DNA from: an uncultured Nitrospira sp.
GTDB lineage: Bacteria; Nitrospirota; Nitrospiria; Nitrospirales; Nitrospiraceae
DNA length: 64,000 nt
NCBI GenBank assembly: GCA_902500775.1
Contig: CABVRZ010000024.1
Span: forward strand, 1-64,000
Direction: 5' to 3'
The position numbers and the translations under genes were made by a program. A model generated the notes under the pieces. That model saw only the letters and a program-made list of their open reading frames with translations, was not told the DNA's origin and searched no databases. Of this stretch, positions 1 to 64,000 are shown piece after piece (position 1 is the stretch's first letter; every line of letters begins with the position of its first letter).

Positions 1-230
1 TGCCACGGCCCCATCTCGCCTTGGCCAACACAGATGGCCACGGATCGACATTGTGAGAGGGTGGACTCCAAGGCCTTCGGCCAGGATTGCCCCGGCGCCA
101 AATACCACCGGTCAAGAAACACCGTGAGCTGCTGCTCGTGCAACCGTTTCGCGAGCGTTTCCACCTGCGCATGGTCACGCCAGTGATAGCTCAGAAAGAC
201 ATCGAACTGATTGGGTGGTCGATCAGCCAT
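1..230 (-). CDS. TIR-domain protein, N-terminal part (runs off the left edge)
   Basis: Reading from an ATG at 230 towards base 1 gives 77 residues of a TIR domain. Box 1 is seen as DVFLSYHWRD at residues 10-19. A VFLDRWYLAPGQSW segment follows (residues 37-50), and then the helix that carries the usual catalytic glutamate of TIR NADases (E55, in KALESTLS), followed by the hydrophobic strand SVAICVG. TIR domains act as protein-interaction modules or NAD-cleaving effectors in signalling and antiphage defence. The rest of the protein lies outside the window, so the sensor or effector partner domain is unknown. It is transcribed divergently from the UvrA-like gene. The TIR call is firm; the role is inferred. 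Confidence 0.85.
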   Translation of the reverse strand, partial: MADRPPNQFDVFLSYHWRDHAQVETLAKRLHEQQLTVFLDRWYLAPGQSWPKALESTLSQCRSVAICVGQGEMGPW

Positions 231-325
231 ACACATCTCAGTGCTGAGTACGGAGTCTTAAGTGGCGCATTCTACATTTTCTCCGGACAAAGACAACCCT
301 TCGGTTGAGCTGTCCTGCGTGGATC

Positions 326-362
326 GAAGGGCTCATGCTTCGACATGCTCAGCATGAACGGG
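326..362. repeat. REP-like palindromic element
   Basis: This short GC-rich segment contains ATGCTGAGCAT-type dyad symmetry inside the motif CTTCGACATGCTCAGCATGA, which resembles repetitive extragenic palindromes found in many bacterial genomes. It lies between the divergent TIR and UvrA-like genes and is followed by a T-rich run. Its position suggests that the first possible start of the UvrA-like frame (345) is not used. Confidence 0.5.
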
Positions 363-419
363 CTTTTCTTTTTTAGGGACGCTGTTCCCTCGTTGAACCA
401 ATCTCCAACTGTTGCTACG

Positions 420-3260
420 ATGCTCAGTCGTTCACCAAGGGGAACCCCCGCTGTGCCGAACCCTCTGAACCCCAACCCGTCGACTGATCACCTCATCATT
501 GAGGGTGCTCGGCAAAACAACCTCAAGAACGTCTCGCTGCAGATTCCCCATAATCAGGTTACGGCCATTACTGGTGTCTCTGGGTCAGGAAAATCCTCCC
601 TTGCGTTCGACACGATCTTTGCCGAAGGCCAATGGCGCTACGTTGAATCACTCTCCACCTATGCCCGCATGTTTCTCGACAAAGTCGCTCGCCCGGATGT
701 GGATCGGCTGATCAACGTGCGCCCAGCCATTGCGATTGAGCAGAAGAATCAGGTGCGGACGGCTCGCTCGACAGTCGGCACCACGACCGAGATTGCCGAC
801 CTGCTCCGACTGCTCTTCGCCAAGATCGGCAAACCGACTTGTCCAGATTGTAAGCAAGAAGGCCGTTCGTTTCAGCCCAACACGGTAGTTGATGATCTAC
901 TAACTCGCTGGCCAGACACCCGAGCGATGGTGCTCTTCCCCATTGCGACCCCTTCCGCCAAAGCAGAAGCAGCGTTTATCCAGTCACTCCTGACCCGCGG
1001 CTTCACTAGGATCAAAACGCAAGACGATGTGATAGACCTACATGAGATCGGGCAACTTCGTCTCCACAAGTCTCAATCCCTCCATATCGTTCTGGATCGT
1101 CTTGTGATCCGAGAAGACAACCGCACTCGACTTGTCGAGGCAATCGAAACGGCGTTTCGTGAGGGAGAGGGCCGCTGCTCCGTCGACATCATCGACCATG
1201 GACGGCAGTCCTACAGTACGAGATTTCTCTGTCAGGGCTGCGGACGTACGTTCGAACCTCTCCGTCCGATTCTTTTTTCATTCAACCATCCGCTCGGCGC
1301 CTGTCCTGAATGCAAAGGGTTCGGCAATGTGCTGCGATATGATCCGGAATTGGTTATTCCCGACCAGACCAAATCTCTAGCCGATGGAGCCGTCGAACCC
1401 TGGAGCAAACCCAGCACGACCTGGTGGCAGAAACAGATGCTGCAGGTGATGAAAAAGAAAGGAGTCGATAGCACGATCCCGTTCAAGTCACTGCCCACGG
1501 AAGCCCAACGATTGCTCTGGGAGGGGGAGAAATCATTCGACGGCATCAACGATTTCTTCGAGTACCTCGAAGGGAAGCGCTACAAAATGCATGTGCGCGT
1601 GTTCCTCAGCCGCTATCGCACCCCCTTCGACTGTCCCATCTGCCACGGCAGCCGCCTGAAGCCTGAGGCCCGCTTTGTCAAGCTCGCCGGCAACGATATT
1701 CACGAGATCACCGAACGAACTGTGGAGAGTCTTGCAAAATGGGTGAACTTCCTGCCCTTGCGCCAATCCGAACAAGAGATCGCGTCGGATATCCTCCGAC
1801 AGCTCAAAGCCAAACTTGAATTTCTCCAACGCGTCGGCCTTGGGTACCTGACGCTCAATCGGCAAACAAAAACTCTCTCCGGCGGTGAGGCGCAGCGAGT
1901 CGCGCTGGCCAATCAGCTGGGCTCTCGACTCGTCGGCACGCTCTACGTGCTCGATGAACCGACCATCGGCCTGCATGCGAGAGATACGGATCTCTTGGCC
2001 GGCATCCTCCGTGATCTCGCAGCGAGTGGAAATACGGTTGTGGTCGTCGAGCATGACCGCCACATGATCGAGTCAGCCGATTTTCTCATCGAGCTAGGCC
2101 CCCAGTCTGGAGAAAAGGGTGGGGAGATCGTCTGTGCGGCACCCACGAAAGAATTTATCCACAACCGCCGCGCAACCACTGCCCGATACTTGCGCGGCGA
2201 AGAGACGATCCCACAACCTCACTCACGCCGAGATGGAAACGGCAAGATGCTGGTGCTCGCGGGGGCGACGGAGCACAACCTGAAAGATCTCTCTATTCGC
2301 ATCCCCCTTGGCATGCTGATCTGTATCACTGGCGTGTCCGGTTCAGGTAAAAGCACACTGGTCGAAGAAACCCTCTATCGGGCCGTGGCCAGAGCCTTTC
2401 GCGTGGAGTCTCTACCCATGGGACGGTTCAAGGCGATCAAAGGCATCGAGCATCTCAAAGGCATCCGCCTGATCGATCAACAGCCGATCGGCCGCACCCC
2501 TCGTTCGAATCCCATCACCTATCTCAAAGCGTTCGATGAGATCCGTCAGCTCTTTGCTGCTGAACGAGCAGCCCAACAGCAGGGCCTCACGCCGGGGCAC
2601 TTTTCCTTCAATGCCGCCGGTGGTCGCTGCGAGCGGTGCGAAGGCAGCGGAGTAGAGAAACTAGAGATGTACTTCTTTGAGGATATCTATGCGCCCTGCG
2701 AAGTCTGTGAAGGCAAACGCTTCAAGTTGGAGATCTTAAACATCCGCTACCGTGGGAAAAACATCTCTGAGGTGCTCAGTATGACGGTAGAAGAAGCCCT
2801 CTCGTTTTTCAACGGAACCTTGAAACTGCAAGAAAAACTGCACCTCCTGACCTCGATTGGCCTGGGCTATTTGCGGCTTGGTCAGTCTGCTACGACACTC
2901 TCCGGCGGTGAAGCCCAACGGCTCAAGATTGCAGCTGAGTTGAAAGACTCTTCAGCCAAGGATGTACTCTACATTATGGATGAGCCCACCACCGGCCTGC
3001 ATTTCGAGGACATCAAGAAGCTCCTCACCGTCCTCCACAAACTGGTGAACGCCGGCAACACGTTGATTGTGGTCGAACATAATCTTGACGTGATCAAATC
3101 TGCCGATTGGATCATCGACCTCGGCCCAGAAGGCGGCGCAGCGGGGGGACAGATCGTGGCCGAAGGCCGTCCGGAACAGGTGGCGAAGATTGAGACATCT
3201 CATACCGGGCGATTTCTGGCAGAGGCCATGAGATCAGCCACTTCACACCAAAACTGCTAA
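420..3260 (+). CDS. UvrA-family excinuclease ABC subunit A (paralogue)
   Basis: This is a 946-residue double-ABC ATPase of UvrA type, the damage-recognition subunit of nucleotide excision repair. Two Walker A motifs are present (GVSGSGKSSLA near the N-terminus and GVSGSGKSTLV in the second half). There are two ABC signatures (LSGGEAQRV and LSGGEAQRL), two DEPT motifs and several CxxC zinc-binding pairs, including CERCEGSG...CEVC. The DNA-binding loop region reads VRPAIAIEQKNQVRTARSTVGT, where canonical UvrA has a Q-K-T-x-x-R-N-P-R-S type sequence. It may therefore be a second UvrA copy rather than the main repair protein. I chose the ATG at 420 because the upstream Met codons lie in a REP-like repeat; no strong ribosome site decides this. 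Confidence 0.85.
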   Translation: MLSRSPRGTPAVPNPLNPNPSTDHLIIEGARQNNLKNVSLQIPHNQVTAITGVSGSGKSSLAFDTIFAEGQWRYVESLSTYARMFLDKVARPDVDRLINVRPAIAIEQKNQVRTARSTVGTTTEIADLLRLLFAKIGKPTCPDCKQEGRSFQPNTVVDDLLTRWPDTRAMVLFPIATPSAKAEAAFIQSLLTRGFTRIKTQDDVIDLHEIGQLRLHKSQSLHIVLDRLVIREDNRTRLVEAIETAFREGEGRCSVDIIDHGRQSYSTRFLCQGCGRTFEPLRPILFSFNHPLGACPECKGFGNVLRYDPELVIPDQTKSLADGAVEPWSKPSTTWWQKQMLQVMKKKGVDSTIPFKSLPTEAQRLLWEGEKSFDGINDFFEYLEGKRYKMHVRVFLSRYRTPFDCPICHGSRLKPEARFVKLAGNDIHEITERTVESLAKWVNFLPLRQSEQEIASDILRQLKAKLEFLQRVGLGYLTLNRQTKTLSGGEAQRVALANQLGSRLVGTLYVLDEPTIGLHARDTDLLAGILRDLAASGNTVVVVEHDRHMIESADFLIELGPQSGEKGGEIVCAAPTKEFIHNRRATTARYLRGEETIPQPHSRRDGNGKMLVLAGATEHNLKDLSIRIPLGMLICITGVSGSGKSTLVEETLYRAVARAFRVESLPMGRFKAIKGIEHLKGIRLIDQQPIGRTPRSNPITYLKAFDEIRQLFAAERAAQQQGLTPGHFSFNAAGGRCERCEGSGVEKLEMYFFEDIYAPCEVCEGKRFKLEILNIRYRGKNISEVLSMTVEEALSFFNGTLKLQEKLHLLTSIGLGYLRLGQSATTLSGGEAQRLKIAAELKDSSAKDVLYIMDEPTTGLHFEDIKKLLTVLHKLVNAGNTLIVVEHNLDVIKSADWIIDLGPEGGAAGGQIVAEGRPEQVAKIETSHTGRFLAEAMRSATSHQNC

Positions 3261-3441
3261 CAGCAGTCTTGTCATCCCATCAGAATAACCACTATCAGTA
3301 TCCTCCCTTTTCCGCTTGGTTTTCGTAGCCTAATTTCAGTATGGTGACCTGAGTGACAAAATGATCCACTGCTCATTGAACACACCAAGCCATACAGAAT
3401 AGTGCCAAGGCCATGGTCCACCAAGCGATTGGAGGTCTGCC

Positions 3442-5685
3442 ATGATTATTTCTATCGTCAACCGGTCCCGTACGATTTCTGATCGTGATCTGCAACGGGT
3501 CATTCGCGCGATCAACCGTCAAGTCCGCGAAGACTTCGAACCCTACTGGAGCTTCGGTGCCACCCTACGTCTTGAAGGGAAGGTCGGCAAGCGACCGGAC
3601 AAGGAATCGCTCTTGGACCTGCGGGGCGACGCGATCATTTATCTTTGGGATCAGCCGAACGTTGAGGAGGCCCTCGGCTATCACGATACCAATGCGCGCG
3701 GCATTCCTTATGGCTTTGTCTTCATGGAGCTCTCGAAGAAACTTGGCGAACAGTGGAGCGTTACCCTGTCACATGAAGCACTCGAGTTACTGGCGGATGC
3801 GCAGGTGAACTTACTCATCCAGGGGCCACATCCTGCAAAGCCGACTCTCGAAGTCTTTCATTGGTTTGAGATGTGCGATGCCGTTCAATCGCAAACCTAC
3901 CACGTCGACGGAATCGAGGTGTCAAACTTCGTGCTCCCGCTCTATTTCACGAAAGAAGAGCAAGAAGGCGGTCGCAACGACTTTTTAGGGATGCTCACTA
4001 AAGGTAAGGGGCTCGCCTCGTTTGGCGTCGCGCCTGGTGGGTATATCGGCTTCTTCAACCCCCAGACCCGCAGGCATGAACAGTGGACCCCTCCACATGA
4101 TACCCAAGCCAGCAAGCGATTGGCGATGAAAGCCGCGGTGAAGTACGGCCGCGGTTATTTGCGCAAACACACACAGGCCACGTCCAGCCGCGAAGCCACC
4201 CATCAAGCGCTCTTGCGTCGACGCAAGGCGAAAACGATTACGGCCCGCGCGATGGACGATCGTGACCCGATCAAACATGTCGTCGTCTTGATGTTGGAGA
4301 ACCGATCGTTTGACCACATGCTCGGGGACATGACAAAGATCGATCCCATGGTCGAAGGCGTCCAGCCAAACCGCCCCGCAAGTAATACCGCACCGAACGG
4401 GACCATCGTACGTCAGCAACCCATCGCGGACTGGGTCGTTCAGCGCGATCCCAACCATACGCTTGACGGCACGTTGGAACAAATCGGTCCCGCTGCCAAA
4501 CCGATGTCGAGGTTCGTTGCATCCTATGTCGAGCGCTACCAAGACGCGTCCGATGCGGAACTTGATCAGGTAATGGCCTATTTCCCCTTTGGCGACAGGC
4601 CGGAAGATGACAGCCTTCCTGTATTACACGGTCTGGCTCGCAATTTTGCCGTCTGTGATCACTGGTTCGCTTCGATGCCCGGACCAACCTGGCAAAACCG
4701 GTTTTTTGCACATAGCGGAACTTGCCTCGGCCATACCGAGATGCCCTCGAAATCGAATCCGTTGGCGATGCGGATCTACTATCAAGACACGATTTTTGAT
4801 CGTTTGTCAGACGCCGACATCGATTGGACCATCTTCCATGAGAGCATTCCGCAAAGCATCGTGCTCACTCAATTGCTCACCCGATTCCTGACCTTCCGAG
4901 GGTACGACGGGATGGATGACTTCTTTGAATTGGCGGCAGGTGATCATTCGGATTTTCCCCAGTATGCCTTCATTGAGCCGCGTTATTTCGGGGCTATGGA
5001 AAATGACCAGCACCCTCCCACCGACGTCAGGCATGGTGAGCGTCTCCTGGCTAGCGTGTACAACGCGATTCGGAGCAACGAGAACCTATGGAATTCAACG
5101 CTGTTGATCGTGACGTACGACGAGCACGGGGGCTTTTATGACCATGTCGCACCGCCGGAAACGGTGGCGCCTGATGATCACACCGCAAACTGGACCTTCG
5201 ACCGGCTGGGCGTGCGTGTGCCGACCATTCTTGTCTCACCGTGGATCAACAACGGTGTCATCAAGACCGTCTTCGACCACACAAGTCTTTTGCGCTATCT
5301 GTGCGATAAATGGGACCTGGAGCCTTTGGGCCAACGCATGCACGCTAGTGCCGGAAACAAACGGGCAAACAGTTTTGCCGATGAACTGACAAAGCTCAGC
5401 GCGCCAAGAACCGACACACCAGAACGATTGACCGCCAAGACGCCACCCCAAACGAGAGGTCTGCGAGCTTTGAAGGAGCCGCCGCTCGGTGATTCCCAGG
5501 AAGCCTTGCTGATGTATGTGGATCAGCTCCCCGAACGAGGAGAGGCAATCAACAAGAAAGAACGGGGATTACGCTCACATCGTCCCAAACGAAGATCAAA
5601 AGCACCTGCTACGGAGACTCTGTCCATTGCTGCGGCTGAAGCCAAACTCGAACGTCTGCGGAGGAAACCGAAATCTGGCGGTTGA
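3442..5685 (+). CDS. Phospholipase C / acid-phosphatase-type phosphoesterase with an extra N-terminal domain
   Basis: This 747-residue protein carries the phosphoesterase family domain of bacterial phospholipases C and AcpA-type acid phosphatases from about residue 270. The motifs seen are HVVVLMLENRSFDHMLG (the metal/nucleophile region), DHWFASMPGPTWQNR, TYDEHGGFYDHV and RVPTILVSPW. The first 250 or so residues form an additional domain I do not recognise, with mixed alpha/beta character and a SHEALELLADAQ segment. There is no signal peptide, whereas typical family members are exported through Tat. The C-terminus is basic (RSHRPKRRSK...). The start has a GGAGG ribosome site 6-8 bases upstream. 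The substrate could be a phospholipid or another phosphate ester; this is not decidable here. Confidence 0.75.
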   Translation: MIISIVNRSRTISDRDLQRVIRAINRQVREDFEPYWSFGATLRLEGKVGKRPDKESLLDLRGDAIIYLWDQPNVEEALGYHDTNARGIPYGFVFMELSKKLGEQWSVTLSHEALELLADAQVNLLIQGPHPAKPTLEVFHWFEMCDAVQSQTYHVDGIEVSNFVLPLYFTKEEQEGGRNDFLGMLTKGKGLASFGVAPGGYIGFFNPQTRRHEQWTPPHDTQASKRLAMKAAVKYGRGYLRKHTQATSSREATHQALLRRRKAKTITARAMDDRDPIKHVVVLMLENRSFDHMLGDMTKIDPMVEGVQPNRPASNTAPNGTIVRQQPIADWVVQRDPNHTLDGTLEQIGPAAKPMSRFVASYVERYQDASDAELDQVMAYFPFGDRPEDDSLPVLHGLARNFAVCDHWFASMPGPTWQNRFFAHSGTCLGHTEMPSKSNPLAMRIYYQDTIFDRLSDADIDWTIFHESIPQSIVLTQLLTRFLTFRGYDGMDDFFELAAGDHSDFPQYAFIEPRYFGAMENDQHPPTDVRHGERLLASVYNAIRSNENLWNSTLLIVTYDEHGGFYDHVAPPETVAPDDHTANWTFDRLGVRVPTILVSPWINNGVIKTVFDHTSLLRYLCDKWDLEPLGQRMHASAGNKRANSFADELTKLSAPRTDTPERLTAKTPPQTRGLRALKEPPLGDSQEALLMYVDQLPERGEAINKKERGLRSHRPKRRSKAPATETLSIAAAEAKLERLRRKPKSGG

Positions 5686-5687
5686 TG

Positions 5688-5717
5688 GGTGCACGAGCTG
5701 CGATGCGACCGTGCACC
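5688..5717. terminator. Hairpin after the phosphoesterase gene
   Basis: GGTGCACG and CGTGCACC form an 8-bp perfect stem just downstream of the stop codon at 5685. No long T run follows, so it is a weak or structure-only terminator candidate between convergent genes. Confidence 0.4.
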
Positions 5718-5885
5718 AGTGATTATTCCGTCGCTCGGTGACTATTTGGATCGGCACGATAGAACCGCAAACTCTGCAGAACAGTGACCTAGATTGGTGG
5801 CAACGTGACCACATCACACACCAACGGTCCCTTACAGAGACTGACTCTGTGCGCACCACAAGAATCGCACTCTGACACAGAGCGA

Positions 5886-7325
5886 TCAAAGTTTCGTATC
5901 AGACGGGCCTGGTGATTCCGACGACGTACCGACTACTGGCGGCAGATCATCGCCAGCAAGCCTCTTGTGCAGATACTTCTTGCTGAAAGACGTCACGGCA
6001 AAGGCGAGTCCAATGGCGATAGGAACAAAAATTGCCGAAGCCACATTGGCGTTGCCAATCCAGCCAAGCTCGTAGAGCCCCTTGAAGATATATCCCGCCA
6101 GACCGGCCAGATAATAAGCGATGACGATGACCGACAATCCCTCAACCGTATGCTGCAGGATCACTTGGCTCTTCGTCGTCTTGTCGACGCTCTGGAGGAG
6201 CGTGAGATTTTGTGACTCCACAATCAAGTCGATACGGGTGCGAATAATCGCAATGATGCCTTCGAATCCGCCGCGGAGCGTGTCGATCCGGCGCAAGAGT
6301 TGTTGATACCCTTCCGCCACACCGGTAATACCTCCCAACACATAGTCGGAGATGGGACGGTAGGAGGCGGTGGGTTGTTCGGCGAGGGACGCCAATGTGG
6401 TGTGCACAATCTTATCGTAGGGAATCGAAGCCGACAGTTCGAAGTGCAGCTTGCCGGCCATACGATTGGTCTTCAGCAAGTCTTGCGTGAGACTGTTCAA
6501 CCATCGCTGCAACGTCTCCGAATTTGCGTGCCCGATATGCCCTGTAATGATCTCGCGTTGTTTGAGGTGCACCTGCTCAAACTTATAGACTTGATCAATC
6601 GCGGCGGAGAAGAGCGGCTTCTGCATCAGCAGGAGATGGTAGTATGTTTCGATCCGCACGATTGCATCCACGATGTCTTTCAACCGCGAATGGTCGCCCT
6701 GCAACGAGCCGACGCTCACCCAATATCGTTCTCGCCCGTGGCCGTCCGGCGTAAAGCTGGTGACGGCGACTGCCTGCTCATTGAAGATCCGGCTGCCGTA
6801 CAACACAGGCCCCGGCAACTGACCCCGCACTTCATCCCGGGAAGGCAGCGCACCCGTTCGCAGGACAATATCCAGACGACAGACGACCGAACCAAGGGGA
6901 GCCAACGACACCGGGTCGGCTGGAAACGTGAGCGGGCCAAAGGTCACGGCGCTATTCGTAGAGGAGGGCACATGCCAAAATTGGTAGTTGTAGTATTCCG
7001 TATGGGCCTGCCAGATGAGAATGAGTCGCTCTCCATTCTCGGCTTCCTTGACGCCATAGCCAAAATTGTCTCGGAGCTCGATCCGTTCCTCAGAAACGTT
7101 GAACCGCTCCAGTAGCGATTGAAACTCCGCTCGGCTGGCCGGGCGTTGCGTGGGGGGATCGGACATGCGAAACGCTTCGTACTGCACGTGGGCGGGCGCG
7201 CGAAGCCACTCACTGATCGGCTGATGCGGCCGTTCGTGCAACTTTCTCAAAAAGGCTTCAGAACCTGATTGTGCGACATCCGGCTCACTCACGTCGATTC
7301 CCTCCCGAACCAATATGACGACCAT
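5886..7325 (-). CDS. DUF3422-type membrane-anchored protein
   Basis: This 479-residue protein has a large soluble N-terminal part containing the LRDNFGYGVKEAENGERLILIWQAHTE-type segments that I associate with the DUF3422 family. The middle is helical. Two hydrophobic segments near the C-terminus (VIVIAYYLAGLAGYIFKG and ASAIFVPIAIGLAFAV) probably anchor it in the inner membrane. Its biochemical role is unknown. I chose the ATG at 7325 because it is preceded by GGGAAAG; an upstream Met at 7376 would add 17 residues. It stands alone on the minus strand, with a 190-bp gap from the next gene. The family call is from memory of its sequence character and should be checked by an HMM search. Confidence 0.55.
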   Translation of the reverse strand: MVVILVREGIDVSEPDVAQSGSEAFLRKLHERPHQPISEWLRAPAHVQYEAFRMSDPPTQRPASRAEFQSLLERFNVSEERIELRDNFGYGVKEAENGERLILIWQAHTEYYNYQFWHVPSSTNSAVTFGPLTFPADPVSLAPLGSVVCRLDIVLRTGALPSRDEVRGQLPGPVLYGSRIFNEQAVAVTSFTPDGHGRERYWVSVGSLQGDHSRLKDIVDAIVRIETYYHLLLMQKPLFSAAIDQVYKFEQVHLKQREIITGHIGHANSETLQRWLNSLTQDLLKTNRMAGKLHFELSASIPYDKIVHTTLASLAEQPTASYRPISDYVLGGITGVAEGYQQLLRRIDTLRGGFEGIIAIIRTRIDLIVESQNLTLLQSVDKTTKSQVILQHTVEGLSVIVIAYYLAGLAGYIFKGLYELGWIGNANVASAIFVPIAIGLAFAVTSFSKKYLHKRLAGDDLPPVVGTSSESPGPSDTKL

Positions 7326-7516
7326 TCTTTCCCAGTCGTCTGCATGATGCCCTTGCGGAATTCCCCTTGTACACAAACGACCATCTCACTCACCATCCGG
7401 GATACCGCGGGCAGAGAACCCGCCACAGACGATCAGAGTCTGTAGACCCTACCATCCGGTGCAGTCACGTTCAATGAGTCGGTGCTCGATGTGAACCAAA
7501 AATCGTTCAAGAGTGG

Positions 7517-8077
7517 TCAGTTGCAGGAAGGATCGAACGGCATCTCGGCGTAGGGTTGATAGGCTTTGCCCAGCGTGCACAAGATATCTCCCCACACACG
7601 CGTCGGATCCTTTTCAAAGACCGCCTGCGGATCGGCAGGGAGGGTAATCCACGAACCGGTTTTCATCTCGCCTTCCAGCTGGCCTGGTCCCCATCCGGAA
7701 TAGCCAAGGTACGCCCTGAAGAACTCTTTGGTGCCGTCAGCTGTGAGAATCCGTTCGACCATCCCAATATCTCCACCAAGGCAGACACCATCAAACACAT
7801 GGTGAGCATTGTCCGGGAACTGGTCACCCCGGTACAGCAACATCACCTGATTAGTTTGGACGGGCCCACCGGTATAGAGCACATGCCCTGCGCCTTCAAT
7901 AACTGGAATCTGGGGCAGTGCCTCAGAAATCGACATAGCGGTCGGCCGATTCACAATGACACCAAGTGCACCCTCCGGCCCATGTTCGCACAGCAACACC
8001 ACGGCCTGGCGAAAGTTTGGGTCTCGCAGGGCTGGAGCGGCGATCAAAAAAATACCCTTTCGGAGTTCCGTACTCAT
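7517..8077 (-). CDS. YqgE/AlgH family protein
   Basis: This 186-residue protein matches the AlgH/YqgE family along its length: GIFLIAAPALRDPNF at the N-terminus, then VVLLCEHGPEGALGVIVNRP, then YTGGPVQTNQVMLLYRG, and YLGYSGWGPGQLEGEM. The family is linked to alginate regulation in Pseudomonas, but the molecular function is not settled. The start at 8077 follows GTAGGATTTCGCTC; an earlier in-frame Met at 8113 lacks support. The upstream neighbour is a carbon-nitrogen hydrolase on the same strand, a pairing that may be an operon. Confidence 0.85.
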   Translation of the reverse strand: MSTELRKGIFLIAAPALRDPNFRQAVVLLCEHGPEGALGVIVNRPTAMSISEALPQIPVIEGAGHVLYTGGPVQTNQVMLLYRGDQFPDNAHHVFDGVCLGGDIGMVERILTADGTKEFFRAYLGYSGWGPGQLEGEMKTGSWITLPADPQAVFEKDPTRVWGDILCTLGKAYQPYAEMPFDPSCN

Positions 8078-8151
8078 GAGCGAAATCCTACCCTGCTCAT
8101 GTAACTTGCGCAAGCCCTGAACGTCTCCGAGCAGAAGGCATGCGAGAAGGG

Positions 8152-8943
8152 TTACAACTTATACAGGGACGTACGCCGGTCACGAAGCAGATCGTTGTAG
8201 CGGTTGAGACTCTTGTTGCGGGCTTCAGCCGGATCGATCTCAATAATGGTCAGTTCTTCCTTGTCACGAGCCGCTCTCTGTGTGATCACGCCTTGCGGTG
8301 TGACGATTTCACTCTGGCCGATATAGGTCAAGGGATCCTTCCCGCCGCGGGCCTCTCGACCGATGCGATTGCACGTCACAGCAAACACACGATTCTCCAG
8401 GCACCGAACGGGCATCGAATCTGGACAGTTCGGCAAGACGAGGTTGGAGGGATGACAAATGATCTCGGCACCCTGTATCGCCAATGTCCGGGCAGCCTCC
8501 GGATAGTACCAATCGAAACAGATCATGAGACCGATCTTGGCCACGCCGATATCCCACACCAAAAACCCGGAATCACCTGGCGTGAAGAACTGGGTCTCTT
8601 CGTAAAACAGATGGGTTTTCCGATAACACCCGAGAAACCCCGAGGGGCCCACCACCACAGCGGAGTTATAACAGGCTGATCCTGAGCGCTCTGGCAGTCC
8701 TGCCACAAGATGCATTTTGCGTCGTTTTGCGATATCAATCAGTCGACGAACCGTCGGTCCATCCGGAACCGGCTCGGCGAGACGCTGTGCTTCCTCACGA
8801 GAAACAAACTGATAGCCCGACGCGAATAACTCCGGGAGTACGAGAAGATCGGCATCCGCCTGCTCCAGCTTCGCCGCCACGACATCAAGATTCGCGGCGA
8901 CTTCGCCGAACTGTGGATCAAACTGATAATACCCAACTCGCAC
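8152..8943 (-). CDS. Carbon-nitrogen hydrolase (nitrilase superfamily)
   Basis: This is a 263-residue cytoplasmic amidase or nitrilase-like hydrolase. The Glu-Lys-Cys triad is visible: E38 in LVLPELFASGY, K109 in GCYRKTHLF, and C142 in GLMICFDWYYPE. The length fits the stand-alone family. Substrates in this superfamily range from omega-amides (NIT2 type) to carbamoyl compounds and cannot be fixed from sequence alone. It lies 74 bp upstream of algH on the same strand. A strong hairpin at 8968-8992 separates it from the SmbP-like gene. Confidence 0.85.
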   Translation of the reverse strand: MRVGYYQFDPQFGEVAANLDVVAAKLEQADADLLVLPELFASGYQFVSREEAQRLAEPVPDGPTVRRLIDIAKRRKMHLVAGLPERSGSACYNSAVVVGPSGFLGCYRKTHLFYEETQFFTPGDSGFLVWDIGVAKIGLMICFDWYYPEAARTLAIQGAEIICHPSNLVLPNCPDSMPVRCLENRVFAVTCNRIGREARGGKDPLTYIGQSEIVTPQGVITQRAARDKEELTIIEIDPAEARNKSLNRYNDLLRDRRTSLYKL

Positions 8944-8967
8944 AGCACGCTCCGTTTCATAAAAGAA

Positions 8968-8992
8968 CGGGTAGGGCCCCTCGCCCTACCCG
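8968..8992 (-). terminator. Rho-independent terminator of the SmbP-like gene
   Basis: A perfect 9-bp stem (CGGGTAGGG / CCCTACCCG) with a 7-base loop is followed on the minus strand by TTCTTTT. It lies between the stop of the His-rich gene (9036) and the start of the hydrolase gene (8943). Confidence 0.75.
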
Positions 8993-9035
8993 CTCCAACT
9001 CACAGCTGTCAGCTGATACCTATCAGCTATTGACG

Positions 9036-9383
9036 TTACTTCACTTCAGCCAAATGCGTGGCTCCCCCCTCAGCGTGCTCCGTACAGGCCTCTGCATGTC
9101 CGGCTTTGCCATGCTTGACCGCTTCCGTGAGATGTTTCACCCCTTCAAGCAAATGCGGGTTTTTCCCACCCGCAGCTGTGGCATGCTTCAGCGCCTCTTC
9201 CGCATGCTGCACACAGGCGTCGGCATGCCCTTCTTTGCCGTGCGACGCAGCACCCCTCGCATGTTCCACTGCTTCCGCGACATGCTTATCTCCGGCCTGT
9301 GCAACGCCATTCAACAACGGCATCCCCAGCAACAGACCGCCTCCGAACACCACCAATGCCGTACCAAGAATTCTTCTCATCAT
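9036..9383 (-). CDS. SmbP-like small His-rich metal-binding protein
   Basis: This is a 115-residue exported protein. A signal peptide (MMRRILGTALVVFGGGLLLGMPLLNGVAQA) is followed by a helical, His- and Ala-rich mature part built from repeated units of the type H-A-x-x-A-x-x-H-G-K-x-G-H-A-x-A-C-x-x-H. About fifteen His residues and two Cys are present. It resembles SmbP, the periplasmic copper-binding protein described in Nitrosomonas europaea. The likely role is buffering Cu2+ or another divalent metal in the periplasm. A GGAGGT ribosome site precedes the ATG. It is monocistronic, with a terminator at 8968-8992. Confidence 0.75.
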   Translation of the reverse strand: MMRRILGTALVVFGGGLLLGMPLLNGVAQAGDKHVAEAVEHARGAASHGKEGHADACVQHAEEALKHATAAGGKNPHLLEGVKHLTEAVKHGKAGHAEACTEHAEGGATHLAEVK

Positions 9384-9468
9384 GGCTACCTCCTTGATGG
9401 ATGAAGATTCGTTGTTCAGATTCTAACAATACATATAAATTCACCTTACACAGCGTCTCTCGCACCTG

Positions 9469-10347
9469 TCAAGAAGATGGCGGGGCTGCGGAAAATCCAA
9501 GCACCTTCTGGAGCGCCTGCAAATCCTTCTCAACTGGGGCAGCAAAGTCCCGACTCCACTCCCACCATGATCCCGGATAGTTACTGACGTGTTGATACCC
9601 TACCAACTTGAGAATAAAGTACAGCCAGGCCGATCGCACGCCTCCGGTACAATAGCAAATCACCTCCTGATTGGGATGAATCCCCTTCGCCTGCAGCAGC
9701 TCCGTAATGACCGTGACATCTTTGATCGTGGCATCCTTGTTTAAAAATCCGTTCCACGCCAGATGAATGGCTGACGGAATATGCCCTGGCCGTGGAATCC
9801 CCGATACTTCTTTCCCAAGATATTCTTCAACACTCCGGGCATCCAGAATGGCCGTCTGCGGATGGGGCATGTCCACGATCGTTTTCAGATCGTCTTTCAC
9901 CATCATCAACGCCGGCACCGGACGCGCCGTAAAGTTCCCCATCGCTGACGACACCGGCCCATGCTCAAAGGGCCGCTTCTCTGTCGTCCACTTCACCCAT
10001 CCCCCATCGAGTATACGGAGGCGCCGATGACCTAGATACTCCAACATCCAAAACATCCGCCCCTCATCGCCCCAATTGTCAAATGGGTTCGAGTAAATGA
10101 CGACGTCGCTGTCTTGATTGATTCCAAGACGACGAAGGATGTGCTCGATCTGGCCAAGGTCTGGATTGAGTAGTCCCTTCGCCACCGCCTTGGGGTCACT
10201 GTATTCATGCCAGGTCGAATGGACCGCTCCAGGAATATGGCCGCCGAACTCATAGGCTGCTCTGCCACGAACGTCAATGACGACCAGCCCGGTCCGGCCT
10301 AATTGCTGATGAAGTGTGTCAGTGTCAATCAAGAATGGATGGTTCAC
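9469..10347 (-). CDS. Thiosulfate/3-mercaptopyruvate sulfurtransferase (tandem rhodanese)
   Basis: This 292-residue protein has two rhodanese domains. The N-terminal one (about residues 5-125) lacks the loop cysteine (SNPFDNWGDEGR). The C-terminal one has the active-site loop CYCTGGVRS, with the likely persulfide Cys at 233. Such enzymes transfer sulfane sulfur from thiosulfate or mercaptopyruvate to thiol acceptors or cyanide. There is no signal peptide, so it is cytoplasmic. A long palindromic element (10405-10528) lies between this gene and the HDAC-family gene upstream on the same strand. Confidence 0.85.
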   Translation of the reverse strand: MNHPFLIDTDTLHQQLGRTGLVVIDVRGRAAYEFGGHIPGAVHSTWHEYSDPKAVAKGLLNPDLGQIEHILRRLGINQDSDVVIYSNPFDNWGDEGRMFWMLEYLGHRRLRILDGGWVKWTTEKRPFEHGPVSSAMGNFTARPVPALMMVKDDLKTIVDMPHPQTAILDARSVEEYLGKEVSGIPRPGHIPSAIHLAWNGFLNKDATIKDVTVITELLQAKGIHPNQEVICYCTGGVRSAWLYFILKLVGYQHVSNYPGSWWEWSRDFAAPVEKDLQALQKVLGFSAAPPSS

Positions 10348-10404
10348 GATGTCTTTCCTTTATGATCCAGCAGCGCCTGAGTCACTCGAGTCAGAAAACA
10401 GTCC

Positions 10405-10528
10405 GTAGGATGTTCAAAACGGCCTTCCAGCAAGGCCGCAGCGAGCGAGGAGGTGAAGCGTACGCTTCGGTACGTTGAGCCTCTGAGCGATGCGAGAACG
10501 ACGCTGGAAGACGTTTTCAACATCCTAC
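10405..10528. repeat. 124-bp dispersed long palindrome, copy 1
   Basis: This imperfect inverted repeat is bounded by GTAGGATGTTCAAAAC and GTTTTCAACATCCTAC, with a central GAAGCGTACGCTTC palindrome and inner arms containing CCGCAGCGAGCGAGG and CTGAGCGATGCGAG. Its right arm supplies the last codons and the stop of the HDAC-family gene. Related elements lie at 27561-27684, 54747-54947, 52394-52521 and, more divergent, near 62060-62170. Confidence 0.8.
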
Positions 10529-11461
10529 TAATGCCTTGAGATGGGCATCCACGGAGTGGGCCAATGCAGTGAGATTGTAACCACCTTCGAGTGACGACAG
10601 AATGCGGCCCTTGGCATGGCGCTTGGCAATCCCAACAACAATGTGTGTCAGATCCGTGTATCCAGCTTCCGTCAGTCCCATGCTGGCCAACGGATCGTCC
10701 TTGTGGGCATCGAATCCCGCTGAGATGATGACAAACTCTGGCTTGAATTCATCGGCAGCTGGCACAAGCGACTTGATGAAAATCGCGTGATACTCCTCGT
10801 CTCCTTCCCCAGCTTCCATGGGCACATTGAGGGTGAATCCTTCCCCCGTTCCCTTGCCTCGCTCGGTTCCGCGACCAGTGCCAGGATAATGTGGATACTG
10901 ATGCGTGCTGAAAAAGAGGACCGAAAGATCCTCCTCAAAACTATGCTGTGTTCCGTTGCCGTGATGCACATCCCAATCAACAATCAGTACTCTGGCGAGC
11001 CCATATTTCTTTTGGACATAGCGCGCGGCAATCGCCACATTATTGAAGAGACAGAACCCCATCGCTCGCCCGGCTTCGGCATGGTGCCCTGGAGGCCTCA
11101 CCGCGCAGAACGCCTGGTCTACTTGATGGGCCATGATCGCATCGACCGCCGCCAAGGCACCGCCTGCCGCCAAGTAGGCAGCATGCAATGAGCCCGGAGA
11201 CATGGAGGTATCGGGATCGAGTGACACGCGGCCGTTTGTGGGCACATGCTGATTCAGCAACGCCACATAGTTCGGCGAATGAATCTGCGTGATCCATTCG
11301 TCTTCCGCTCGTCGGGGCTCGATGCGAGTCAGCTGAGCGGCAGTTCCGCTCTCTTCCAACCGTTGCATGATGGCACGAAGCCTGTTGGGTGATTCCGGAT
11401 GTCCCGGTCCCATGTCATGCTCAAGATAGGCAGGATGATAAACGAGACCGGTTCTTCCCAT
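10517..11461 (-). CDS. Histone deacetylase / acetoin-utilisation family amidohydrolase
   Basis: This 314-residue class II HDAC-like enzyme is a zinc amidohydrolase acting on acetylated lysine or polyamine-type substrates. The motifs seen are VRPPGHHAEAGRAMGFCLFNN (tandem catalytic His), LIVDWDVHHGNGTQHSF (zinc-binding Asp/His) and IISAGFDAHKDDPL (second zinc Asp). The length is normal for the bacterial family. The C-terminal codons and stop fall inside the long palindrome at 10405-10528. This suggests that the element inserted at, or was recruited to, the gene end. Confidence 0.88.
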   Translation of the reverse strand: MGRTGLVYHPAYLEHDMGPGHPESPNRLRAIMQRLEESGTAAQLTRIEPRRAEDEWITQIHSPNYVALLNQHVPTNGRVSLDPDTSMSPGSLHAAYLAAGGALAAVDAIMAHQVDQAFCAVRPPGHHAEAGRAMGFCLFNNVAIAARYVQKKYGLARVLIVDWDVHHGNGTQHSFEEDLSVLFFSTHQYPHYPGTGRGTERGKGTGEGFTLNVPMEAGEGDEEYHAIFIKSLVPAADEFKPEFVIISAGFDAHKDDPLASMGLTEAGYTDLTHIVVGIAKRHAKGRILSSLEGGYNLTALAHSVDAHLKALVGC

Positions 11462-11589
11462 GACGACGTCGCAAAACGTGAGACGTAAAAGGTGAAACGT
11501 ACAACTGATATGCCGTCAGATTAGCACGCAAGAAAGTTCATAGACAATGTACCAGCGGCGCTGCTATCGTCTTCACACGGAGGGAAACC

Positions 11590-11907
11590 ATGCCGAATCC
11601 AAGAATCGGACCGCTCAAGAAAGTCCTCGCCATCGATCCGAACGACGATGTAGCCTGGTTTGGGTTGGGGAAAGCCTATATGGATGATGGAAACTTTGAA
11701 GAAGCGGCGAAAGCCTTGCAGCAATGCATCACCGTGAAACCCACCTACTCAGCCGCCTACTTCGCACTGGCGCAGTCCCTCCACAAACTGACCCGGATCG
11801 ACGAGTGTCGGGCCATCTGCGCGACGGGCATCGAGGTCTCAACCAAGAACGGCGATGCGATGGTGACGAAGAATCTGGAGATGCTGAAGAGCGGGCTCCC
11901 GGCCTGA
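11590..11907 (+). CDS. Small TPR-repeat protein
   Basis: This is a 105-residue protein with about two to three tetratricopeptide repeats (VLAIDPNDDVAWFGLGKAYMDDGNFEEAAKALQQC and the next unit). It probably acts as a protein-protein interaction scaffold in the cytoplasm. The ATG has a strong GGAGGGAAACC ribosome site. Its 3' end (11833-11904) is duplicated as a remnant at 12852-12920, beyond the toxin-antitoxin cassette. Confidence 0.75.
   Translation: MPNPRIGPLKKVLAIDPNDDVAWFGLGKAYMDDGNFEEAAKALQQCITVKPTYSAAYFALAQSLHKLTRIDECRAICATGIEVSTKNGDAMVTKNLEMLKSGLPA
11833..11887 (+). repeat. Direct repeat, copy A (3' end of the TPR gene)
   Basis: GAGGTCTCAACCAAGAACGG begins a stretch that recurs with a few substitutions at 12852. 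Both copies read EVSTKNG-x-AMVTK-x-LEM in the same frame. The two copies flank the Phd/PIN cassette. Confidence 0.75.
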
Positions 11908-12052
11908 AGCCTCCAAGCTCCCACTGCTGCCCCCGTTTCACGCGACTTGTTCATTTGTGACTGCCTCCGGCACTGCGCTGACGCACTAACCCGTTGACTT
12001 GTTCCCCTCGCCCATATCTGATTCGCCGCTCGTGGTTGTTTGACAAGACCGG

Positions 12053-12096
12053 TTGACAGCCTGTTGCTTCTTCGCATACAGTAGTGATGTCACTAC
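12053..12096 (+). promoter_or_regulatory. Promoter and palindromic operator of the toxin-antitoxin operon
   Basis: A -35 TTGACA (12053-12058) and a -10-like ATACAG (12076-12081) are 17 bp apart. They are directly followed by the perfect palindrome GTAGTGATGTCACTAC (12081-12096; arms GTAGTGA / TCACTAC), placed where an autoregulating antitoxin would bind. Confidence 0.65.
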
Positions 12097-12115
12097 ATTA
12101 TGGAGATTCCCCACC

Positions 12116-12394
12116 ATGCAGATCGGTCTACGCGCCGCCAATCAAAAATTTTCTCAACTGATGAAAGCCGTCAGGGGTGGTCAGGAAGTGCTGCTGACGG
12201 AACGGGGCAAGCCACTGGCTGTGCTTAAACTGGTCCGAAGGACTGACGACACCCGCTCCGTGATCCAGAGACTGGAATCGGCTGGGGTGCTGCGTCCCGC
12301 GGAAAAGGAGCGAGCACTTCCTTCCTGGACACCACGATCTGTGCGTGGCACGCCGGTGTCGCGAACGATTCGCGAGGAACGGGATGAACGGTGA
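12116..12394 (+). CDS. Phd/YefM-family antitoxin
   Basis: This is a 92-residue antitoxin. Its N-terminal DNA-binding half (IGLRAANQKFSQLMKAVRGGQEVLLTERGKPLAVLKLV) is the standard Phd/YefM fold that represses the operon. The disordered C-terminal half should neutralise the PIN toxin. The stop codon overlaps the toxin GTG start by four bases, indicating translational coupling. I chose the ATG at 12116 because the promoter and operator end just upstream. Confidence 0.85.
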   Translation: MQIGLRAANQKFSQLMKAVRGGQEVLLTERGKPLAVLKLVRRTDDTRSVIQRLESAGVLRPAEKERALPSWTPRSVRGTPVSRTIREERDER

Positions 12395-12831
12395 CAACGA
12401 CACGCTGGGCCTACTTTGACAGCAGCGTGTTGGTGAAACGGTATATTAAGGAGGAAGGGTCCATGACTGCGCGGCGGCTGCTTCACAAGTATCGGTTTCT
12501 CTCCTCCGTCATCGCGCCGGTTGAAGTCCTCTCGGCACTGAGTCGGCGACGAACCGCCGGTGAACTGACACAACGAGACTTCCTTGCCATCCGATCGCGA
12601 CTCCACAAAGACCGCGCCTATTGGGAATTGGTGGAAATGGGTGCGCTCGTGCTCAGCCAGGCCGAGGAATTGGTGCAAAGAACCGGTTTGAGAACTCTCG
12701 ACGCCCTGCACGTCGCGTCAGCACTCACCTTCCAGGCTGCCTCAGGTCTGGCCATCCCCTTCGTCACAGCCGATGTCAGGCAGCGCGAGGCGGCAGAGAA
12801 ACTGGCCTTCACCCTCATCTGGGTAGAATAG
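12391..12831 (+). CDS. PIN-domain ribonuclease toxin (VapC-like)
   Basis: This is a 146-residue PIN-fold RNase. Acidic residues expected in the Mg2+ site are present: D10 (WAYFDSSVLVKRY), E45 (APVEVLSAL), D104 (RTLDALHVASAL) and D128 (PFVTADVRQ). It starts with GTG, overlapping the antitoxin stop (GTGA). The likely role is growth control through cleavage of tRNA or mRNA. The intact catalytic set argues for a working toxin. The cassette is bracketed by a duplicated TPR tail, a sign of acquisition. Confidence 0.85.
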   Translation: MTTTRWAYFDSSVLVKRYIKEEGSMTARRLLHKYRFLSSVIAPVEVLSALSRRRTAGELTQRDFLAIRSRLHKDRAYWELVEMGALVLSQAEELVQRTGLRTLDALHVASALTFQAASGLAIPFVTADVRQREAAEKLAFTLIWVE

Positions 12832-12851
12832 GGTTCCAGCTCCCTGGTACT

Positions 12852-12920
12852 GAGGTCTCAACCAAAAACGGCGCTGCGATGGTGACGAAGAGTTTGGAGA
12901 TGATGAGAGCATCACTATGA
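12852..12920 (+). pseudogene. Remnant of a TPR gene 3' end (direct repeat, copy B)
   Basis: The 22 codons EVSTKNGAAMVTKSLEMMRASL plus a stop closely match the C-terminus of the TPR protein at 11590-11907, but have no start or upstream TPR sequence. It begins about 20 bp after the PIN toxin gene. Its final bases overlap the stop of the opposite-strand gene at 12915. Confidence 0.7.
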
Positions 12921-13412
12921 TAGCCTCTCTGGATCAGAGAAGTATGCTGATATCCTTGTCCCCCACTGCTCGTTTCCAATAGAGACCGCAACGACAGCAC
13001 TGCAAGACTCAAAGTAAGCGCTTGCCGGTATCGCGTTATTTAAGACAAACCACAATGCTTCTTCAAGACTTTCGTCATCATACCAAGTGGTGATGATGAT
13101 CGTTTCATCCGTTTCCATCTGACCCAACTTGACGCTGGCTTCAACTATGGTTTCATCGATCACATCATGTACCCGCTCACAGCCTGGCCCCCATACACAC
13201 ACATACACAGCACCTTGATCCACGACCCAGTTCACAAGTGAAAAGAGCTTGTCATCAGCAAGTGATGTCGCATCAGCAGCAAGAAACAGCACGCAGTGCT
13301 GGCTATTGGATCCAAGAGACTGAGGCAAGCGTTCTATGTAAGGAACAGCCAAAGACAGAATCTCTCTTCCCGAACTCTTTTGCCTCCCATGGGCTTGAAC
13401 TCTTGAAGTCAT
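12915..13412 (-). CDS. Hypothetical protein, 165 residues
   Basis: I do not recognise this family with confidence. The protein looks like an alpha/beta fold: strands such as HCVLFLAADATSL, AVYVCVWGPGC and TIIITTWYDDESLEEALWFVLN alternate with helices. There is no signal peptide or membrane segment. The pattern, with a conserved-looking CVWGPGC and DDESLEEALWFV, resembles small immunity or regulatory proteins of accessory regions. Codon use is less GC-biased than in the neighbouring genes, consistent with acquisition. It lies next to the toxin-antitoxin cassette. Confidence 0.5.
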   Translation of the reverse strand: MTSRVQAHGRQKSSGREILSLAVPYIERLPQSLGSNSQHCVLFLAADATSLADDKLFSLVNWVVDQGAVYVCVWGPGCERVHDVIDETIVEASVKLGQMETDETIIITTWYDDESLEEALWFVLNNAIPASAYFESCSAVVAVSIGNEQWGTRISAYFSDPERLS

Positions 13413-13447
13413 TTATACTTCGTCGCGTATATTCCAGCTTCAGTGAA

Positions 13448-14293
13448 CTAAATTATTTGTCGAACGATACTCTCTTGGTATTCGTTTAGACCAACCAAGG
13501 CAGCCGGGTTCTGAATCAACAACCGTACTCTTGGCTGGGTTTTCTGATGCCGTGGACGCTCCACCAATTCCACATTGGCCAATCTGGTCGCGGCTTTCGA
13601 CGGCAAGGACTCAATATCCCACAAGGAAATCATCACGGCGCTGATCGAACGAAGACTCGTCAACAATACCGTCACCGTCCCGGCCAGCATCTTCAGGTCC
13701 AACCAGATCGCTTCCGGCCTGGTCGCTCGGTCGCCTCGCAGATCGGCCCGTGGAATCGAGATCCCAAGAAGAACCGGGTCACAGTAGTCGGCAAGTTGCT
13801 TGGCCTTCTGGCGAATGCGCGCCAGAATTCGATGAATGAGGATGACGCCGCGATCTTCTTCCTGACCAATAGCCTCGTCGAGATCGATCCCGCGCAACGG
13901 CAATCGCTGCCGTTCCGCGGACCCTACCATGGCGGTCACTTCGACAAAAAACCGTTCACATCCAGCGCGGCACTCAAGATCCGCCGTCCGCGCGCGCGAT
14001 TCGGGCAAGAAGGTGACGTGAACCCCGACTCGAATCAACTGGGTGGCCAGTTCTACCTCGGCAAGTGCCGATTCTCGCACCCCGTAGTCGGCATGCGTGA
14101 GTCGCCGGATGAGACGGCTCAAGCGTAGATGACTTGATTGATCGAAACAGTGCCGATGAAGGGTATCCCACCGATCGTGCAGCTCGCGAGAAAGGCCTTC
14201 TTCTTCCCGTTTCCAGGCTGGGAATGGTTCCGGAGAACCTCCTCGTAGAGGCGCGGTTAGCCTGAAAGACTTTCTCGGGCGAAACCGTCCCAT
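13448..14293 (-). CDS. Hypothetical protein with a possible PD-(D/E)xK nuclease-like core
   Basis: This 281-residue protein is not assigned to a known family. Residues about 75-125 read ESALAEVELATQLI, a gap, then TADLECRAGCERFFVEVTAM. That layout (helix with Glu, strand with Asp, strand with Glu-x-Thr) recalls restriction-endonuclease-like folds, although the usual Lys is replaced. No signal peptide or membrane segment is seen. It lies 3 bp downstream of a 109-residue partner gene and is probably co-transcribed with it. The nuclease idea is inference only. Confidence 0.45.
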   Translation of the reverse strand: MGRFRPRKSFRLTAPLRGGSPEPFPAWKREEEGLSRELHDRWDTLHRHCFDQSSHLRLSRLIRRLTHADYGVRESALAEVELATQLIRVGVHVTFLPESRARTADLECRAGCERFFVEVTAMVGSAERQRLPLRGIDLDEAIGQEEDRGVILIHRILARIRQKAKQLADYCDPVLLGISIPRADLRGDRATRPEAIWLDLKMLAGTVTVLLTSLRSISAVMISLWDIESLPSKAATRLANVELVERPRHQKTQPRVRLLIQNPAALVGLNEYQESIVRQII

Positions 14294-14296
14294 GAC

Positions 14297-14626
14297 TTAG
14301 GCCACCTCTGAACCACCCTCTTCGTTGGTCCCCTGCCCGAACGCCTCCGGATGCCGCTTGGCCACTTCATCATAGACATCATCCAACCATCGTCCGGCGC
14401 AACTCAACACTTCACGGACCAGCGGTTCCGGCTGACCCGTCCGCTTGATGGTCCATTGCGACACATACTCCAAGAGCGTGTCCCGGTCAAAATGTCGACT
14501 AGACTGCGTGGCCAATGTCATAAGTTCACCCAAGCCAGTGTTCAAGATTTCGGCAACCAGGTCTTTCCCATAAGACGTTCTGGCCGTCACATATTGAACT
14601 GCGCGATTGATTTCTTGCTCTGTCAT
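14297..14626 (-). CDS. Hypothetical small helical protein, partner of the 13448 gene
   Basis: This 109-residue, mostly helical and acidic protein has no recognisable domain. The ATG at 14626 is preferred over a GTG two codons upstream. Its stop is 3 bp from the start of the next gene (14293), so the two form a bicistronic unit on the minus strand, convergent with nothing and facing away from pepF. The coupling suggests a functional pair, for example effector and regulator, but there is no direct evidence. Confidence 0.5.
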   Translation of the reverse strand: MTEQEINRAVQYVTARTSYGKDLVAEILNTGLGELMTLATQSSRHFDRDTLLEYVSQWTIKRTGQPEPLVREVLSCAGRWLDDVYDEVAKRHPEAFGQGTNEEGGSEVA

Positions 14627-14776
14627 GGCCACAGCATCAAAACCCTGTCATATTCTCGACGCATCCGTCAATGCAATCGGCCCTGTTCGACCAGCAGTCT
14701 GATCTTTTTCTCTTTTCCCGAATCTCGCCGATGGTATGATCGACCCTTATTCGTCCCCTGTATAGAAGGAGTACCA

Positions 14777-16579
14777 ATGGCCAGAACATCCACAACGCAA
14801 CGTATTAAGAAGCGCAGGCCTGTGACATTTCCGGACCGATGGGACCTGACCCAGCTGGTCAAGAACCCAGTGACCGATATCGACAGCCAGTTGGCAGATC
14901 TGGAGTCAAAAGTTGCAAAGATGGAAGCAGCACGATCGACACTGACCTCTTCCATATCGAGCCAAAATCTGCTTGGACTGCTCCATCTCAGCGAGGAGAT
15001 CACACGAGGTGCCTCACGGCTCGGAGCCTACGCCTATTTGCGGTTCTCTGAGAATACGAAAAACGCCGAAATACGCTCTATCAAGACAAGGGTAGAAGAG
15101 CAGCTGACCGGTCTCACCAATCGCCTACTTTTTTTTGAACTCTGGTGGCAAAGCGTGGACGACGCCAATGCGGCACGCCTGATGGCCGACGCGGGTGACC
15201 TGCGTTATCACTTGGAAACCATCCGACACTTCAAGCCACACACGCTGTCCGAACCGGAAGAAAAGATCCTGAACCTCAAAAACGTGACTGGCCGAAGCGC
15301 CGTCCACACTCTCTACGATTTAGTGACAAACGCATTCACGTTTACCATGACCGTCAGCGGAAAGAAAAAGACGGTCAATCGTGAAGAGCTGATGACCTAT
15401 GTGCGACACCCAAAGACGCCTGTCCGTGAGGCCGCCTATCAAGAGCTCTATCGTGTCTTTGCAACCCAACGCGACGTACTGGGGGAGATCTACAAAACGC
15501 TGGTGAACGATCTGAAATCCGAAAACCTCGGACTCCGCCGCTTTCCTTCCCCCATCGCCAGTCGAAACCTCAGCAACGATGTCCCGGACCAAGCCGTCGA
15601 CGTCCTCCTCACGTCCTGTGCGAAAAACGCCGAGATCTTTCAGACCTATTTCAAATTGAAGGCCAAGATCTGCAAGATCAAGTCGATGAGCCGATATCAT
15701 CTCTACGCGCCACACCGGACAGAGACAAAGCAGTACAAGTATGCCGATGCCGTCAGGATGGTGCTCGACGCCTATCGAGGCTTTTCTCCTCGCCTGGCTG
15801 ATTTGGCCGAGCAAGTGTTCCGCGACCGACACATCGACGCCCCAACACGCGCAGGCAAACTGGGCGGCGCCTACTGTTACAGCATCGTTCCAGGCATGAC
15901 CCCCTATGTCATGCTGAACTACACAGGGGAGGCCCGCGACATTGCAACCATGGCGCACGAACTTGGCCATGCCGTCCATGGCATGCTGGCCAAGGACCAT
16001 TCCACCTTCACCTTTCATTCCACTCTTCCCCTTGCCGAAACCGCTTCCGTTTTTGGGGAGCGCATTCTCTCTGATGCCCTAATGTCACAGGAACGGAACA
16101 AGGCGGTTCAACAGGGTCTTCTATTAGGCCAATTGGATGACATTTACGCCACCGTACTACGGCAAGCCTATTTCGTGCGGTTTGAAAAACTGGCTCATCA
16201 GATGATCGCCGAAGGTGCAACAGCCGACCACTTAGCCAAGGCCTATGGACAGGAGCTACGCCAACAGTTCGGAAAGGCCGTGAAGGTACCGGATGAATTT
16301 CAATGGGAATGGCTGACGATTCCCCATATTTTCGCCAGCCCGTTCTATTGCTACGCCTATAGCTTCGGAAACTTGCTCGTCCTAGCGCTCTACCGTATGT
16401 ACAAGGAACAGGGAGCGTCCTTCGTACCTAAGTATTTGGATCTTCTCGCCACCGGCGGCTCGCAGTCACCAGCGCAGATTCTCGCCGCCGTCGATGTGGA
16501 TATGACCTCCGAGGCCTTCTGGCAATCAGGGTTCGATACGATCCGGGAGATGGTGGAACAGCTGGAAGAGACGATGTAG
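14777..16579 (+). CDS. pepF: Oligoendopeptidase F (M3 family metallopeptidase)
   Basis: This is a 600-residue cytoplasmic zinc endopeptidase that cleaves oligopeptides. The zinc site is HELGHAVHGML, followed by the downstream Glu (PLAETASVFGE), and FASPFYCYAYSFGNLLVLALY is typical of the M3B subfamily. The length matches PepF. The ATG at 14777 is preceded by GAAGGAGTACCA; the open frame extends 142 codons further upstream, but that part overlaps the opposite-strand gene and looks non-coding. It is convergent with the rluE-like gene. Confidence 0.9.
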   Translation: MARTSTTQRIKKRRPVTFPDRWDLTQLVKNPVTDIDSQLADLESKVAKMEAARSTLTSSISSQNLLGLLHLSEEITRGASRLGAYAYLRFSENTKNAEIRSIKTRVEEQLTGLTNRLLFFELWWQSVDDANAARLMADAGDLRYHLETIRHFKPHTLSEPEEKILNLKNVTGRSAVHTLYDLVTNAFTFTMTVSGKKKTVNREELMTYVRHPKTPVREAAYQELYRVFATQRDVLGEIYKTLVNDLKSENLGLRRFPSPIASRNLSNDVPDQAVDVLLTSCAKNAEIFQTYFKLKAKICKIKSMSRYHLYAPHRTETKQYKYADAVRMVLDAYRGFSPRLADLAEQVFRDRHIDAPTRAGKLGGAYCYSIVPGMTPYVMLNYTGEARDIATMAHELGHAVHGMLAKDHSTFTFHSTLPLAETASVFGERILSDALMSQERNKAVQQGLLLGQLDDIYATVLRQAYFVRFEKLAHQMIAEGATADHLAKAYGQELRQQFGKAVKVPDEFQWEWLTIPHIFASPFYCYAYSFGNLLVLALYRMYKEQGASFVPKYLDLLATGGSQSPAQILAAVDVDMTSEAFWQSGFDTIREMVEQLEETM

Positions 16580-16607
16580 CCGATGAATGAGGTGGACAGA
16601 AATAGGC

Positions 16608-17204
16608 TCATCCACCTGGCGAGGTGGAGCGGTGAGGACTCGTCAGAGATGAGATCTCCTCCTTCAGTAACGCGCGCCATTCACCCGGGTTGAGATCGCC
16701 CAGGAGAATCGGCCCGATGGCAATGCGCACCAACCGCAAGGTTGGATGACCTACGGCTGCCGTCATCCGACGGACCTGCCGATTCATACCCTCATGGATT
16801 GTGATTTCAAGCCAGGCGGTTGGAACATTTTTCCGAAACCTGATGGGCACAGGGCGCTTAGGTAACGTCGGTTCTTCGGTCAGCAATCTCACCTCCGCTG
16901 GCCTCGTCTGCTTTCCACCAAGTAGCACCCCATGGCAGAGTTGTGTGATCGCTCGTTCATCAGGGATCCGTTCCACCTGCGCCACGTAGACTTTCGGCAG
17001 TTTATGTTGAGGGTCCGTAATTCGATGGGCGAGTGCGCCATCCGAGGTTAAGATCATCAGCCCTTCACTGTCCTGATCGAGACGCCCTGCAGCATAGACT
17101 TCTGACACCGTGACATAGTCTGCTAACGTCGGTCGTCCCTCTGGATCGGTAAAACATGGCAACACCCCGTACGGTTTATTAAATGCGATAGTTTGCACAA
17201 GCAT
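16608..17204 (-). CDS. rluE: 23S rRNA pseudouridine synthase, RluE-like
   Basis: This is a 198-residue pseudouridine synthase of the RsuA/RluB/E/F group without an S4 domain. The catalytic motif is AAGRLDQDSEGLMILT, with the nucleophilic Asp. The segments IAFNKPYGVLPCFTDPEGRPTL and EGMNRQVRRMTAAVGHPTLRLVR follow the RluE pattern, the enzyme that modifies 23S rRNA position 2457 in E. coli. The target assignment is by family resemblance. Confidence 0.85.
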   Translation of the reverse strand: MLVQTIAFNKPYGVLPCFTDPEGRPTLADYVTVSEVYAAGRLDQDSEGLMILTSDGALAHRITDPQHKLPKVYVAQVERIPDERAITQLCHGVLLGGKQTRPAEVRLLTEEPTLPKRPVPIRFRKNVPTAWLEITIHEGMNRQVRRMTAAVGHPTLRLVRIAIGPILLGDLNPGEWRALLKEEISSLTSPHRSTSPGG

Positions 17205-17326
17205 AACCGCCTCGCGTTTTACCCTGCTCGATCCACCCTATGTGGTTCTATTTTCTATTAAAAAGTGCAGAAGTCAGGCGCCTGCCTGGCCTTTGGCACA
17301 ACGTTTCCTAGTGGGTTGCTACTGGG

Positions 17327-17369
17327 TTGACAGAACCTCGATCCTCTGCCATACTGAGAATGCTTCTCA
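17327..17369 (+). promoter_or_regulatory. Sigma-70 promoter with an overlapping Fur-like box
   Basis: TTGACA (17327-17332) and CATACT (17350-17355) are spaced by 17 bp. The perfect dyad TGAGAATGCTTCTCA (17355-17369, arms TGAGAA / TTCTCA) overlaps the -10 and the start site. It resembles Fur-type iron boxes. The downstream gene is a Bfd-like ferredoxin, a typical Fur target. Confidence 0.7.
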
Positions 17370-17391
17370 TAATCTCCAAAGGGAGCATCCC

Positions 17392-17589
17392 ATGTATATG
17401 TGCCTGTGCAAAGGAGTCACCGAGTCCGAAGTCAGAGCAGCCGGTCGAGATGGAATTGTGATGGCCAGTCAACTCAAGGCCAAGTTTGACCTCAAGTGTA
17501 ACGGCTGTTGTGGGCGCTGCGCCAAGAACATCCATGAGTTCGTCGAGGTCGCCGTTCAAGGAGCTGCATCCCCTTGCCCTAGACGATAG
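17392..17589 (+). CDS. bfd: Bacterioferritin-associated ferredoxin-like [2Fe-2S] protein
   Basis: This is a 65-residue protein. Cysteines at 4 and 6 (MCLCKGVTESEV) and the cluster C36-x2-C39-C-x2-C43 (KCNGCCGRC) fit the BFD-like [2Fe-2S] domain, which delivers electrons to bacterioferritin to release stored iron. It starts at the ATG at 17392 after AAAGGGAG. The longer upstream frame is not needed, because the promoter and Fur-like box lie inside it. Confidence 0.85.
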   Translation: MYMCLCKGVTESEVRAAGRDGIVMASQLKAKFDLKCNGCCGRCAKNIHEFVEVAVQGAASPCPRR

Positions 17590-17717
17590 ACCTGTTACCC
17601 TCTCGAAACTCACCGAGACGGTCACCAACTCAGAGTACAGGGCTCCCCTCCTGAATAACGCCCCTTCCTATTGTTTTACTGTCGATATTGAGAGAATGTG
17701 TCTGTGTAAGAACAGTC

Positions 17718-18359
17718 TTACTTGGAAGAGATCCTGCTGATCAGTTTGGCCACGTCCGCAACTCGCTGGCCCAGATCCCTAGCATCGGCGAGTTCCCTTT
17801 TATCAATCCCCTGGCTGTCGCCTTCTGTCGTAGCGGATGCTCCAAACGCGCCCCCGCCGCTGACCACGATCATCTGATTGCCGAGCATGGCAGCGAGAAT
17901 CGTCAGCATCGTCACTTCTTTCCCGCTGGAGACCTGCCCCCCAGTCGCAAAAGCCGCCCCGACTTTATTCTTCATTTTAAACTCTGGGAAAACACCGAAT
18001 TTGAACTGCCAGTTATCGAAGAACGTCTTGACCTCTCCGGACATGTTCGACCAATAGACTGGAGATCCGACAATCACCGCATCGGAAGAGAATAGATCTT
18101 CCGCCGTCACTACCCCGACACGTTTAAGCACCACAACCGTGTTCGGCACAGACTTAGCCCCCTCGACGACCGCCTCCGCCATCCGCTCCGTACCGCCAGA
18201 AAGGGAGTGATAGGTCACAAGAATCTTCACAGATGGTGAGACTTCGCCCGCCCAGGACCACGAGGCACAACCAGCGGACAGCATGAACAAGATCAGGGCA
18301 ACGGAGACGAAAAGCAGGGAGGAGTTCGAAGAATGACGTTGCGTGCAGGGTGACGCCAC
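17718..18359 (-). CDS. Flavodoxin-like / WrbA-type protein with an N-terminal export signal
   Basis: This is a 213-residue protein. From about residue 44 it is a flavodoxin-fold FMN-binding domain: KILVTYHSLSGGTERMA (phosphate loop), then AVIVGSPVYWSNMSGEVKTFFD, then AAFATGGQVSSGKEVTML, as in WrbA-type NAD(P)H:quinone reductases. The first 40 residues contain a hydrophobic run ending in LSAGCASW, a plausible lipobox, so the domain may be a lipoprotein outside the cytoplasm. That is odd for a flavoprotein of this family. The start is a GTG and is uncertain. Confidence 0.7.
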   Translation of the reverse strand: MASPCTQRHSSNSSLLFVSVALILFMLSAGCASWSWAGEVSPSVKILVTYHSLSGGTERMAEAVVEGAKSVPNTVVVLKRVGVVTAEDLFSSDAVIVGSPVYWSNMSGEVKTFFDNWQFKFGVFPEFKMKNKVGAAFATGGQVSSGKEVTMLTILAAMLGNQMIVVSGGGAFGASATTEGDSQGIDKRELADARDLGQRVADVAKLISRISSK

Positions 18360-18395
18360 GGGCGTGATGGTCCAGAGTGAACAATAGTCAGATGG

Positions 18396-18581
18396 TTAAC
18401 GTCGGAATGTCTCTTCCTCCATATGCTCTTCAACCGACACTTCTGTGAGCGTTCCGCGATACGTGCAACGGTGACATCGGATCCGCCACTCTTCGATCCA
18501 TTTATCCTGGACATAGGACTGGCGACATCCAGGGCACACGAACACGCCTTTTTTGTACAACACCCGCCGTTTCTCTTGCAT
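18396..18581 (-). CDS. Small zinc-ribbon protein
   Basis: This is a 61-residue protein with a CPGC and CHRC pair about 22 residues apart (VFVCPGCRQSYVQDKW ... IRCHRCTYRG), forming a single zinc ribbon. The ATG at 18581 follows GCGAGGAATTT. The tail is acidic. No specific role is recognised; it may be a nucleic-acid or protein interaction module. Confidence 0.6.
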   Translation of the reverse strand: MQEKRRVLYKKGVFVCPGCRQSYVQDKWIEEWRIRCHRCTYRGTLTEVSVEEHMEEETFRR

Positions 18582-18711
18582 AAATTCCTCGCTTGATCCG
18601 GCTGGAGAATCGCACAAGACGCGAGAAGATTGCAACATGATGACAGCACTCCCCATCCTCATGAAGGTAGTCGTCTTGACTGGAGAAGGTTGCGATCATT
18701 AGGATGCGCGG

Positions 18712-19188
18712 ATGCGACAGAAACTCTTGATTCGTCTTGCGCTCTATGTTGCCATCATCGGCAGATTGTTCGCTGACGATGTACCGACAACCCACGCAGC
18801 AGGATCCGATCTCGTCTCTATTCAAACACCTTCAGGAATAATCATCAAGGCCGAGGTCGCCGATACACCCTTAAAGCGCTCGATGGGCCTGATGTACCGA
18901 GACCACCTCAAGAAGGACCACGGCATGCTGTTTTTCTTCGGCCAGCCCCAGGCCTGGAACTTCTGGATGAAGAACACCAAAATCGCACTCGATCTCATCT
19001 GGATTGACGGTAAAAAACGTGTGACGCATATCGAACGCAATGTGCCGATTTGCACGAGGAGTGATGATTCCTGTCCGCAGTATCGCCCAAACAGTGATGA
19101 TGCAATGTACGTCCTTGAGATCGCTGGAGGGACGGTTGACGGCTATAAGATCGAGAAAGGATCGAAACTGCAGTTCGGCCAGCCGTAG
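18712..19188 (+). CDS. Exported DUF192 family protein
   Basis: This is a 158-residue protein with a signal peptide ending near THAAG, followed by the DUF192 domain: VADTPLKRSMGLMYRDHLKKDHGMLF, then AWNFWMKNTKIALDLIWIDG, and YVLEIAGGTVD. The family has no firmly established activity; members are small periplasmic beta proteins. AGGAT precedes the start. It is convergent with rel. Confidence 0.8.
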   Translation: MRQKLLIRLALYVAIIGRLFADDVPTTHAAGSDLVSIQTPSGIIIKAEVADTPLKRSMGLMYRDHLKKDHGMLFFFGQPQAWNFWMKNTKIALDLIWIDGKKRVTHIERNVPICTRSDDSCPQYRPNSDDAMYVLEIAGGTVDGYKIEKGSKLQFGQP

Positions 19189-19224
19189 CGCTTGGTGCTA
19201 GCCCCGCCTCACGTCGTCATCCAC

Positions 19225-21405
19225 TCAAGACCTGTGCTGCCACGACCGAATGCGTCGTGCTGTAATGACTCCCTCGATCCGTTCAATGGTTTTCAGCACT
19301 TGATTCAGGTGAGCCGTATCTGCAATCTCGACGATAAAATCGAGCTCAGCTTTACGATCTTCTCGCGTGATGATTTCGGCACGGCTGATATTCGCCTTGC
19401 ATTCGGCGATGGCCGATGAGACATTGGCCAACACCCCGGTCTTATCCTCCGCAATAACGGCAATCTTCACCGCATGGAGGCTGGGAGCAGCCGTATCCCA
19501 TTCCACTTCTACCAACCGGGCTCGATCGTAGTCCAATGCCTCTAGATTTGGACAATCTACGGAGTGGATCGTGAGTCCTCTCCCCCGTGTGATATAGCCT
19601 AAGATTCGATCCCCGGGAACCGGATTGCAACAGCGTGACAGCTGCATCAGGAGATCCCGCCCACCCTTGACCTGAACCCCTAGTTCTACTTCTCGACTGC
19701 TCGATCCCTTCAGGGATGTCGGCGGCTCGGACGGAGCTGGCACCGTCTCGGATGCCGGAGCAACCAGTCGATTCACGATATGCGCGGTCGCAATGTGCCC
19801 AAATCCGATGGCGATCGTCAATTCATCGGTCGTCTCGTATCCCTCTTGCTTGGCAACCGCAACCAATTCGCTCGACTTCAACACTTGAGCAGGAGCTAAT
19901 CCATGCCGCCGGAATTCCGTCTCCAGCAAGCGCCGACCGATCTCGAGACTCCGTTTCTGCTCCTCGGCTTTAATCCAATGTTTGATTTTTGTCTTGGCTC
20001 GCGAGGTGCGGACAAACTTGAGCCAATCTTTGTGCGGCATCTGATTCGGCGACGTCAGAATTTCAATCGTGTCGCCGCTCTCCAGCTCATATTTGAGCGG
20101 CACGATCTTGCCGTTCACCTTCGCTCCCACACAATGGTCGCCAACCTCCGTATGGATCGCATAGGCAAAATCAACCGGTGTCGAGTCTTTCGGCAACTCT
20201 TTCACCGTTCCCTTGGGAGTGAAGACATACACAACATCATGAAACAGTTCGAGCTTAACCGAGTCCATGAACTGACGATTGTCCGGCAGATCGCTTTGCC
20301 ATTCGATGAACTGCCTCAACCATCCAAAGGCTTTGCTGTCCTTATCCTCGACACGCCCTTGCTCCTTGTACTTCCAATGCGCCGCAATCCCGTATTCCGC
20401 CACGCGGTGCATTTCTTCCGTTCGAATCTGGAACTCGACATGTTCACCTTTCGGCCCAACCACAGTGGTATGCAGCGATTGATACAAATTGGATTTGGGA
20501 ATCGCGATATAGTCCTTAAAACGGCCTGGCAGCGGGCGCCATAGCGAGTGAATCACACCCAGCATGGCATAGCAGTTCATTTTCGTGTCGGTAATGATCC
20601 GCAAGGCAGTGAGGTCATAGACTTCTTCGAAGGAGATCGACTGCTTATTCATTTTTTGGTAGACACCATAGAGATGCTTCGGCCGGCCATAGACTGCGCC
20701 AGACAGACCGTGTTCTCCCAAGGCTTTCTCCACCAATTCCCGCACCTCTTGAATGTACTGTTGCCGATCCTCATCACGTTTCGCGACACGCACCCGTAAC
20801 ATCTCATACACATCCGGCTTCAAATGTTTCAGGCAGAGATCTTCCAGTTCGTTCTTGACCCATCCGACCCCAATGCGGTTCGCTAAGGGTGCATAGATCT
20901 CCAGGGTTTCCTGGGCGATCTCAAGGCGCTTCCCCTCGCTGAGATGCTCCAGCGTGCGCATATTATGCAGTCGATCAGCGAGTTTAATGATCACGACACG
21001 GATATCATCCGCCATCGACAAGACCATTTTGCGAAAGTTCTCGGCCTGCTTTTCCTCTGAACTTTTGAACGTAATCTTCCCGATTTTTGTGACCCCATCG
21101 ACCAAATGGACTACGTCCTTGCCGAACTCTTGTTCCAACTCGCCGGCCGTCGCCACCGTATCTTCCAACGTATCGTGCAGCAGCCCGGCAACGATCGCCG
21201 TCACATCGGTTTTCAATGAGGTCAGCACGCCGGCCACGGCGATAGGATGCTTGACATAGGGCTCTCCCGATCGACGGGTTTGTCCTTCATGCGCCTTCGC
21301 GGAAAACTCGTAGGCCTTGCGCACCATCTCGAGATCAGCATCAGGCTGATAGGATTGCACCCGATCCAGCAGTTGATCGATGGTCGTCACCGTCTCATAC
21401 TTCAT
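19225..21405 (-). CDS. rel: Bifunctional (p)ppGpp synthetase/hydrolase, Rel/SpoT type
   Basis: This is a 726-residue RSH protein with four domains in order. The HD hydrolase comes first (HDTLED at 77-82). The synthetase follows (GRPKHLYGVYQKM and RFKDYIAIPKSNLYQSLHT), then TGS (VYVFTPKGTVKELPKDSTPVDFAY), then a C-terminal ACT domain. The synthetase motif is R-F-K-D, the RxKD form seen in bifunctional enzymes rather than the ExDD form of RelA, so both synthesis and hydrolysis of (p)ppGpp are expected. It lies 3 bp downstream of recJ and is probably co-transcribed with it. Confidence 0.93.
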   Translation of the reverse strand: MKYETVTTIDQLLDRVQSYQPDADLEMVRKAYEFSAKAHEGQTRRSGEPYVKHPIAVAGVLTSLKTDVTAIVAGLLHDTLEDTVATAGELEQEFGKDVVHLVDGVTKIGKITFKSSEEKQAENFRKMVLSMADDIRVVIIKLADRLHNMRTLEHLSEGKRLEIAQETLEIYAPLANRIGVGWVKNELEDLCLKHLKPDVYEMLRVRVAKRDEDRQQYIQEVRELVEKALGEHGLSGAVYGRPKHLYGVYQKMNKQSISFEEVYDLTALRIITDTKMNCYAMLGVIHSLWRPLPGRFKDYIAIPKSNLYQSLHTTVVGPKGEHVEFQIRTEEMHRVAEYGIAAHWKYKEQGRVEDKDSKAFGWLRQFIEWQSDLPDNRQFMDSVKLELFHDVVYVFTPKGTVKELPKDSTPVDFAYAIHTEVGDHCVGAKVNGKIVPLKYELESGDTIEILTSPNQMPHKDWLKFVRTSRAKTKIKHWIKAEEQKRSLEIGRRLLETEFRRHGLAPAQVLKSSELVAVAKQEGYETTDELTIAIGFGHIATAHIVNRLVAPASETVPAPSEPPTSLKGSSSREVELGVQVKGGRDLLMQLSRCCNPVPGDRILGYITRGRGLTIHSVDCPNLEALDYDRARLVEVEWDTAAPSLHAVKIAVIAEDKTGVLANVSSAIAECKANISRAEIITREDRKAELDFIVEIADTAHLNQVLKTIERIEGVITARRIRSWQHRS

Positions 21406-21408
21406 GGA

Positions 21409-23106
21409 TTACTCGATCCCTGCCGCTCGTATGTCTCGAATGCGCAATTGGATTCGGTCATGGCCGTTCCAGTGATTGAGCTCTGGCGTAAATGCGACGT
21501 CGATCGGGGTCTTGATCGACAATCCCTGCTCTTCCAAGGACTTCATCCCAAATCCGATACTATCAAACGGCATCGAGGCTCCCTGCCGAACGGTCATCTT
21601 CAAATGCTTCTCCCCCACGACGCGGGCCTGAAGGATATTCAATCCTTTCACGGCAAAGGTCGGTTCTGGATTGCCCGCACCGAATGGATGCAGCGTCCCG
21701 ATTTCTCGGATCAGTTGGAGCGTGACCTCGTCGAGTCGAACTTCAGAGTCCAGATGCAACATCGGCACGCTCTGCGTACTCTGCCTCCATGCCTCAGCCG
21801 CCGCAGCAAACCGTTCGGCGAATTCGGGCAGTTGCTCTTCCTTGAGTGTCACTCCCGCTGCACTGGGATGGCCTCCAAACGCGATCAATAGATCTCGGCA
21901 TCCCGCCAACGCCTGATAGAGATCGAACCCCGGCACCGTCCGCGCTGATCCTTTTCCAATCCCCTCGTCGTTGACGGCAATGACGATCGTCGGCCGATGA
22001 AAACGCTCCATGATCCGGGCCGCCACAATACCGACCACCCCAAGATGCCATCCTCTGGCAGATAACACGATACCGCCAGGCAACTCTCGTGACGCGACGT
22101 GGGACAATGCCTCGTCAAGTATCGTGGCCTCGAGTTCCCGACGCCGGTGATTCAGCTGGTCCAGCTCCTCCGCCAACCCTTGCGCTTCTCGTTCAGATTC
22201 CGTCGTCAAAAGCCTGACACCTTTGATCGCCTCATCCAACCGTCCTGCAGCATTGAGTCGAGGCGCAAGCTTAAACGCGATCGTATCTGCCGCACAGTCA
22301 CGAGTCACGCCAGCAACCTGCTTCAAGGCCCGCAGGCCACAACGTGCTCCACGCGAAATCTGCGCCAAGCCTTCGCGAACAAACAGTCGATTTTCGTCTT
22401 GCAACGGAACTACATCGGCGATTGTCGCCAGCGCGACTAAATCCACTAGAGATTCTACGGGGACCGTTCCTGCCCCGAATTTGTTCTCATACGCCTGCAC
22501 GACTTTGTACGCGAGACCTCCGGAGCAGAGCCCATGAAACGGATATCGCGCGTCCGGTCGATGGGGGTTCATCACCGCCAACGCTGGCACCATCTCCATG
22601 TCGCTCTGATGGTGATCCGTCACGATCACATCGATCCCGAGTTGACTCGCGAGGGTGATCTCACGATGCGACGTCGTTCCGCAATCGGACGTCACAAGTA
22701 ACGTGATGCCGTCCTGCGCCAGAGCTCGAACTGCCCCCTCATTAAGGCCATATCCTTCACGCAGGCGATGTGGCACGTAGGCACGGACCTGTGCTCCCCG
22801 ATCTCGGAAAAATGACACGTACACACTGGTCGCTGACATGCCGTCCACATCGTAGTCACCATAAAAACAGACACGCTCATGCCGTTGCATAGCCTGATGC
22901 AACCGGTCAATCGCCCGCTCGACATCGGGAATCAAGAACGGATCATGCGCTCGAAGCGGGGACATCCAGGCCACCGCCTGGTCCACATTCGTCACACCGC
23001 GATTGAGCAACAGGGAGGCCGTCGCGGAAGAGATGGATAGCGCTTGCGAGAGGCGGCCACGTTGGATTGGGTCAACCTGCCGAAAGACCCAGCGCTTAGA
23101 CTTCAC
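21409..23106 (-). CDS. recJ: Single-stranded-DNA-specific exonuclease RecJ
   Basis: This is a 565-residue 5'-3' ssDNA exonuclease used in recombination and mismatch repair. The DHH-family motifs are CFYGDYDVDGMSAT, LVTSDCGTT and VIVTDHHQ; the DHHA1 motif GGHPSAAGVTL and a C-terminal OB-like part (ILQARVVGEKHLKMTV) follow. The length is normal. It is followed immediately by rel. Confidence 0.93.
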   Translation of the reverse strand: MKSKRWVFRQVDPIQRGRLSQALSISSATASLLLNRGVTNVDQAVAWMSPLRAHDPFLIPDVERAIDRLHQAMQRHERVCFYGDYDVDGMSATSVYVSFFRDRGAQVRAYVPHRLREGYGLNEGAVRALAQDGITLLVTSDCGTTSHREITLASQLGIDVIVTDHHQSDMEMVPALAVMNPHRPDARYPFHGLCSGGLAYKVVQAYENKFGAGTVPVESLVDLVALATIADVVPLQDENRLFVREGLAQISRGARCGLRALKQVAGVTRDCAADTIAFKLAPRLNAAGRLDEAIKGVRLLTTESEREAQGLAEELDQLNHRRRELEATILDEALSHVASRELPGGIVLSARGWHLGVVGIVAARIMERFHRPTIVIAVNDEGIGKGSARTVPGFDLYQALAGCRDLLIAFGGHPSAAGVTLKEEQLPEFAERFAAAAEAWRQSTQSVPMLHLDSEVRLDEVTLQLIREIGTLHPFGAGNPEPTFAVKGLNILQARVVGEKHLKMTVRQGASMPFDSIGFGMKSLEEQGLSIKTPIDVAFTPELNHWNGHDRIQLRIRDIRAAGIE

Positions 23107-23274
23107 CTGTGCCTCCTTCTATATCTGGGCCATCGCACGATTCAGAGTATGACACTCGCGGAAACGAGCCAGACTCTAATAAGTCGCTGCTTCTTTGTCA
23201 AACAACACAGTGAGGAAAACACCACCGGGGTATCAGCAAGGGGGACTCAAAGAGATTCGAAGGGAATCACGCGC

Positions 23275-23472
23275 TTATTCGCCTCCTTTTTGCACATAGT
23301 TTTTCACAAATTCCTCCGCGTTCTTTTCGAGAACGTCGTCAATTTCATCAACCAGCTTATCGATATCGTCCTTCAGCTTCTTCCCGGTCTCCACGACCTT
23401 CGGGTTGGCTTTGACCTCTTCCTTGCCTTGCGGTTCTCGTCTCGGCTCTTGCTTTCGTTCTTGCTTTTCCAT
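23275..23472 (-). CDS. pup: Prokaryotic ubiquitin-like protein Pup
   Basis: This is a 65-residue, highly charged, probably disordered protein. Its C-terminal half (LVDEIDDVLEKNAEEFVKNY, then VQKGGE) is the Pup signature: the helix that binds the Mpa/ARC ATPase and the terminal Gly-Gly-Glu. It ends in Glu rather than Gln, so no deamidation by Dop should be required before PafA ligates it to substrate lysines. AGGAGGTGCTCGG precedes the ATG at 23472; the in-frame Met at 23490 lies before that site. Neighbours are recJ and hppA; ligase and proteasome genes are not in the window. Confidence 0.9.
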   Translation of the reverse strand: MEKQERKQEPRREPQGKEEVKANPKVVETGKKLKDDIDKLVDEIDDVLEKNAEEFVKNYVQKGGE

Positions 23473-23586
23473 CCGAGCACCTCCTGTCATCCAGGGAAAT
23501 CCTCGCGGTCAGCTCATAACCACCGATTCTACATTCACCATACTCTAGGAAACAGAAACCCGTCAAGGCAAGGGCAGAAACGAAAA

Positions 23587-23614
23587 GCGCCGTTTCCCAG
23601 ATGGGAAACGGCGC
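23587..23614 (-). terminator. Rho-independent terminator after hppA
   Basis: A perfect 12-bp stem (GCGCCGTTTCCC / GGGAAACGGCGC) with a 4-base loop is followed on the minus strand by TTTTCGTTTCT. It separates hppA from pup. Confidence 0.9.
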
Positions 23615-23641
23615 GTCACTCACTCAATCTCAAGTCTTCTC

Positions 23642-25696
23642 TCAGACGATCAATGAGATGATAAGAAGGGCCACGATATTGATGACCTTGATCATCGGGT
23701 TCACCGCCGGACCAGCCGTATCCTTATACGGATCACCAACCGTGTCACCGGTGACCGCCGCCTTATGCGTGTCGGTACCCTTTAATCCCTGTTCTTCGAT
23801 AAATTTCTTTGCGTTGTCCCAGGCACCGCCGCCGCTCGTCATTGAAATCGCGACAAACAGACCAGTGACGATACTGCCGACCAACACCCCGCCGAGTGCT
23901 TGCGGCCCAAGCACTAAACCGATGACGACCGGTGATGCCACGGGAATTAAACCAGGAATCATCATCTTCTGGATAGCCGCTTGCGTCACGATATCAACGC
24001 AAGTGCCATACTCCGGCTTGCCCGTACCTTCCATAATCCCTGGGATCGTCCGGAACTGCCGCCGGACCTCTTCCACGATCAACCCTCCCGCTTCACCGAC
24101 GGCCCTCATACACATGGAGCCGAAGATGAACGGCAGCATACCGCCGAGAAAGAGACCAACCAAGACTTTGGGATTCGAGAGGTCGAAGGCCGCCAGCGCC
24201 GGATTATGCGCGGCCACTTCCCGCGAGTATTCGGCAAAGAGCACCACGGCCGCCAACCCAGCCGACCCGATGGCATAGCCCTTGGTCACCGCTTTCGTCG
24301 TATTGCCTACAGCGTCCAATGGATCCGTGATGTCCCGAACTTCTTTCCCCAAATGCGACATTTCGGCGATACCACCGGCATTGTCCGTGATCGGGCCAAA
24401 CGCATCGATCGCCACCACGATTCCGGCCATCGAGAGCATGGAGACAGCTGCCACCGCCACACCAAACAGCCCACCGGACTCGGCACCGCCACAGACCCAG
24501 TAGCTGCCGAGGATCGCCATGGATATCACCACAACCGGAGCCGCTGTCGACTGCATGCCCACCGCCAGACCGGCGATGATGTTCGTCGCATGGCCGGTTT
24601 CACTTGCTTTCGAAATGTACTTCACCGGCTCATACTCTTTTGAGGTGTAGTAGTCGGTGATGAAGACAAGCGCCAAAGTGACCCCTAAGCCAAGCAACGC
24701 AGCAATGTAGTAGCTGAATCCACCGACACCACCGACCCCGCCCATGATCATAAAGGTCACGGGCAAGAAAGCGAGTGCGGCAATCCCCCCAGCTACAAAT
24801 AATCCCTTGTACAGGGCTGGCATAATGTCGCCCCCTGGAGCGACCTTGACATAGAGAATACCGACGATCGTCGCAAAGATCGTGATACCACCCAACGCGA
24901 GAGGATACAGAATAGGCGCTGTGGCTCCCTTGAACATGGTAAAGGCCAGCACCATCGCCGCAACGGTCGTGACGGCATAGGTTTCAAAAAGATCCGCCGC
25001 CATGCCTGCGCAATCGCCGACATTGTCACCCACGTTATCCGCGATAACCGCCGGGTTCCGTGGATCGTCTTCAGGAATCCCTGCCTCCACTTTGCCGACC
25101 AAGTCTGCCCCGACGTCAGCTGCCTTTGTGTAAATTCCCCCACCGACACGCGCAAACACGGAGATCAAACTCCCCCCGAATCCAAGACTGAGCAATGCAT
25201 GAATGGCCTTCTCCTGGCCAGCCATCGATTCGGCGATCGAATAGAACCCTGTAATGGCCAGTAGCCCGAGACCGATCAGCAAGAGACCGGTCACCGCGCC
25301 ACCACGAAACGCCACAACCAGGGCCGCATTCAACCCGTTATGAGCAGCTTGTGCCGTCCGCACATTGGCACGAACCGCGATGATCATACCCACATAACCA
25401 GCGAGCGCCGACGCGCTTGCACCGACCAAGAATCCAAATGCTGTGAGTAGACCAAACTTGTCTGATACGGCTCCGGCGGCTGCGAGAATGACGAACAGAC
25501 CTGCTGCCACATAACCGACGGTTTTGTATTGTCGATTCATGTAGGCGCTGGCGCCTTCCTGAATCGCCTTTGCAATTTCCTGCATCTTCGCGTTGCCGGC
25601 ATCAAGCTTGAACACCCACATCGCCAGGTACAACCCATAGCCAATGCCCGCCACGGCCGCGATGAGGGCAAATGTGATAATCGCTGAGTCACTCAC
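23642..25696 (-). CDS. hppA: K+-independent proton-translocating pyrophosphatase
   Basis: This is a 684-residue polytopic membrane protein that couples PPi hydrolysis to proton pumping. The substrate and Mg2+ motifs are [40 protein letters not shown] and the C-terminal DNAKKFIE and [15 protein letters not shown]. The sequence GNTTKA carries Lys at the position that distinguishes K+-independent enzymes (GNTTAA in K+-dependent ones). It starts with GTG after GGAGGATCTCCC. It is monocistronic, with a terminator at 23587. Confidence 0.93.
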
Positions 25697-25839
25697 GGGA
25701 GATCCTCCTACTGGTTAAACGGATTCCTGATGTCACACGGCTCTCCGTGGCTTCAACCCATCCAAGGTACATGCGCGAGTGGGTAAATCCTAAGGTGGGC
25801 GGAGTCGAATTCGAAGCGAGCCACCCGAAAAGCTGGGCC

Positions 25840-25868
25840 ATTCTATAGAGTCCCACAGGTGGGATCAA
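25840..25868 (-). promoter_or_regulatory. Candidate hppA promoter
   Basis: On the minus strand TTGATC and TAGAAT are 17 bp apart, about 140 bp before the hppA start. The rest of the 348-bp gap between hppA and the dehydrogenase gene (25697-26044) shows no gene. Confidence 0.35.
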
Positions 25869-26044
25869 GACCCAATGCAGCCTACTTGCAAACACCTCCC
25901 TCGCCTGGTTCATACTGACAGACCTCAGTCGGAGGCGCGTTAGATCTTCCCGACGCAGAGGGTCTCTCCTGAGATGGAGAAGAGGTGCTACCGAGTCGAG
26001 GAGAATTAGCACCGATCATCTCCATATAGAACAAGGGGTTACGA

Positions 26045-27211
26045 ATGATACCGTTCATTTACCGGATGATCCCATACGTATGTCTCACCAGCCTACTCGT
26101 TGCATACAACAGCGAAAGCGCCGCAAGGTCCCCAGCCTCACCCCTCTCCAACCTCAAGCTCCAGACAGTTACCACGGGACTCAGCGCCCCGGTATTCCTC
26201 ACCGCGCCCCCTGGGGATCATGATCGCCTGTTTGTAGTGGAACAAGGAGGAGCAATCAAAATACTCGATAGGCCGACGGGAACCGAGCGTGGGACTTTTC
26301 TAACCCTCACCGGGATTGCCCGCGGAGGCGAACAAGGATTACTAGGGCTTGCCTTCGACCCTCACTACAATACCAACAGGCGACTCTACGTCTACTATAC
26401 GGACATCGATGGCGCGATCACTATCGCTCGTTTTATGGTCTCGGCAACAAACCCAAACAGCGCTGATCCGAATTCGCAGACGATCCTCGTCTCCATTCCC
26501 CATCCGACCTTCGACAACCACAACGGAGGGATGCTGGCGTTCGGGCCGGATGGCTGTCTGTATGCAGGAATCGGTGATGGAGGTAGCGGAGGAGATCCGA
26601 ACAATAACGCGCAAAACCTCAGCAGCCGTCTGGGAAAACTCCTCCGGATCGATCCCGCCACGGGAGATGCTTGCACGAGTAGACCTCAGAATCCATTTGT
26701 TGTAAGCGGCGGTCATCCGCTCGTGTGGAGCTACGGACTGCGCAACCCATGGCGCTTTTCGTTTGACGGTGAGGACCTCTACATCGGGGATGTCGGACAG
26801 AAGGCCCGCGAAGAAATCAATGTGTCGACAGGCCTCGACGCAGGTCGGGGGGTGAACTACGGATGGCGACGCATGGAAGGATCAGCCTGCTTCAATCCAC
26901 GGGTGAACTGTAGCACTGGACCTCTTACCTTACCGGTCATTGAATACACGCACGACAAGGGAGCCTGCTCCGTCATCGGTGGCTATGTTTACCGAGGTCA
27001 AGCCATACCGGCCATCCAAGGGACATATTTTTACGGTGATTTCTGCGCAGGCTTTGTCCGTAGTTTCCGTTTCACTAACGGCACAGCAACCGAACAACGG
27101 GACTGGCCGTTGCTCAGCACCTCCCTTATCTCAAGTTTTGGGCAAGATGGCCTTGGAGAGCTCTATCTGACAACTTTGAGCGGAACGGTGTTTCGAATCG
27201 TCCAGAACTAG
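26045..27211 (+). CDS. Exported PQQ-dependent sugar dehydrogenase-like protein (GSDH fold)
   Basis: This is a 388-residue protein with an N-terminal signal peptide and a six-bladed beta-propeller of the soluble glucose/aldose dehydrogenase family. The segments seen are GLSAPVFLTAPPGDHDRLFVVEQGG, GGEQGLLGLAFDPHY, DNHNGGMLAFGPDG (the likely catalytic and PQQ-site His), WSYGLRNPWRFSFDG and YFYGDFCAGFVRSF. It should oxidise aldoses or related compounds in the periplasm if PQQ is available; many family members have unknown substrates. AAGGGGTTACGA precedes the ATG. Confidence 0.8.
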   Translation: MIPFIYRMIPYVCLTSLLVAYNSESAARSPASPLSNLKLQTVTTGLSAPVFLTAPPGDHDRLFVVEQGGAIKILDRPTGTERGTFLTLTGIARGGEQGLLGLAFDPHYNTNRRLYVYYTDIDGAITIARFMVSATNPNSADPNSQTILVSIPHPTFDNHNGGMLAFGPDGCLYAGIGDGGSGGDPNNNAQNLSSRLGKLLRIDPATGDACTSRPQNPFVVSGGHPLVWSYGLRNPWRFSFDGEDLYIGDVGQKAREEINVSTGLDAGRGVNYGWRRMEGSACFNPRVNCSTGPLTLPVIEYTHDKGACSVIGGYVYRGQAIPAIQGTYFYGDFCAGFVRSFRFTNGTATEQRDWPLLSTSLISSFGQDGLGELYLTTLSGTVFRIVQN

Positions 27212-27253
27212 AAACCTTCCCGATGGAGTGTGATTGTGCGGTTCTCCGACTGG

Positions 27254-27282
27254 TTTACGACTCGCTCTAACTTTGCTATAGT
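27254..27282 (+). promoter_or_regulatory. Candidate sigma-70 promoter
   Basis: TTTACG and TATAGT are separated by 17 bp, 18 bp before the start of the small gene at 27300. No Shine-Dalgarno sequence is evident, so a short leader is expected. Confidence 0.45.
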
Positions 27283-27299
27283 TCGCCAGCCTTACCATC

Positions 27300-27554
27300 A
27301 TGGGACTTGAGCCAAACTATATCGTTGTCGACGGGCAGACATTCAGCAAAGCCAAGTTGGCATTGGACAATCATGTCTACAAGAACTGTCAGATCGACGA
27401 CTGCGATCTCTATTACAGCGGCGGACAATATGAGCTGCTCGACACCCACATCACCAACTCACGCCTGATTCTGAACCATCCGGCCAAGGGCATTTATAAT
27501 GCCTTGCAAATCTTCAAGACGAAATCGCCGGGGTCCCGCATCGTCTTCGAGTAA
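27300..27554 (+). CDS. Hypothetical protein, 84 residues
   Basis: This is a small protein of unknown function. The pattern YKNCQIDDCDLYYSGGQYELLDTHITNSRLIL suggests a right-handed beta-helix-like turn structure: short strands with polar turns. There is no signal peptide. A candidate promoter lies just upstream and the long palindrome (27561-27684) just downstream, so it appears to be its own transcription unit. Confidence 0.55.
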   Translation: MGLEPNYIVVDGQTFSKAKLALDNHVYKNCQIDDCDLYYSGGQYELLDTHITNSRLILNHPAKGIYNALQIFKTKSPGSRIVFE

Positions 27555-27560
27555 TCGCGA

Positions 27561-27684
27561 CAGGATGTTGAAAAAGTCTGCCAACTTCGTGCTCCTATCA
27601 CTCAGAGGCTCAATATACAGCCCAAAGTACGCCCCACCCCTTCGCTCACTGCGGCCTCGCTGGACAGCCTTTTTGAACATCCTG
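27561..27684. repeat. 124-bp dispersed long palindrome, copy 2
   Basis: The outer arms are CAGGATGTTGAAAAAG and CTTTTTGAACATCCTG, in the opposite orientation to copy 1. It shares the inner motifs CACTCAGAGGCTCAA and CGCTCACTGCGGCCTCGCTGGA with copy 1 and has the same length. It lies 6 bp after the stop of the preceding small gene. Confidence 0.8.
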
Positions 27685-27719
27685 CTTGAAATTTCTTCGT
27701 TATCCGACACCAGTCGCTA

Positions 27720-28463
27720 TTGTCAAAGACAGGACCATCTAAACCGTTTCTCAGTAACCAGCTAGGACGAGAACCGTTGCCCTATACCTACGACTACACC
27801 AATGCCGTCACCGGCAACGACTGCGCGCCTGCTCGCTATTGGCGCTTCGCCAAAATGACGCTGACCCGTTGGACCCGGGAAAAGATGTTTGTCTTCGACG
27901 GACACTCGTACCCTTACCTCTATCACTTCTGTAACAAGACCTGGAAAAACGAACGTGGCGTGGAAATCCCGATCTTTCGGGAGATCCTTTTTCGCCATCA
28001 GACCGCTCGCATTCTGGAAGTCGGCAATGTTCTCTCGCACTACTTCCCGATCCAGCACGATGTGGTCGATAAGTATGAGGTCGCACCAGCTGTCCTCAAC
28101 CAAGACATTGTCGAGTTTACTCCCGCTAAGCGATATGACCTCATCCTCAGCATCTCAACGCTGGAACACGTGGGATGGGATGAGGAACCACGAGAACCGG
28201 CTAAGCTACTACGCGCTATCGAGCATCTCCGGAACCGATGCCTGGCCCCCGGTGGACAGATCCTGGCCAGCCTGCCAATCGGCTACAATGAGTTCTTTGA
28301 TGGGTTACTCCGAGAGGGGAAGAGCCCTTTTACCTCACAGCACTTCCTCAAGCGAGTCTCAAAGCGAAACTACTGGATCGAGTCAGATTGGGAGCAATGC
28401 CGCGACGCGCCCTACGGCCGGTTCGTCGCCCATGCGATTGTGATAGGAACCATCAAGGCATAA
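27720..28463 (+). CDS. SAM-dependent methyltransferase-like protein
   Basis: This is a 247-residue class I methyltransferase-like protein. Motif I is seen as ARILEVGNVLSHYFP, followed by an acidic DKYEV region, then RYDLILSISTLEHVGWDEEP (motif IV/post) and CLAPGGQILASLPIGYNEFFD. The first glycine-rich loop is atypical (EVGNVLSH). The substrate is unknown; similar proteins occur near glycan genes. It starts with TTG at 27720, which is uncertain. Confidence 0.6.
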   Translation: MSKTGPSKPFLSNQLGREPLPYTYDYTNAVTGNDCAPARYWRFAKMTLTRWTREKMFVFDGHSYPYLYHFCNKTWKNERGVEIPIFREILFRHQTARILEVGNVLSHYFPIQHDVVDKYEVAPAVLNQDIVEFTPAKRYDLILSISTLEHVGWDEEPREPAKLLRAIEHLRNRCLAPGGQILASLPIGYNEFFDGLLREGKSPFTSQHFLKRVSKRNYWIESDWEQCRDAPYGRFVAHAIVIGTIKA

Positions 28464-28662
28464 CCATGAACTCGGCCAGAAATCAGTTTGTCCATAAGTC
28501 TCCCAGCAACCAGCCTACGACCAGCCTAATCCCCATCCTTTAGAACAGGTCCGGAGATTCCGATAAGGAGATGACAACGAGCAGCCGCTCCTTCCCTGGG
28601 TAAGCTGTCGGGTCAGCATCCACCCACAGGAATGTGGCCTAATTGTAAGGAACTGCAGATCG

Positions 28663-28998
28663 ATGAAACGCGTCGTCGTGTATGAGCTCTTGCCCGATAT
28701 GATTTTGGCAAGACCCATCACCAATTCCAATGGACTCCCCATTGTCGCAGCGGGAACCATCTTGAACGCCGGATTGATCGAACGACTCCAAGAACTGGGA
28801 TTGCCATCGGTGTATATCGAGGGCGATGCCCTGGACTCTGGCGGAAAGACTCTGGACGAACTGGAAACCGAGCTCGATCATCGATTCCGACATGTCGCAC
28901 AAGATCCTATCCAGCAACTGATCCTCCGGACGCTCCGCACGCGCTTGCGCGCGACCCATGGAATGGCACAAGACGTCGAGAAACCTGAGGCAGCATGA
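28663..28998 (+). CDS. DUF3391-like N-terminal domain protein of an HD-GYP/HDOD operon
   Basis: This 111-residue protein resembles the small domain found at the N-terminus of HD-GYP phosphodiesterases (KRVVVYELLPDMILARPITNSNGLPIVAAGTIL...LIERLQELGLPSVYIEG). Here it stands alone, without the phosphodiesterase. The start follows a rather weak ribosome site. It overlaps the next gene by four bases (ATGA), so the two are translationally coupled. Confidence 0.7.
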   Translation: MKRVVVYELLPDMILARPITNSNGLPIVAAGTILNAGLIERLQELGLPSVYIEGDALDSGGKTLDELETELDHRFRHVAQDPIQQLILRTLRTRLRATHGMAQDVEKPEAA

Positions 28999-29834
28999 CC
29001 GTCTTCAACCCGACAGACCTGCGCAACCGAATTGAGCAGTTGGGAGACCTGCCCACGCTTCCTCATGTCGTGCAACGGCTGGCCACCATGATCAGTCGTC
29101 CCACCGTGTCGGCTGAGGAGATCGGCACGATCATCGAGAAGGATCAGGTGCTGGCCGCCAAAGTACTTCGACTGGCAAATTCCCCGTTTTACGGATTTCC
29201 GTCAAGAATCGGCTCCGTCTCCCACGCTGTGATCGTACTGGGCTTTAACGTCGTCAAGGGCCTGACGCTCTGCGCCTCGGCTTTGACCATCATGAAAGAC
29301 GCGGGCATGGACCAGCTGTGGCGACATTCGCTCGGCGTCGCCATCACCGCCAACCTCCTCGCGACGAGGCTCGAGATCAAGAACCCCGAAGAACTGTTCG
29401 TTTCCGGCCTGCTCCATGACATCGGGAAAGTCGTACTCTACGTAAAGTGGTCCGACGTGGGTACCAGCATTAAGGACGCGCTGAAGACTCGCGCCGATCG
29501 CTCACTCTTCGACGTGGAACAGGAATTGACAGGGCTGTCACACGCAGAGATCGGCGGCTACCTGGCGGGCGCATGGCATTTACCGGTCACGCTCCGCGAA
29601 CCAATCCTCTACCACCACAACCCGACCCAGGCCAAGGACGCTGCGCTGCAAACAGCCATCGTCCATGTGGCTGACATCTTGGTGAAAGGGCTGGCCTGTG
29701 GCAACCCCGGCGATGACCTCATTCCACCGCTGTCTAAACCGGCGTGGGACCAGGTGGGACTGGATGAGCAGAGTCTAGCCGAGTACCTTGACAAGGCTGC
29801 GCAAGAGTTTCTGACAATTGACGACTACCTATGA
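28995..29834 (+). CDS. HDOD-domain signalling protein
   Basis: This is a 279-residue protein with a single HDOD domain: LPTLPHVVQRLATMISRP, then VLAAKVLRLANSPFYG, then SVSHAVIVLGFNVVKGLTL, and a retained HD pair in LFVSGLLHDIGKVVLY. HDOD proteins act as regulatory scaffolds in signalling and c-di-GMP networks. It overlaps its neighbours on both sides by four bases. Confidence 0.85.
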   Translation: MTVFNPTDLRNRIEQLGDLPTLPHVVQRLATMISRPTVSAEEIGTIIEKDQVLAAKVLRLANSPFYGFPSRIGSVSHAVIVLGFNVVKGLTLCASALTIMKDAGMDQLWRHSLGVAITANLLATRLEIKNPEELFVSGLLHDIGKVVLYVKWSDVGTSIKDALKTRADRSLFDVEQELTGLSHAEIGGYLAGAWHLPVTLREPILYHHNPTQAKDAALQTAIVHVADILVKGLACGNPGDDLIPPLSKPAWDQVGLDEQSLAEYLDKAAQEFLTIDDYL

Positions 29835-30826
29835 ACCACTCCAGTGCCGGACGAAGAATCCTGCTCCTCCACAACGAACTGACCTCAACACCGGCACTCA
29901 CCGCAGCTCTGGAGAAAGCCGGATTCCACATCGTAGAAGGCCATCTTCCTGAGCTCGCGCTGCACGAGCTCGTCCACGATCCCCCCTGTCTTGTCCTCGC
30001 CGCGGAAGGTACGGGAGGTCATTCCGTGGAAACACTCACGCGCAATCTCAAGCTTGACGCCTTCCTCGGTCGCCTCCCGCTCATCGTCTTCGTCCGCGAC
30101 AGTCGGCTCAACGATATCGACTGGGGTTCGTTAGGGGTGGATGACTTCATCACCGTGCCCTATCGCGCAGAGGATGCCGTACATCGCATACGGCTCTGTC
30201 TCAGCCGACTGACTCGTTCACTCGACGCGAATCCTCTCACTCGCCTGCCGGGCAACACCACCATCCTCTGTGAAACCACCTCTCGCATTCACAGCCAACA
30301 ACCCTTCGCGCTCGCCTACCTCGACATCGACAATTTCAAGTCGTTCAACGACCGCTACGGCTATGGGCGTGGAGACGAAGTGCTGATCGTGGCCTGCCGT
30401 ATCCTCACGACAGTCGTCGGTGAGTTAGCCGGCTCGGAAGGATTTGTGGGGCATGTCGGAGGCGACGACTTTGTCTTCATGAGCCGACCCAATACCATCG
30501 ACGCGATCTGCGAGACCATCATCAAACGATTTGATCTGGTGATTCCAGACTTCTACGATCGTGAGGATCGACTGAAAGGATACATCGACTCCGTAGACCG
30601 TCGAGGCAACAAAGAGCAGTTTCCCATCATGAGCCTCTCGATTGCCGTCGTCACCAATGAGCGGTCTTCCATTGCCCATCCCGGCGACGTGAGTAAAATT
30701 GCTTCGGAGCTCAAGAAAAAAGCCAAAGCCCTGAAAGGCAGCGTCTACGTCAAAGACCTGCGTGGTCAAGCCGCCCCCACCGCCTCCATGACAACTGATC
30801 CCACTAAGATTCCTACCGAACGATAA
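29831..30826 (+). CDS. Diguanylate cyclase with a degenerate receiver domain
   Basis: This is a 331-residue protein. The N-terminal 125 residues fold like a response-regulator receiver (RRILLLHNELTS..., LVLAAEGTGGHS, LPLIVFVRDSR, GVDDFITVPYRAEDA), but the usual phospho-acceptor Asp is replaced by Ala/Glu. A GGDEF domain follows: LTRLPGNTTI, then YLDIDNFKSFND, then HVGGDDFVF, the catalytic loop in GGDDF form. It should make c-di-GMP from GTP and is the last gene of the three-gene operon. Confidence 0.85.
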   Translation: MNHSSAGRRILLLHNELTSTPALTAALEKAGFHIVEGHLPELALHELVHDPPCLVLAAEGTGGHSVETLTRNLKLDAFLGRLPLIVFVRDSRLNDIDWGSLGVDDFITVPYRAEDAVHRIRLCLSRLTRSLDANPLTRLPGNTTILCETTSRIHSQQPFALAYLDIDNFKSFNDRYGYGRGDEVLIVACRILTTVVGELAGSEGFVGHVGGDDFVFMSRPNTIDAICETIIKRFDLVIPDFYDREDRLKGYIDSVDRRGNKEQFPIMSLSIAVVTNERSSIAHPGDVSKIASELKKKAKALKGSVYVKDLRGQAAPTASMTTDPTKIPTER

Positions 30827-31048
30827 AATGACCGTTCCAAATCGACTCTTACCCGGTTCTTCCAATACGTCTCTAACTGCTACACACATATCACGCGCAT
30901 CTGATGTGCTGAGACTCCCCACGATGATGATTTCCCCTACCAAACGCGGTATGCTGTGATGGTTACACAGTGGTGGTAGTTATCCTGATTCTAGCCCGTT
31001 CAATAGAGCTAGCTGGCGAATAACCAACAGGGAGTAAGACCGTACATT

Positions 31049-31342
31049 ATGAGGCGTGAGCAAGTCATGACCGTCTTGCAAACGCATCTTCATGAGATTC
31101 GAAGAGAGTTTTGCGTGACACAACTGGCACTCTTTGGCTCCGCCGCACGCGACGAGATGCAACTCAATAGCGATGTCGACATCCTGGTGCACTTCGAGGG
31201 GGTGCCGACCTTCGACCGTTATATGGACTTGAAAGCATATCTGGAACAGGTCATCGGAGCCAGCGTTGATCTCGTCACCGAATCGGCAGTCAAGCCGCGC
31301 ATGCGTCCCGTGATCGAAAAGGACCTGGTTCGTGTCGCGTAA
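31049..31342 (+). CDS. MNT-type nucleotidyltransferase (antitoxin of HepT)
   Basis: This is a 97-residue minimal nucleotidyltransferase. The active site is LALFGSAARDEM then NSDVDILVHF, that is GSxAR followed by DxD. In MNT/HepT modules this protein neutralises HepT, in studied cases by AMPylation. Its 3' end overlaps the HepT start. The start at 31049 could instead be the Met at 31067. Confidence 0.85.
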   Translation: MRREQVMTVLQTHLHEIRREFCVTQLALFGSAARDEMQLNSDVDILVHFEGVPTFDRYMDLKAYLEQVIGASVDLVTESAVKPRMRPVIEKDLVRVA

Positions 31343-31685
31343 CTGGGTGTTCTATCTTGAGGACATCCTTGAGAGTGCACGGAAGGTCCAACTCTACACA
31401 GAGCGGGTAACATTCGAACACTTTCAATCACAGGACCTGGTGTTCGACGCGGTCGTCCGCAACCTGGAGATCATTGGAGAAGCGGCCAAGCATCTCCCAC
31501 CGGACGCAAAAGCGATGATGTCTGCAGTGGACTGGAATAAAGTGGCTGGATTTCGGGATGTCATCGTGCATGGCTACTTTGGATTGGATGTCCACGCCAT
31601 CTAGGATGTCGTACAGTCCAAGATCCCTACGCTTATTTCATCAGTTGAGCACGCGCTACATCTGGCAAAAGACCAGGGGCAATAA
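31332..31685 (+). pseudogene. HepT-like HEPN ribonuclease, interrupted by an amber codon
   Basis: The open frame 31332-31604 encodes 90 residues of a HepT HEPN domain, with the RNase motif R-x4-H in FRDVIVHGYFGLD. The frame ends at TAG (31602-31604). Reading through it gives 26 more residues (DVVQSKIPTLISSVEHAL...) that look like the normal HepT C-terminus, ending with TAA at 31685. Family members usually have Trp at this place, so TGG to TAG is a likely single-base change. The last helix is lost, which may weaken the toxin or MNT binding. Confidence 0.75.
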
Positions 31686-32177
31686 GCATCCACCGTTCCT
31701 CTTCCCCTACATCATTGCATTCCATGGCCTCTGACTGGCCGCCTCTGCAATGTAGTATAGGTTGACTACGATCACGACGAACACGTGCGTTCTGAACATC
31801 CACTAATGCAAGACCTGCCAAAGCCCTGCTGTACAACAAACCGCGCAAGGATCCTGAAAGATTGCAGCCCACTTTACAAACCAGCTATAACGACCTCAGC
31901 ATTCTCTGGGATGGGACCCGATCACATGCCAATCGATTCACCTGAGTAGGATCGCCGCTGAGCTCAAAACAAGTCAAGGCCGTGAAAGACTTGCCCACAT
32001 CAAGAACCACCCATAAAGGTATCCGACCCCATACATTCGGTCACCACCATCGAGCATGCCTTCCAGGAGCATGAGTACTTGCCGATGCTGCGCGAGCCGA
32101 GCTGCCATCTGTGCGACCTCTGCCGAGACTCACGCTTGGGCCTCCGAATATTTCGAGACTCCACTGCCAGAGTTAGA
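31686..32177. other. Intergenic stretch with one doubtful small frame
   Basis: No convincing gene is seen. On the minus strand, in frame with the large lipoprotein gene that ends at 32178, a 44-codon frame lies at 31974-32108 (MAARLAQHRQVLMLLEGMLD, then GYLYGWFLMW). It could be the decayed end of that gene or a small membrane peptide. No terminator or promoter was clear. Confidence 0.3.
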
Positions 32178-35100
32178 CTACTTGGCCTTGGTCTCCTCCG
32201 GCTTCGCCGCGTCGCCGATGAACACAATCGCCTGTTCGTATTGTTCCAGGACGCGATCACGCTCGGTCAAGATGCCTGTCACCTGGCCTCCCACAACCTT
32301 GTGCACTTCGAACACCGCCGCCTTCCTTTTCCTCTCCAGCTCCGCTTTCTTCTTCGATAGGTTCTGCTTCTCCTCCTCTAACTCTGCTTTCTTCGTCTTT
32401 AACTTATCTATGTCTGGCTCGTCTGCTAACTTCTTCTGCTTCCCATCTAATTCCATCTCTTCTTGCGTGATAGCCGAGGATGAGATTGATGATGAGATTT
32501 TTGTAATGCTCGCCGAGAGCATCTTGCCAAGCCTGGCAAGGGCACCCACATCCTTCACAATCGCCTGTCCAGGATCCTGGCCTTCCTTCTCCTTCAAGGC
32601 TGTGGCTACCGTTTTCCACACGACGAGTTCCGCTTCTAATGCCTGCTTTATTTCGGCATTAAAACTCGTATCGTCCCTGAGGTCCTTATGCGCGTCCCAC
32701 GCTGCAATCAACATCTCCTTCAATTCCCTATCATGCAGGCGCTCGAGTTTGACCTTGACCTCGTCCGTATGGGTTTGATACGCGCTTTGATGTTTCTCCA
32801 GCACTTTTTGGAGTGTTGGAGTCTCTTTGCTGTTCTCAGCGTACTCCTCTGGAGTGGACGCCTTATTCAGCTGTTTCGCCAGATCGATCGGGACTTTGGC
32901 ACTCATACTGAACAAAGCGAGATTCTTGGCCGACTCCCAGATTTGATCGGTCTTGCCAAAATATTGCTTCACGTACCAATTGCCCACGTCGTCCTTCACC
33001 AACGCTTGGTTCGTAGCGCCAGCGCCAGATACACGCACACGATTGATGTTTTGCCAATATTGCTTGTCTAGTTCAGACGTGATCAAACGATCTTGCTTCC
33101 CCGTAGGATTAAGGATATCCCGCAACTCAGAAGAAAACGGCAGATTGCGGAGGCCTTGTTTCAACAACATGTTGTCCCATGCGAGATTGGGATCATCCTG
33201 TAGCGAGGTCGAGGGAAAGCTGGTCCGCAAATAGGCCGAAGATGGCCTGATATAGATCATGCCTGCGCGATGACGATAGGCATTTTCGAGCGCTTCGGTT
33301 GCCTTCTCCGTTTCGGAGGAACCCTTCCCAAATCGTTCTACAGCCTCCATCTGCCGATGGCGAAGCAGCGCAATCACGGCATCCATGACTTCCATTGGGT
33401 TCTTGTAGTCCTTAAGATCCAGAGGCGGCATTCCGGGGGGAGGAGTACGAGTGGAGAGGATCTTTTGGGCCGTCTGGCCGTCAGGAGTGGTTCTCCTTTC
33501 CAAGTGGGAGCTGATCAGCAAATACATGGCCTCAGGGGAGACGAACTGCCTGCGCCGATCAGCCTCCTTGAGGACGTCGGCCTTAATGGATTCAATCTCC
33601 CGCATAGAGGTTGTCAACTCGTCTATTTCTCCTGGAATCTTCGATATCCGTTCACCCAGACGTATCACCTCTGCGCTCAGAGTTGTGATGTCCTCCGTGC
33701 GATTTCGAAGGACTTCACTCTTTTCTTTTCGTGTGGTCTCGTATTCTGTAACGTGCTTCGCTCGATTGGCTTCTGACCACCGGAGGTATGCGATAAAGTG
33801 GTCCAACAAGTCGGCTCGTTTGAGGGTTGTTAATCGTTCCGTGGCTCGATATGCCTTAAAAGCCTGCCTGGCATCAGAAGACTCCACATAGAGTATCGCA
33901 TCATTCCATTTGCGTGTTTCGCCTGTGGGCGGAATTCCGTCTCGTGCTGTTTGAACGACGGCAATTTTGTCTTTCAAGCCGTCGTTACCAATGAGGAAAT
34001 CATTCTCATCCGCCGAGTCTTGCTGTCCTGTGCTCCATAGAGCCTTAATTTGTTTACTCACGGCATCCGTCAAAATATGATGGATGGCTTCTAGAGTGCC
34101 ATGCTTACTTCGATAGTCATTGAGGTCTTGTTCGGCTTTTGTTAATTCGCTTGTGGCAGTTTCTTTCTTGAGATGCAAGCCTGATTTAGGAGCTACTGCG
34201 CTGCCAATTTGCGCCCCTATCTGAGCCTTTTGGGTCCTTGCAGTGGTGAGCTCTGTCTGAGCCACAATCTTTTGGAGTTCCAGCTCTCGCAGAAGATCAT
34301 CGAACACTTTTGTAGGGGACGGAGAGTACACCCAATTCGCCGCATTCACTTCAGCGTCCACTTTCTTCTGCCCTTGCTCGCGATACCGTTCTCGTTCACG
34401 CAACTCATTGGCTGAGAATAGAATAGAGTTGCCGACTGCCTGTAGCACTCGGACATATTGGTGTTGTTTGTCTCTAACCAAATCTGAGTTCAGGAAGGCA
34501 TACATTGAACGGTCGGTAATAAAATCACCGAACAGTCCACGGTTGAGTTTCTCCGCTCCACCCAATATGAGGCCTGGTGTATCTGGTGGCGAGAGCAACC
34601 CTTCATGGTTGGCCAAAAAAAGCACTTTGGAGGCGAATTCTACCAAAGCATCAATTAGTTCATGCTCCGCATCCACCAATAGCTTGTGATACTTGTAATG
34701 GTTTTCCTGAATGCTGTGGTCCAATTCCAGACTCTGTTTAAGGTAGTGATCAATTCGGTAGGTCAGTCCTGCTTTCATATTCGTAGGAAGTATCTTTTCC
34801 CGCTGCTGATCCAGCATATCCGTGGGACGGATCTTCCCCCCCTGCTCATCCAGTGTTTCGTAGAGACCCAAAACCTCATTCACCCTTACCGCCATCACGT
34901 TGCTAAAATAGGGGTATCCCAAAACTTCCTTTGAGCAGAACAAATCGGTTCGCTTACACCACCATCCCCTTTGTGGGGGTACAAGATGTTTCGAGGAAGG
35001 AGGTTGGCGTTTAGGAGGTGGGATGTATTCAGATTCATACCACTCTTTCTTGTGCTCAGCCGTTTCTTCTGGCATTCCTAAAGCAGGCCACTCAATGGTG

Positions 35101-35300
35101 TCCCGAAGTTGGACGAGCATCGGCTTGGCTGCCGTCGCCAAAGCCGTCAATTGGTGCAGCTGCACATGCTCCTCGTTGACCAGCGCGCCTTTGTAGACAT
35201 CAACATCGACCGTCAGGACCGCACAGCCGACTAGCCCTACTCCAAGCACAAGAACGAGCCCCAGCCCCTTCATCCCATTACCTCCGCGTGACGACTTCAT
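32178..35300 (-). CDS. Large lipoprotein with long coiled coils, function unknown
   Basis: This is a 1040-residue protein. The signal peptide ends in the lipobox GVGLVGC, so it should be acylated and exported. The mature part is largely helical, with long heptad-rich stretches around residues 360-430 and 560-620. A very regular coiled coil lies near the C-terminus (KKLADEPDIDKLKTKKAELE, then EEKQNLSKKKAELERKRKA). No known domain is recognised. The start at 35300 overlaps the stop of the upstream gene (ATGA). A second ATG at 35273 has its own GGAGG site and would also keep the lipobox. It is the last gene of a four-gene unit behind a sigma-54-type promoter at 37136. Confidence 0.7.
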   Translation of the reverse strand: MKSSRGGNGMKGLGLVLVLGVGLVGCAVLTVDVDVYKGALVNEEHVQLHQLTALATAAKPMLVQLRDTIEWPALGMPEETAEHKKEWYESEYIPPPKRQPPSSKHLVPPQRGWWCKRTDLFCSKEVLGYPYFSNVMAVRVNEVLGLYETLDEQGGKIRPTDMLDQQREKILPTNMKAGLTYRIDHYLKQSLELDHSIQENHYKYHKLLVDAEHELIDALVEFASKVLFLANHEGLLSPPDTPGLILGGAEKLNRGLFGDFITDRSMYAFLNSDLVRDKQHQYVRVLQAVGNSILFSANELRERERYREQGQKKVDAEVNAANWVYSPSPTKVFDDLLRELELQKIVAQTELTTARTQKAQIGAQIGSAVAPKSGLHLKKETATSELTKAEQDLNDYRSKHGTLEAIHHILTDAVSKQIKALWSTGQQDSADENDFLIGNDGLKDKIAVVQTARDGIPPTGETRKWNDAILYVESSDARQAFKAYRATERLTTLKRADLLDHFIAYLRWSEANRAKHVTEYETTRKEKSEVLRNRTEDITTLSAEVIRLGERISKIPGEIDELTTSMREIESIKADVLKEADRRRQFVSPEAMYLLISSHLERRTTPDGQTAQKILSTRTPPPGMPPLDLKDYKNPMEVMDAVIALLRHRQMEAVERFGKGSSETEKATEALENAYRHRAGMIYIRPSSAYLRTSFPSTSLQDDPNLAWDNMLLKQGLRNLPFSSELRDILNPTGKQDRLITSELDKQYWQNINRVRVSGAGATNQALVKDDVGNWYVKQYFGKTDQIWESAKNLALFSMSAKVPIDLAKQLNKASTPEEYAENSKETPTLQKVLEKHQSAYQTHTDEVKVKLERLHDRELKEMLIAAWDAHKDLRDDTSFNAEIKQALEAELVVWKTVATALKEKEGQDPGQAIVKDVGALARLGKMLSASITKISSSISSSAITQEEMELDGKQKKLADEPDIDKLKTKKAELEEEKQNLSKKKAELERKRKAAVFEVHKVVGGQVTGILTERDRVLEQYEQAIVFIGDAAKPEETKAK

Positions 35301-35956
35301 GGCATCACTCCCTGTTCCTCTGGAAACTGTTCCTTCGCCACATCCAGCTGTGCCTCCACCAGTTGCTTTTCCGCTTGCACCTTGGTGAGGGCTTTGAAGA
35401 GCAATCCATTCAGCACTTGGCTGTCTTGATCGAGCTTGGCCTGGGAGATCGAGCCCAGTGCCATGTCCATCGCTTTAAAAAAATCCTCAGGGTTGGCGCC
35501 CATCATAATGACCAGCCGATGATCCTTCGGCACCTCACGAAATCCCTCCGGGCCGAATTGCATCAGACGGCGTCCGATCGTCAGCTTGGACAGCTCATCT
35601 TGTCCTGCTTTGGTCATGGTGATCTTGCCATCTTTCTTGTTAATCTCCACCGAGCTGCCTAACGAATCGATCAAATCGGCGGGAACCCATCCGGAGCCAA
35701 AGCGCATCCAGCTGATGATGCTGGCTTGCCCTCGCACGCGGACTCGATACAGTGCCGGAGGAACTTGTTCCTGTGGATCGAACGAACCGAGGTAATACAC
35801 CTGCTCAATATCATGACCAGGGATAATGGCCCCAACCCCCGTGCCGATGACTGCCCCCAATGCCACATTTTGTGGAACGGAGTTACACCCGGTGGTGAGG
35901 CTGACGGCTATCGGTAATAACAACCAGCAAACGTTAGCAGAAAACTTCATCTGCAT
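35297..35956 (-). CDS. Lipoprotein of unknown function
   Basis: This is a 219-residue protein. The ATG at 35956 follows AGAGG and gives a signal peptide ending in the lipobox SLTTGC. Next comes a glycine-rich hydrophobic segment (NVALGAVIGTGVGAIIPG) and a beta-rich body (YLGSFDPQEQVPPALYRVRVRG). The C-terminal helix is charged. The glycine-rich hairpin resembles membrane-interacting segments of OmpA/SlyB-like lipoproteins, but that is only a resemblance. It overlaps the next gene by four bases. Confidence 0.65.
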   Translation of the reverse strand: MQMKFSANVCWLLLPIAVSLTTGCNSVPQNVALGAVIGTGVGAIIPGHDIEQVYYLGSFDPQEQVPPALYRVRVRGQASIISWMRFGSGWVPADLIDSLGSSVEINKKDGKITMTKAGQDELSKLTIGRRLMQFGPEGFREVPKDHRLVIMMGANPEDFFKAMDMALGSISQAKLDQDSQVLNGLLFKALTKVQAEKQLVEAQLDVAKEQFPEEQGVMP

Positions 35957-36038
35957 CGTATAACCTCTGTCGCGAATGGAGCGCCTATGGAACGTTCTTT
36001 CATTACACATGTAGTTCAATCGCATCCTAGCGCTATTC

Positions 36039-36518
36039 TCACGTTGAACCGGCTTTTTCTGGTTTCTGATCAGCTTCTGTTCCCTTAGCAGTCTTCCCAA
36101 ACAAATACCCGGCGATGGCGCCCAGGATTCCAATGGGCGCAGTCAGTTGCTGATCTGACTTTGCAAGAGTAGCGACGAGTACCGTGGCAAAGATGACGAG
36201 GACAAGACCGCTTCCAGCCACAATGCTTTCAGGTGAAGCTCCTCGTTTATTGAGAATGCTCAGGACAAATGCCAGGGCAAGAATCGCCGTGCCCATAATG
36301 CACAGTGCCAGGAGGCGGCGATTGTCTTCTTCGGCAGCCCTGAGTAAGGAGTACCCGGCATCTATCTCAGCCTCACCCCCCATGTCTGACTCGCCAGGCG
36401 GTGCTCCAGCCGAGAAATGTTGCGCTAAGCTGGAAACCTTTTCTGACTGGGGTTCCGCGTGGAGTGGACTAGACAACACGGAAGCGAACATAAGCATGCC
36501 AATTATCACTCTGCACAT
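36039..36518 (-). CDS. Membrane protein with signal peptide and three hydrophobic segments
   Basis: This is a 159-residue protein. A signal peptide (MCRVIIGMLMFASVLSSPLHA) is followed by a polar region and then by hydrophobic segments LLALCIMGTAILALAFVLSI, VAGSGLVLVIFATVLVATL and PIGILGAIAGYLFG. No family is recognised. GAGGGATAATT precedes the ATG. It is the second gene in the four-gene unit and probably provides a membrane anchor for the lipoproteins. Confidence 0.65.
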   Translation of the reverse strand: MCRVIIGMLMFASVLSSPLHAEPQSEKVSSLAQHFSAGAPPGESDMGGEAEIDAGYSLLRAAEEDNRRLLALCIMGTAILALAFVLSILNKRGASPESIVAGSGLVLVIFATVLVATLAKSDQQLTAPIGILGAIAGYLFGKTAKGTEADQKPEKAGST

Positions 36519-36527
36519 AATTATCCC

Positions 36528-36929
36528 TCACTCAATCTGGCGGAGCGCCTCGCTGTAGTACTTCACTTGTGCCCAGTTTTTCGTCCTTGCGGCTGACTCA
36601 AGATTCTTTCTGAGCACATCCCTCAACTGCTGTTGTTCCGCACCGGACAGTTTCTTAGCTTGCACGGAGAGATCCTCAATGCGTCCACGTTCCTCAGCGG
36701 ATAGTTCCGGGGTGATGTTTGGCCTCTGTATCATCGAACGTTGCTGTGGGGCCGAAGGTGGTGAATAGGGAAACAGTTCTGCCGAACTGGCTAGAGATTC
36801 TGTCGCCAATAGGGCGATGATAGTGAGCAGAGTCATATAAAGATGCCTGATACACAGCGGACAATTGCGCCGACAATCTAACGCAGGGAAAGTGATCTGA
36901 CGCTGGTCTAAGAATATGGGGTTAATCAT
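36528..36929 (-). CDS. Small exported helical protein, first gene of the lipoprotein unit
   Basis: This is a 133-residue protein. The start at 36929 has the strongest ribosome site nearby (GGTGGAGGGAATATC). It gives an unusually long 30-residue leader before the hydrophobic signal core (TLLTIIALLATESLASSA); an internal ATG at 36836 would give a normal signal peptide. The mature part is Pro-rich and then helical (ELSAEERGRIEDLSVQAKKL and so on). Its function is unknown. The transcript probably starts near 37125. Confidence 0.6.
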   Translation of the reverse strand: MINPIFLDQRQITFPALDCRRNCPLCIRHLYMTLLTIIALLATESLASSAELFPYSPPSAPQQRSMIQRPNITPELSAEERGRIEDLSVQAKKLSGAEQQQLRDVLRKNLESAARTKNWAQVKYYSEALRQIE

Positions 36930-37135
36930 GATATTCCCTCCACCTATAAACCACTAAGCCATTACTCCTTCATGTTGGAGGCGAGACAATAGCAAGCCGC
37001 GCACATCCGTACGATTCCTCGTTGGAATAAGACCAATCAGACCCATGCCAGCGAAGCCATAGCGGCCATATGCTATAGATACGTATGTACCTATTCATGT
37101 CATGATTCCCAACTGATCAGTACGGCCCACTGTCC

Positions 37136-37151
37136 AGCAAAGAGCAGGCCA
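37136..37151 (-). promoter_or_regulatory. Sigma-54-type promoter, unit 1
   Basis: On the minus strand TGGCCTGCTCTTTGCT has GG and GC exactly 12 bp apart (start to start), the invariant -24/-12 geometry of sigma-54. The same GGCCT-N6-TTGCTG pattern recurs at 43045 and 45807. A GAATC/GATTC array lies 74 bp upstream. The expected transcript begins near 37125 and runs into the 36929 gene. Confidence 0.7.
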
Positions 37152-37225
37152 CAAAATAGCTGTCAAAATGGCACCTATTTCTGAGGATTTGGATTCTGCT
37201 CTAGAAGGTAAAAGACTCTGAAGGT

Positions 37226-37260
37226 GAATCGTTTCAGATTCAGTGAATCGAAAAGGATTC
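37226..37260. promoter_or_regulatory. GAATC/GATTC half-site array, copy 1
   Basis: This 35-bp array reads GAATC-N6-GATTC-N3-GAATC-N6-GATTC, two 16-bp palindromes with a 3-bp spacer. The half-sites are conserved while the linkers vary, which suits protein-binding sites. It lies in the 600-bp gap 36930-37529, which otherwise holds no gene I can support. Confidence 0.7.
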
Positions 37261-37529
37261 GCTATTGTGCCAAGCGCATGTGAGAGAAAGGTAAGGGATC
37301 GGATACCGTTGGTATCATCATCTGATGGTTGGTTTCACTATCGTACTGCATGCATGGAGAGGCGCGGTCTTCTCGGCTGGAGCTTTTGCGATGTGTGACA
37401 GACTTTATTCTACTTTTGAAAAACATACGGACATTTCTACAGTCCGGCAACACGTACAATACCACCAACCCTAAGTCAGGTCGGTTCGTTCTTCCTATAA
37501 CCAATCACCTTGTATAGACTCCGCACCCC

Positions 37530-38015
37530 TTAGTCCCGCTCCTCCCCCTTTTCCATATATTGGTTCAGGATTGCGGCCGCTTTGGCTCGGACAGAGGGAT
37601 CGTCATCCTCCATTGCGTCATAGATCGGGTCGATCGGCGCCTTGCTGTCTTTTTTCTCCCAGTAGTCCAACGCGCGATACCGATCGCGGGCATCGGAAGA
37701 GCCAAGATCCTTGGCAACGGAGTCAGGAATATTGAGCCGATCGTCAGCATCACGCGGCACCGCAGTCAGTGGCAAGGACGCCCCGGTCGGGCTGGTCGCC
37801 ACCTTCGTCGATGGATCGGCCTGTCCTGATTTCCCGACGCTCGACTGCACCGTTCCTTTGCGGTCTTCAGGCTTGCCATTCACCGCGTGCAGTTCTGCGT
37901 TGGCTGGTTTATCAGAAGCTGGCGAGCCGCACCCAATCGTTCCAGCCAGCAACAGACACCCAGCCACCAACAACTGCACTCTCCAGCCTTCTTTCGTCAC
38001 CGTCCATCTCACCAT
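37530..38015 (-). CDS. Small lipoprotein with a C-terminal HEAT-like helix pair
   Basis: This is a 161-residue lipoprotein. The signal peptide ends in the lipobox LAGTIGC, followed by a low-complexity Ser/Thr/Lys linker. The C-terminal part (SDARDRYRALDYWEKK, then PIYDAMEDDDPSVRAKAAAI) resembles one or two HEAT repeats. The ATG at 38015 follows AGGAAGAAGTTCTT. It is the last gene of the oxidase cluster, separated from the beta-propeller gene by a hairpin that may reduce its transcription. Confidence 0.65.
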   Translation of the reverse strand: MVRWTVTKEGWRVQLLVAGCLLLAGTIGCGSPASDKPANAELHAVNGKPEDRKGTVQSSVGKSGQADPSTKVATSPTGASLPLTAVPRDADDRLNIPDSVAKDLGSSDARDRYRALDYWEKKDSKAPIDPIYDAMEDDDPSVRAKAAAILNQYMEKGEERD

Positions 38016-38137
38016 AAGAACTTCTTCCTTTTTCCAAATCGGCCCAGGACTCAACTCACCGCTCCACGACGAATCACAAGGGATTCATTATACAGCCGCT
38101 AGAGGGCCTCGCACTGATTCCGATAGCCCCTGTCCAC

Positions 38138-38166
38138 GTCCCGCCTGGGTGAAACCCAGGCGGGAC
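38138..38166 (-). terminator. Strong hairpin between propeller and lipoprotein genes
   Basis: GTCCCGCCTGGGT and ACCCAGGCGGGAC pair over 13 bp with a 3-base loop, 12 bp after the stop of the propeller gene. No T run follows, so it may terminate only partly or protect the upstream mRNA. Confidence 0.6.
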
Positions 38167-38178
38167 GCACTTGCCGAT

Positions 38179-40203
38179 CTACTTCACCTCACCTGGATTT
38201 TTTTGCTTATCAATCAGCTGGCCTTTCCAGGTGGTACAGTCAGTGGTCTCACAGTGCGCAACCCATTGCTGTACCCACCCATTGTAGACGACCGGAACCG
38301 GCAGAACGCCCTGTCCTCCCATGCCCGCATTGCCGATCACCGTATCGTCTTGCACAGCTGACGCCGTCCCAGCTAACAACACGCGACCAACCACCGCGGC
38401 ATTACTTGGATCACCATCCCCATCGGGATCGGGATCCACGACGATCATTGCGTTACTAAACTTATTGGCAACATAGGCGTAGTATCCCCCGCCTGCCTTA
38501 GCACCATAATTCACACCGTGGCAACCTGGATCACAGGGCAACATCGCCACGACCGTGTCTTCATTCGGATTGACACGACCGTCCGGCAGGAGATGCCGCG
38601 TATCAACCACCGTAATCGTGGCAGTCAAGGTATTGGCCGTCACCATATTGGTTCCCCGTGGGTCGACAGGCGTCTGAATCGGCAGGGCCCCGACAAACGT
38701 CTTCCCAGAGACCGGATCCGCCACCACCCCTCCACCGACTGGGTCGTAGTTGGCGATCAAGTTAATCCTCTTGATCTCTGTGTTGGTGGCCATATCAATA
38801 ACCGATATCGTGTTATCAAGAAAATTAGCCACGTAATACTTGCTTGAATCAGGCATCATGCCCGTCGCAATTGGAATATGTCCCGTGGTAATGGTCGCCT
38901 CGATACCCCCGCCTGGGAAATTGTACACCGTCGATGTATTGAGATTTTCGTTGGGCGTCACCATCTTATCCCCGGTCGCACTCATCCAATGGCCGTGAGG
39001 ATGGGTGGCAGTAAACACGTCTTCACCCCCTGCCCCCATTGGAATGTCACGAAGAAATTCGTTTGGCCCCTTCCCGCCTGAGCCCGTCAGATCATTAAAC
39101 TCGCGGACGTTATTGCCACCGTTCTGGGCCACATGCACGAGATCGTTATTGGCTCTCGTCATCACATGTGAGGGAGCGGGCCCCGCGTTCATCTCACGGA
39201 TAAACGAACCGTTTGTTCGATTAAACACCGATAGTCTCTCGTCAAACCATTGGGTTTGATAGATCACCTCTTGGTTTTTATCCGTCCACATGTTGTGGGG
39301 ATGGTTCATATTGGTGTCTGGCAATGCAATCTTCTTCGTCAACCCCCAGGTGCTTCCGTCGATGGCGGTCGCCGTCCCTGGTTTCGACTTCCCCGCTGTG
39401 AATTCAAATTGAGTGTTGACCCAGATTTCCCCAACCGCGGTTGCTGTCGGGTTAAATAATTTATTCTCCGGAGTTGTGAGATCGACTGTCCCAATCCCCA
39501 GCACGGCGGAGAGATCTGGCACATTCGTCCGCTCCCCCTTCGCATCGTACACAATCACCGGGACAGCCGGAAAGACTGGTGTCCACGAGTTCTTGGTGTA
39601 ATCCTTCCAATTCGTCGGGTCCGTCAGCACGAAAAACGTGCGCAAGAGGCGGACCGCTAAATCGCTGAATGTCGGCACCGTAATGCCGTTGAGCAGCGTA
39701 ATCTGTCTGCCGAGATCCAAGCCTAACCCTTTGTTCACTTTCGTGACGGGATCATCCACGATGACCCCCGCGAACATGTAGGGATGGATGTCACAGATGA
39801 AGACGTAGAGCCCAGGCTTCCACAAGCGCACTGTGGCCACCCCTCTCTTGGCCGGGTCTCGAAAATCAATGGCGGTCTTGAACGGCATGTGCTTGGCACC
39901 CTTTGGCCAAAGTAAGCTTGCCGCCGTATGGACCGTGCTGGCTTCTCCGCTAAATGTGGGAAACCCCACCGTTTCTCCGGGAGCAATCACTGCGAGGGAT
40001 TTCTGTCCAGTCCCCCCAATGGACGAAGGCACACACCCAATTGATTTCGAGTTGGCTGTATTCGCGCACGTAAAAAAGTTTCCAGGCGTGTCTCCCGCCT
40101 CGAATGAAACCGTCGGGCTTGTCGAGTGCGCCTGGGCCACGCCAGCCGACCCCCATCCCACGAGCAGACTGAGTGCAGCCAATAAGAGATGTCGCGTTTT
40201 CAT
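38179..40203 (-). CDS. Cupredoxin plus YVTN beta-propeller exported protein
   Basis: This is a 674-residue protein with a signal peptide ending AQAHS. Residues about 30-170 look like a cupredoxin: an upstream His (STVHTAASLLWP), then LYVFICDIHPYMFAGVIV with the Cys-x2-His-x2-Met type copper ligand set. From about residue 300 onward there is a YVTN/NHL-type seven-bladed propeller (VSVIDMATNTEIKRI-like units, HPHNMWTDKNQEVIYQTQWF). It probably binds a type 1 copper and transfers electrons in the periplasm. It lies 60 bp downstream of the multicopper oxidase gene, with AAGGAAGGCTCT before its ATG. Confidence 0.75.
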   Translation of the reverse strand: MKTRHLLLAALSLLVGWGSAGVAQAHSTSPTVSFEAGDTPGNFFTCANTANSKSIGCVPSSIGGTGQKSLAVIAPGETVGFPTFSGEASTVHTAASLLWPKGAKHMPFKTAIDFRDPAKRGVATVRLWKPGLYVFICDIHPYMFAGVIVDDPVTKVNKGLGLDLGRQITLLNGITVPTFSDLAVRLLRTFFVLTDPTNWKDYTKNSWTPVFPAVPVIVYDAKGERTNVPDLSAVLGIGTVDLTTPENKLFNPTATAVGEIWVNTQFEFTAGKSKPGTATAIDGSTWGLTKKIALPDTNMNHPHNMWTDKNQEVIYQTQWFDERLSVFNRTNGSFIREMNAGPAPSHVMTRANNDLVHVAQNGGNNVREFNDLTGSGGKGPNEFLRDIPMGAGGEDVFTATHPHGHWMSATGDKMVTPNENLNTSTVYNFPGGGIEATITTGHIPIATGMMPDSSKYYVANFLDNTISVIDMATNTEIKRINLIANYDPVGGGVVADPVSGKTFVGALPIQTPVDPRGTNMVTANTLTATITVVDTRHLLPDGRVNPNEDTVVAMLPCDPGCHGVNYGAKAGGGYYAYVANKFSNAMIVVDPDPDGDGDPSNAAVVGRVLLAGTASAVQDDTVIGNAGMGGQGVLPVPVVYNGWVQQWVAHCETTDCTTWKGQLIDKQKNPGEVK

Positions 40204-40262
40204 AGAGCCTTCCTTTACGGTTTAAAGCGTTTCATCTGTTGCTGACACATGATGTCCCATGG

Positions 40263-42275
40263 TCAGTGCGCGCCGTGGACATGAAGCTCCGACCTCATCC
40301 CGAACGTGGCATGAGGAAGGATGTGACAATGGAACATCCACCGACCTAGACCGCCCCCGACCGACACATTGTCTTTCATTGCGCGATCGTCTAAGGAGAC
40401 CCGAAACGTGAAGGTGTAATTTGCCGGAACGTCCACGATATCCCGAAACTCCTTACGTTGGAACATATAGGACCGTCCGGTTGTTCCTTTTCGTGGGGTC
40501 AGTTTGATCGGCTGCACTGAGAAACCATGCAAATGAAACGGATGGTGTGCCCCGGTCGCGTTGGTCACTGTCAGTTCCAGCGTCTTACCGAGGTTGGCAT
40601 GCCGAGCTGATTCCAAGAAAAATGGGTTGCCGCTGCCGGCCATACCATCCGGGCCAAACCCTGTGAACTCAGAAGGCATCGGGATACCGTCAACCGACGG
40701 GACAAAGGCACCGACGGTTGAAGAGAAGGTCAACTTGATATCCTTATCGACCGTCCCGGTTTCACCATTATCAAGCACGAGATCACCCGTTCCCATCTGG
40801 AGAACCGGGACCGTCGCCTGCCCCCCCAACCTTGCAAGCAGCGACTCCCAGGTCGCGATCTTGTAGGCCTTGGCCGCATGACCAACCACCTTCAGATGCA
40901 TCACCGGTACCGTGGGAGTCCAGGAGTAGGTGGCTTCCACTCGCTGAAAATCCTGCGTCCAGAGGGTAAGCACGGAGTTTTGCGCGACGCTCTTCGGAAT
41001 GCTCGCCACCACATCCGCACGACCTGCCGGTGGAATCAGAATTTCTCCACGTCCATATTTCGTATCAAACCCACTCGGCGAAATACCCCCCTCAAGAAGC
41101 GCGTAGTTGAGTAAGCCTCCCTCTCCCCCGATTCGAACCAGATTGATTTTCTGCCCATCATTGGTTGTCAAGCGGAGGCGAACGTAGCGAACCGGCGAGG
41201 GATTCACGATCTGTAACCGCAGTCCCTGCCCAGCCTGAACATCAAGTGTTGACGCTCCAACCACAAGCATACCTGGCGCCGAAGGCGTTCCCGCCCTTGC
41301 ACCAACATCGACGCCGTTGGTCAGGACCATAAACCCTTCGCTCATACGATCAATCAAACTGTCCGATTGAATGTTCGGAACATCGCCAGGGCCGTAGAGA
41401 CCTGGAGTATGTTTTCCATTTCCATCAAGCGGGTCCGCATCGCAGAGGATACTCGGAGACTGAGTCAACGCATGATTTTGATAATTGATCTCCCACTCGT
41501 GAATACCGCTGACGTGCGGCAGCCCCAACGCCGGATCAAACGTGGGCGGGTTGGTCCCAGCATTCCCGCATACGGTGATGTCGCTGATCACCAGCGTCTT
41601 GGTTTGGGCTGCTGAAGGGATCACGTGCTGTGCGATGAGCGCTGCCTCATACCCAAATTTATCTTCAACAATGATCGACCCGTAGAGGCCCTTGGCCACT
41701 TGGTTGGTCGACGAGTGATGATGCGGGTGGTACCAGTAGATGCCAGGCCGGCTTACGATGAACTTGTAGTCAAACGTACCCCCGGGATGCACCGCAGGCT
41801 GGGTCAGTTCCGAGCCGTCACTCTCGTTGTTCAATTCGATACCATGCCAGTGAATACCTGACACATTCGCCTCTGGCGTCAAACCGGATGGATTGAGATT
41901 ATTCACAAAATGCACGATGACCTGGTTTCCCACCTTCAGCCGAAACTCCGGACCCGGTATGGTCCCGGTCGTAGAGCATGAAGCAGGGTTAGCAGGGTCT
42001 CCACAGCTCTTAAACGTCATGGCCTTTGTTGTCGCTCCACTGCCATTGCCGATATCAACAGTGGCCTCGTCCGCCACAATATAGGTCTCAACGATATTGG
42101 GATCCGCATTCACGTCGACGACCTGGGGAACCTCATACGGCCCGACTCCTGTCGTGGCCTGCACCGATTCCCTGCCGGCCATGCACAGGATGAGCGCCAA
42201 GATAGCGACGAGGAACCTGTTCCAACTATTACGGTGCACAACACTCGCTGAATTCCCTGATAACACGTTCGCCAT
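40263..42275 (-). CDS. Multicopper oxidase
   Basis: This is a 670-residue exported three-domain multicopper oxidase. The copper motifs are in order: SGIHWHGIEL, GIYWYHPHHHSS, AHHPFHLHGFS and WMFHCHILPHATFGM. The last contains the T1 Cys/His and axial Met, as in CotA/CueO-like enzymes. The ATG at 42275 follows AGGGAGATGGATT; an earlier GTG/ATG-type start is not needed. It should oxidise a metal ion or organic substrate and reduce O2 to water. It is the first gene of a three-gene cluster, whose putative sigma-54 promoter lies at 43045, giving a leader of about 750 nt. Confidence 0.9.
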   Translation of the reverse strand: MANVLSGNSASVVHRNSWNRFLVAILALILCMAGRESVQATTGVGPYEVPQVVDVNADPNIVETYIVADEATVDIGNGSGATTKAMTFKSCGDPANPASCSTTGTIPGPEFRLKVGNQVIVHFVNNLNPSGLTPEANVSGIHWHGIELNNESDGSELTQPAVHPGGTFDYKFIVSRPGIYWYHPHHHSSTNQVAKGLYGSIIVEDKFGYEAALIAQHVIPSAAQTKTLVISDITVCGNAGTNPPTFDPALGLPHVSGIHEWEINYQNHALTQSPSILCDADPLDGNGKHTPGLYGPGDVPNIQSDSLIDRMSEGFMVLTNGVDVGARAGTPSAPGMLVVGASTLDVQAGQGLRLQIVNPSPVRYVRLRLTTNDGQKINLVRIGGEGGLLNYALLEGGISPSGFDTKYGRGEILIPPAGRADVVASIPKSVAQNSVLTLWTQDFQRVEATYSWTPTVPVMHLKVVGHAAKAYKIATWESLLARLGGQATVPVLQMGTGDLVLDNGETGTVDKDIKLTFSSTVGAFVPSVDGIPMPSEFTGFGPDGMAGSGNPFFLESARHANLGKTLELTVTNATGAHHPFHLHGFSVQPIKLTPRKGTTGRSYMFQRKEFRDIVDVPANYTFTFRVSLDDRAMKDNVSVGGGLGRWMFHCHILPHATFGMRSELHVHGAH

Positions 42276-43044
42276 AATCCATCTCCCTGGTGTGATGACC
42301 AACAACCCGCTCGGACACTCCCAATCTTGGAACATATCTCTCTTACGAAACGACCTTTGCGTTACCCAGCCTGCCTCCTCACATAACGAACGTGGGTATT
42401 CCCAGAGATAGACACCCCCTCGTGATCAGGCGGGTTATACCCATGATGAAACTGGGAAGGCCCACAAGATGTTGTCTGTTTCGTCATTCGTCTTATGGCC
42501 CCCATTTATGGCACGACCACGACTTCAAGGGGGTAGACCGGGATAACGGAATATCTAATCTCCCTCTTGTCTTTCCATGAGCTTGATATACGCAACCATC
42601 ACCACGCACGTATTACCTAACTTTTAAGAGTAAATAAAAAAACAGAGATTCAATCTCGCTTATGCTCGCAGCTTGCCAGCAAGATCGATACCTCTCCGTC
42701 ATGACATGCTTCCATTACCAGTGTGCAACCACATCCATGTAAATACACAATATGATGACTTGACAGAGACCAATCATCAGTTGAACCTGTATCTAATTAG
42801 ATTCACCATGAATCCAATTGGATACGTACTAAAAGAACAAAACCATCTAGAACCTGTAATAAAATGACCACCAAGACACTGGCGGCGAGGGCGTATTGCT
42901 CAGTCTTCACGCACGCGATCCACCACTGACATAGCGTATCCTGACCTTCAATACGTATCTCTACACTTCATAACCAGGAATGCGCTTCACGTTCCGGTGA
43001 GGTACGGCAGTTTCAGTAACCTTCCCAGCGATACACTCCAGCGC
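42276..43044 (-). other. Long leader / intergenic region before the multicopper oxidase
   Basis: About 770 bp without a supportable gene lies between the oxidase start and the putative sigma-54 promoter. The part 42590-42870 is clearly AT-richer than its surroundings. A GATTC-N5-GAATC dyad lies at 42800-42814. The stretch may be a long regulatory leader or hold an untranslated RNA. Confidence 0.4.
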
Positions 43045-43060
43045 AGCAAAACACAGGCCG
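43045..43060 (-). promoter_or_regulatory. Sigma-54-type promoter, unit 2
   Basis: On the minus strand CGGCCTGTGTTTTGCT keeps GG and GC 12 bp apart and shares the GGCCT...TTGCTG pattern with the elements at 37136 and 45807. The half-site array lies 62 bp upstream. It points to the multicopper oxidase gene. Confidence 0.65.
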
Positions 43061-43122
43061 TGAGAATGGCTCCCGTTTCTGAGGATTATGCAGCTGTTCT
43101 AGATTCCAAGAATCTCAGAGGT

Positions 43123-43157
43123 GAATCTTTTCAGATTCAGTGAATCTAAAAAGATTC
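43123..43157. promoter_or_regulatory. GAATC/GATTC half-site array, copy 2
   Basis: The layout is the same as in copy 1 (GAATC-N6-GATTC-N3-GAATC-N6-GATTC, 35 bp). An extra GATTC-N3-GAATC pair lies at 43102-43114, between the array and the promoter. Copies 1 and 2 also share about 70 bp of flanking sequence towards the promoter (GGTGAATC, TCTAGA, CTGAGGATT). Confidence 0.7.
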
Positions 43158-43219
43158 AGTTTGGATGTATTCGATGCTGATGGTAGGCGATTGAAGAGGC
43201 CTCTGCCGAAATAAGCCCT

Positions 43220-43507
43220 TTGGCCATTGCACTGGTTCAAACAATCAACTTACCCGGATGGGACAAAGAACAGAGCCGACATCGGCTTCGTCACAATCCG
43301 ATCAGAGTTTCCAGCTGGAACAATTTGGCGTTCGAGCCCAGGCCGAAACGCATCCTCAACGTGCAATGCAACATCAGCGGATTGATTCATGTCGTTCGTG
43401 ACATCCCCCAGTTCGATCGGCTCGTGTTTGACTTCCATGGGAAGCCCTTCCTTCCCTACATCGGGCCGCTGACCAAGTGCACGTGGATCTCCATGCAGAC
43501 CGTTTAA
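43220..43507 (+). CDS. Hypothetical small protein, 95 residues
   Basis: This frame starts with TTG (uncertain) and shows the GC-rich third positions typical of real genes here. The protein (NLAFEPRPKRILNVQCNISG, then LVFDFHGKPFLPYIGPLT) is not recognised and has no signal peptide. It begins 63 bp downstream of the half-site array, on the opposite side from the sigma-54 element. A strong hairpin at 43526-43559 follows it. An opposite-strand frame of similar length is judged a shadow. Confidence 0.45.
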   Translation: MAIALVQTINLPGWDKEQSRHRLRHNPIRVSSWNNLAFEPRPKRILNVQCNISGLIHVVRDIPQFDRLVFDFHGKPFLPYIGPLTKCTWISMQTV

Positions 43508-43525
43508 CCGACAACTCCTCTGCAT

Positions 43526-43559
43526 CTGAGCATGATCATTACCGTCTGATCATGCTCAG
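43526..43559. terminator. Hairpin, probable bidirectional terminator
   Basis: CTGAGCATGATCA and TGATCATGCTCAG form a perfect 13-bp stem with an 8-base loop. It lies between the small plus-strand gene and the 3' end of the RoxA-like gene on the minus strand. Confidence 0.6.
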
Positions 43560-43642
43560 GGCAGAATCTCTTCTTTCACGCTTGCTGAGGCATGCCGGAC
43601 CAGCTCTTATCCCACTGCCGTATTGACCGAAGCAGACTCCGA

Positions 43643-45349
43643 TCACAACGACTTCATGTATTCAATCAATGGCCATACTTCTGTTTCTATGTCCAGGGGT
43701 CCGTTATAGGTCGTGTCATCATGTCCTGTATTCAAGTTTCCGGGTATGTCGGTATCAAGCCAGGTACCACTCTTGTCATCCGTGATAAAGCCGACATGAT
43801 CCTTATCAAACTCTCGGCTTCCGACATAAAAGGGCTTGCGTTCTGAAGGGACGAGGAGCTGGTAGAGGTTTGGAACGGAACCATTATGCAGATAAGGGGC
43901 AGTCGCCCAGATGCCATCCAGTGGGCGGGCTTTATAGCGGTCTCCAAATTCCTCTCTTCCAAAATTAAACTTCAGACGGAATAAATCTAAAATAGGTTGC
44001 CAGCGGAAAAAGGCAGCAATTGATTCTCCCACAAAGGGGAAGAACTCTGTGGGATGGCTTCCGCTGAACACAATATCCTTGACCACATCACTCGCAGCAT
44101 CGGCAACTCGCTGTTCCGTGCCATCAGGGCCTCGTAATTCTCGGTGATCCGCATTGGCCACCATGTTGCCATCTGTTTTGAGCTCTTGAATCGGCGTCAT
44201 CGTGACCCTCAAGTATCGTAGCGGGTCTTCTCTCTTCTGACTGGGAGGATGTTGACTCTCAGGCTTCTGACTACCATGGCACCTGGCACATTTCTGCTCA
44301 AAGACGTCACTTCCACGCGTTTTTTTGACCGGATCGATTTGACCAAGAATGTCCTCTGGCCATGCCGGAGAGCGAAGCTTGTGCACGAGGCGTTGGAGCT
44401 GGCGTTGATTACTTAGCGGAATTGTACTCGGCTCTTGGAATGTCCCTGCCTGAGGGTCATATTTGGCAAACGCACCAATACTCTGCGTAATATTGCGCAC
44501 CATCGGAATGTGTGGGGCCACTCCGTCCCACTGTGTTTGATTGTGGTGGGACGTATCCCACAAAAACGGAAAACTCACGGGAGCATCGTTCTTGAAATTT
44601 CCGATCGGCTCGCTGCCTGACATGAAGATGAGTTGGTTGAAGATCAACCCCACGGCGTCAAATCTCGCATACCCAGGAGGAGTCGGAGGATCGTTTCGAT
44701 GGTGCCACAGCTCACCATCGGTCACGACTCGCCCCAACCGGTTAAGCAGTGCCCTGTCCCATTCTCCAGGGAAGTTATTGGCGTACCGTTTGAACTTGTC
44801 CCCGTTGTTCAGTCCATCTTCATAGGTGGCCTTCAGCGCGGCCTGCAGATCCCACAGGAATTGATTGAGGTTGGCCATCGTGGGTGCACCATCGATACGA
44901 AGTTTTTTCGTCTGATACTCAACTTGACCGGTATGACATCCCGCGCAGTTCATGCTTAACCATTTTCCCTTCCAGACTTCCTTCTTTGAGGCACTGTGCG
45001 TGAGGACGAAGCCGAGCGGCCAGTCTTGTACCTCCAGATCTACATGAGAATCTTGATCCCGATCCTTCGGTTCTAGCGGTAAAAATCGCCATCGCTCAAA
45101 ATTGGCACGTGCAAAGAATTTGTCGGTCGAGCGAGGCATTTCAAGATGTTTGACCAGCTCATAGGGAGCAATCCGTCCACCTTGATTGGTGGTATAGAAC
45201 CGAACTTGATCGGACTTATCCCAACATTGCTGGAGGTTGGTGTGCATCCCACTTGGATCCGGCCAGGGTTGGAGCTGTGTCAGGCAGGAGGTGGTCGTGC
45301 ACGCAGAAAGAATGAGGCAGAGGCCCAATAGAATCACAACTCGCTTCAT
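43643..45349 (-). CDS. RoxA-like dihaem c-type cytochrome, lipoprotein
   Basis: This is a 568-residue exported protein. Two CxxCH haem sites are seen, NCAGCHTGQ about residue 135 and KCARCHGSQ about residue 360, a spacing like that of RoxA rubber oxygenase and related dihaem peroxidase-like proteins. The segments GYARFDAVGLIFNQLIF, SFPFLWDTSHHNQTQWDG and MVRNITQSIGAFA support this family. The ATG at 45349 has an excellent AAAGGAGGTAGC site, and the signal ends in LILSACT, a lipobox. The activity (oxygenase, peroxidase or electron carrier) is unknown. It is preceded by a putative sigma-54 promoter at 45807. Confidence 0.8.
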   Translation of the reverse strand: MKRVVILLGLCLILSACTTTSCLTQLQPWPDPSGMHTNLQQCWDKSDQVRFYTTNQGGRIAPYELVKHLEMPRSTDKFFARANFERWRFLPLEPKDRDQDSHVDLEVQDWPLGFVLTHSASKKEVWKGKWLSMNCAGCHTGQVEYQTKKLRIDGAPTMANLNQFLWDLQAALKATYEDGLNNGDKFKRYANNFPGEWDRALLNRLGRVVTDGELWHHRNDPPTPPGYARFDAVGLIFNQLIFMSGSEPIGNFKNDAPVSFPFLWDTSHHNQTQWDGVAPHIPMVRNITQSIGAFAKYDPQAGTFQEPSTIPLSNQRQLQRLVHKLRSPAWPEDILGQIDPVKKTRGSDVFEQKCARCHGSQKPESQHPPSQKREDPLRYLRVTMTPIQELKTDGNMVANADHRELRGPDGTEQRVADAASDVVKDIVFSGSHPTEFFPFVGESIAAFFRWQPILDLFRLKFNFGREEFGDRYKARPLDGIWATAPYLHNGSVPNLYQLLVPSERKPFYVGSREFDKDHVGFITDDKSGTWLDTDIPGNLNTGHDDTTYNGPLDIETEVWPLIEYMKSL

Positions 45350-45806
45350 GCTACCTCCTTTACACAGAAATTGAGAAATCCGTCCCTGAAACGGACAGGT
45401 CATTATTGAGGGCAGCGAGACAGCGTACCGCACTCCGAATGGTTCTCGTGCGAGCCATCCACTTGCTCCCTGCTACCTTCTCCCCACACGCTGACCACTC
45501 GCAGCTGCTGCTCAGAAGCCGGCACGGTGTTGTCTGCACAGGCACCGCTTTCTGATACACCGGGAAAAACGCAGCCATCAGAACTCGCTATGCCCGCAGC
45601 ATGCCGAAGATTAGGAGCAAGTAGTGGTGCCTTGTGCCACAATCTATTTGAATTGTCCATACAGGGAAACCTGCCAGGATCGTACTCCTACGTACTCATA
45701 CCGTTGCCCCACACAGAACCTAGCAACAGCTCCAAGAGTCGGGAATTGAAGGTGCGCCGTTCAAGGCATGTCAGGCCCAAAGAAGGACCAGCCCTTGCGG
45801 TTTCTC
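45350..45806 (-). other. Leader / intergenic region before the RoxA-like gene
   Basis: About 450 bp lies between the cytochrome start and the putative sigma-54 promoter. Several short open frames exist on both strands, but none has convincing codon use or a ribosome site. No gene is called. Confidence 0.4.
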
Positions 45807-45822
45807 AGCAAGGTCTAGGCCA
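45807..45822 (-). promoter_or_regulatory. Sigma-54-type promoter, unit 3
   Basis: On the minus strand TGGCCTAGACCTTGCT has the -24 GG and -12 GC at the right distance and the shared TTGCTG end. The half-site array begins 74 bp upstream, the same gap as in unit 1. Confidence 0.68.
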
Positions 45823-45896
45823 AGGATCGCGCTCGGATATTGCCCCAGTTTGTGGGTATTGCACGGTTGGCCCCCAAGCAGACTTCCCCTTACGGT

Positions 45897-45931
45897 GGAT
45901 CTCTTTTGATTCAATGAATCCAAAAAGATTC
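45897..45931. promoter_or_regulatory. GAATC/GATTC half-site array, copy 3
   Basis: This 35-bp array reads GGATC-N6-GATTC-N3-GAATC-N6-GATTC; the first half-site has one mismatch. It lies between the RoxA-like gene and the next lipoprotein gene (46085). Confidence 0.65.
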
Positions 45932-46084
45932 AGCAGCCTTAGAGATAACCGGCCACAGAGGCGAGTGGAGAGGCCGTTGCCAACATGAAACCTCGGGGCG
46001 CTATGGAAAGATACCTGGATAGCAGTAGAGGGAGTGTGTAGTCTTGAATGATGCCCCCATCAGGATATGGGGTTGAGCCGACAG

Positions 46085-48019
46085 CTACTCACACTTCTGC
46101 AACAATGTCCCGAGACACTTGAGCGTCCCTAGTGGATTAACCAGTGGCTTGCGCAGGACTGATCCCGGCGATGGATTGATCGCATTGCGACCGGCGGTCG
46201 ACAAGAAGTTCTCGACTCCCTTCGTGCCTGTCTTGGCCCCATCGACGAGGGATGTGATGACACGCCCCAGTCCGAGGTCACGCTCGAACGAAATCCCAGC
46301 GACATGCACCTTGATCGGGTCCGGTTTTCCGCAATCCGGACCGGAGGGGAAAGTCTCGTCCTTGTTGACCAATGCCGTAATCTCTTTGACTCGGTCTTCG
46401 GCGTGAACGTCATCGCCCTCGCTCCACGAAGCCAACATGGAAAACTCGGCTCGAAAGCCATTCGCATCAGCGAGAAACTGCGTCGGTGCATAAGTAATGG
46501 CCGCAAACGGTTTTGGCGCCGTGACTGTGACTGCCTTGATTCCACGAAGCACCCGATCCGCCTTCACCATTTTTGGTAGACCCATCAATGCAGGAATGAG
46601 GTTGGGCTTTCCCCCTCCGACGAGTTGACTCAACGTGACGCCGACCGAAAGATCGCCATCATCCATCACCGTGATGGGAAACTTCAAACAGTCTAGCCGA
46701 TTCACCACAACGAGAACAGGTACCCCAGCATAGGTATGGAGTGCAAACGACAGAGTGCCAGCCAGAACAGGGGATGCGGTCCCTTCCAGCGTCGTGCGCT
46801 TCCCGACGCCACCGCCAATCAGTGGGTCAAAATGGACATACATGATGCTGTTGGCCTCAAGGTCAACCGAAGCCGAATAGGTCAAACCTTTTTCGCTCCA
46901 CGCCGAGGTGATCTGCTTGAGCGTCACAGTTCCCCAGGCCGCATCACGACTATCCAACTCGACGGAAAGCCCACCGTCTCCGAGCAGATGATCCCGCCAT
47001 TGCTTCTCAAACAGCTTGCCGCGGGATCTGGTTGATTGAAACGAAACGGTGCGTTCATCGCTGGATCGTTCATTGAACTGAGCCGTGAGTTTCTCGAGCA
47101 ACGGCTTCCTGACGATGACGGTTGAATCGCCGGATGCAAAGGTCAATCCAACTGCGGCGGCGCGAATGGCATAGGTCAACCGTCCGATTTCAGTCTCCAG
47201 TTGCTCCGTCGGCACCCGGACAACTGGTTTGGGTATATAGGGAGTCTTATCGCCATACCGTGCAAAAATCCAGAACCCCGAGTCGGTCATCAAAAACTGA
47301 GAATAGCGAGCCACCACTGGCATCTCGAACTTCGGACTGGCATAGACGATCTTGATCTGGAAGCCTTTCTCCTCGTCCTTCAGCACCTCACTTCCCGACA
47401 GCCCCAATACAAGCTTGTCCAGCTTGGCCGTGGGCACTTTCACCACGAGATCTTTTTCAATCTGGTCGATGAGTCGGTTCCTGAGGTAATCACGCACCAC
47501 AGCAATGTTTTGAAACCGCATGGAATACCAGGAGAGATCTGGATGGAGCTCTCTCACTTTTACCCTAAAGGCAAGTTGGTCTTCAGTTGTGTCCCCATCC
47601 GGCTCGGGCGGCAAGAATAGGAGATCACCCGTCATCCTTGCGTCAAATTCGAGGTGATTGGTGAAACTGGCAACGGAAACCCGAAGCTCCAGTTCACTAC
47701 GACCAGCCCTACTGACCAATTGAATGTCTTCGATCCTCACTGACAGATCTTCAAGACCCTCCGGTGGCTGGGTCGGACTGATGACAAGCCCCTTGAGCAG
47801 CGACAGCAACTTGACCATGCCCTGATTCGAGATCCCAATCCCCAAATCAGCTGCGGCATGTCCTCCACCCTGCTGCTGAAGCTGGTCTTGCAGCGCCAGG
47901 CTCTCATACACCGCCCGCTGATGGTCGACGATGAGTTGGCTTTCCCGGTCGAAGCCACAGCCGGATAACACCATCACCCACAGGATTAGCTGCAACGCCT
48001 GTTTATGTTTCATGGCCAT
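46085..48019 (-). CDS. Large lipoprotein of unknown function
   Basis: This is a 644-residue protein. The signal peptide ends in the lipobox VMVLSGCG, so it is expected to be membrane-anchored outside the cytoplasm. The mature protein is mostly beta, with repeated amphipathic strands (LSVRIEDIQLVSRAGRSELE, ITSAWSEKGLTYSASVDLEA), and could bind lipid or form a barrel-like tube. No family is recognised. A second ATG two codons in (48013) is also possible. There is no sigma-54-type element upstream, so it may not share the regulation of its neighbours. Confidence 0.65.
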   Translation of the reverse strand: MAMKHKQALQLILWVMVLSGCGFDRESQLIVDHQRAVYESLALQDQLQQQGGGHAAADLGIGISNQGMVKLLSLLKGLVISPTQPPEGLEDLSVRIEDIQLVSRAGRSELELRVSVASFTNHLEFDARMTGDLLFLPPEPDGDTTEDQLAFRVKVRELHPDLSWYSMRFQNIAVVRDYLRNRLIDQIEKDLVVKVPTAKLDKLVLGLSGSEVLKDEEKGFQIKIVYASPKFEMPVVARYSQFLMTDSGFWIFARYGDKTPYIPKPVVRVPTEQLETEIGRLTYAIRAAAVGLTFASGDSTVIVRKPLLEKLTAQFNERSSDERTVSFQSTRSRGKLFEKQWRDHLLGDGGLSVELDSRDAAWGTVTLKQITSAWSEKGLTYSASVDLEANSIMYVHFDPLIGGGVGKRTTLEGTASPVLAGTLSFALHTYAGVPVLVVVNRLDCLKFPITVMDDGDLSVGVTLSQLVGGGKPNLIPALMGLPKMVKADRVLRGIKAVTVTAPKPFAAITYAPTQFLADANGFRAEFSMLASWSEGDDVHAEDRVKEITALVNKDETFPSGPDCGKPDPIKVHVAGISFERDLGLGRVITSLVDGAKTGTKGVENFLSTAGRNAINPSPGSVLRKPLVNPLGTLKCLGTLLQKCE

Positions 48020-48172
48020 TCTTAATGTCCCAGCTGACTAATCACACACAGGATTGATATGTTTACGCTCCTATCACATCTCGGAAGATACTTGGCGCCT
48101 GACACTCATAGTGAGGACCACGGTAGGAGTCAATGCCGAATCCCACATTCCCGAGCAGAGTGCTAGGAGGGG

Positions 48173-48370
48173 TTATTGAGTGGAAGCGGATTGGCGGTAA
48201 TGCCGAGACATACATATCGACAATTCGTTGAACATGCCATTGTGATCAGAACCATTCATGGATGCCCTCACGATCGAGCCCGAGGTATTCTTAATCCCGA
48301 AGTAGGGGCCCCCAACCTGGTTGCCATTACCAAGCTAATTGCCTCCACATGATCCACCCTGTTGCTGCAT
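48173..48370 (-). pseudogene. Short Gly/Asn-rich frame interrupted by an amber codon
   Basis: From an ATG at 48370 the frame reads MQQQGGSCGGN, then TAG, then 53 residues (LGNGNQVGGPYFGIKNTSGS and on) to a TAA at 48173. The part after the stop has protein-like composition. It may be a decayed gene or the 3' remnant of a longer exported protein. It lies 6 bp after the stop of the HEPN gene and fills most of the 48020-48376 gap. Confidence 0.3.
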
Positions 48371-48376
48371 GTACGT

Positions 48377-49000
48377 CTACAGGCTGTACCTGCGCATGAA
48401 AAGGTTCACCCCTTCAAGCATTAACGCAATCCGGTTCTTGTCACTCACCTCAACCCACTCGCCGTGAGCTGCATGGTTGCGAAGCCCTCCCCAGGCGGTG
48501 ATGTCTTTATGGTCTTGCTTCGTTATCAGATCGCTATCTCTCAATAGAGTCGCATAGCTATCCAAACCAGGCTTGCGCGGGCCAATGGAAAGGCCTTCGC
48601 TCTCTACCCACGTACGCAGGAACTCCTCGAGCGCTGCGCCAATAATCACGGCTGGTGCTGCAGGGTGGATTTCTTTTGACTCAAGAAGCTGATGTGCTTG
48701 TTCCAGAAAATCTGAAACGACGTCGAGTTGCGCGCGTCGCTCTGGAGAGACTTGTGACTGCAATCCTGCATCGACATGAGCGCGGAAAGCGGAAAGAACC
48801 GCACTTACGTTCTCAGCCAAATAGTTCTCATTTACACTGCGCGGATTGAGTGCTTTCAGGTTAGCCAGAAACTCGCTCTTCGGACCTGCATAGACACGCA
48901 AAAACTCACACACCTCTGCATAAATGCCGATGATCTCTTGAGTAGGTCTCGCCTCCCGGATCAGTCTGTCGATATGCACAATTAGCTGAGTCGTGTCCAT
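48377..49000 (-). CDS. HEPN-type protein with an R-x4-H motif
   Basis: This is a 207-residue helical protein. The C-terminal third contains AWGGLRNHAAHGEW, which carries the R-x4-H catalytic pattern of HEPN ribonucleases in the usual context of two long helices (PAVIIGAALEEFLRTWVESEG before it). The N-terminal 110 residues form a separate helical domain. No nucleotidyltransferase partner is adjacent. Such orphans occur as abortive-infection RNases or structural proteins, and the role here is open. Confidence 0.6.
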   Translation of the reverse strand: MDTTQLIVHIDRLIREARPTQEIIGIYAEVCEFLRVYAGPKSEFLANLKALNPRSVNENYLAENVSAVLSAFRAHVDAGLQSQVSPERRAQLDVVSDFLEQAHQLLESKEIHPAAPAVIIGAALEEFLRTWVESEGLSIGPRKPGLDSYATLLRDSDLITKQDHKDITAWGGLRNHAAHGEWVEVSDKNRIALMLEGVNLFMRRYSL

Positions 49001-49039
49001 TGATCGTACGGCTAGGTAGTGGATAGCTTGGTCATGAAA

Positions 49040-49300
49040 CTATGATGACCTCATTCTAAAAATTTCACCAATTCTCCAGACTTTCCAATGACCTGTCAAC
49101 TCGTTGGCAGTGTCATCTACAACAACACCCAGGCAAACACCTGCATGAGTTTCTGGTTTTGAGTAGCGTATTTCGACAAGACAATGTTTTCGAGCACGAC
49201 ATTCGAAACCAAAAGCACCGGACTGGGAACTCTTGACTGACTTGACTGATGCGATACGCTCGCCTCGTTGAGCCGGTGAACCGAGCTTCACGAACGACGA
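49040..49300 (-). other. Possible truncated small gene
   Basis: The minus-strand frame ending at 49040 has a protein-like C-terminal part (RKHCLVEIRYSKPETHAGVC, then DTANELTGHWKVWRIGEI) but no credible start codon or ribosome site after the cytochrome stop at 49308. It could be a 5'-truncated gene. The region is less GC-rich than its neighbours. Otherwise I see nothing in this 307-bp gap. Confidence 0.25.
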
Positions 49301-49307
49301 GCAACGA

Positions 49308-50540
49308 CTATTTCCCAACCGGCACATTCTCCGTTCGCTTCACAATCTCGATCGGCTGAAAGACGGGGTCTTGCGATCCCTGAGGCGATTCGGCTTCGAC
49401 ACGTTGGAGGAAGGAGGCAGGACCATTCACCGGACTGTAATTGAGCCCGACTTCGACATCAAACGTCTTGGTGTCCTTGGGTGTTGAGAAGGTAAAGGTT
49501 TCCTCTCTCGTCTCTTCTGGCTTCAACACCGTGTCCTCGGCCACTTTGACGGCCTCAAAATCAAAGATCGTCGGCTGGCCCTGCGCATCCAAATACGTCC
49601 GACCATAGACCCGCTTATCCGAAAACACGGTTTTGAGGTTTTTGCCTTTGATCTCCAGATTCAACACCACTGAAGCCCAGGCCGGATGGGTCGCCGGCAA
49701 GTTGTGAGGGACGAGACTTTGGACCTTGACCGTCACCGTCGTCTTGTCTCCTTCGACCTTTGTCTGCACCGCTACCTTCGCCGCCTCCTGGCGGAGCTTG
49801 CCGAGACGTCCAGGGAAACTATGGTTCGCGACGGTCCGTTTCTTTTCTCCGTTGGCTGATTCTCCAACTTGCTGCGGCATGTGGCAGGTCTGGCATTCTT
49901 TGCCGGACTTCACAGCTCGACTCTGATCCCAATTCCCCAGCAAGTCATTGGCCTTCCCAAGATTCGCCGACGACGGTATCGACTGATGACAGTTCAAGCA
50001 GAGATCAGACTTCTGGAACAGACTCGATTCCATCGACTGATGGGCGAGGTTCTGCACAAAATCTTTGTAAGGGCCATAGAGCGTTTTTCCGCCAACTTCA
50101 TACTTGGGTTCAGGAGGATGCTTCGCGCGGTCCACGTGCTTGATCAAATGGCACTGACTGCAGGCCACGCCGTCCAAGGAGGGATCGCCTCCTTTTGCTT
50201 GATCCACAAACAGCTGGGCCTGCTCAGAGAACTCCCGAACATGCGGCGCATGACATCGGAAACACAGCGCCTGATCCTTTCCGCCAGACGACTTCACATA
50301 GGCATCCAGTGCGGTACGGAACGCGGGAGAATGAATGGACTTGGCCAAGGGCGATGTTTCCCATTCTTCGTACACCCGTTCGTGACAGCGTTTACATTTA
50401 TTGGAATGAGGAAAGACCTTCTCGATCGCCGCCTGACTTCCTGGATTCTGAGCCTGGGCGAAAGCCGAATCGCTGCTCAGCAATGCGAGAAGGCCGGCTG
50501 CGATGACAATACAGAGTTTCATGACCGCTTTCATGCTCAT
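49308..50540 (-). CDS. Pentahaem c-type cytochrome (cytochrome c554-like)
   Basis: This is a 410-residue protein with a signal peptide ending in SAFAQA. Five haem-binding motifs are seen in the N-terminal 240 residues (CKRCH, CFRCH, CSQCH, CLNCH, CQTCH), arranged as in cytochrome c554/multihaem families. A beta-rich C-terminal domain of about 170 residues follows. The periplasmic role is electron transfer. An ATG at 50540 is taken as the start; a GTG at 50582 would overlap the upstream gene. It is coupled to the related pentahaem gene 50563-51894. Confidence 0.8.
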   Translation of the reverse strand: MSMKAVMKLCIVIAAGLLALLSSDSAFAQAQNPGSQAAIEKVFPHSNKCKRCHERVYEEWETSPLAKSIHSPAFRTALDAYVKSSGGKDQALCFRCHAPHVREFSEQAQLFVDQAKGGDPSLDGVACSQCHLIKHVDRAKHPPEPKYEVGGKTLYGPYKDFVQNLAHQSMESSLFQKSDLCLNCHQSIPSSANLGKANDLLGNWDQSRAVKSGKECQTCHMPQQVGESANGEKKRTVANHSFPGRLGKLRQEAAKVAVQTKVEGDKTTVTVKVQSLVPHNLPATHPAWASVVLNLEIKGKNLKTVFSDKRVYGRTYLDAQGQPTIFDFEAVKVAEDTVLKPEETREETFTFSTPKDTKTFDVEVGLNYSPVNGPASFLQRVEAESPQGSQDPVFQPIEIVKRTENVPVGK

Positions 50541-50562
50541 GGGGCAGTAAGAAACTTGTCGA

Positions 50563-51894
50563 TTAAGGAAGTTGTTTAACACGATAGGTCAGAAAATGTC
50601 GTTGTGTGTATTCGTGGATGATCTTTCTCGCCTCCTCACGCTCCGCATCCGTCGGGAGCGAGGCAAGGTAGTTCTTCGCTATATCTGGTGCAGGGGTGGG
50701 AATCAGTGCATAGGTGAGCACCACTTCAATCGACGAGGCAGCGGTCCCGCTCGGAAGCGTGAAGGCAAAGGGCACCTTCCTCGTATTGCCACCCTTGATG
50801 AAGGGATCCGGAATGGGGCCACGGAGAAGCTTGTCATAGGATAATCCAAACTGCTGCGTCTCCTCCGTCAAAGTTTGCCCCGTAGCATCCTTCGCCGTCA
50901 CCGTCAGGAAGAACTGTTTCAGCACCGGATCGCCATCGGGGAAGATGTGCGGCAAACTACCGACCTTCACAAGACTTCTTCCTTCCACGGTCGCGCCCGC
51001 CTTTGTCAACTCCACATCAATTCGAGGCATCCACTCCGCCTGCACGTTCCGATTCTTAAGCATCGTTCCGGCCACAACGACGCCGCGAAACCAATGGCGA
51101 CCAATGGATCGGGTCATCGCACCGCGTCGTGACGTTGAACTCCCGGTTGAAGGCTCCATATGGCAATCCTGACAGATCGTACCTTCCAAGATTTCTCCGG
51201 GCAGATTTTTTTGGGTGACATCTTTCACTTTGTCGAAGTGGCAGGAGGCGCAGAAACTGGCTTCTCGAAATTGCGTCGACTGCACGGCCTGATGGACAAG
51301 ATTCTCTTCAGGATTCGCATAGGGACCATAGAGCGTTCGTCCTGGCTGCAGGGTAAACGTCGGCGGCGAGCTCGCGCTCTTGTCCATTCCCGCCATCAAG
51401 TGACAGGCCGCACAGCCGATCCCTTCTACCCCAGATTTTCCGCTCAAGACTTGCCCGACGATCTTCTCGGTATGTTCCGGGAACACCGTCACGGCAGGAA
51501 CATGGCACGCCAAGCATCGCCGCTGCTCATCCGCTGTTGGATTCGTCTCTTTCCAAAGACCGAGGACCGTTCGGAAAACCGGTGAGGTCAACGAGGTCCC
51601 GTGCAAGAGCGCGGCATCCACACGCCCAAAGGTCTTCAAATCAGGCGTCTGCTCTCTGACACCCTTCCACTCTTCATAATGCCGCTCATGGCACTGTTTG
51701 CAGTCTTCTGAACGGATGAAGACTTTTTCAATGTCCGCCACCCAATCAACCGCAACCTGATCCTTCACCCGCTGTGCGTCTGCTTGTGCCTGAGCCAGGC
51801 CGCAGACAAATCCAACCAGAGATAGGAAACAGAGCGCCGCAATGCTCCATCTCCACCGTGCGCGACCACTCTGTTCGTTGGCCTTACCTCTCAC
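50563..51894 (-). CDS. Pentahaem c-type cytochrome (paralogue of the 49308 gene)
   Basis: This is a 443-residue exported protein. The signal peptide core is SIAALCFLSLVGFVCGLAQA. Five CxxCH motifs are present (CKQCH, CLACH, CAACH, CASCH, CQDCH), with the same order and the same following beta domain as the next gene, so the two arose by duplication. Shared segments include TLYGPYxxxxxNLxHQ and the first motif C-K-x-C-H-E-R-x-Y-E-E-W. It starts with GTG after AAGGTAAG. It is the upstream partner in a two-gene unit. Confidence 0.8.
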   Translation of the reverse strand: MRGKANEQSGRARWRWSIAALCFLSLVGFVCGLAQAQADAQRVKDQVAVDWVADIEKVFIRSEDCKQCHERHYEEWKGVREQTPDLKTFGRVDAALLHGTSLTSPVFRTVLGLWKETNPTADEQRRCLACHVPAVTVFPEHTEKIVGQVLSGKSGVEGIGCAACHLMAGMDKSASSPPTFTLQPGRTLYGPYANPEENLVHQAVQSTQFREASFCASCHFDKVKDVTQKNLPGEILEGTICQDCHMEPSTGSSTSRRGAMTRSIGRHWFRGVVVAGTMLKNRNVQAEWMPRIDVELTKAGATVEGRSLVKVGSLPHIFPDGDPVLKQFFLTVTAKDATGQTLTEETQQFGLSYDKLLRGPIPDPFIKGGNTRKVPFAFTLPSGTAASSIEVVLTYALIPTPAPDIAKNYLASLPTDAEREEARKIIHEYTQRHFLTYRVKQLP

Positions 51895-51924
51895 ACCTTA
51901 CCTTTCACCTTTTACCGACCAGCG

Positions 51925-52335
51925 TTAGTCTCGTTTACATCCGACGAAGTGAAAGTTCACTCCCCATCCGACCGGATCGCCGGGATCTGCCGCCTCATAC
52001 GTTCCAACTGTAAAATTGCATTCATTCATGACCTTTTTCATAGCTCGGCCAAAATCCGCCATGGTTCGAATCTCCTGCTTATTGATCTCCTTGATGACGG
52101 ACCGGACTTTGATCCCGGCATAGTCTGCACGGGAGCTTCCAATGACCTCGAAGACGGCAACCCCTTGCGGCTTTTGAAGATTGAGTTCTTTCTGAATCGC
52201 TTCATCGACAGCACCGACAACAATGCCGAATTCTTCACCCAGCTTCGAGGATTCCTCTTCCGACATCTCACCGGATTGCGCCTCAGCCTGTGCAACCCAG
52301 ACTGGGGTGACGAGGAGTACACCCAACAATGCCAC
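51925..52335 (-). CDS. Small exported PDZ-domain protein
   Basis: This is a 136-residue protein. The GTG at 52335 is chosen because GGAGGAG lies 8 bases upstream and the encoded N-terminus is a clean signal peptide (ALLGVLLVTPVWVAQAEA); a longer frame to 52428 would run into the repeat at 52394. Residues about 55-110 form a PDZ fold (QGVAVFEVIGSSRADYAGIK, then VIKEINKQEIRTMADFGRAM). It may act in periplasmic maturation or scaffolding for the adjacent cytochromes. Confidence 0.7.
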   Translation of the reverse strand: MALLGVLLVTPVWVAQAEAQSGEMSEEESSKLGEEFGIVVGAVDEAIQKELNLQKPQGVAVFEVIGSSRADYAGIKVRSVIKEINKQEIRTMADFGRAMKKVMNECNFTVGTYEAADPGDPVGWGVNFHFVGCKRD

Positions 52336-52393
52336 GCCCAGCGCTCCTCCATCCACCGAACATTCCTCCGGGTCTGATGCGACTCTGCTCCTC

Positions 52394-52521
52394 GCAGGGT
52401 TGTCAAACGGGCTGTCCATCAAGGCCACAGGGAGTCCTGCAACCGAGGCGTACCCTCTGGGGTACGTCGCAAGCAGGCGGACGACTGAGGACGCAGCCGG
52501 CAGCCTGTTTCACAACCCTGC
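52394..52521. repeat. 128-bp dispersed long palindrome, copy 3 (variant arms)
   Basis: The outer arms are GCAGGGTTGTCAAACGGGCTG and a matching CAGCCTGTTTCACAACCCTGC, with a central GCGTACCCTCTGGGGTACG dyad. The arm sequence differs from copies 1 and 2, but layout and size agree. Its right arm encodes the last residues and the stop of the NxrC-like gene. Confidence 0.65.
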
Positions 52522-53355
52522 TCCTGGATCGATGCGTAGCTGAAACCAAGGCGCCACCGCCTTTTGCCCGTTTCGTTCTTTATTTTCTCCGTTCCAGACA
52601 GAGAATGACACGGTTTGGATCCGTCCAGGAATAAGTGTTGCTTCGTTCTCTTGCTCCTCGCTGAGGAGTGGGCGCCGCATCATGACGTACCACACTCCAT
52701 TCCTCCAAAACCCTTGGCCCTGCACTCGCCCCTGCTTGTCTTTCGTCGTCAACGTGCTGAAACCTCCGCCGATGAGGTCTTCCACGGAAGACACTCGCCG
52801 TGGAATGACTTCGAACGTTCGGACGCCACCTTCTTTCTTCTCCGGAGCGCGCGCGGCCCGACGATCGATATCGCTCTGCCAGTCGGCCTTCCAGTGCCAA
52901 ATATTGATGTAGTGATCCAACTGTCCCATGCAAAAGAATGCCGGGGCATCACCGAGAGGAAACCCGATCGCCACCCCGTCTCGGAACGTCCCAGGAGTCA
53001 GACGATCATTCTTGGTGTTGTCCTGCCACTCCAACAAAAAAGCAATTTCGGTTCCATTATGAACGGATCGCACGGTCAAGGCACGAACCGTGGGCTCTGG
53101 CCAGACCGGTCTGGTGATGACTTGACCGCTGAGGGGGATCGTGATCGGCGAGGCCGTTTGCCAGACCGTATCATCGGCGGTCTTCGGCATCTCACTTTGG
53201 ATCAGGAACGATCGGATCGTCATCCCCTCGGAACTGACCAACGGAACCCCGAAGGCGCCAAGCACACTGGCGATGACGATCAGCCCGGATAAGAATCCAA
53301 GTACATGAAACCGGACGCTACCGATGGACATCGTTCGCACAGGGCTATACTCCAT
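52510..53355 (-). CDS. NxrC-like haem-b gamma subunit (ethylbenzene-dehydrogenase-type), copy 1
   Basis: This is a 281-residue exported protein of the haem-binding gamma-subunit family of DMSO-reductase type II enzymes. Typical segments are ITIPLSGQVITRPVWPEPTV, VAIGFPLGDAPAFFCMGQ (likely Met haem ligand), YINIWHWKADWQ, SSVEDLIGGGFSTLTTKDKQ (likely Lys ligand region) and SVWNGENKERNGQKAVAPWF. It would pass electrons between a periplasmic molybdoenzyme and c cytochromes. An N-terminal signal segment (FLSGLIVIASVLGAFGV) is present. The start (53355 or 53331) is uncertain. A paralogue lies at 59259. Confidence 0.75.
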   Translation of the reverse strand: MEYSPVRTMSIGSVRFHVLGFLSGLIVIASVLGAFGVPLVSSEGMTIRSFLIQSEMPKTADDTVWQTASPITIPLSGQVITRPVWPEPTVRALTVRSVHNGTEIAFLLEWQDNTKNDRLTPGTFRDGVAIGFPLGDAPAFFCMGQLDHYINIWHWKADWQSDIDRRAARAPEKKEGGVRTFEVIPRRVSSVEDLIGGGFSTLTTKDKQGRVQGQGFWRNGVWYVMMRRPLLSEEQENEATLIPGRIQTVSFSVWNGENKERNGQKAVAPWFQLRIDPGAGL

Positions 53356-53424
53356 GAAATGATCACGCTCAGAATACCACAAAACCTGGGCGGGACAAAT
53401 GTGAGGAGACTGGAACGAGGAAGA

Positions 53425-54678
53425 CTAGGAGAGCTTCAACCGGCGGATCTTGTTTTCTCCGCGTTCGCAGATATAGAGATGGCCTTGTGAGTCCAGCGCC
53501 AATCCGACAGGAGAATTCACCACCGCCTCGATACCGAGCAGACCGTCACCGTGCTTCAACTGCCCTGCTGATTCTTTTGCCACGAATCGGGCAGCTCCAC
53601 AGCCACCGATATTCTTGTCTTCGTAGCCGCTGTCCCCATTTCCCGCGACCGTGGTGATCACACCTGTCCTGCCGTCTACCTTCCGTACACGATGATTCAT
53701 GGTATCAGAAATATAGAGATGGCCCTCTCGGTCAAAGATCGCGGCTTCAGGAGCATGCAACATGGCTCGCACAGCCGGCTTATCATCACCGTCATATCCA
53801 TACCGACAGACCCCTGCGACGGTCGAAATCACACCGGTCTGGGCGTCGATCTTCCTGACACGATTGCTTCCCTTGTCGACGATGTACACATCGCCCTTGC
53901 CGTCGACCGTAATCCCGACAATGTCGTAGAGCCTCGCTTCCATCGCAGGCTTTCCATCGTCCAAATACATCGACATATCGAGCCCGTCGGAACAGACCGG
54001 CATGAGCCATCCTTGATCATCACTGAAATCGATCCCGATCGCATCACCGGAGAGCACCACGAGGTTCCTGGCCACCAACGGCTGTTCACGCGCATCGTCC
54101 TCAGCCGTCCAAAATCCCGCGATCGTCGTCACTAAATCCGTGTTGGGATCGTACCGTCGAACCTTATGCGCCTGCGTGTCGGCAATGTACAACGCATCGT
54201 CCTCACCGAATGCGATGGCTGCCGGCCACGTCAGATTGACCTCGCGCGCTGGGCCGTCTCCGTTAAACCCATGCTGACCGGTCCCGACCACCGTCGTGAT
54301 GATTCCCGTCTCATGATCGACTTTCCGAATCCGATTACTTCCAGAGTCACAGATGTACAGGTTGTTCCGAGAATCAAAGGCAACCCCCAGGGGTAGATAG
54401 AGGCCGGCCTCTCCACAGACTCCGTCATCGCCGCTATAACAGGTTTCTCCGATCCCGGCGAAGTTGTGGAGCGTCCCATCTTGGAGGTGCACACGTCGGA
54501 TGCGGTCCGATCCCGATTCCGCAAAATAGAACCACTGCTCATCACGATCGAGTGCCGCGTGATGAGGGAGCGGGATTCCTGCCTTCACTGCACGCTTGCC
54601 ATCGCCCGTGCTTCGAGCCTTCCCGTTACCAGCAAACGTCTCAATGTAGCCAGCGGCCAATCCGAGTTCGGTTTCCAT
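53425..54678 (-). CDS. NHL-repeat beta-propeller protein
   Basis: This is a 417-residue protein with about six NHL repeats. Each has the pattern V/I-T-T-V-A-G-x-G followed by G-D-x-x-A and LYIAD/LYICDS-type strands (for example LYICDSGSNRIRKVDHETGI). It forms a propeller used for protein or ligand binding. There is no signal peptide, so it appears cytoplasmic unless the start is misplaced. It lies between the NxrC-like gene and tatA on the same strand. Confidence 0.75.
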   Translation of the reverse strand: METELGLAAGYIETFAGNGKARSTGDGKRAVKAGIPLPHHAALDRDEQWFYFAESGSDRIRRVHLQDGTLHNFAGIGETCYSGDDGVCGEAGLYLPLGVAFDSRNNLYICDSGSNRIRKVDHETGIITTVVGTGQHGFNGDGPAREVNLTWPAAIAFGEDDALYIADTQAHKVRRYDPNTDLVTTIAGFWTAEDDAREQPLVARNLVVLSGDAIGIDFSDDQGWLMPVCSDGLDMSMYLDDGKPAMEARLYDIVGITVDGKGDVYIVDKGSNRVRKIDAQTGVISTVAGVCRYGYDGDDKPAVRAMLHAPEAAIFDREGHLYISDTMNHRVRKVDGRTGVITTVAGNGDSGYEDKNIGGCGAARFVAKESAGQLKHGDGLLGIEAVVNSPVGLALDSQGHLYICERGENKIRRLKLS

Positions 54679-54746
54679 AAGTGCGACGCTCTCTAGGGGA
54701 CTGTTAAAAGATGATCTTGCCGCTCATGCACGTTCGACTCTCGGCG

Positions 54747-54947
54747 CAGGATGTTCAAAAAACCTTTGCTCTCACCCGCTCACCCCTGCGTGCCAAGACG
54801 CGCATTTCACCGCCCAAGGCCGCAGCGAGCAACAAGGTTAGGCATAACCTTTCTTCACCCACCCAGATCTGCTCAGGCAGCTCTAGCCAGGTGGCACGTT
54901 GAGCCTCTGAACGATACAAGAACGCCGATGGAGGACTCAACATCCTG
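54747..54947. repeat. 201-bp dispersed long palindrome, copy 4 (expanded)
   Basis: CAGGATGTTCAAAAAACC and GAGGACTCAACATCCTG bound this element, and the inner motifs AAGGCCGCAGCGAGC and TTGAGCCTCTGAACGATAC match copies 1 and 2. It is longer by about 77 bp, so it contains an insertion. It ends directly at the tatA stop codon. Confidence 0.7.
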
Positions 54948-55223
54948 CTAGGCGCGAGGAGCAGGCTGCACCGTGGCCCCTGCCGGCTGATTCAACGGAG
55001 CACTCTGAGCCGGCGCGGCCGTGGCCACTTGAGGAGCAGTGGTCTGTTGCGCCGCTGCTTGTGCTTCGGCTTCGATGGCCTCTGCCTCGTGGACGGACTT
55101 CTTAAAGCCCTTGATCGCCTTCCCCAACCCTTCGCCTAACTGGGGAAGTTTCCCAGCCCCGAAAATGATCAACACGATCATGAGGATGAGGATCAGCTCG
55201 GTGAACCCTAGACTGCCGAACAT
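54948..55223 (-). CDS. tatA: Twin-arginine translocase subunit TatA
   Basis: This is a 91-residue protein with the TatA layout: a short N-terminus (MFGSLGFTE), one membrane helix ([18 protein letters not shown]), the hinge and an amphipathic helix ([21 protein letters not shown]), then an Ala/Pro/Gln-rich tail. It would form the pore for folded cofactor-containing proteins. Its location in this cluster suggests a link to export of a molybdoenzyme. Confidence 0.9.
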
Positions 55224-55246
55224 AGGACACCTCTTCTAAAAGTGAA

Positions 55247-56056
55247 TCAGGACTTTGGACCATCCTTGGCTTTCTTGGCAAACCGCTCCTTCAACCGCTT
55301 TCTGGCCTCTTCCGCCTGCTCAAACATCTTGCACTTGTCGTACACACTGATGAGATTGTAATAGGCCAGCGGCTCGTCGGGATTGTGTTCCACCGCATTC
55401 TCCATGACCCGAATCGCCAAGTCTGTCTTTTTATGATTGAGCGCAATCTCCATCAGCTTGAAGGCCGACTCCAAGTGCTTGGGATCCAGCTCCAAGGTGC
55501 GAAGATAACACTGAATTCCCATATCGATCGTGTTGTAATCGGATACCTGGGGATTATCCAGTTCAATATAGACCCCGGCGAGGTTGTACCAGGCGATCGG
55601 GTCGTCCGGTGTGATTTCTACGAGGCGTTCATAATACCCCTTCGCCTCCATATAGTGCTTCTTGTCTGCATAGAGTCTCCCCAGGTTGAAGAGTGCCAGC
55701 ACGTCATGGGGGAATACTTGTAGCGCATGTTGGAACTCAGCCTCTGCCTCATCGGCCATGTTCTTGGTCGCATAAATCGTCCCTAGGTTGGCATAATACA
55801 TGGCCAGCGAACGATTCATTTCCGCGCGAAGGGATTCCGCCATCTCAATGGCCTTCTTGACCTCCGCCAGCGCATCGTCAAGACGCCCTTTACTGAAATA
55901 TAATTCCCCGAGCCGACAACGCGCTTGAAAATCATCCGGCTCACTGTCCAACAGTTTTTCAATCCCGGCGATTTCCTCATCCGGAGTGAGGGGCCGATCG
56001 CCAAGATCAACCGCAGTGTCTCCTTGCGGAGGCAGAGAAGTGGGTGTGTCCATCAT
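55247..56056 (-). CDS. TPR-repeat protein
   Basis: This is a 269-residue protein with about six tetratricopeptide repeats (for example FQARCRLGELYFSKGRLDDA, ALFNLGRLYADKKHYMEAKG, IAWYNLAGVYIELDNPQ). No signal peptide is seen. A cytoplasmic scaffold or assembly factor is likely. It lies 23 bp upstream of tatA and 17 bp downstream of the membrane-protein gene, so it is in the same operon. Confidence 0.8.
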   Translation of the reverse strand: MMDTPTSLPPQGDTAVDLGDRPLTPDEEIAGIEKLLDSEPDDFQARCRLGELYFSKGRLDDALAEVKKAIEMAESLRAEMNRSLAMYYANLGTIYATKNMADEAEAEFQHALQVFPHDVLALFNLGRLYADKKHYMEAKGYYERLVEITPDDPIAWYNLAGVYIELDNPQVSDYNTIDMGIQCYLRTLELDPKHLESAFKLMEIALNHKKTDLAIRVMENAVEHNPDEPLAYYNLISVYDKCKMFEQAEEARKRLKERFAKKAKDGPKS

Positions 56057-56073
56057 TTTACTCGTTCTGGGCC

Positions 56074-57210
56074 TTACGCCCGACCGGTCATCAATCCATC
56101 CGGTGCCGGTATCATCGGACCAGCACTCGTCGATACTGCTTCGGCCGTTGCTACTTTGACCCGATCACAGGCCAGCAGCATCACCCCAAGCACCACCATC
56201 AACGTCAAGTTTGAAAACATCAACGCATAGCCCGCGATAAACATCAGTCCGATTCCATACCCAGCCAATCTCCCCATGGATAGAAGCTTTACCACCGTGT
56301 AGGACCAGCAGAGTAATCCCCCGACATAGACGGCAAAGGGGAGATAGAACGTATAGCCCATTCCGAACTGAAAGATCCACCCGATGCCTTGGGAGGCCTG
56401 CCGAAACGCAGACGCGAATCCGGGAGTAATGCGATCCAACAGATAATCGACCACAAGGAGAGCCGTAAAGGTCACGCCCGTGATCGCCCAAAACCAGATC
56501 GCCCGGCTACGTTGTTGCCGATTCTTCGTCCGCAGCGAGAGGCTCTTACTCTTGCCATAGGCCAGAAACGCGCAGAAACTAGCGAGTATCATCAAGGCCT
56601 CGCCCATGCGATGCGATTCGTACACCAGCGGAGGCTGCGCGATCGTTCCCATGAGACTATAACTCGTCGACACGATCTGATAATACAGCCATCCCGATAT
56701 GCCTAAGAAATAAGTCACCGCCAACGCTCGTTGAGACGGCTCACGATGCGTCGTCACATAATCCGACACAAATACCGCCAACACCAACAAGGTCAATCCG
56801 TTGTAGATGATGGCGCCCAGCATCCCCGGCTGCACAACCAGAAACCCAACGGTGAGTAACAATAACATGGCGGTGCCGATGATCCCCAGTTTCACCAGCC
56901 GACGATTGCCAGCCCCTCCCCATCGATTGACCATCGTGAGTGTCAGGGCCAAGAACAACAACACGGCAACGATGTTGAGGAGCCATGCCCCCACTTCGGT
57001 CAAGGTCGTGAATGTCGGCGTAATCCATGGATGAGTCGCGGCCATCTTGCTGAGATGCATCCCCAGACGCGACAGCAAGCGGTACAACACAAGTTCGAGG
57101 AACGAGGCAAGCAGGACGAGCTTGATCGTATAGTCAAATAGCGGACCAAAGTCCGACACTTTCCCGATCACCCGTTCGCTCAGTGTCACCGGCTTCATAG
57201 CTGAATCCAT
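56074..57210 (-). CDS. Polytopic membrane protein, unknown family
   Basis: This is a 378-residue protein with about nine to ten hydrophobic segments, for example YTIKLVLLASFLELVLYRLL, LLNIVAVLLFLALTLTMV, IIGTAMLLLLTVGFLVV and IGLMFIAGYALMFSNLTLMV. A few His and Arg residues sit at segment ends. No family is recognised. Its position between the rSAM gene and the TPR/tatA genes suggests a membrane component or quinone-side partner of the redox system; this is inference. Confidence 0.7.
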   Translation of the reverse strand: MDSAMKPVTLSERVIGKVSDFGPLFDYTIKLVLLASFLELVLYRLLSRLGMHLSKMAATHPWITPTFTTLTEVGAWLLNIVAVLLFLALTLTMVNRWGGAGNRRLVKLGIIGTAMLLLLTVGFLVVQPGMLGAIIYNGLTLLVLAVFVSDYVTTHREPSQRALAVTYFLGISGWLYYQIVSTSYSLMGTIAQPPLVYESHRMGEALMILASFCAFLAYGKSKSLSLRTKNRQQRSRAIWFWAITGVTFTALLVVDYLLDRITPGFASAFRQASQGIGWIFQFGMGYTFYLPFAVYVGGLLCWSYTVVKLLSMGRLAGYGIGLMFIAGYALMFSNLTLMVVLGVMLLACDRVKVATAEAVSTSAGPMIPAPDGLMTGRA

Positions 57211-57246
57211 AGGAATCGGTATTATAGCCGCCGTAGAAAAAGAGGG

Positions 57247-59025
57247 TCAACGTGCGGCCATCGACGCCGGTTTCGCTCCCGTTTTGGCCCGTGAGATGTA
57301 GAGCAACCCGTCCGCCATCGCATAATTGAACGGCAGCTCGCACACCACCTCGCTGATTCTTCCGTACACATATTGATACAACCGCTCCGCCTCATCCGGG
57401 GTCATACCTTCTTGCACCTCGTAGAAAAACCCAAGACTCAGATCTTCCGCAGACGGTCGCATGATCCGACGGATGCCATAGCCCCCTGGATCACTCATGA
57501 TCGGTGCTTCCTTTTCCAGGTCAAACAGACAGGGCTGGCACGAAAAGCCGTAGGACTCGTGCAGCCGCTTGTTTTCAACGATGAAGTTCATGGTCTCAAG
57601 CGCTTCTTCTTCTTTCTCCGTGGGGAACCCGACGATGATGTAACAGTGCACGGCGATCCCGAGATCCACACAGTCATCCGCAACCCGCCGGACCCACTCC
57701 TGCTTGATCCCCTTCTTCATAAAATCCATGATCCGCTGGTTGAAGGATTCCAACCCAAATACGATCTTCAGACAACCGGCATCCCGCATCGAGGACAAGA
57801 GCTCCCGTGAGAGATTTTTCTCGAAACGCATCTCGCAGGTCCATTTGACGTCAACCTGCTTATCGATCAGCTGCTGACACAACCGTTTGGTCGGCGACAG
57901 AGCAAAACACTCGTCGGTGAAAAAGAAGTGGCGAGCCCCGTAACGCTGCTTCAGCCACTGCAATTCTTCGACCGTCCGGCTCGGGTCCTTTTGCCTGAAA
58001 TTCTGGTGATCAAGAGTCAACGCACAGAACGCACAATCCTTATAGTAACAGCCGCGCGAAAACTGAACGGGGAGAACTGGTTCAGGCGAGAGGTAGAGAT
58101 CCAGCGGGAAGCCGTCATAATTCGGGGCCGGAAGCTGATTCACATTCTCCGAATAGAACGGCTGGTTGACCGTGATCTTGCCGTTCTGCCGATAGATCAA
58201 GTTGGGCACCTTGCTGTAGTCCTTCTTGCCGGCCAGCTGATTGACCAACTCCAGCAAGGCCGTCTCACCCTCAAACACGACGATATCGTCGGTGAGCTCG
58301 AACAAGCTCGGACATCGGCGGATGTTATCGACCAGACGGGTAAAGATGCTGCCGCCGATCGTGACATGCAGGTCGGGAACCGCTTCCTTGATCAGTCGGC
58401 AGAGGGTGAGGCCCGGAATGATCTGGGAGGTCGCGGTAATCGACACCCCGATGAGATCGGGACGGCTGTTGACGATCGACGGAATAAAGCGATCACGAAA
58501 GAGGCTGAGATACGGATTTTGAGCTTCGTCACGCACAACCCGCATCAGGTCCTTCGAGGAGTAGATGGAGTAGTTTCCAAATTGATTGTCGACGACGGTC
58601 AACCGGGTCGGGAAGTAGACGGATGACACGACCTCCAGCCATTTGTCGATCATGAACAGACTGGCGCGATAGGCGTCGGGATCGTAAAACTCTTCGCTCC
58701 GCAGTGTGTCTTTAGCCAATTCAATCCGATCGACCAGGTACGCGAACCGATCGAGCGAATCCGTCACCTTTCCATAATGCTCGCGACTGCCGGGCCCCGT
58801 CCCTCCGGTTTGACTCCGCTCCAACTCGCGTTGCTTGGCCGTCAACTGTTGGTATACCTCTGCCGCATAGTCTCTCGTCAGAATGGTATCCAACAGTTCG
58901 ATGCCCAAATCACGCTGGGAGACGTTGGGAATCCCACCTTGGTGGAGAAACCCCGTCAGAGACGGCAGACTGAGGTAGGGCTGTGAGGGGTGCCAGGTCG
59001 GAGGAAAAAGGAGCGAGACGTTCAT
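57247..59025 (-). CDS. B12-binding-domain radical SAM protein
   Basis: This is a 592-residue protein. The N-terminal part contains a cobalamin-binding-like Rossmann segment (DLIGVSITATSQIIPGLTLC, then DLHVTIGGSIFTRL). The radical SAM domain has FSRGCYYKDCAFCALTLDHQ, a C-x4-C-x2-C cluster motif, followed by TDECFALSP and GLESFNQRIMDFMKKG. Such proteins carry out methylations or modifications of unreactive carbons. It could modify a cofactor or protein of the nearby redox enzyme, but no substrate can be assigned. Confidence 0.85.
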   Translation of the reverse strand: MNVSLLFPPTWHPSQPYLSLPSLTGFLHQGGIPNVSQRDLGIELLDTILTRDYAAEVYQQLTAKQRELERSQTGGTGPGSREHYGKVTDSLDRFAYLVDRIELAKDTLRSEEFYDPDAYRASLFMIDKWLEVVSSVYFPTRLTVVDNQFGNYSIYSSKDLMRVVRDEAQNPYLSLFRDRFIPSIVNSRPDLIGVSITATSQIIPGLTLCRLIKEAVPDLHVTIGGSIFTRLVDNIRRCPSLFELTDDIVVFEGETALLELVNQLAGKKDYSKVPNLIYRQNGKITVNQPFYSENVNQLPAPNYDGFPLDLYLSPEPVLPVQFSRGCYYKDCAFCALTLDHQNFRQKDPSRTVEELQWLKQRYGARHFFFTDECFALSPTKRLCQQLIDKQVDVKWTCEMRFEKNLSRELLSSMRDAGCLKIVFGLESFNQRIMDFMKKGIKQEWVRRVADDCVDLGIAVHCYIIVGFPTEKEEEALETMNFIVENKRLHESYGFSCQPCLFDLEKEAPIMSDPGGYGIRRIMRPSAEDLSLGFFYEVQEGMTPDEAERLYQYVYGRISEVVCELPFNYAMADGLLYISRAKTGAKPASMAAR

Positions 59026-59155
59026 AGTCTGATATGTCCTTTTGCTCTTGAAAATCAGTGGCTTTGATTTCTTAAATTTTATACATTCCGCTCAGGGTGA
59101 AATGCAATCCTACCTGGATGGATGGATCGATCGGATTGAGACACATCGCAACACA

Positions 59156-59208
59156 AAGAAAGCCTCGGATCATTACCCCGCTTCAGGGCATCAATCCGAG
59201 GCTTTCTT
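59156..59208 (-). terminator. Terminator of the second NxrC-like gene
   Basis: A perfect 15-bp stem (AAGAAAGCCTCGGAT / ATCCGAGGCTTTCTT) with a 23-base loop is followed on the minus strand by TTGTGTTGCG. It lies 50 bp after the stop at 59259. Confidence 0.75.
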
Positions 59209-59258
59209 AAACTTCCCTAGCGAGGCAGCTCAGGGGCTGCCTCGCACGAATCACATAA

Positions 59259-60209
59259 CTACAGCTTCAACGTAAACCAGGTCGACAACGACTTCATGCC
59301 GTTTCGCTCAATGTTGGCGCCGTCCCACACTGCAAACGCGATGGGTACCGACATCCCAGACTTGAACTGTACATCATTCGTGTCACCAGTTTCTAATGTT
59401 CGCTTTACAACCACCCGCCAGGTTGGTCCGGTATACCCACCACCCTTCACGGACCCTGATGGCTCCCAGACACCGCTTCCGAGCACATCCTGATGGGCTT
59501 GCGTCGTGAGGGTGCTGAAACCATTGGCACTCAAATCCTCGACCGAGCTCACACGAAGCGTCGGGTCAGACATAATATTGCCCGACCAGATCCCGGAGTT
59601 GAACGGCCCGAGGCTGCGGCCGATACGGTCGGGATAGGTCACACCTCCCGCCGGCTCTTCAAAATAATAGTCCCAGAAAATGCCGGGATACTGATCGTCC
59701 ACGTCCCAGATTCCCGCACTGTCCTTGCCGATGTCCTTCTGCCACTCAGCATTCCAGCGCCAAATGTTGGTGGTGCCTCCGGATTGCCCCATACACTGGA
59801 ACGGCGGAGCTCCGGCCGTGTTTACCGGGAACATCAGCGCCACCTGATCGCGGAAATCTTGTGGGCCGATCGCCGTATCATTCTTCGTCTGATCGAGCCA
59901 CTCCAACCGCAACCCCACCTCCTTGCCGTTGGTCATCGCTTTCACGAACACCGACTTCACCGAAATGTTCGGATGCATCGGGGTCGTGATCAACTGACCG
60001 CTCAGAGGAATGATGACGCCAGGCACGCTTTCCCATACGGGATTGGCGCCGTCCATCGGAATTGCACCCTTAACCGTCTTGGCCGGTATCGTTACCGGCT
60101 GACTGACAGCGAGTGGTACTCGCCCCAACGTCAGCATCAGGCCGACAGTGAGGGCGGAGAGAAGAATGGCAAACACCAATTTCTTGTTGGTCGTCTGCGC
60201 TACCCTCAT
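59259..60209 (-). CDS. NxrC-like haem-b gamma subunit, copy 2
   Basis: This is a 316-residue exported protein with signal peptide core LVFAILLSALTVGLMLTLG. It belongs to the same family as the 52510 gene, with shared motifs VIIPLSGQLITTPMHPNISV, PPFQCMGQSGGTTNIWRWNA, RVSSVEDLSANGFSTLTT and VWDGANIERNGMKSLSTWF. The Lys-bearing TTKDKQ of copy 1 is TTQAHQ here, so one axial haem ligand may differ. It would act as a periplasmic electron-transfer subunit of a molybdoenzyme such as nitrite oxidoreductase. It is monocistronic, with its own terminator. Confidence 0.8.
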   Translation of the reverse strand: MRVAQTTNKKLVFAILLSALTVGLMLTLGRVPLAVSQPVTIPAKTVKGAIPMDGANPVWESVPGVIIPLSGQLITTPMHPNISVKSVFVKAMTNGKEVGLRLEWLDQTKNDTAIGPQDFRDQVALMFPVNTAGAPPFQCMGQSGGTTNIWRWNAEWQKDIGKDSAGIWDVDDQYPGIFWDYYFEEPAGGVTYPDRIGRSLGPFNSGIWSGNIMSDPTLRVSSVEDLSANGFSTLTTQAHQDVLGSGVWEPSGSVKGGGYTGPTWRVVVKRTLETGDTNDVQFKSGMSVPIAFAVWDGANIERNGMKSLSTWFTLKL

Positions 60210-60287
60210 AGTATTACTCCCTCCTCGTGAATTATTTAGTAAAGATGACGCCTACTCTCGAAACCATACTGACAGGTTCACATTGAC

Positions 60288-61259
60288 TCACGCTGTTCCA
60301 GAAGGCCGTCCCTCTTCTTGATCCTTGTCCTTTTCTTTCACGTCCATAAAGGACTGGGCCCCGACCTCGTTCAGCAACATGCTCAACTCATTCCCTTGGT
60401 CTTGCGCACCGCATTCATAGGTTTGACCTTCCGGTGAACTGAAGGTCGCAGGGCGATAATCGGTCTCTGTGTAGGGTTGAGGCGTCACGGCTAAAAACGC
60501 CATCTCAAATTCCATCCAATCGGCGGTTAGGTCGGCCACCAACTTGAACAGACCGGAGTCCGCTTTCTTGGCCAACATCCGGCAAAACAAGGGGACCCAT
60601 CGACCGATATGATTCTTCACAAACTTTTTTTGTGCTTCCACCACGATCTGAGTCTTTTCAGGCGCATCGTGACAGAGCGAGTACGACTCCTTATACGCCA
60701 GGAAATGCATGAACTCGAACTCCACACTGAGATGATCGAGCCGTTCATGAATGTCCTTCGAGAGTTCGACTCCGAACGCCTTGTAGAATCCCGAGATGTC
60801 ACCCATGACATGAGACTGGGCGAACACATGGTCGTTCCCGAACAGAGTTTCATAGGGGGGACAATCGAGCGTGATCACGTTACTGAAGACCCGGCGATGT
60901 TCCGACTGGAGATCGATCAGCTGCCAATTGACACATTCTGAAGCGATCAGCTCCTCTACTAACCCCAGCTGTTTCTTCAGCGCGGCCAGCTTGTCCTTGG
61001 CACGCTGGCTCCCGTCCGCGCCAAGGGCAACGCCCAGCGCGTCAAGGGCCGTCCGACCATCTTCGACAAATTCCCCACATCGCAGATAGTCGAGAAATTC
61101 CTCATCCTCGGGATAGAGGAGGCTCCAGGAGATCAGCAGATACGCCTTGCTGCGGCTGAGCGCTCGCTCAACGGCCGGGGAATCCTTGATCGTCGAAGGG
61201 TTCGGCAGCATGGCAGTGGCAGATGCAGAAGCTCTGTGCATCGGCTGTTGACTCGTCAT
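60288..61259 (-). CDS. TorD-family molybdoenzyme chaperone
   Basis: This is a 323-residue cytoplasmic helical protein of the TorD/DmsD/NarJ group that holds a molybdoenzyme apoprotein for cofactor insertion before Tat export. Segments such as AYLLISWSLLYPEDEEFLDYL, SEHRRVFSNVITLDCPPYET and RLDHLSVEFEFMHFLAYKE fit the family. It is longer than usual at the C-terminus (EKDKDQEEG). The ATG at 61259 follows AGGAGGCGATTTCT. Its position beside the NxrC-like gene suggests that the enzyme it serves belongs to this cluster. Confidence 0.85.
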   Translation of the reverse strand: MTSQQPMHRASASATAMLPNPSTIKDSPAVERALSRSKAYLLISWSLLYPEDEEFLDYLRCGEFVEDGRTALDALGVALGADGSQRAKDKLAALKKQLGLVEELIASECVNWQLIDLQSEHRRVFSNVITLDCPPYETLFGNDHVFAQSHVMGDISGFYKAFGVELSKDIHERLDHLSVEFEFMHFLAYKESYSLCHDAPEKTQIVVEAQKKFVKNHIGRWVPLFCRMLAKKADSGLFKLVADLTADWMEFEMAFLAVTPQPYTETDYRPATFSSPEGQTYECGAQDQGNELSMLLNEVGAQSFMDVKEKDKDQEEGRPSGTA

Positions 61260-61346
61260 AGAAATCGCCTCCTGTCCGCCACACACTCGGTCTTCTGACT
61301 ATCATGCTCCCCGGTGTGACGGAAAAGCCATGTATGTATATGAAAT

Positions 61347-61402
61347 GGCCGGTATGAAGTCAAGGGAGAACTCACCGGCCCCTTGGATGGTGCGATCGCA
61401 CC
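61347..61402. other. Hairpin and perfect palindrome between ferredoxin and TorD genes
   Basis: GGCCGGT (61347) pairs with ACCGGCC (61374-61380) around a 20-base loop. The perfect 14-bp palindrome GGTGCGATCGCACC lies at 61389-61402. The first may terminate the ferredoxin transcript; the second may be a regulator site. Confidence 0.4.
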
Positions 61403-61431
61403 GATAGAATCGATATGAAAGTACAATCGGC

Positions 61432-62034
61432 TCATTGGGCAACCTTCGCCATCTGCCTAGCCGGAATCGCACGGATCGCGACCCGATCATTCACCGTCTT
61501 GCAAATCATCTCGCACATGCCGCACCCCACACAGGTTTCCGGAGAAACAGACAGGTGCAGCGAGGCCACATCAAAGACGAGAGCGTTTGTCGGGCACTTC
61601 GAGACACAGGCATGGCACCCCTGACCAGCCGTACAGAATCTATGCGAGACCTCGGCCGTTCCCATTCGAACCTGATCAATCCCGCTGACGGGCACCAGCG
61701 CGTCCGTTCGGCAGGCCATGATACAGGGAAAATCTTCGCATAACAGACAGGGAGACTGATCGGCAAAGAGGATGGGAGTTCCATCAGCTGGATGCGCAGT
61801 AACGGCTCCGGGAGGACAGGCCGTGACACAATCGTTGCACTTCGTACACCGATCCAGAAAAGTTTCCTCAGCCACAGCACCGGGAGGGCGCAACCAGTCC
61901 AGCCGAATCGAGAGCGCAGTGGTCTCGACAGGGGAAGCATCCGCATGCTTGACAAGTTCCTGCGCAGCCTTGACGGTAGAAATGACAGAGTCTTTCAGGA
62001 ACGCTCGCCGACCGTATGAGGGGTTAGTGGCCAT
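61432..62034 (-). CDS. Polyferredoxin with four [4Fe-4S] cluster motifs (NapF-like)
   Basis: This is a 200-residue protein. After a leader with GRRAFLKD, which recalls a weak twin-arginine/NapF-type start, there are four cysteine sets: CTKCNDCVTACP, CLLCEDFPCIMAC, CTAGQGCHACVSKCP and CVGCGMCEMICK. They should bind four iron-sulfur clusters. NapF-like proteins assist maturation or cluster loading of molybdoenzymes. The ATG at 62034 is preferred to a TTG five codons upstream. Confidence 0.8.
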   Translation of the reverse strand: MATNPSYGRRAFLKDSVISTVKAAQELVKHADASPVETTALSIRLDWLRPPGAVAEETFLDRCTKCNDCVTACPPGAVTAHPADGTPILFADQSPCLLCEDFPCIMACRTDALVPVSGIDQVRMGTAEVSHRFCTAGQGCHACVSKCPTNALVFDVASLHLSVSPETCVGCGMCEMICKTVNDRVAIRAIPARQMAKVAQ

Positions 62035-62059
62035 GAGAAATATTGACAACGGTTAGGGA

Positions 62060-62170
62060 TGGCCAAAATCGCAGTCCAGCGTGGCCGCAGCGAGCGAGAG
62101 GCCAAGGCATACCTTTTGTGTACGGCGAGGCCTTGAGCGATACGAGAATAAAGCCGGCAGCCATTTTCAC
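62060..62170. repeat. Dispersed long palindrome, copy 5 (divergent)
   Basis: This copy has the inner motifs GTGGCCGCAGCGAGCGAGAG and CCTTGAGCGATACGAG and arms GATGGCCAAAAT / GCCATTTTCAC, in place of the AGGATGTTCAAAA arms. It lies between the HExxH gene (stop at 62174) and the polyferredoxin gene. Confidence 0.5.
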
Positions 62171-62173
62171 GAG

Positions 62174-63172
62174 CTACATCACGCCGTCGGCACGCAACTT
62201 ATAGACCTCCACACACCGGTCACAGGCGCCGAATTCGACATCCCACCCAGGGTGATTCTCCCGGATGAAATCCAGCACGTAAGGTTCCAGATTGGTTCCC
62301 ATATCTTCGACCCACGAATAGGTGGGAAATCGGCACAACGGGCAAGGGAACCCCGGCATCAGCATGATTTTATTCTGAGTCTCCGGCACCTCACCGCCTT
62401 CGACATCCACCGCCCGGTCCATCACCCGAAGGATGTCGGCCCCCATTTCGATCAACTCGGAATGGGTGAAGTACGAAGTCTGCCAGAGCCCTTCGAAAAC
62501 CGACTTGAGTTGCGGAGGGGGAATCTTTCGATACCACGAACGAAATTCCTTGAACCGATCCTCCTTACTCAACATCGGATCCTTGCCCGCCGCAACTAAA
62601 CGACTATCCACGCTCAAACTCCACAACACACGGTAGCGTTGTAAGATAAGCGTCTCTTCGCCTGGATTCAGTCCGACCTTGGTGTCCGGATCGTAGCCGA
62701 ATGACGGATCGATCATATCGGAGATATGCATCAACTCATGACGACAGTACCGCGTGAGCGCTGGATCATAGAATCGACGGGGAATCAGCTTGATCCCGAC
62801 CCCCTTCATCCCCTTCTCTTCAAACTCTTTGGCCAGGTCTCGTTCGACTGAACCCCATTTTCTGAGAATATCGACGCCTTCCTGATCTTCCTTCAAGACC
62901 CCTTTGACCAGGACGATGCCGACCTTCTCCTTCAATAGCGGGTACTCATGAAATGAATCGCGAACAATATCTGAAAACCCCCAGGTGCCGAAGAGGTACT
63001 GGTACAACTTCTTGAACTCGGCCTCCCGATCTTCGAGAATGAACTTCTCATAGATCGGATCAGCATACTCGTGGAATTCCTTGTAGTAGGTCGGATCGCC
63101 TTCTCGTTCCGTCTTTTCCACGAACGAATCGATCACTTCCTGAAGCAACGCTGGCTGGAATCTAATTTCCAT
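62174..63172 (-). CDS. Uncharacterised protein with HExxH and paired CxxC motifs
   Basis: This is a 332-residue soluble protein with no signal peptide. It contains CRHELMHISDMIDP, an HExxH zinc motif, and near the C-terminus GFPCPLCRFPTY and GACDRCVEVYKL, two CxxC pairs that should bind a metal. The rest is helical and acidic. It could be a metallopeptidase or a metal-dependent maturation factor for the adjacent iron-sulfur and molybdo proteins. The ATG at 63172 is preferred to a GTG at 63190. I know of no named family for it. Confidence 0.6.
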   Translation of the reverse strand: MEIRFQPALLQEVIDSFVEKTEREGDPTYYKEFHEYADPIYEKFILEDREAEFKKLYQYLFGTWGFSDIVRDSFHEYPLLKEKVGIVLVKGVLKEDQEGVDILRKWGSVERDLAKEFEEKGMKGVGIKLIPRRFYDPALTRYCRHELMHISDMIDPSFGYDPDTKVGLNPGEETLILQRYRVLWSLSVDSRLVAAGKDPMLSKEDRFKEFRSWYRKIPPPQLKSVFEGLWQTSYFTHSELIEMGADILRVMDRAVDVEGGEVPETQNKIMLMPGFPCPLCRFPTYSWVEDMGTNLEPYVLDFIRENHPGWDVEFGACDRCVEVYKLRADGVM

Positions 63173-63442
63173 TGAAATACTCTCAGTCACATGAAGGGGG
63201 CCGTTACCACGCTACTCGCCGAACTGTTTGGGTATGAACGTGAATCTCCAGTTCGAGATTTCAGGAATGTCTGCTGAACACCCTGGGCATCGACCTGGAG
63301 TCTGCCCCGTCCACACGGACAAACCCGTCGAAGAGTTGACTTGCTCGTGAAGCATCTCTTACGATCCAAACGGTTGAATGAATTATACTGGCCGGGTTGT
63401 TGACCAATCAAGGACCTGACAGCCTAAGGGAACACACGACAT

Positions 63443-64000
63443 ATGCCCAATCCAACGATGACTCCTTTTTCCACGACCGGTTCCGCTGATACGCAACCCA
63501 CATCAACCCCACCTATCGATTTCCTGGAGCACTGGGGAACTGATTGTCGGGAGGTGAACACCTTCCGTGGTCATTCACATGGGGTGTGGGCGGTTGCCTT
63601 TTCCCCAGATGGGACCATGCTTGTGAGCGGGGGTGCCGAACGCCTTGTACGCATGTGGGATATTGAAACCGGTCGGCTGCTCCGTTCCCTTCGCGGCCAT
63701 ACCCACGATATCCGCGCCATCGTCTTCACCCCAGACGGACAAACCCTCGCAACTGCGAGCGAAGATCGTACCATCCGACTCTGGAACGGCAAGACCGGCG
63801 AACCCGTGAAGCTGCTCTTTACCCGGTACGACCATAGCGTTTGCAGTTTATCTCTTTCTCCGGATGGACTCATGCTCGCGCGTGGGAGCCATAACAAGGA
63901 CATCAAGATTTGGGAAGTCACCACCGGCACTGAGCTCATGACCCTTCTGGGCAAAGACGAATACGATCACCATTGGTCCGTGTGCGTCGCATTCTCACCG
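63443..64000 (+). CDS. WD40-repeat protein, N-terminal part (runs off the right edge)
   Basis: From the ATG at 63443 the frame stays open to the end of the window (186 codons). After about 45 residues, WD40 repeats begin: TFRGHSHGVWAVAFSPDGTM, then LVRMWDIETGRLLRSLRGH, then RTIRLWNGKTGEPV, then DIKIWEVTTGTELM. At least four blades are seen. No enzymatic N-terminal domain precedes them. It may be a scaffold or sensor; the other end of the protein is unknown. Confidence 0.85.
   Translation, partial: MPNPTMTPFSTTGSADTQPTSTPPIDFLEHWGTDCREVNTFRGHSHGVWAVAFSPDGTMLVSGGAERLVRMWDIETGRLLRSLRGHTHDIRAIVFTPDGQTLATASEDRTIRLWNGKTGEPVKLLFTRYDHSVCSLSLSPDGLMLARGSHNKDIKIWEVTTGTELMTLLGKDEYDHHWSVCVAFSP

Follow-up and report, generated by a model that had tools for sequence, protein, structure and literature searches.

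The window, i.e., the whole 64,000-nucleotide stretch of DNA analysed here, carries on its reverse strand an open reading frame of 65 codons that lies between recJ and hppA and encodes the protein MEKQERKQEP...DEIDDVLEKNAEEFVKNYVQKGGE (Table 1). The product scored 77 bits (E 2e-21) against the Pup family of Pfam (PF05639; cut-off 27) and 60.7 bits against TIGR03687 (cut-off 41.45), its 65 residues and KGGE end agree with the 50-90 residues and the C-terminal GG[EQ] taken as marks of a Pup, and its residues 28-65 aligned without gaps to the helix that Pup forms in its complex with Mpa (3M91, chain B), a match at the level of sequence alignment only. Since the family scores are well above the cut-offs, the frame is far from chance; a chance resemblance to Pup is ruled out by these scores together with the four Pup_ligase-family genes found in the genome, and, judged by its sequence, the frame is a genuine Pup gene. 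An earlier note on this DNA had described a 65-residue Pup between recJ and hppA with a conserved Mpa-binding helix, and the position of the frame, its flanking genes, its Pfam score and the helix alignment all bear this description out. A longer version of 71 residues, starting from an in-frame ATG at 23490, was rejected: the AGGAGGT ribosome-binding site sits inside its extra codons, while the same site stands 6 nt before the ATG of the 65-residue version and is conserved (GGAGGTGCTCG, kept across 23 aligned relatives). In the whole genome (4.53 Mb, 99.7% complete) no second Pup was found, which makes this pup the sole copy.

Table 1. Features at and around pup in the window.
Feature	Position	Strand	Details
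relA/spoT-type (p)ppGpp synthetase gene	19225..21405	-	conserved next gene after recJ; pup remains beside relA where recJ is missing
recJ	21409..23106	-	GTG start; conserved downstream neighbour of pup
recJ promoter-like site	23173..23201	-	TTGACA-17-TAGAGT; separate from that of pup
pup	23275..23472	-	ATG at 23472, stop at 23275; 65 aa, C-terminus ...YVQKGGE; PF05639, TIGR03687; aligned to Pup of 3M91, 3M9D and 7PX9
pup ribosome-binding site	23479-23485	-	AGGAGGT, 6 nt before the ATG
pup promoter-like site	23537..23566	-	TTGACG-18-TATGGT; conserved block in relatives
hppA intrinsic terminator (predicted)	23587..23614	-	12-bp stem, then TTTTCGTTTC; would separate hppA from pup transcription
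hppA, membrane pyrophosphatase gene	23642..25696	-	upstream neighbour of pup in the family of the window (f1)

When 23 upstream regions were aligned, conservation was poor overall, with the two promoter-like blocks and the ribosome-binding site as conspicuous exceptions. The pup promoter pattern was found in 40 of the 44 upstream regions from family f1 (0.2% in shuffles) and was absent from the other four, and a generic promoter pattern preceded recJ in all 44 (0.7% in shuffles), counts to be read with the pup pattern having been written after the sequences were seen, the relatives not being independent and the shuffles keeping single-base composition only. In the second family of the order (f2), the corresponding counts were 0 of 3 usable regions for pup and 3 of 9 for recJ. 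Only some of the relatives had a predicted hppA terminator at the same place. As recJ has a promoter-like site of its own and the pup-recJ spacing is usually 145-300 bp, one operon of pup and recJ is unlikely, and a single pup-recJ-relA operon was likewise judged unlikely from the separate promoter-like sites. In family f1, pup most likely forms its own transcription unit, and we infer that its promoter-like site works as a promoter. Elsewhere in the window (31049-31604), two overlapping small genes resemble by eye a nucleotidyltransferase/HEPN (MNT-HEPN) toxin-antitoxin pair.

A profile search of the genome recovered four Pup_ligase-family (PF03136) genes and six proteasome-fold genes. The pafA, dop, arc, prcB and prcA genes of the Pup system are located not on the contig of pup (C24) but on contig C12, and their UBact counterparts on contig C11. 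The C12 cluster (L013) runs thiG, thiE, arc (613 aa product), dop, prcB, prcA and pafA (464 aa product), and from arc to pafA it is complete except for pup, of which no trace was found there: dop shares 4 bases with prcB, and no Pup-like frame lies in the 370 bp that separate prcA from pafA. The products of arc, dop, prcB and prcA exceeded the NCBIfam equivalog cut-offs (ARC, for example, with 734 bits against 505). PafA was identified via Pfam PF03136 and alignment to 4B0T; it aligned along its length to the PafA structures 4B0T and 4BJR, its D63 being the aspartate that 4BJR carries as Asn. Moreover, the C12 ATPase (ARC) matched the Mpa coiled coil of 3M9B and 3M91 and ends in GHYL, and a loop is longer in the C12 Dop than in the C12 PafA (67 versus 35 residues). 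Thus the genome search that the earlier note had proposed, for pafA/dop, ARC/Mpa and proteasome subunits, recovered all five Pup-system genes in one cluster, and the observation by which the note would have dismissed its own reading, a genome devoid of any Pup ligase, was not made.

The C11 cluster (L012) encodes an AAA ATPase of 578 aa, a Dop-like protein, a 64-aa open reading frame, prcB-like and prcA-like subunits and a PafA-like protein. The 64-aa product ends in RQRTGE and is UBact by PF20513 (75 bits) and NF033388 (79 bits), and its gene occupies the position of pup in the cluster, flanked by the Dop-like and prcB genes. It is this cluster, and not the pup of the window, that contains the parts of a UBact system, i.e., the tag with its own PafA- and Dop-like genes and proteasome subunits. 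UBact was reportedly described in 2017 by Lehmann et al. (doi 10.1016/j.bbrc.2017.01.037). The C11 proteins scored under the Pup-system equivalog cut-offs, as expected for a separate lineage, and comparison of UBact with solved structures gave no meaningful match. Both tags should be largely disordered. The C11 ATPase (13032-14768 of L012) has no Mpa-like coiled coil discernible in its sequence and no GHYL end; the penultimate Tyr is absent from it and from three relatives (NHII, RQIE, RAIE and SQIV), and a GHYL/F/V end was present in all 18 full Pup-type ATPases compared. For the C11-type ATPase, another mode of docking on the 20S core is possible. The remaining two proteasome-fold genes are an HslV-like gene beside hslU on contig C34 (L014) and an Anbu-like gene in an operon on contig C7 (L015), which we take from gene context and our own reading to be HslV and Anbu; together with the Pup and UBact proteasomes, HslUV and Anbu would seemingly bring this bacterium to four peptidases of the proteasome fold.

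A tree built from 68 PafA and Dop proteins (by a quick method, unrooted and with only four full UBact-type enzyme sets) resolved four separate groups: UBact-type ligases, UBact-type Dop, Pup-type PafA and Pup-type Dop. The Pup-type groups include Actinomycetota, Myxococcota and Nitrospirota, which suggests that the Pup and UBact systems separated before Pup spread among these three phyla. The catalytic aspartate mutated in 4BJR is kept in all four enzymes (D63 in the C12 PafA, D71 in the C11 PafA), which have 55 positions in common, catalytic residues included; in the UBact set, the loop measures 78-79 residues in the Dop-type enzymes versus 49-53 in the ligase. Only one residue was found that separates Pup-type from UBact-type in both ligase and hydrolase, and with so few residues consistently splitting the two types the sequences do not reveal how a tag is chosen.

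Across 198 genomes of the phylum, 62 carry both tags, 28 Pup only, seven UBact only and 101 neither, and the copy number of the ligase family follows the tags: it is usually four with both tags (58/62), two with one (23/28 for Pup only, 5/7 for UBact only) and none with neither (100/101). The exceptions are mostly fragmented or incomplete assemblies. One genome (G179) has UBact and four ligases and no Pup, yet relA, found in the four sister genomes searched alongside, is absent there too; its pup locus therefore probably falls in an assembly gap, and a genuine loss of Pup is unlikely. Within one family, UBact-less genomes (G165, G141, G163 and G193) stand beside genomes with both tags and provide matched comparisons.

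The named close relatives of the window are Nitrospira, order Nitrospirales. In all 55 pup-holding genomes of the order (45 of family f1 and 10 of family f2), pup immediately precedes recJ-relA, or relA alone in G163 and G189, which lack recJ, and in the f1 genomes hppA lies upstream of it on the same strand. The UBact set is present as a second system in most members of the order. Its distance from dop is about 47-57 kb in three genomes of the same genus with both genes on one contig (G108, G145 and G149) and elsewhere reaches up to 1.4 Mb (G135). Outside the order, pup was located between dop and prcB in the clusters examined in our sample (in G183 the contig piece ends just after pup, which adjoins prcB), and four outgroup genomes have recJ next to relA with no pup there. 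In a set of 80 named loci, pup was beside recJ-relA in Nitrospirales-like ones, one of them labelled Nitrospinota, and in the usual cluster in Actinomycetota and Myxococcota wherever the flank was long enough. These arrangements are most simply explained if pup moved once, at the base of the order. Detached copies also occur elsewhere: in a Patescibacteria locus (L232, 7983-8138), a Pup ending in KNYVQKGGE is encoded some 140 bp away from a divergently oriented recJ, in an assembly where no Pup ligase was found, and in a Rokubacteria locus no other genes of the Pup system lie near pup. The earlier note had called the separation of pup from the proteasome genes unusual; pup does lie apart from its enzymes, but this is the rule across the order and not a peculiarity of one genome.

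The C-terminal half of Pup is nearly invariant across the phylum, and the N-terminal half is variable. With overlapping loci counted, 91 Pup ends are GGE and 10 are GGQ (of 102 extracted Pup frames, one of the GGQ being from the genus Nitrospira), and 26 UBact ends are TGE and eight TGQ. In both tags, Glu and Gln ends switch among close relatives, which implies repeated shifts in whether Dop must deamidate the tag. Thus the earlier claim that a terminal Glu bypasses the deamidation step of Dop is right in that no deamidation is needed, but it does not make Dop dispensable, as dop is kept and GGQ ends recur. One divergent Pup (G177, L090 5095-5310; 43 bits) has a short helix insertion (KALGENAVKENAAEFVKNNVQKGGE), the only such Pup among those compared.

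Pup in Nitrospirae was reported in 2008 (PMC2588565); what the earlier note had presented as a Pup outside Actinobacteria is a real one, but of a kind long known in this phylum. The same paper stated that a PafA-family gene, dop or pafA, invariably adjoins pup, and a 2012 review described the gene order of the Pup system as rigidly conserved (PMC3511204). In the present genome, pup is on C24 and the rest on C12, and the order-wide relocation contradicts the published statements that pup always adjoins a pafA-family gene; it was not found in the literature searched, a limited collection, and may be published elsewhere. The presence of Pup and of UBact in the phylum and the doubled system of Leptospirillum are already published. 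Compared with the actinobacterial system (mpa-dop-pup-prcB-prcA-pafA in Mycobacterium), the Nitrospira system has the same tag, with a largely invariant C-terminal D-VLE-NA--FVKNYVQKGG, the same enzymes and, apart from pup, the same cluster order; it differs in that pup is located outside the cluster, ahead of recJ-relA and behind a promoter-like site of its own, and in that its Pup ends in Glu whereas the mycobacterial one ends in Gln. The UBact system, compared via its family models, corresponds to the C11 cluster with its Dop-like and prcB flanks, i.e., to a second system which is not that of the window's Pup and whose tag is still in its own cluster. Leptospirillum ferrooxidans, of the same broad group, likewise has two complete and very different systems in one genome (L1 and L2), one of its tags lacking the GGE end as UBact does; its copies were described as identical in genetic context (PMC3511204), whereas the Pup copy of Nitrospirales has lost that context.

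Very probably, the gene in the window encodes the Pup tag of the C12 system, relocated once at the base of the order to its own unit upstream of recJ-relA, beside a separate UBact machine. Pup would be produced from a monocistronic unit with a Glu end ready for ligation; PafA would link the gamma-carboxylate of this Glu to a target lysine, the C-terminal helix of Pup would pair with the coiled coil of ARC, the GHYL end of ARC would dock on the 20S core for degradation, and Dop would remove the tag. From an ancestral position between dop and prcB the gene would have moved out a single time, and with pup outside the cluster Pup would be supplied independently of how the proteasome genes are transcribed. 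The cell would also contain a second machine built to the same plan, anciently diverged from the first and with UBact as its own tag. By all sequence evidence Pup appears functional, and we infer that both systems are active and that neither machine uses the tag of the other. The earlier question of which targets are tagged in this lineage thus becomes, given the UBact system, which targets go to which of the two tags.

That Pup is instead shared, serving the C12 and C11 enzymes alike, is unlikely: the catalytic residues and 55 common positions of the four enzymes, the Gly-Glu end of both tags and the location of pup apart from both clusters would suit such sharing, but the C11 cluster has UBact in the position of pup, its ATPase lacks a recognizable Mpa-like coiled coil and the GHYL end, and UBact-less genomes mostly have two ligases with Pup while five UBact-only genomes have two ligases and no Pup. 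Somewhat more credible, albeit still doubtful, is that the pup-recJ-relA neighbourhood is functional and couples Pup to the stringent response or DNA repair, via an operon or shared regulation. The linkage extends to every pup-holding genome of the order and survives beside relA where recJ is gone, and the Pup-proteasome system is important under nitrogen starvation in Mycobacterium smegmatis (PMC7947786); on the other hand, the promoter-like site of recJ and the usual gap argue against an operon, and the four outgroup genomes with recJ-relA adjacent and no pup suggest that the location may simply reflect where pup happened to insert and was then retained.

We give almost no credence to the view that the relocated pup is decaying or an unused bystander, as the only point in its favour is the distance from the enzymes, while pup is the sole Pup gene of the genome, its C-terminal half is nearly invariant, its ribosome-binding site and promoter-like site are conserved, and arc, dop, prcBA and pafA are intact. 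Beyond the relocation of the C12 tag favoured above, we tentatively suggest as a possible broader reading that most Nitrospirales run two anciently diverged and mutually exclusive machines, and that pup was excised once so that the supply of one tag could be set independently, perhaps with the starvation signalling at recJ-relA.

The supply of Pup may limit pupylation. Moreover, a whole order with pup freed from the proteasome operon and with a second tag system constitutes a natural experiment on why a bacterium has one, two or no tags. The rule that pup adjoins a pafA-family gene, on which neighbourhood-based annotation would depend, is corrected. Among the other loci collected, that of a Candidatus Sungbacteria genome (L215 in G200, a very small CPR genome of 1.1 Mb) is worth recording: the genome has five Pup_ligase domains, two of them in one open frame of 1071 aa (a tandem fusion), and a Pup-like match at a contig end.
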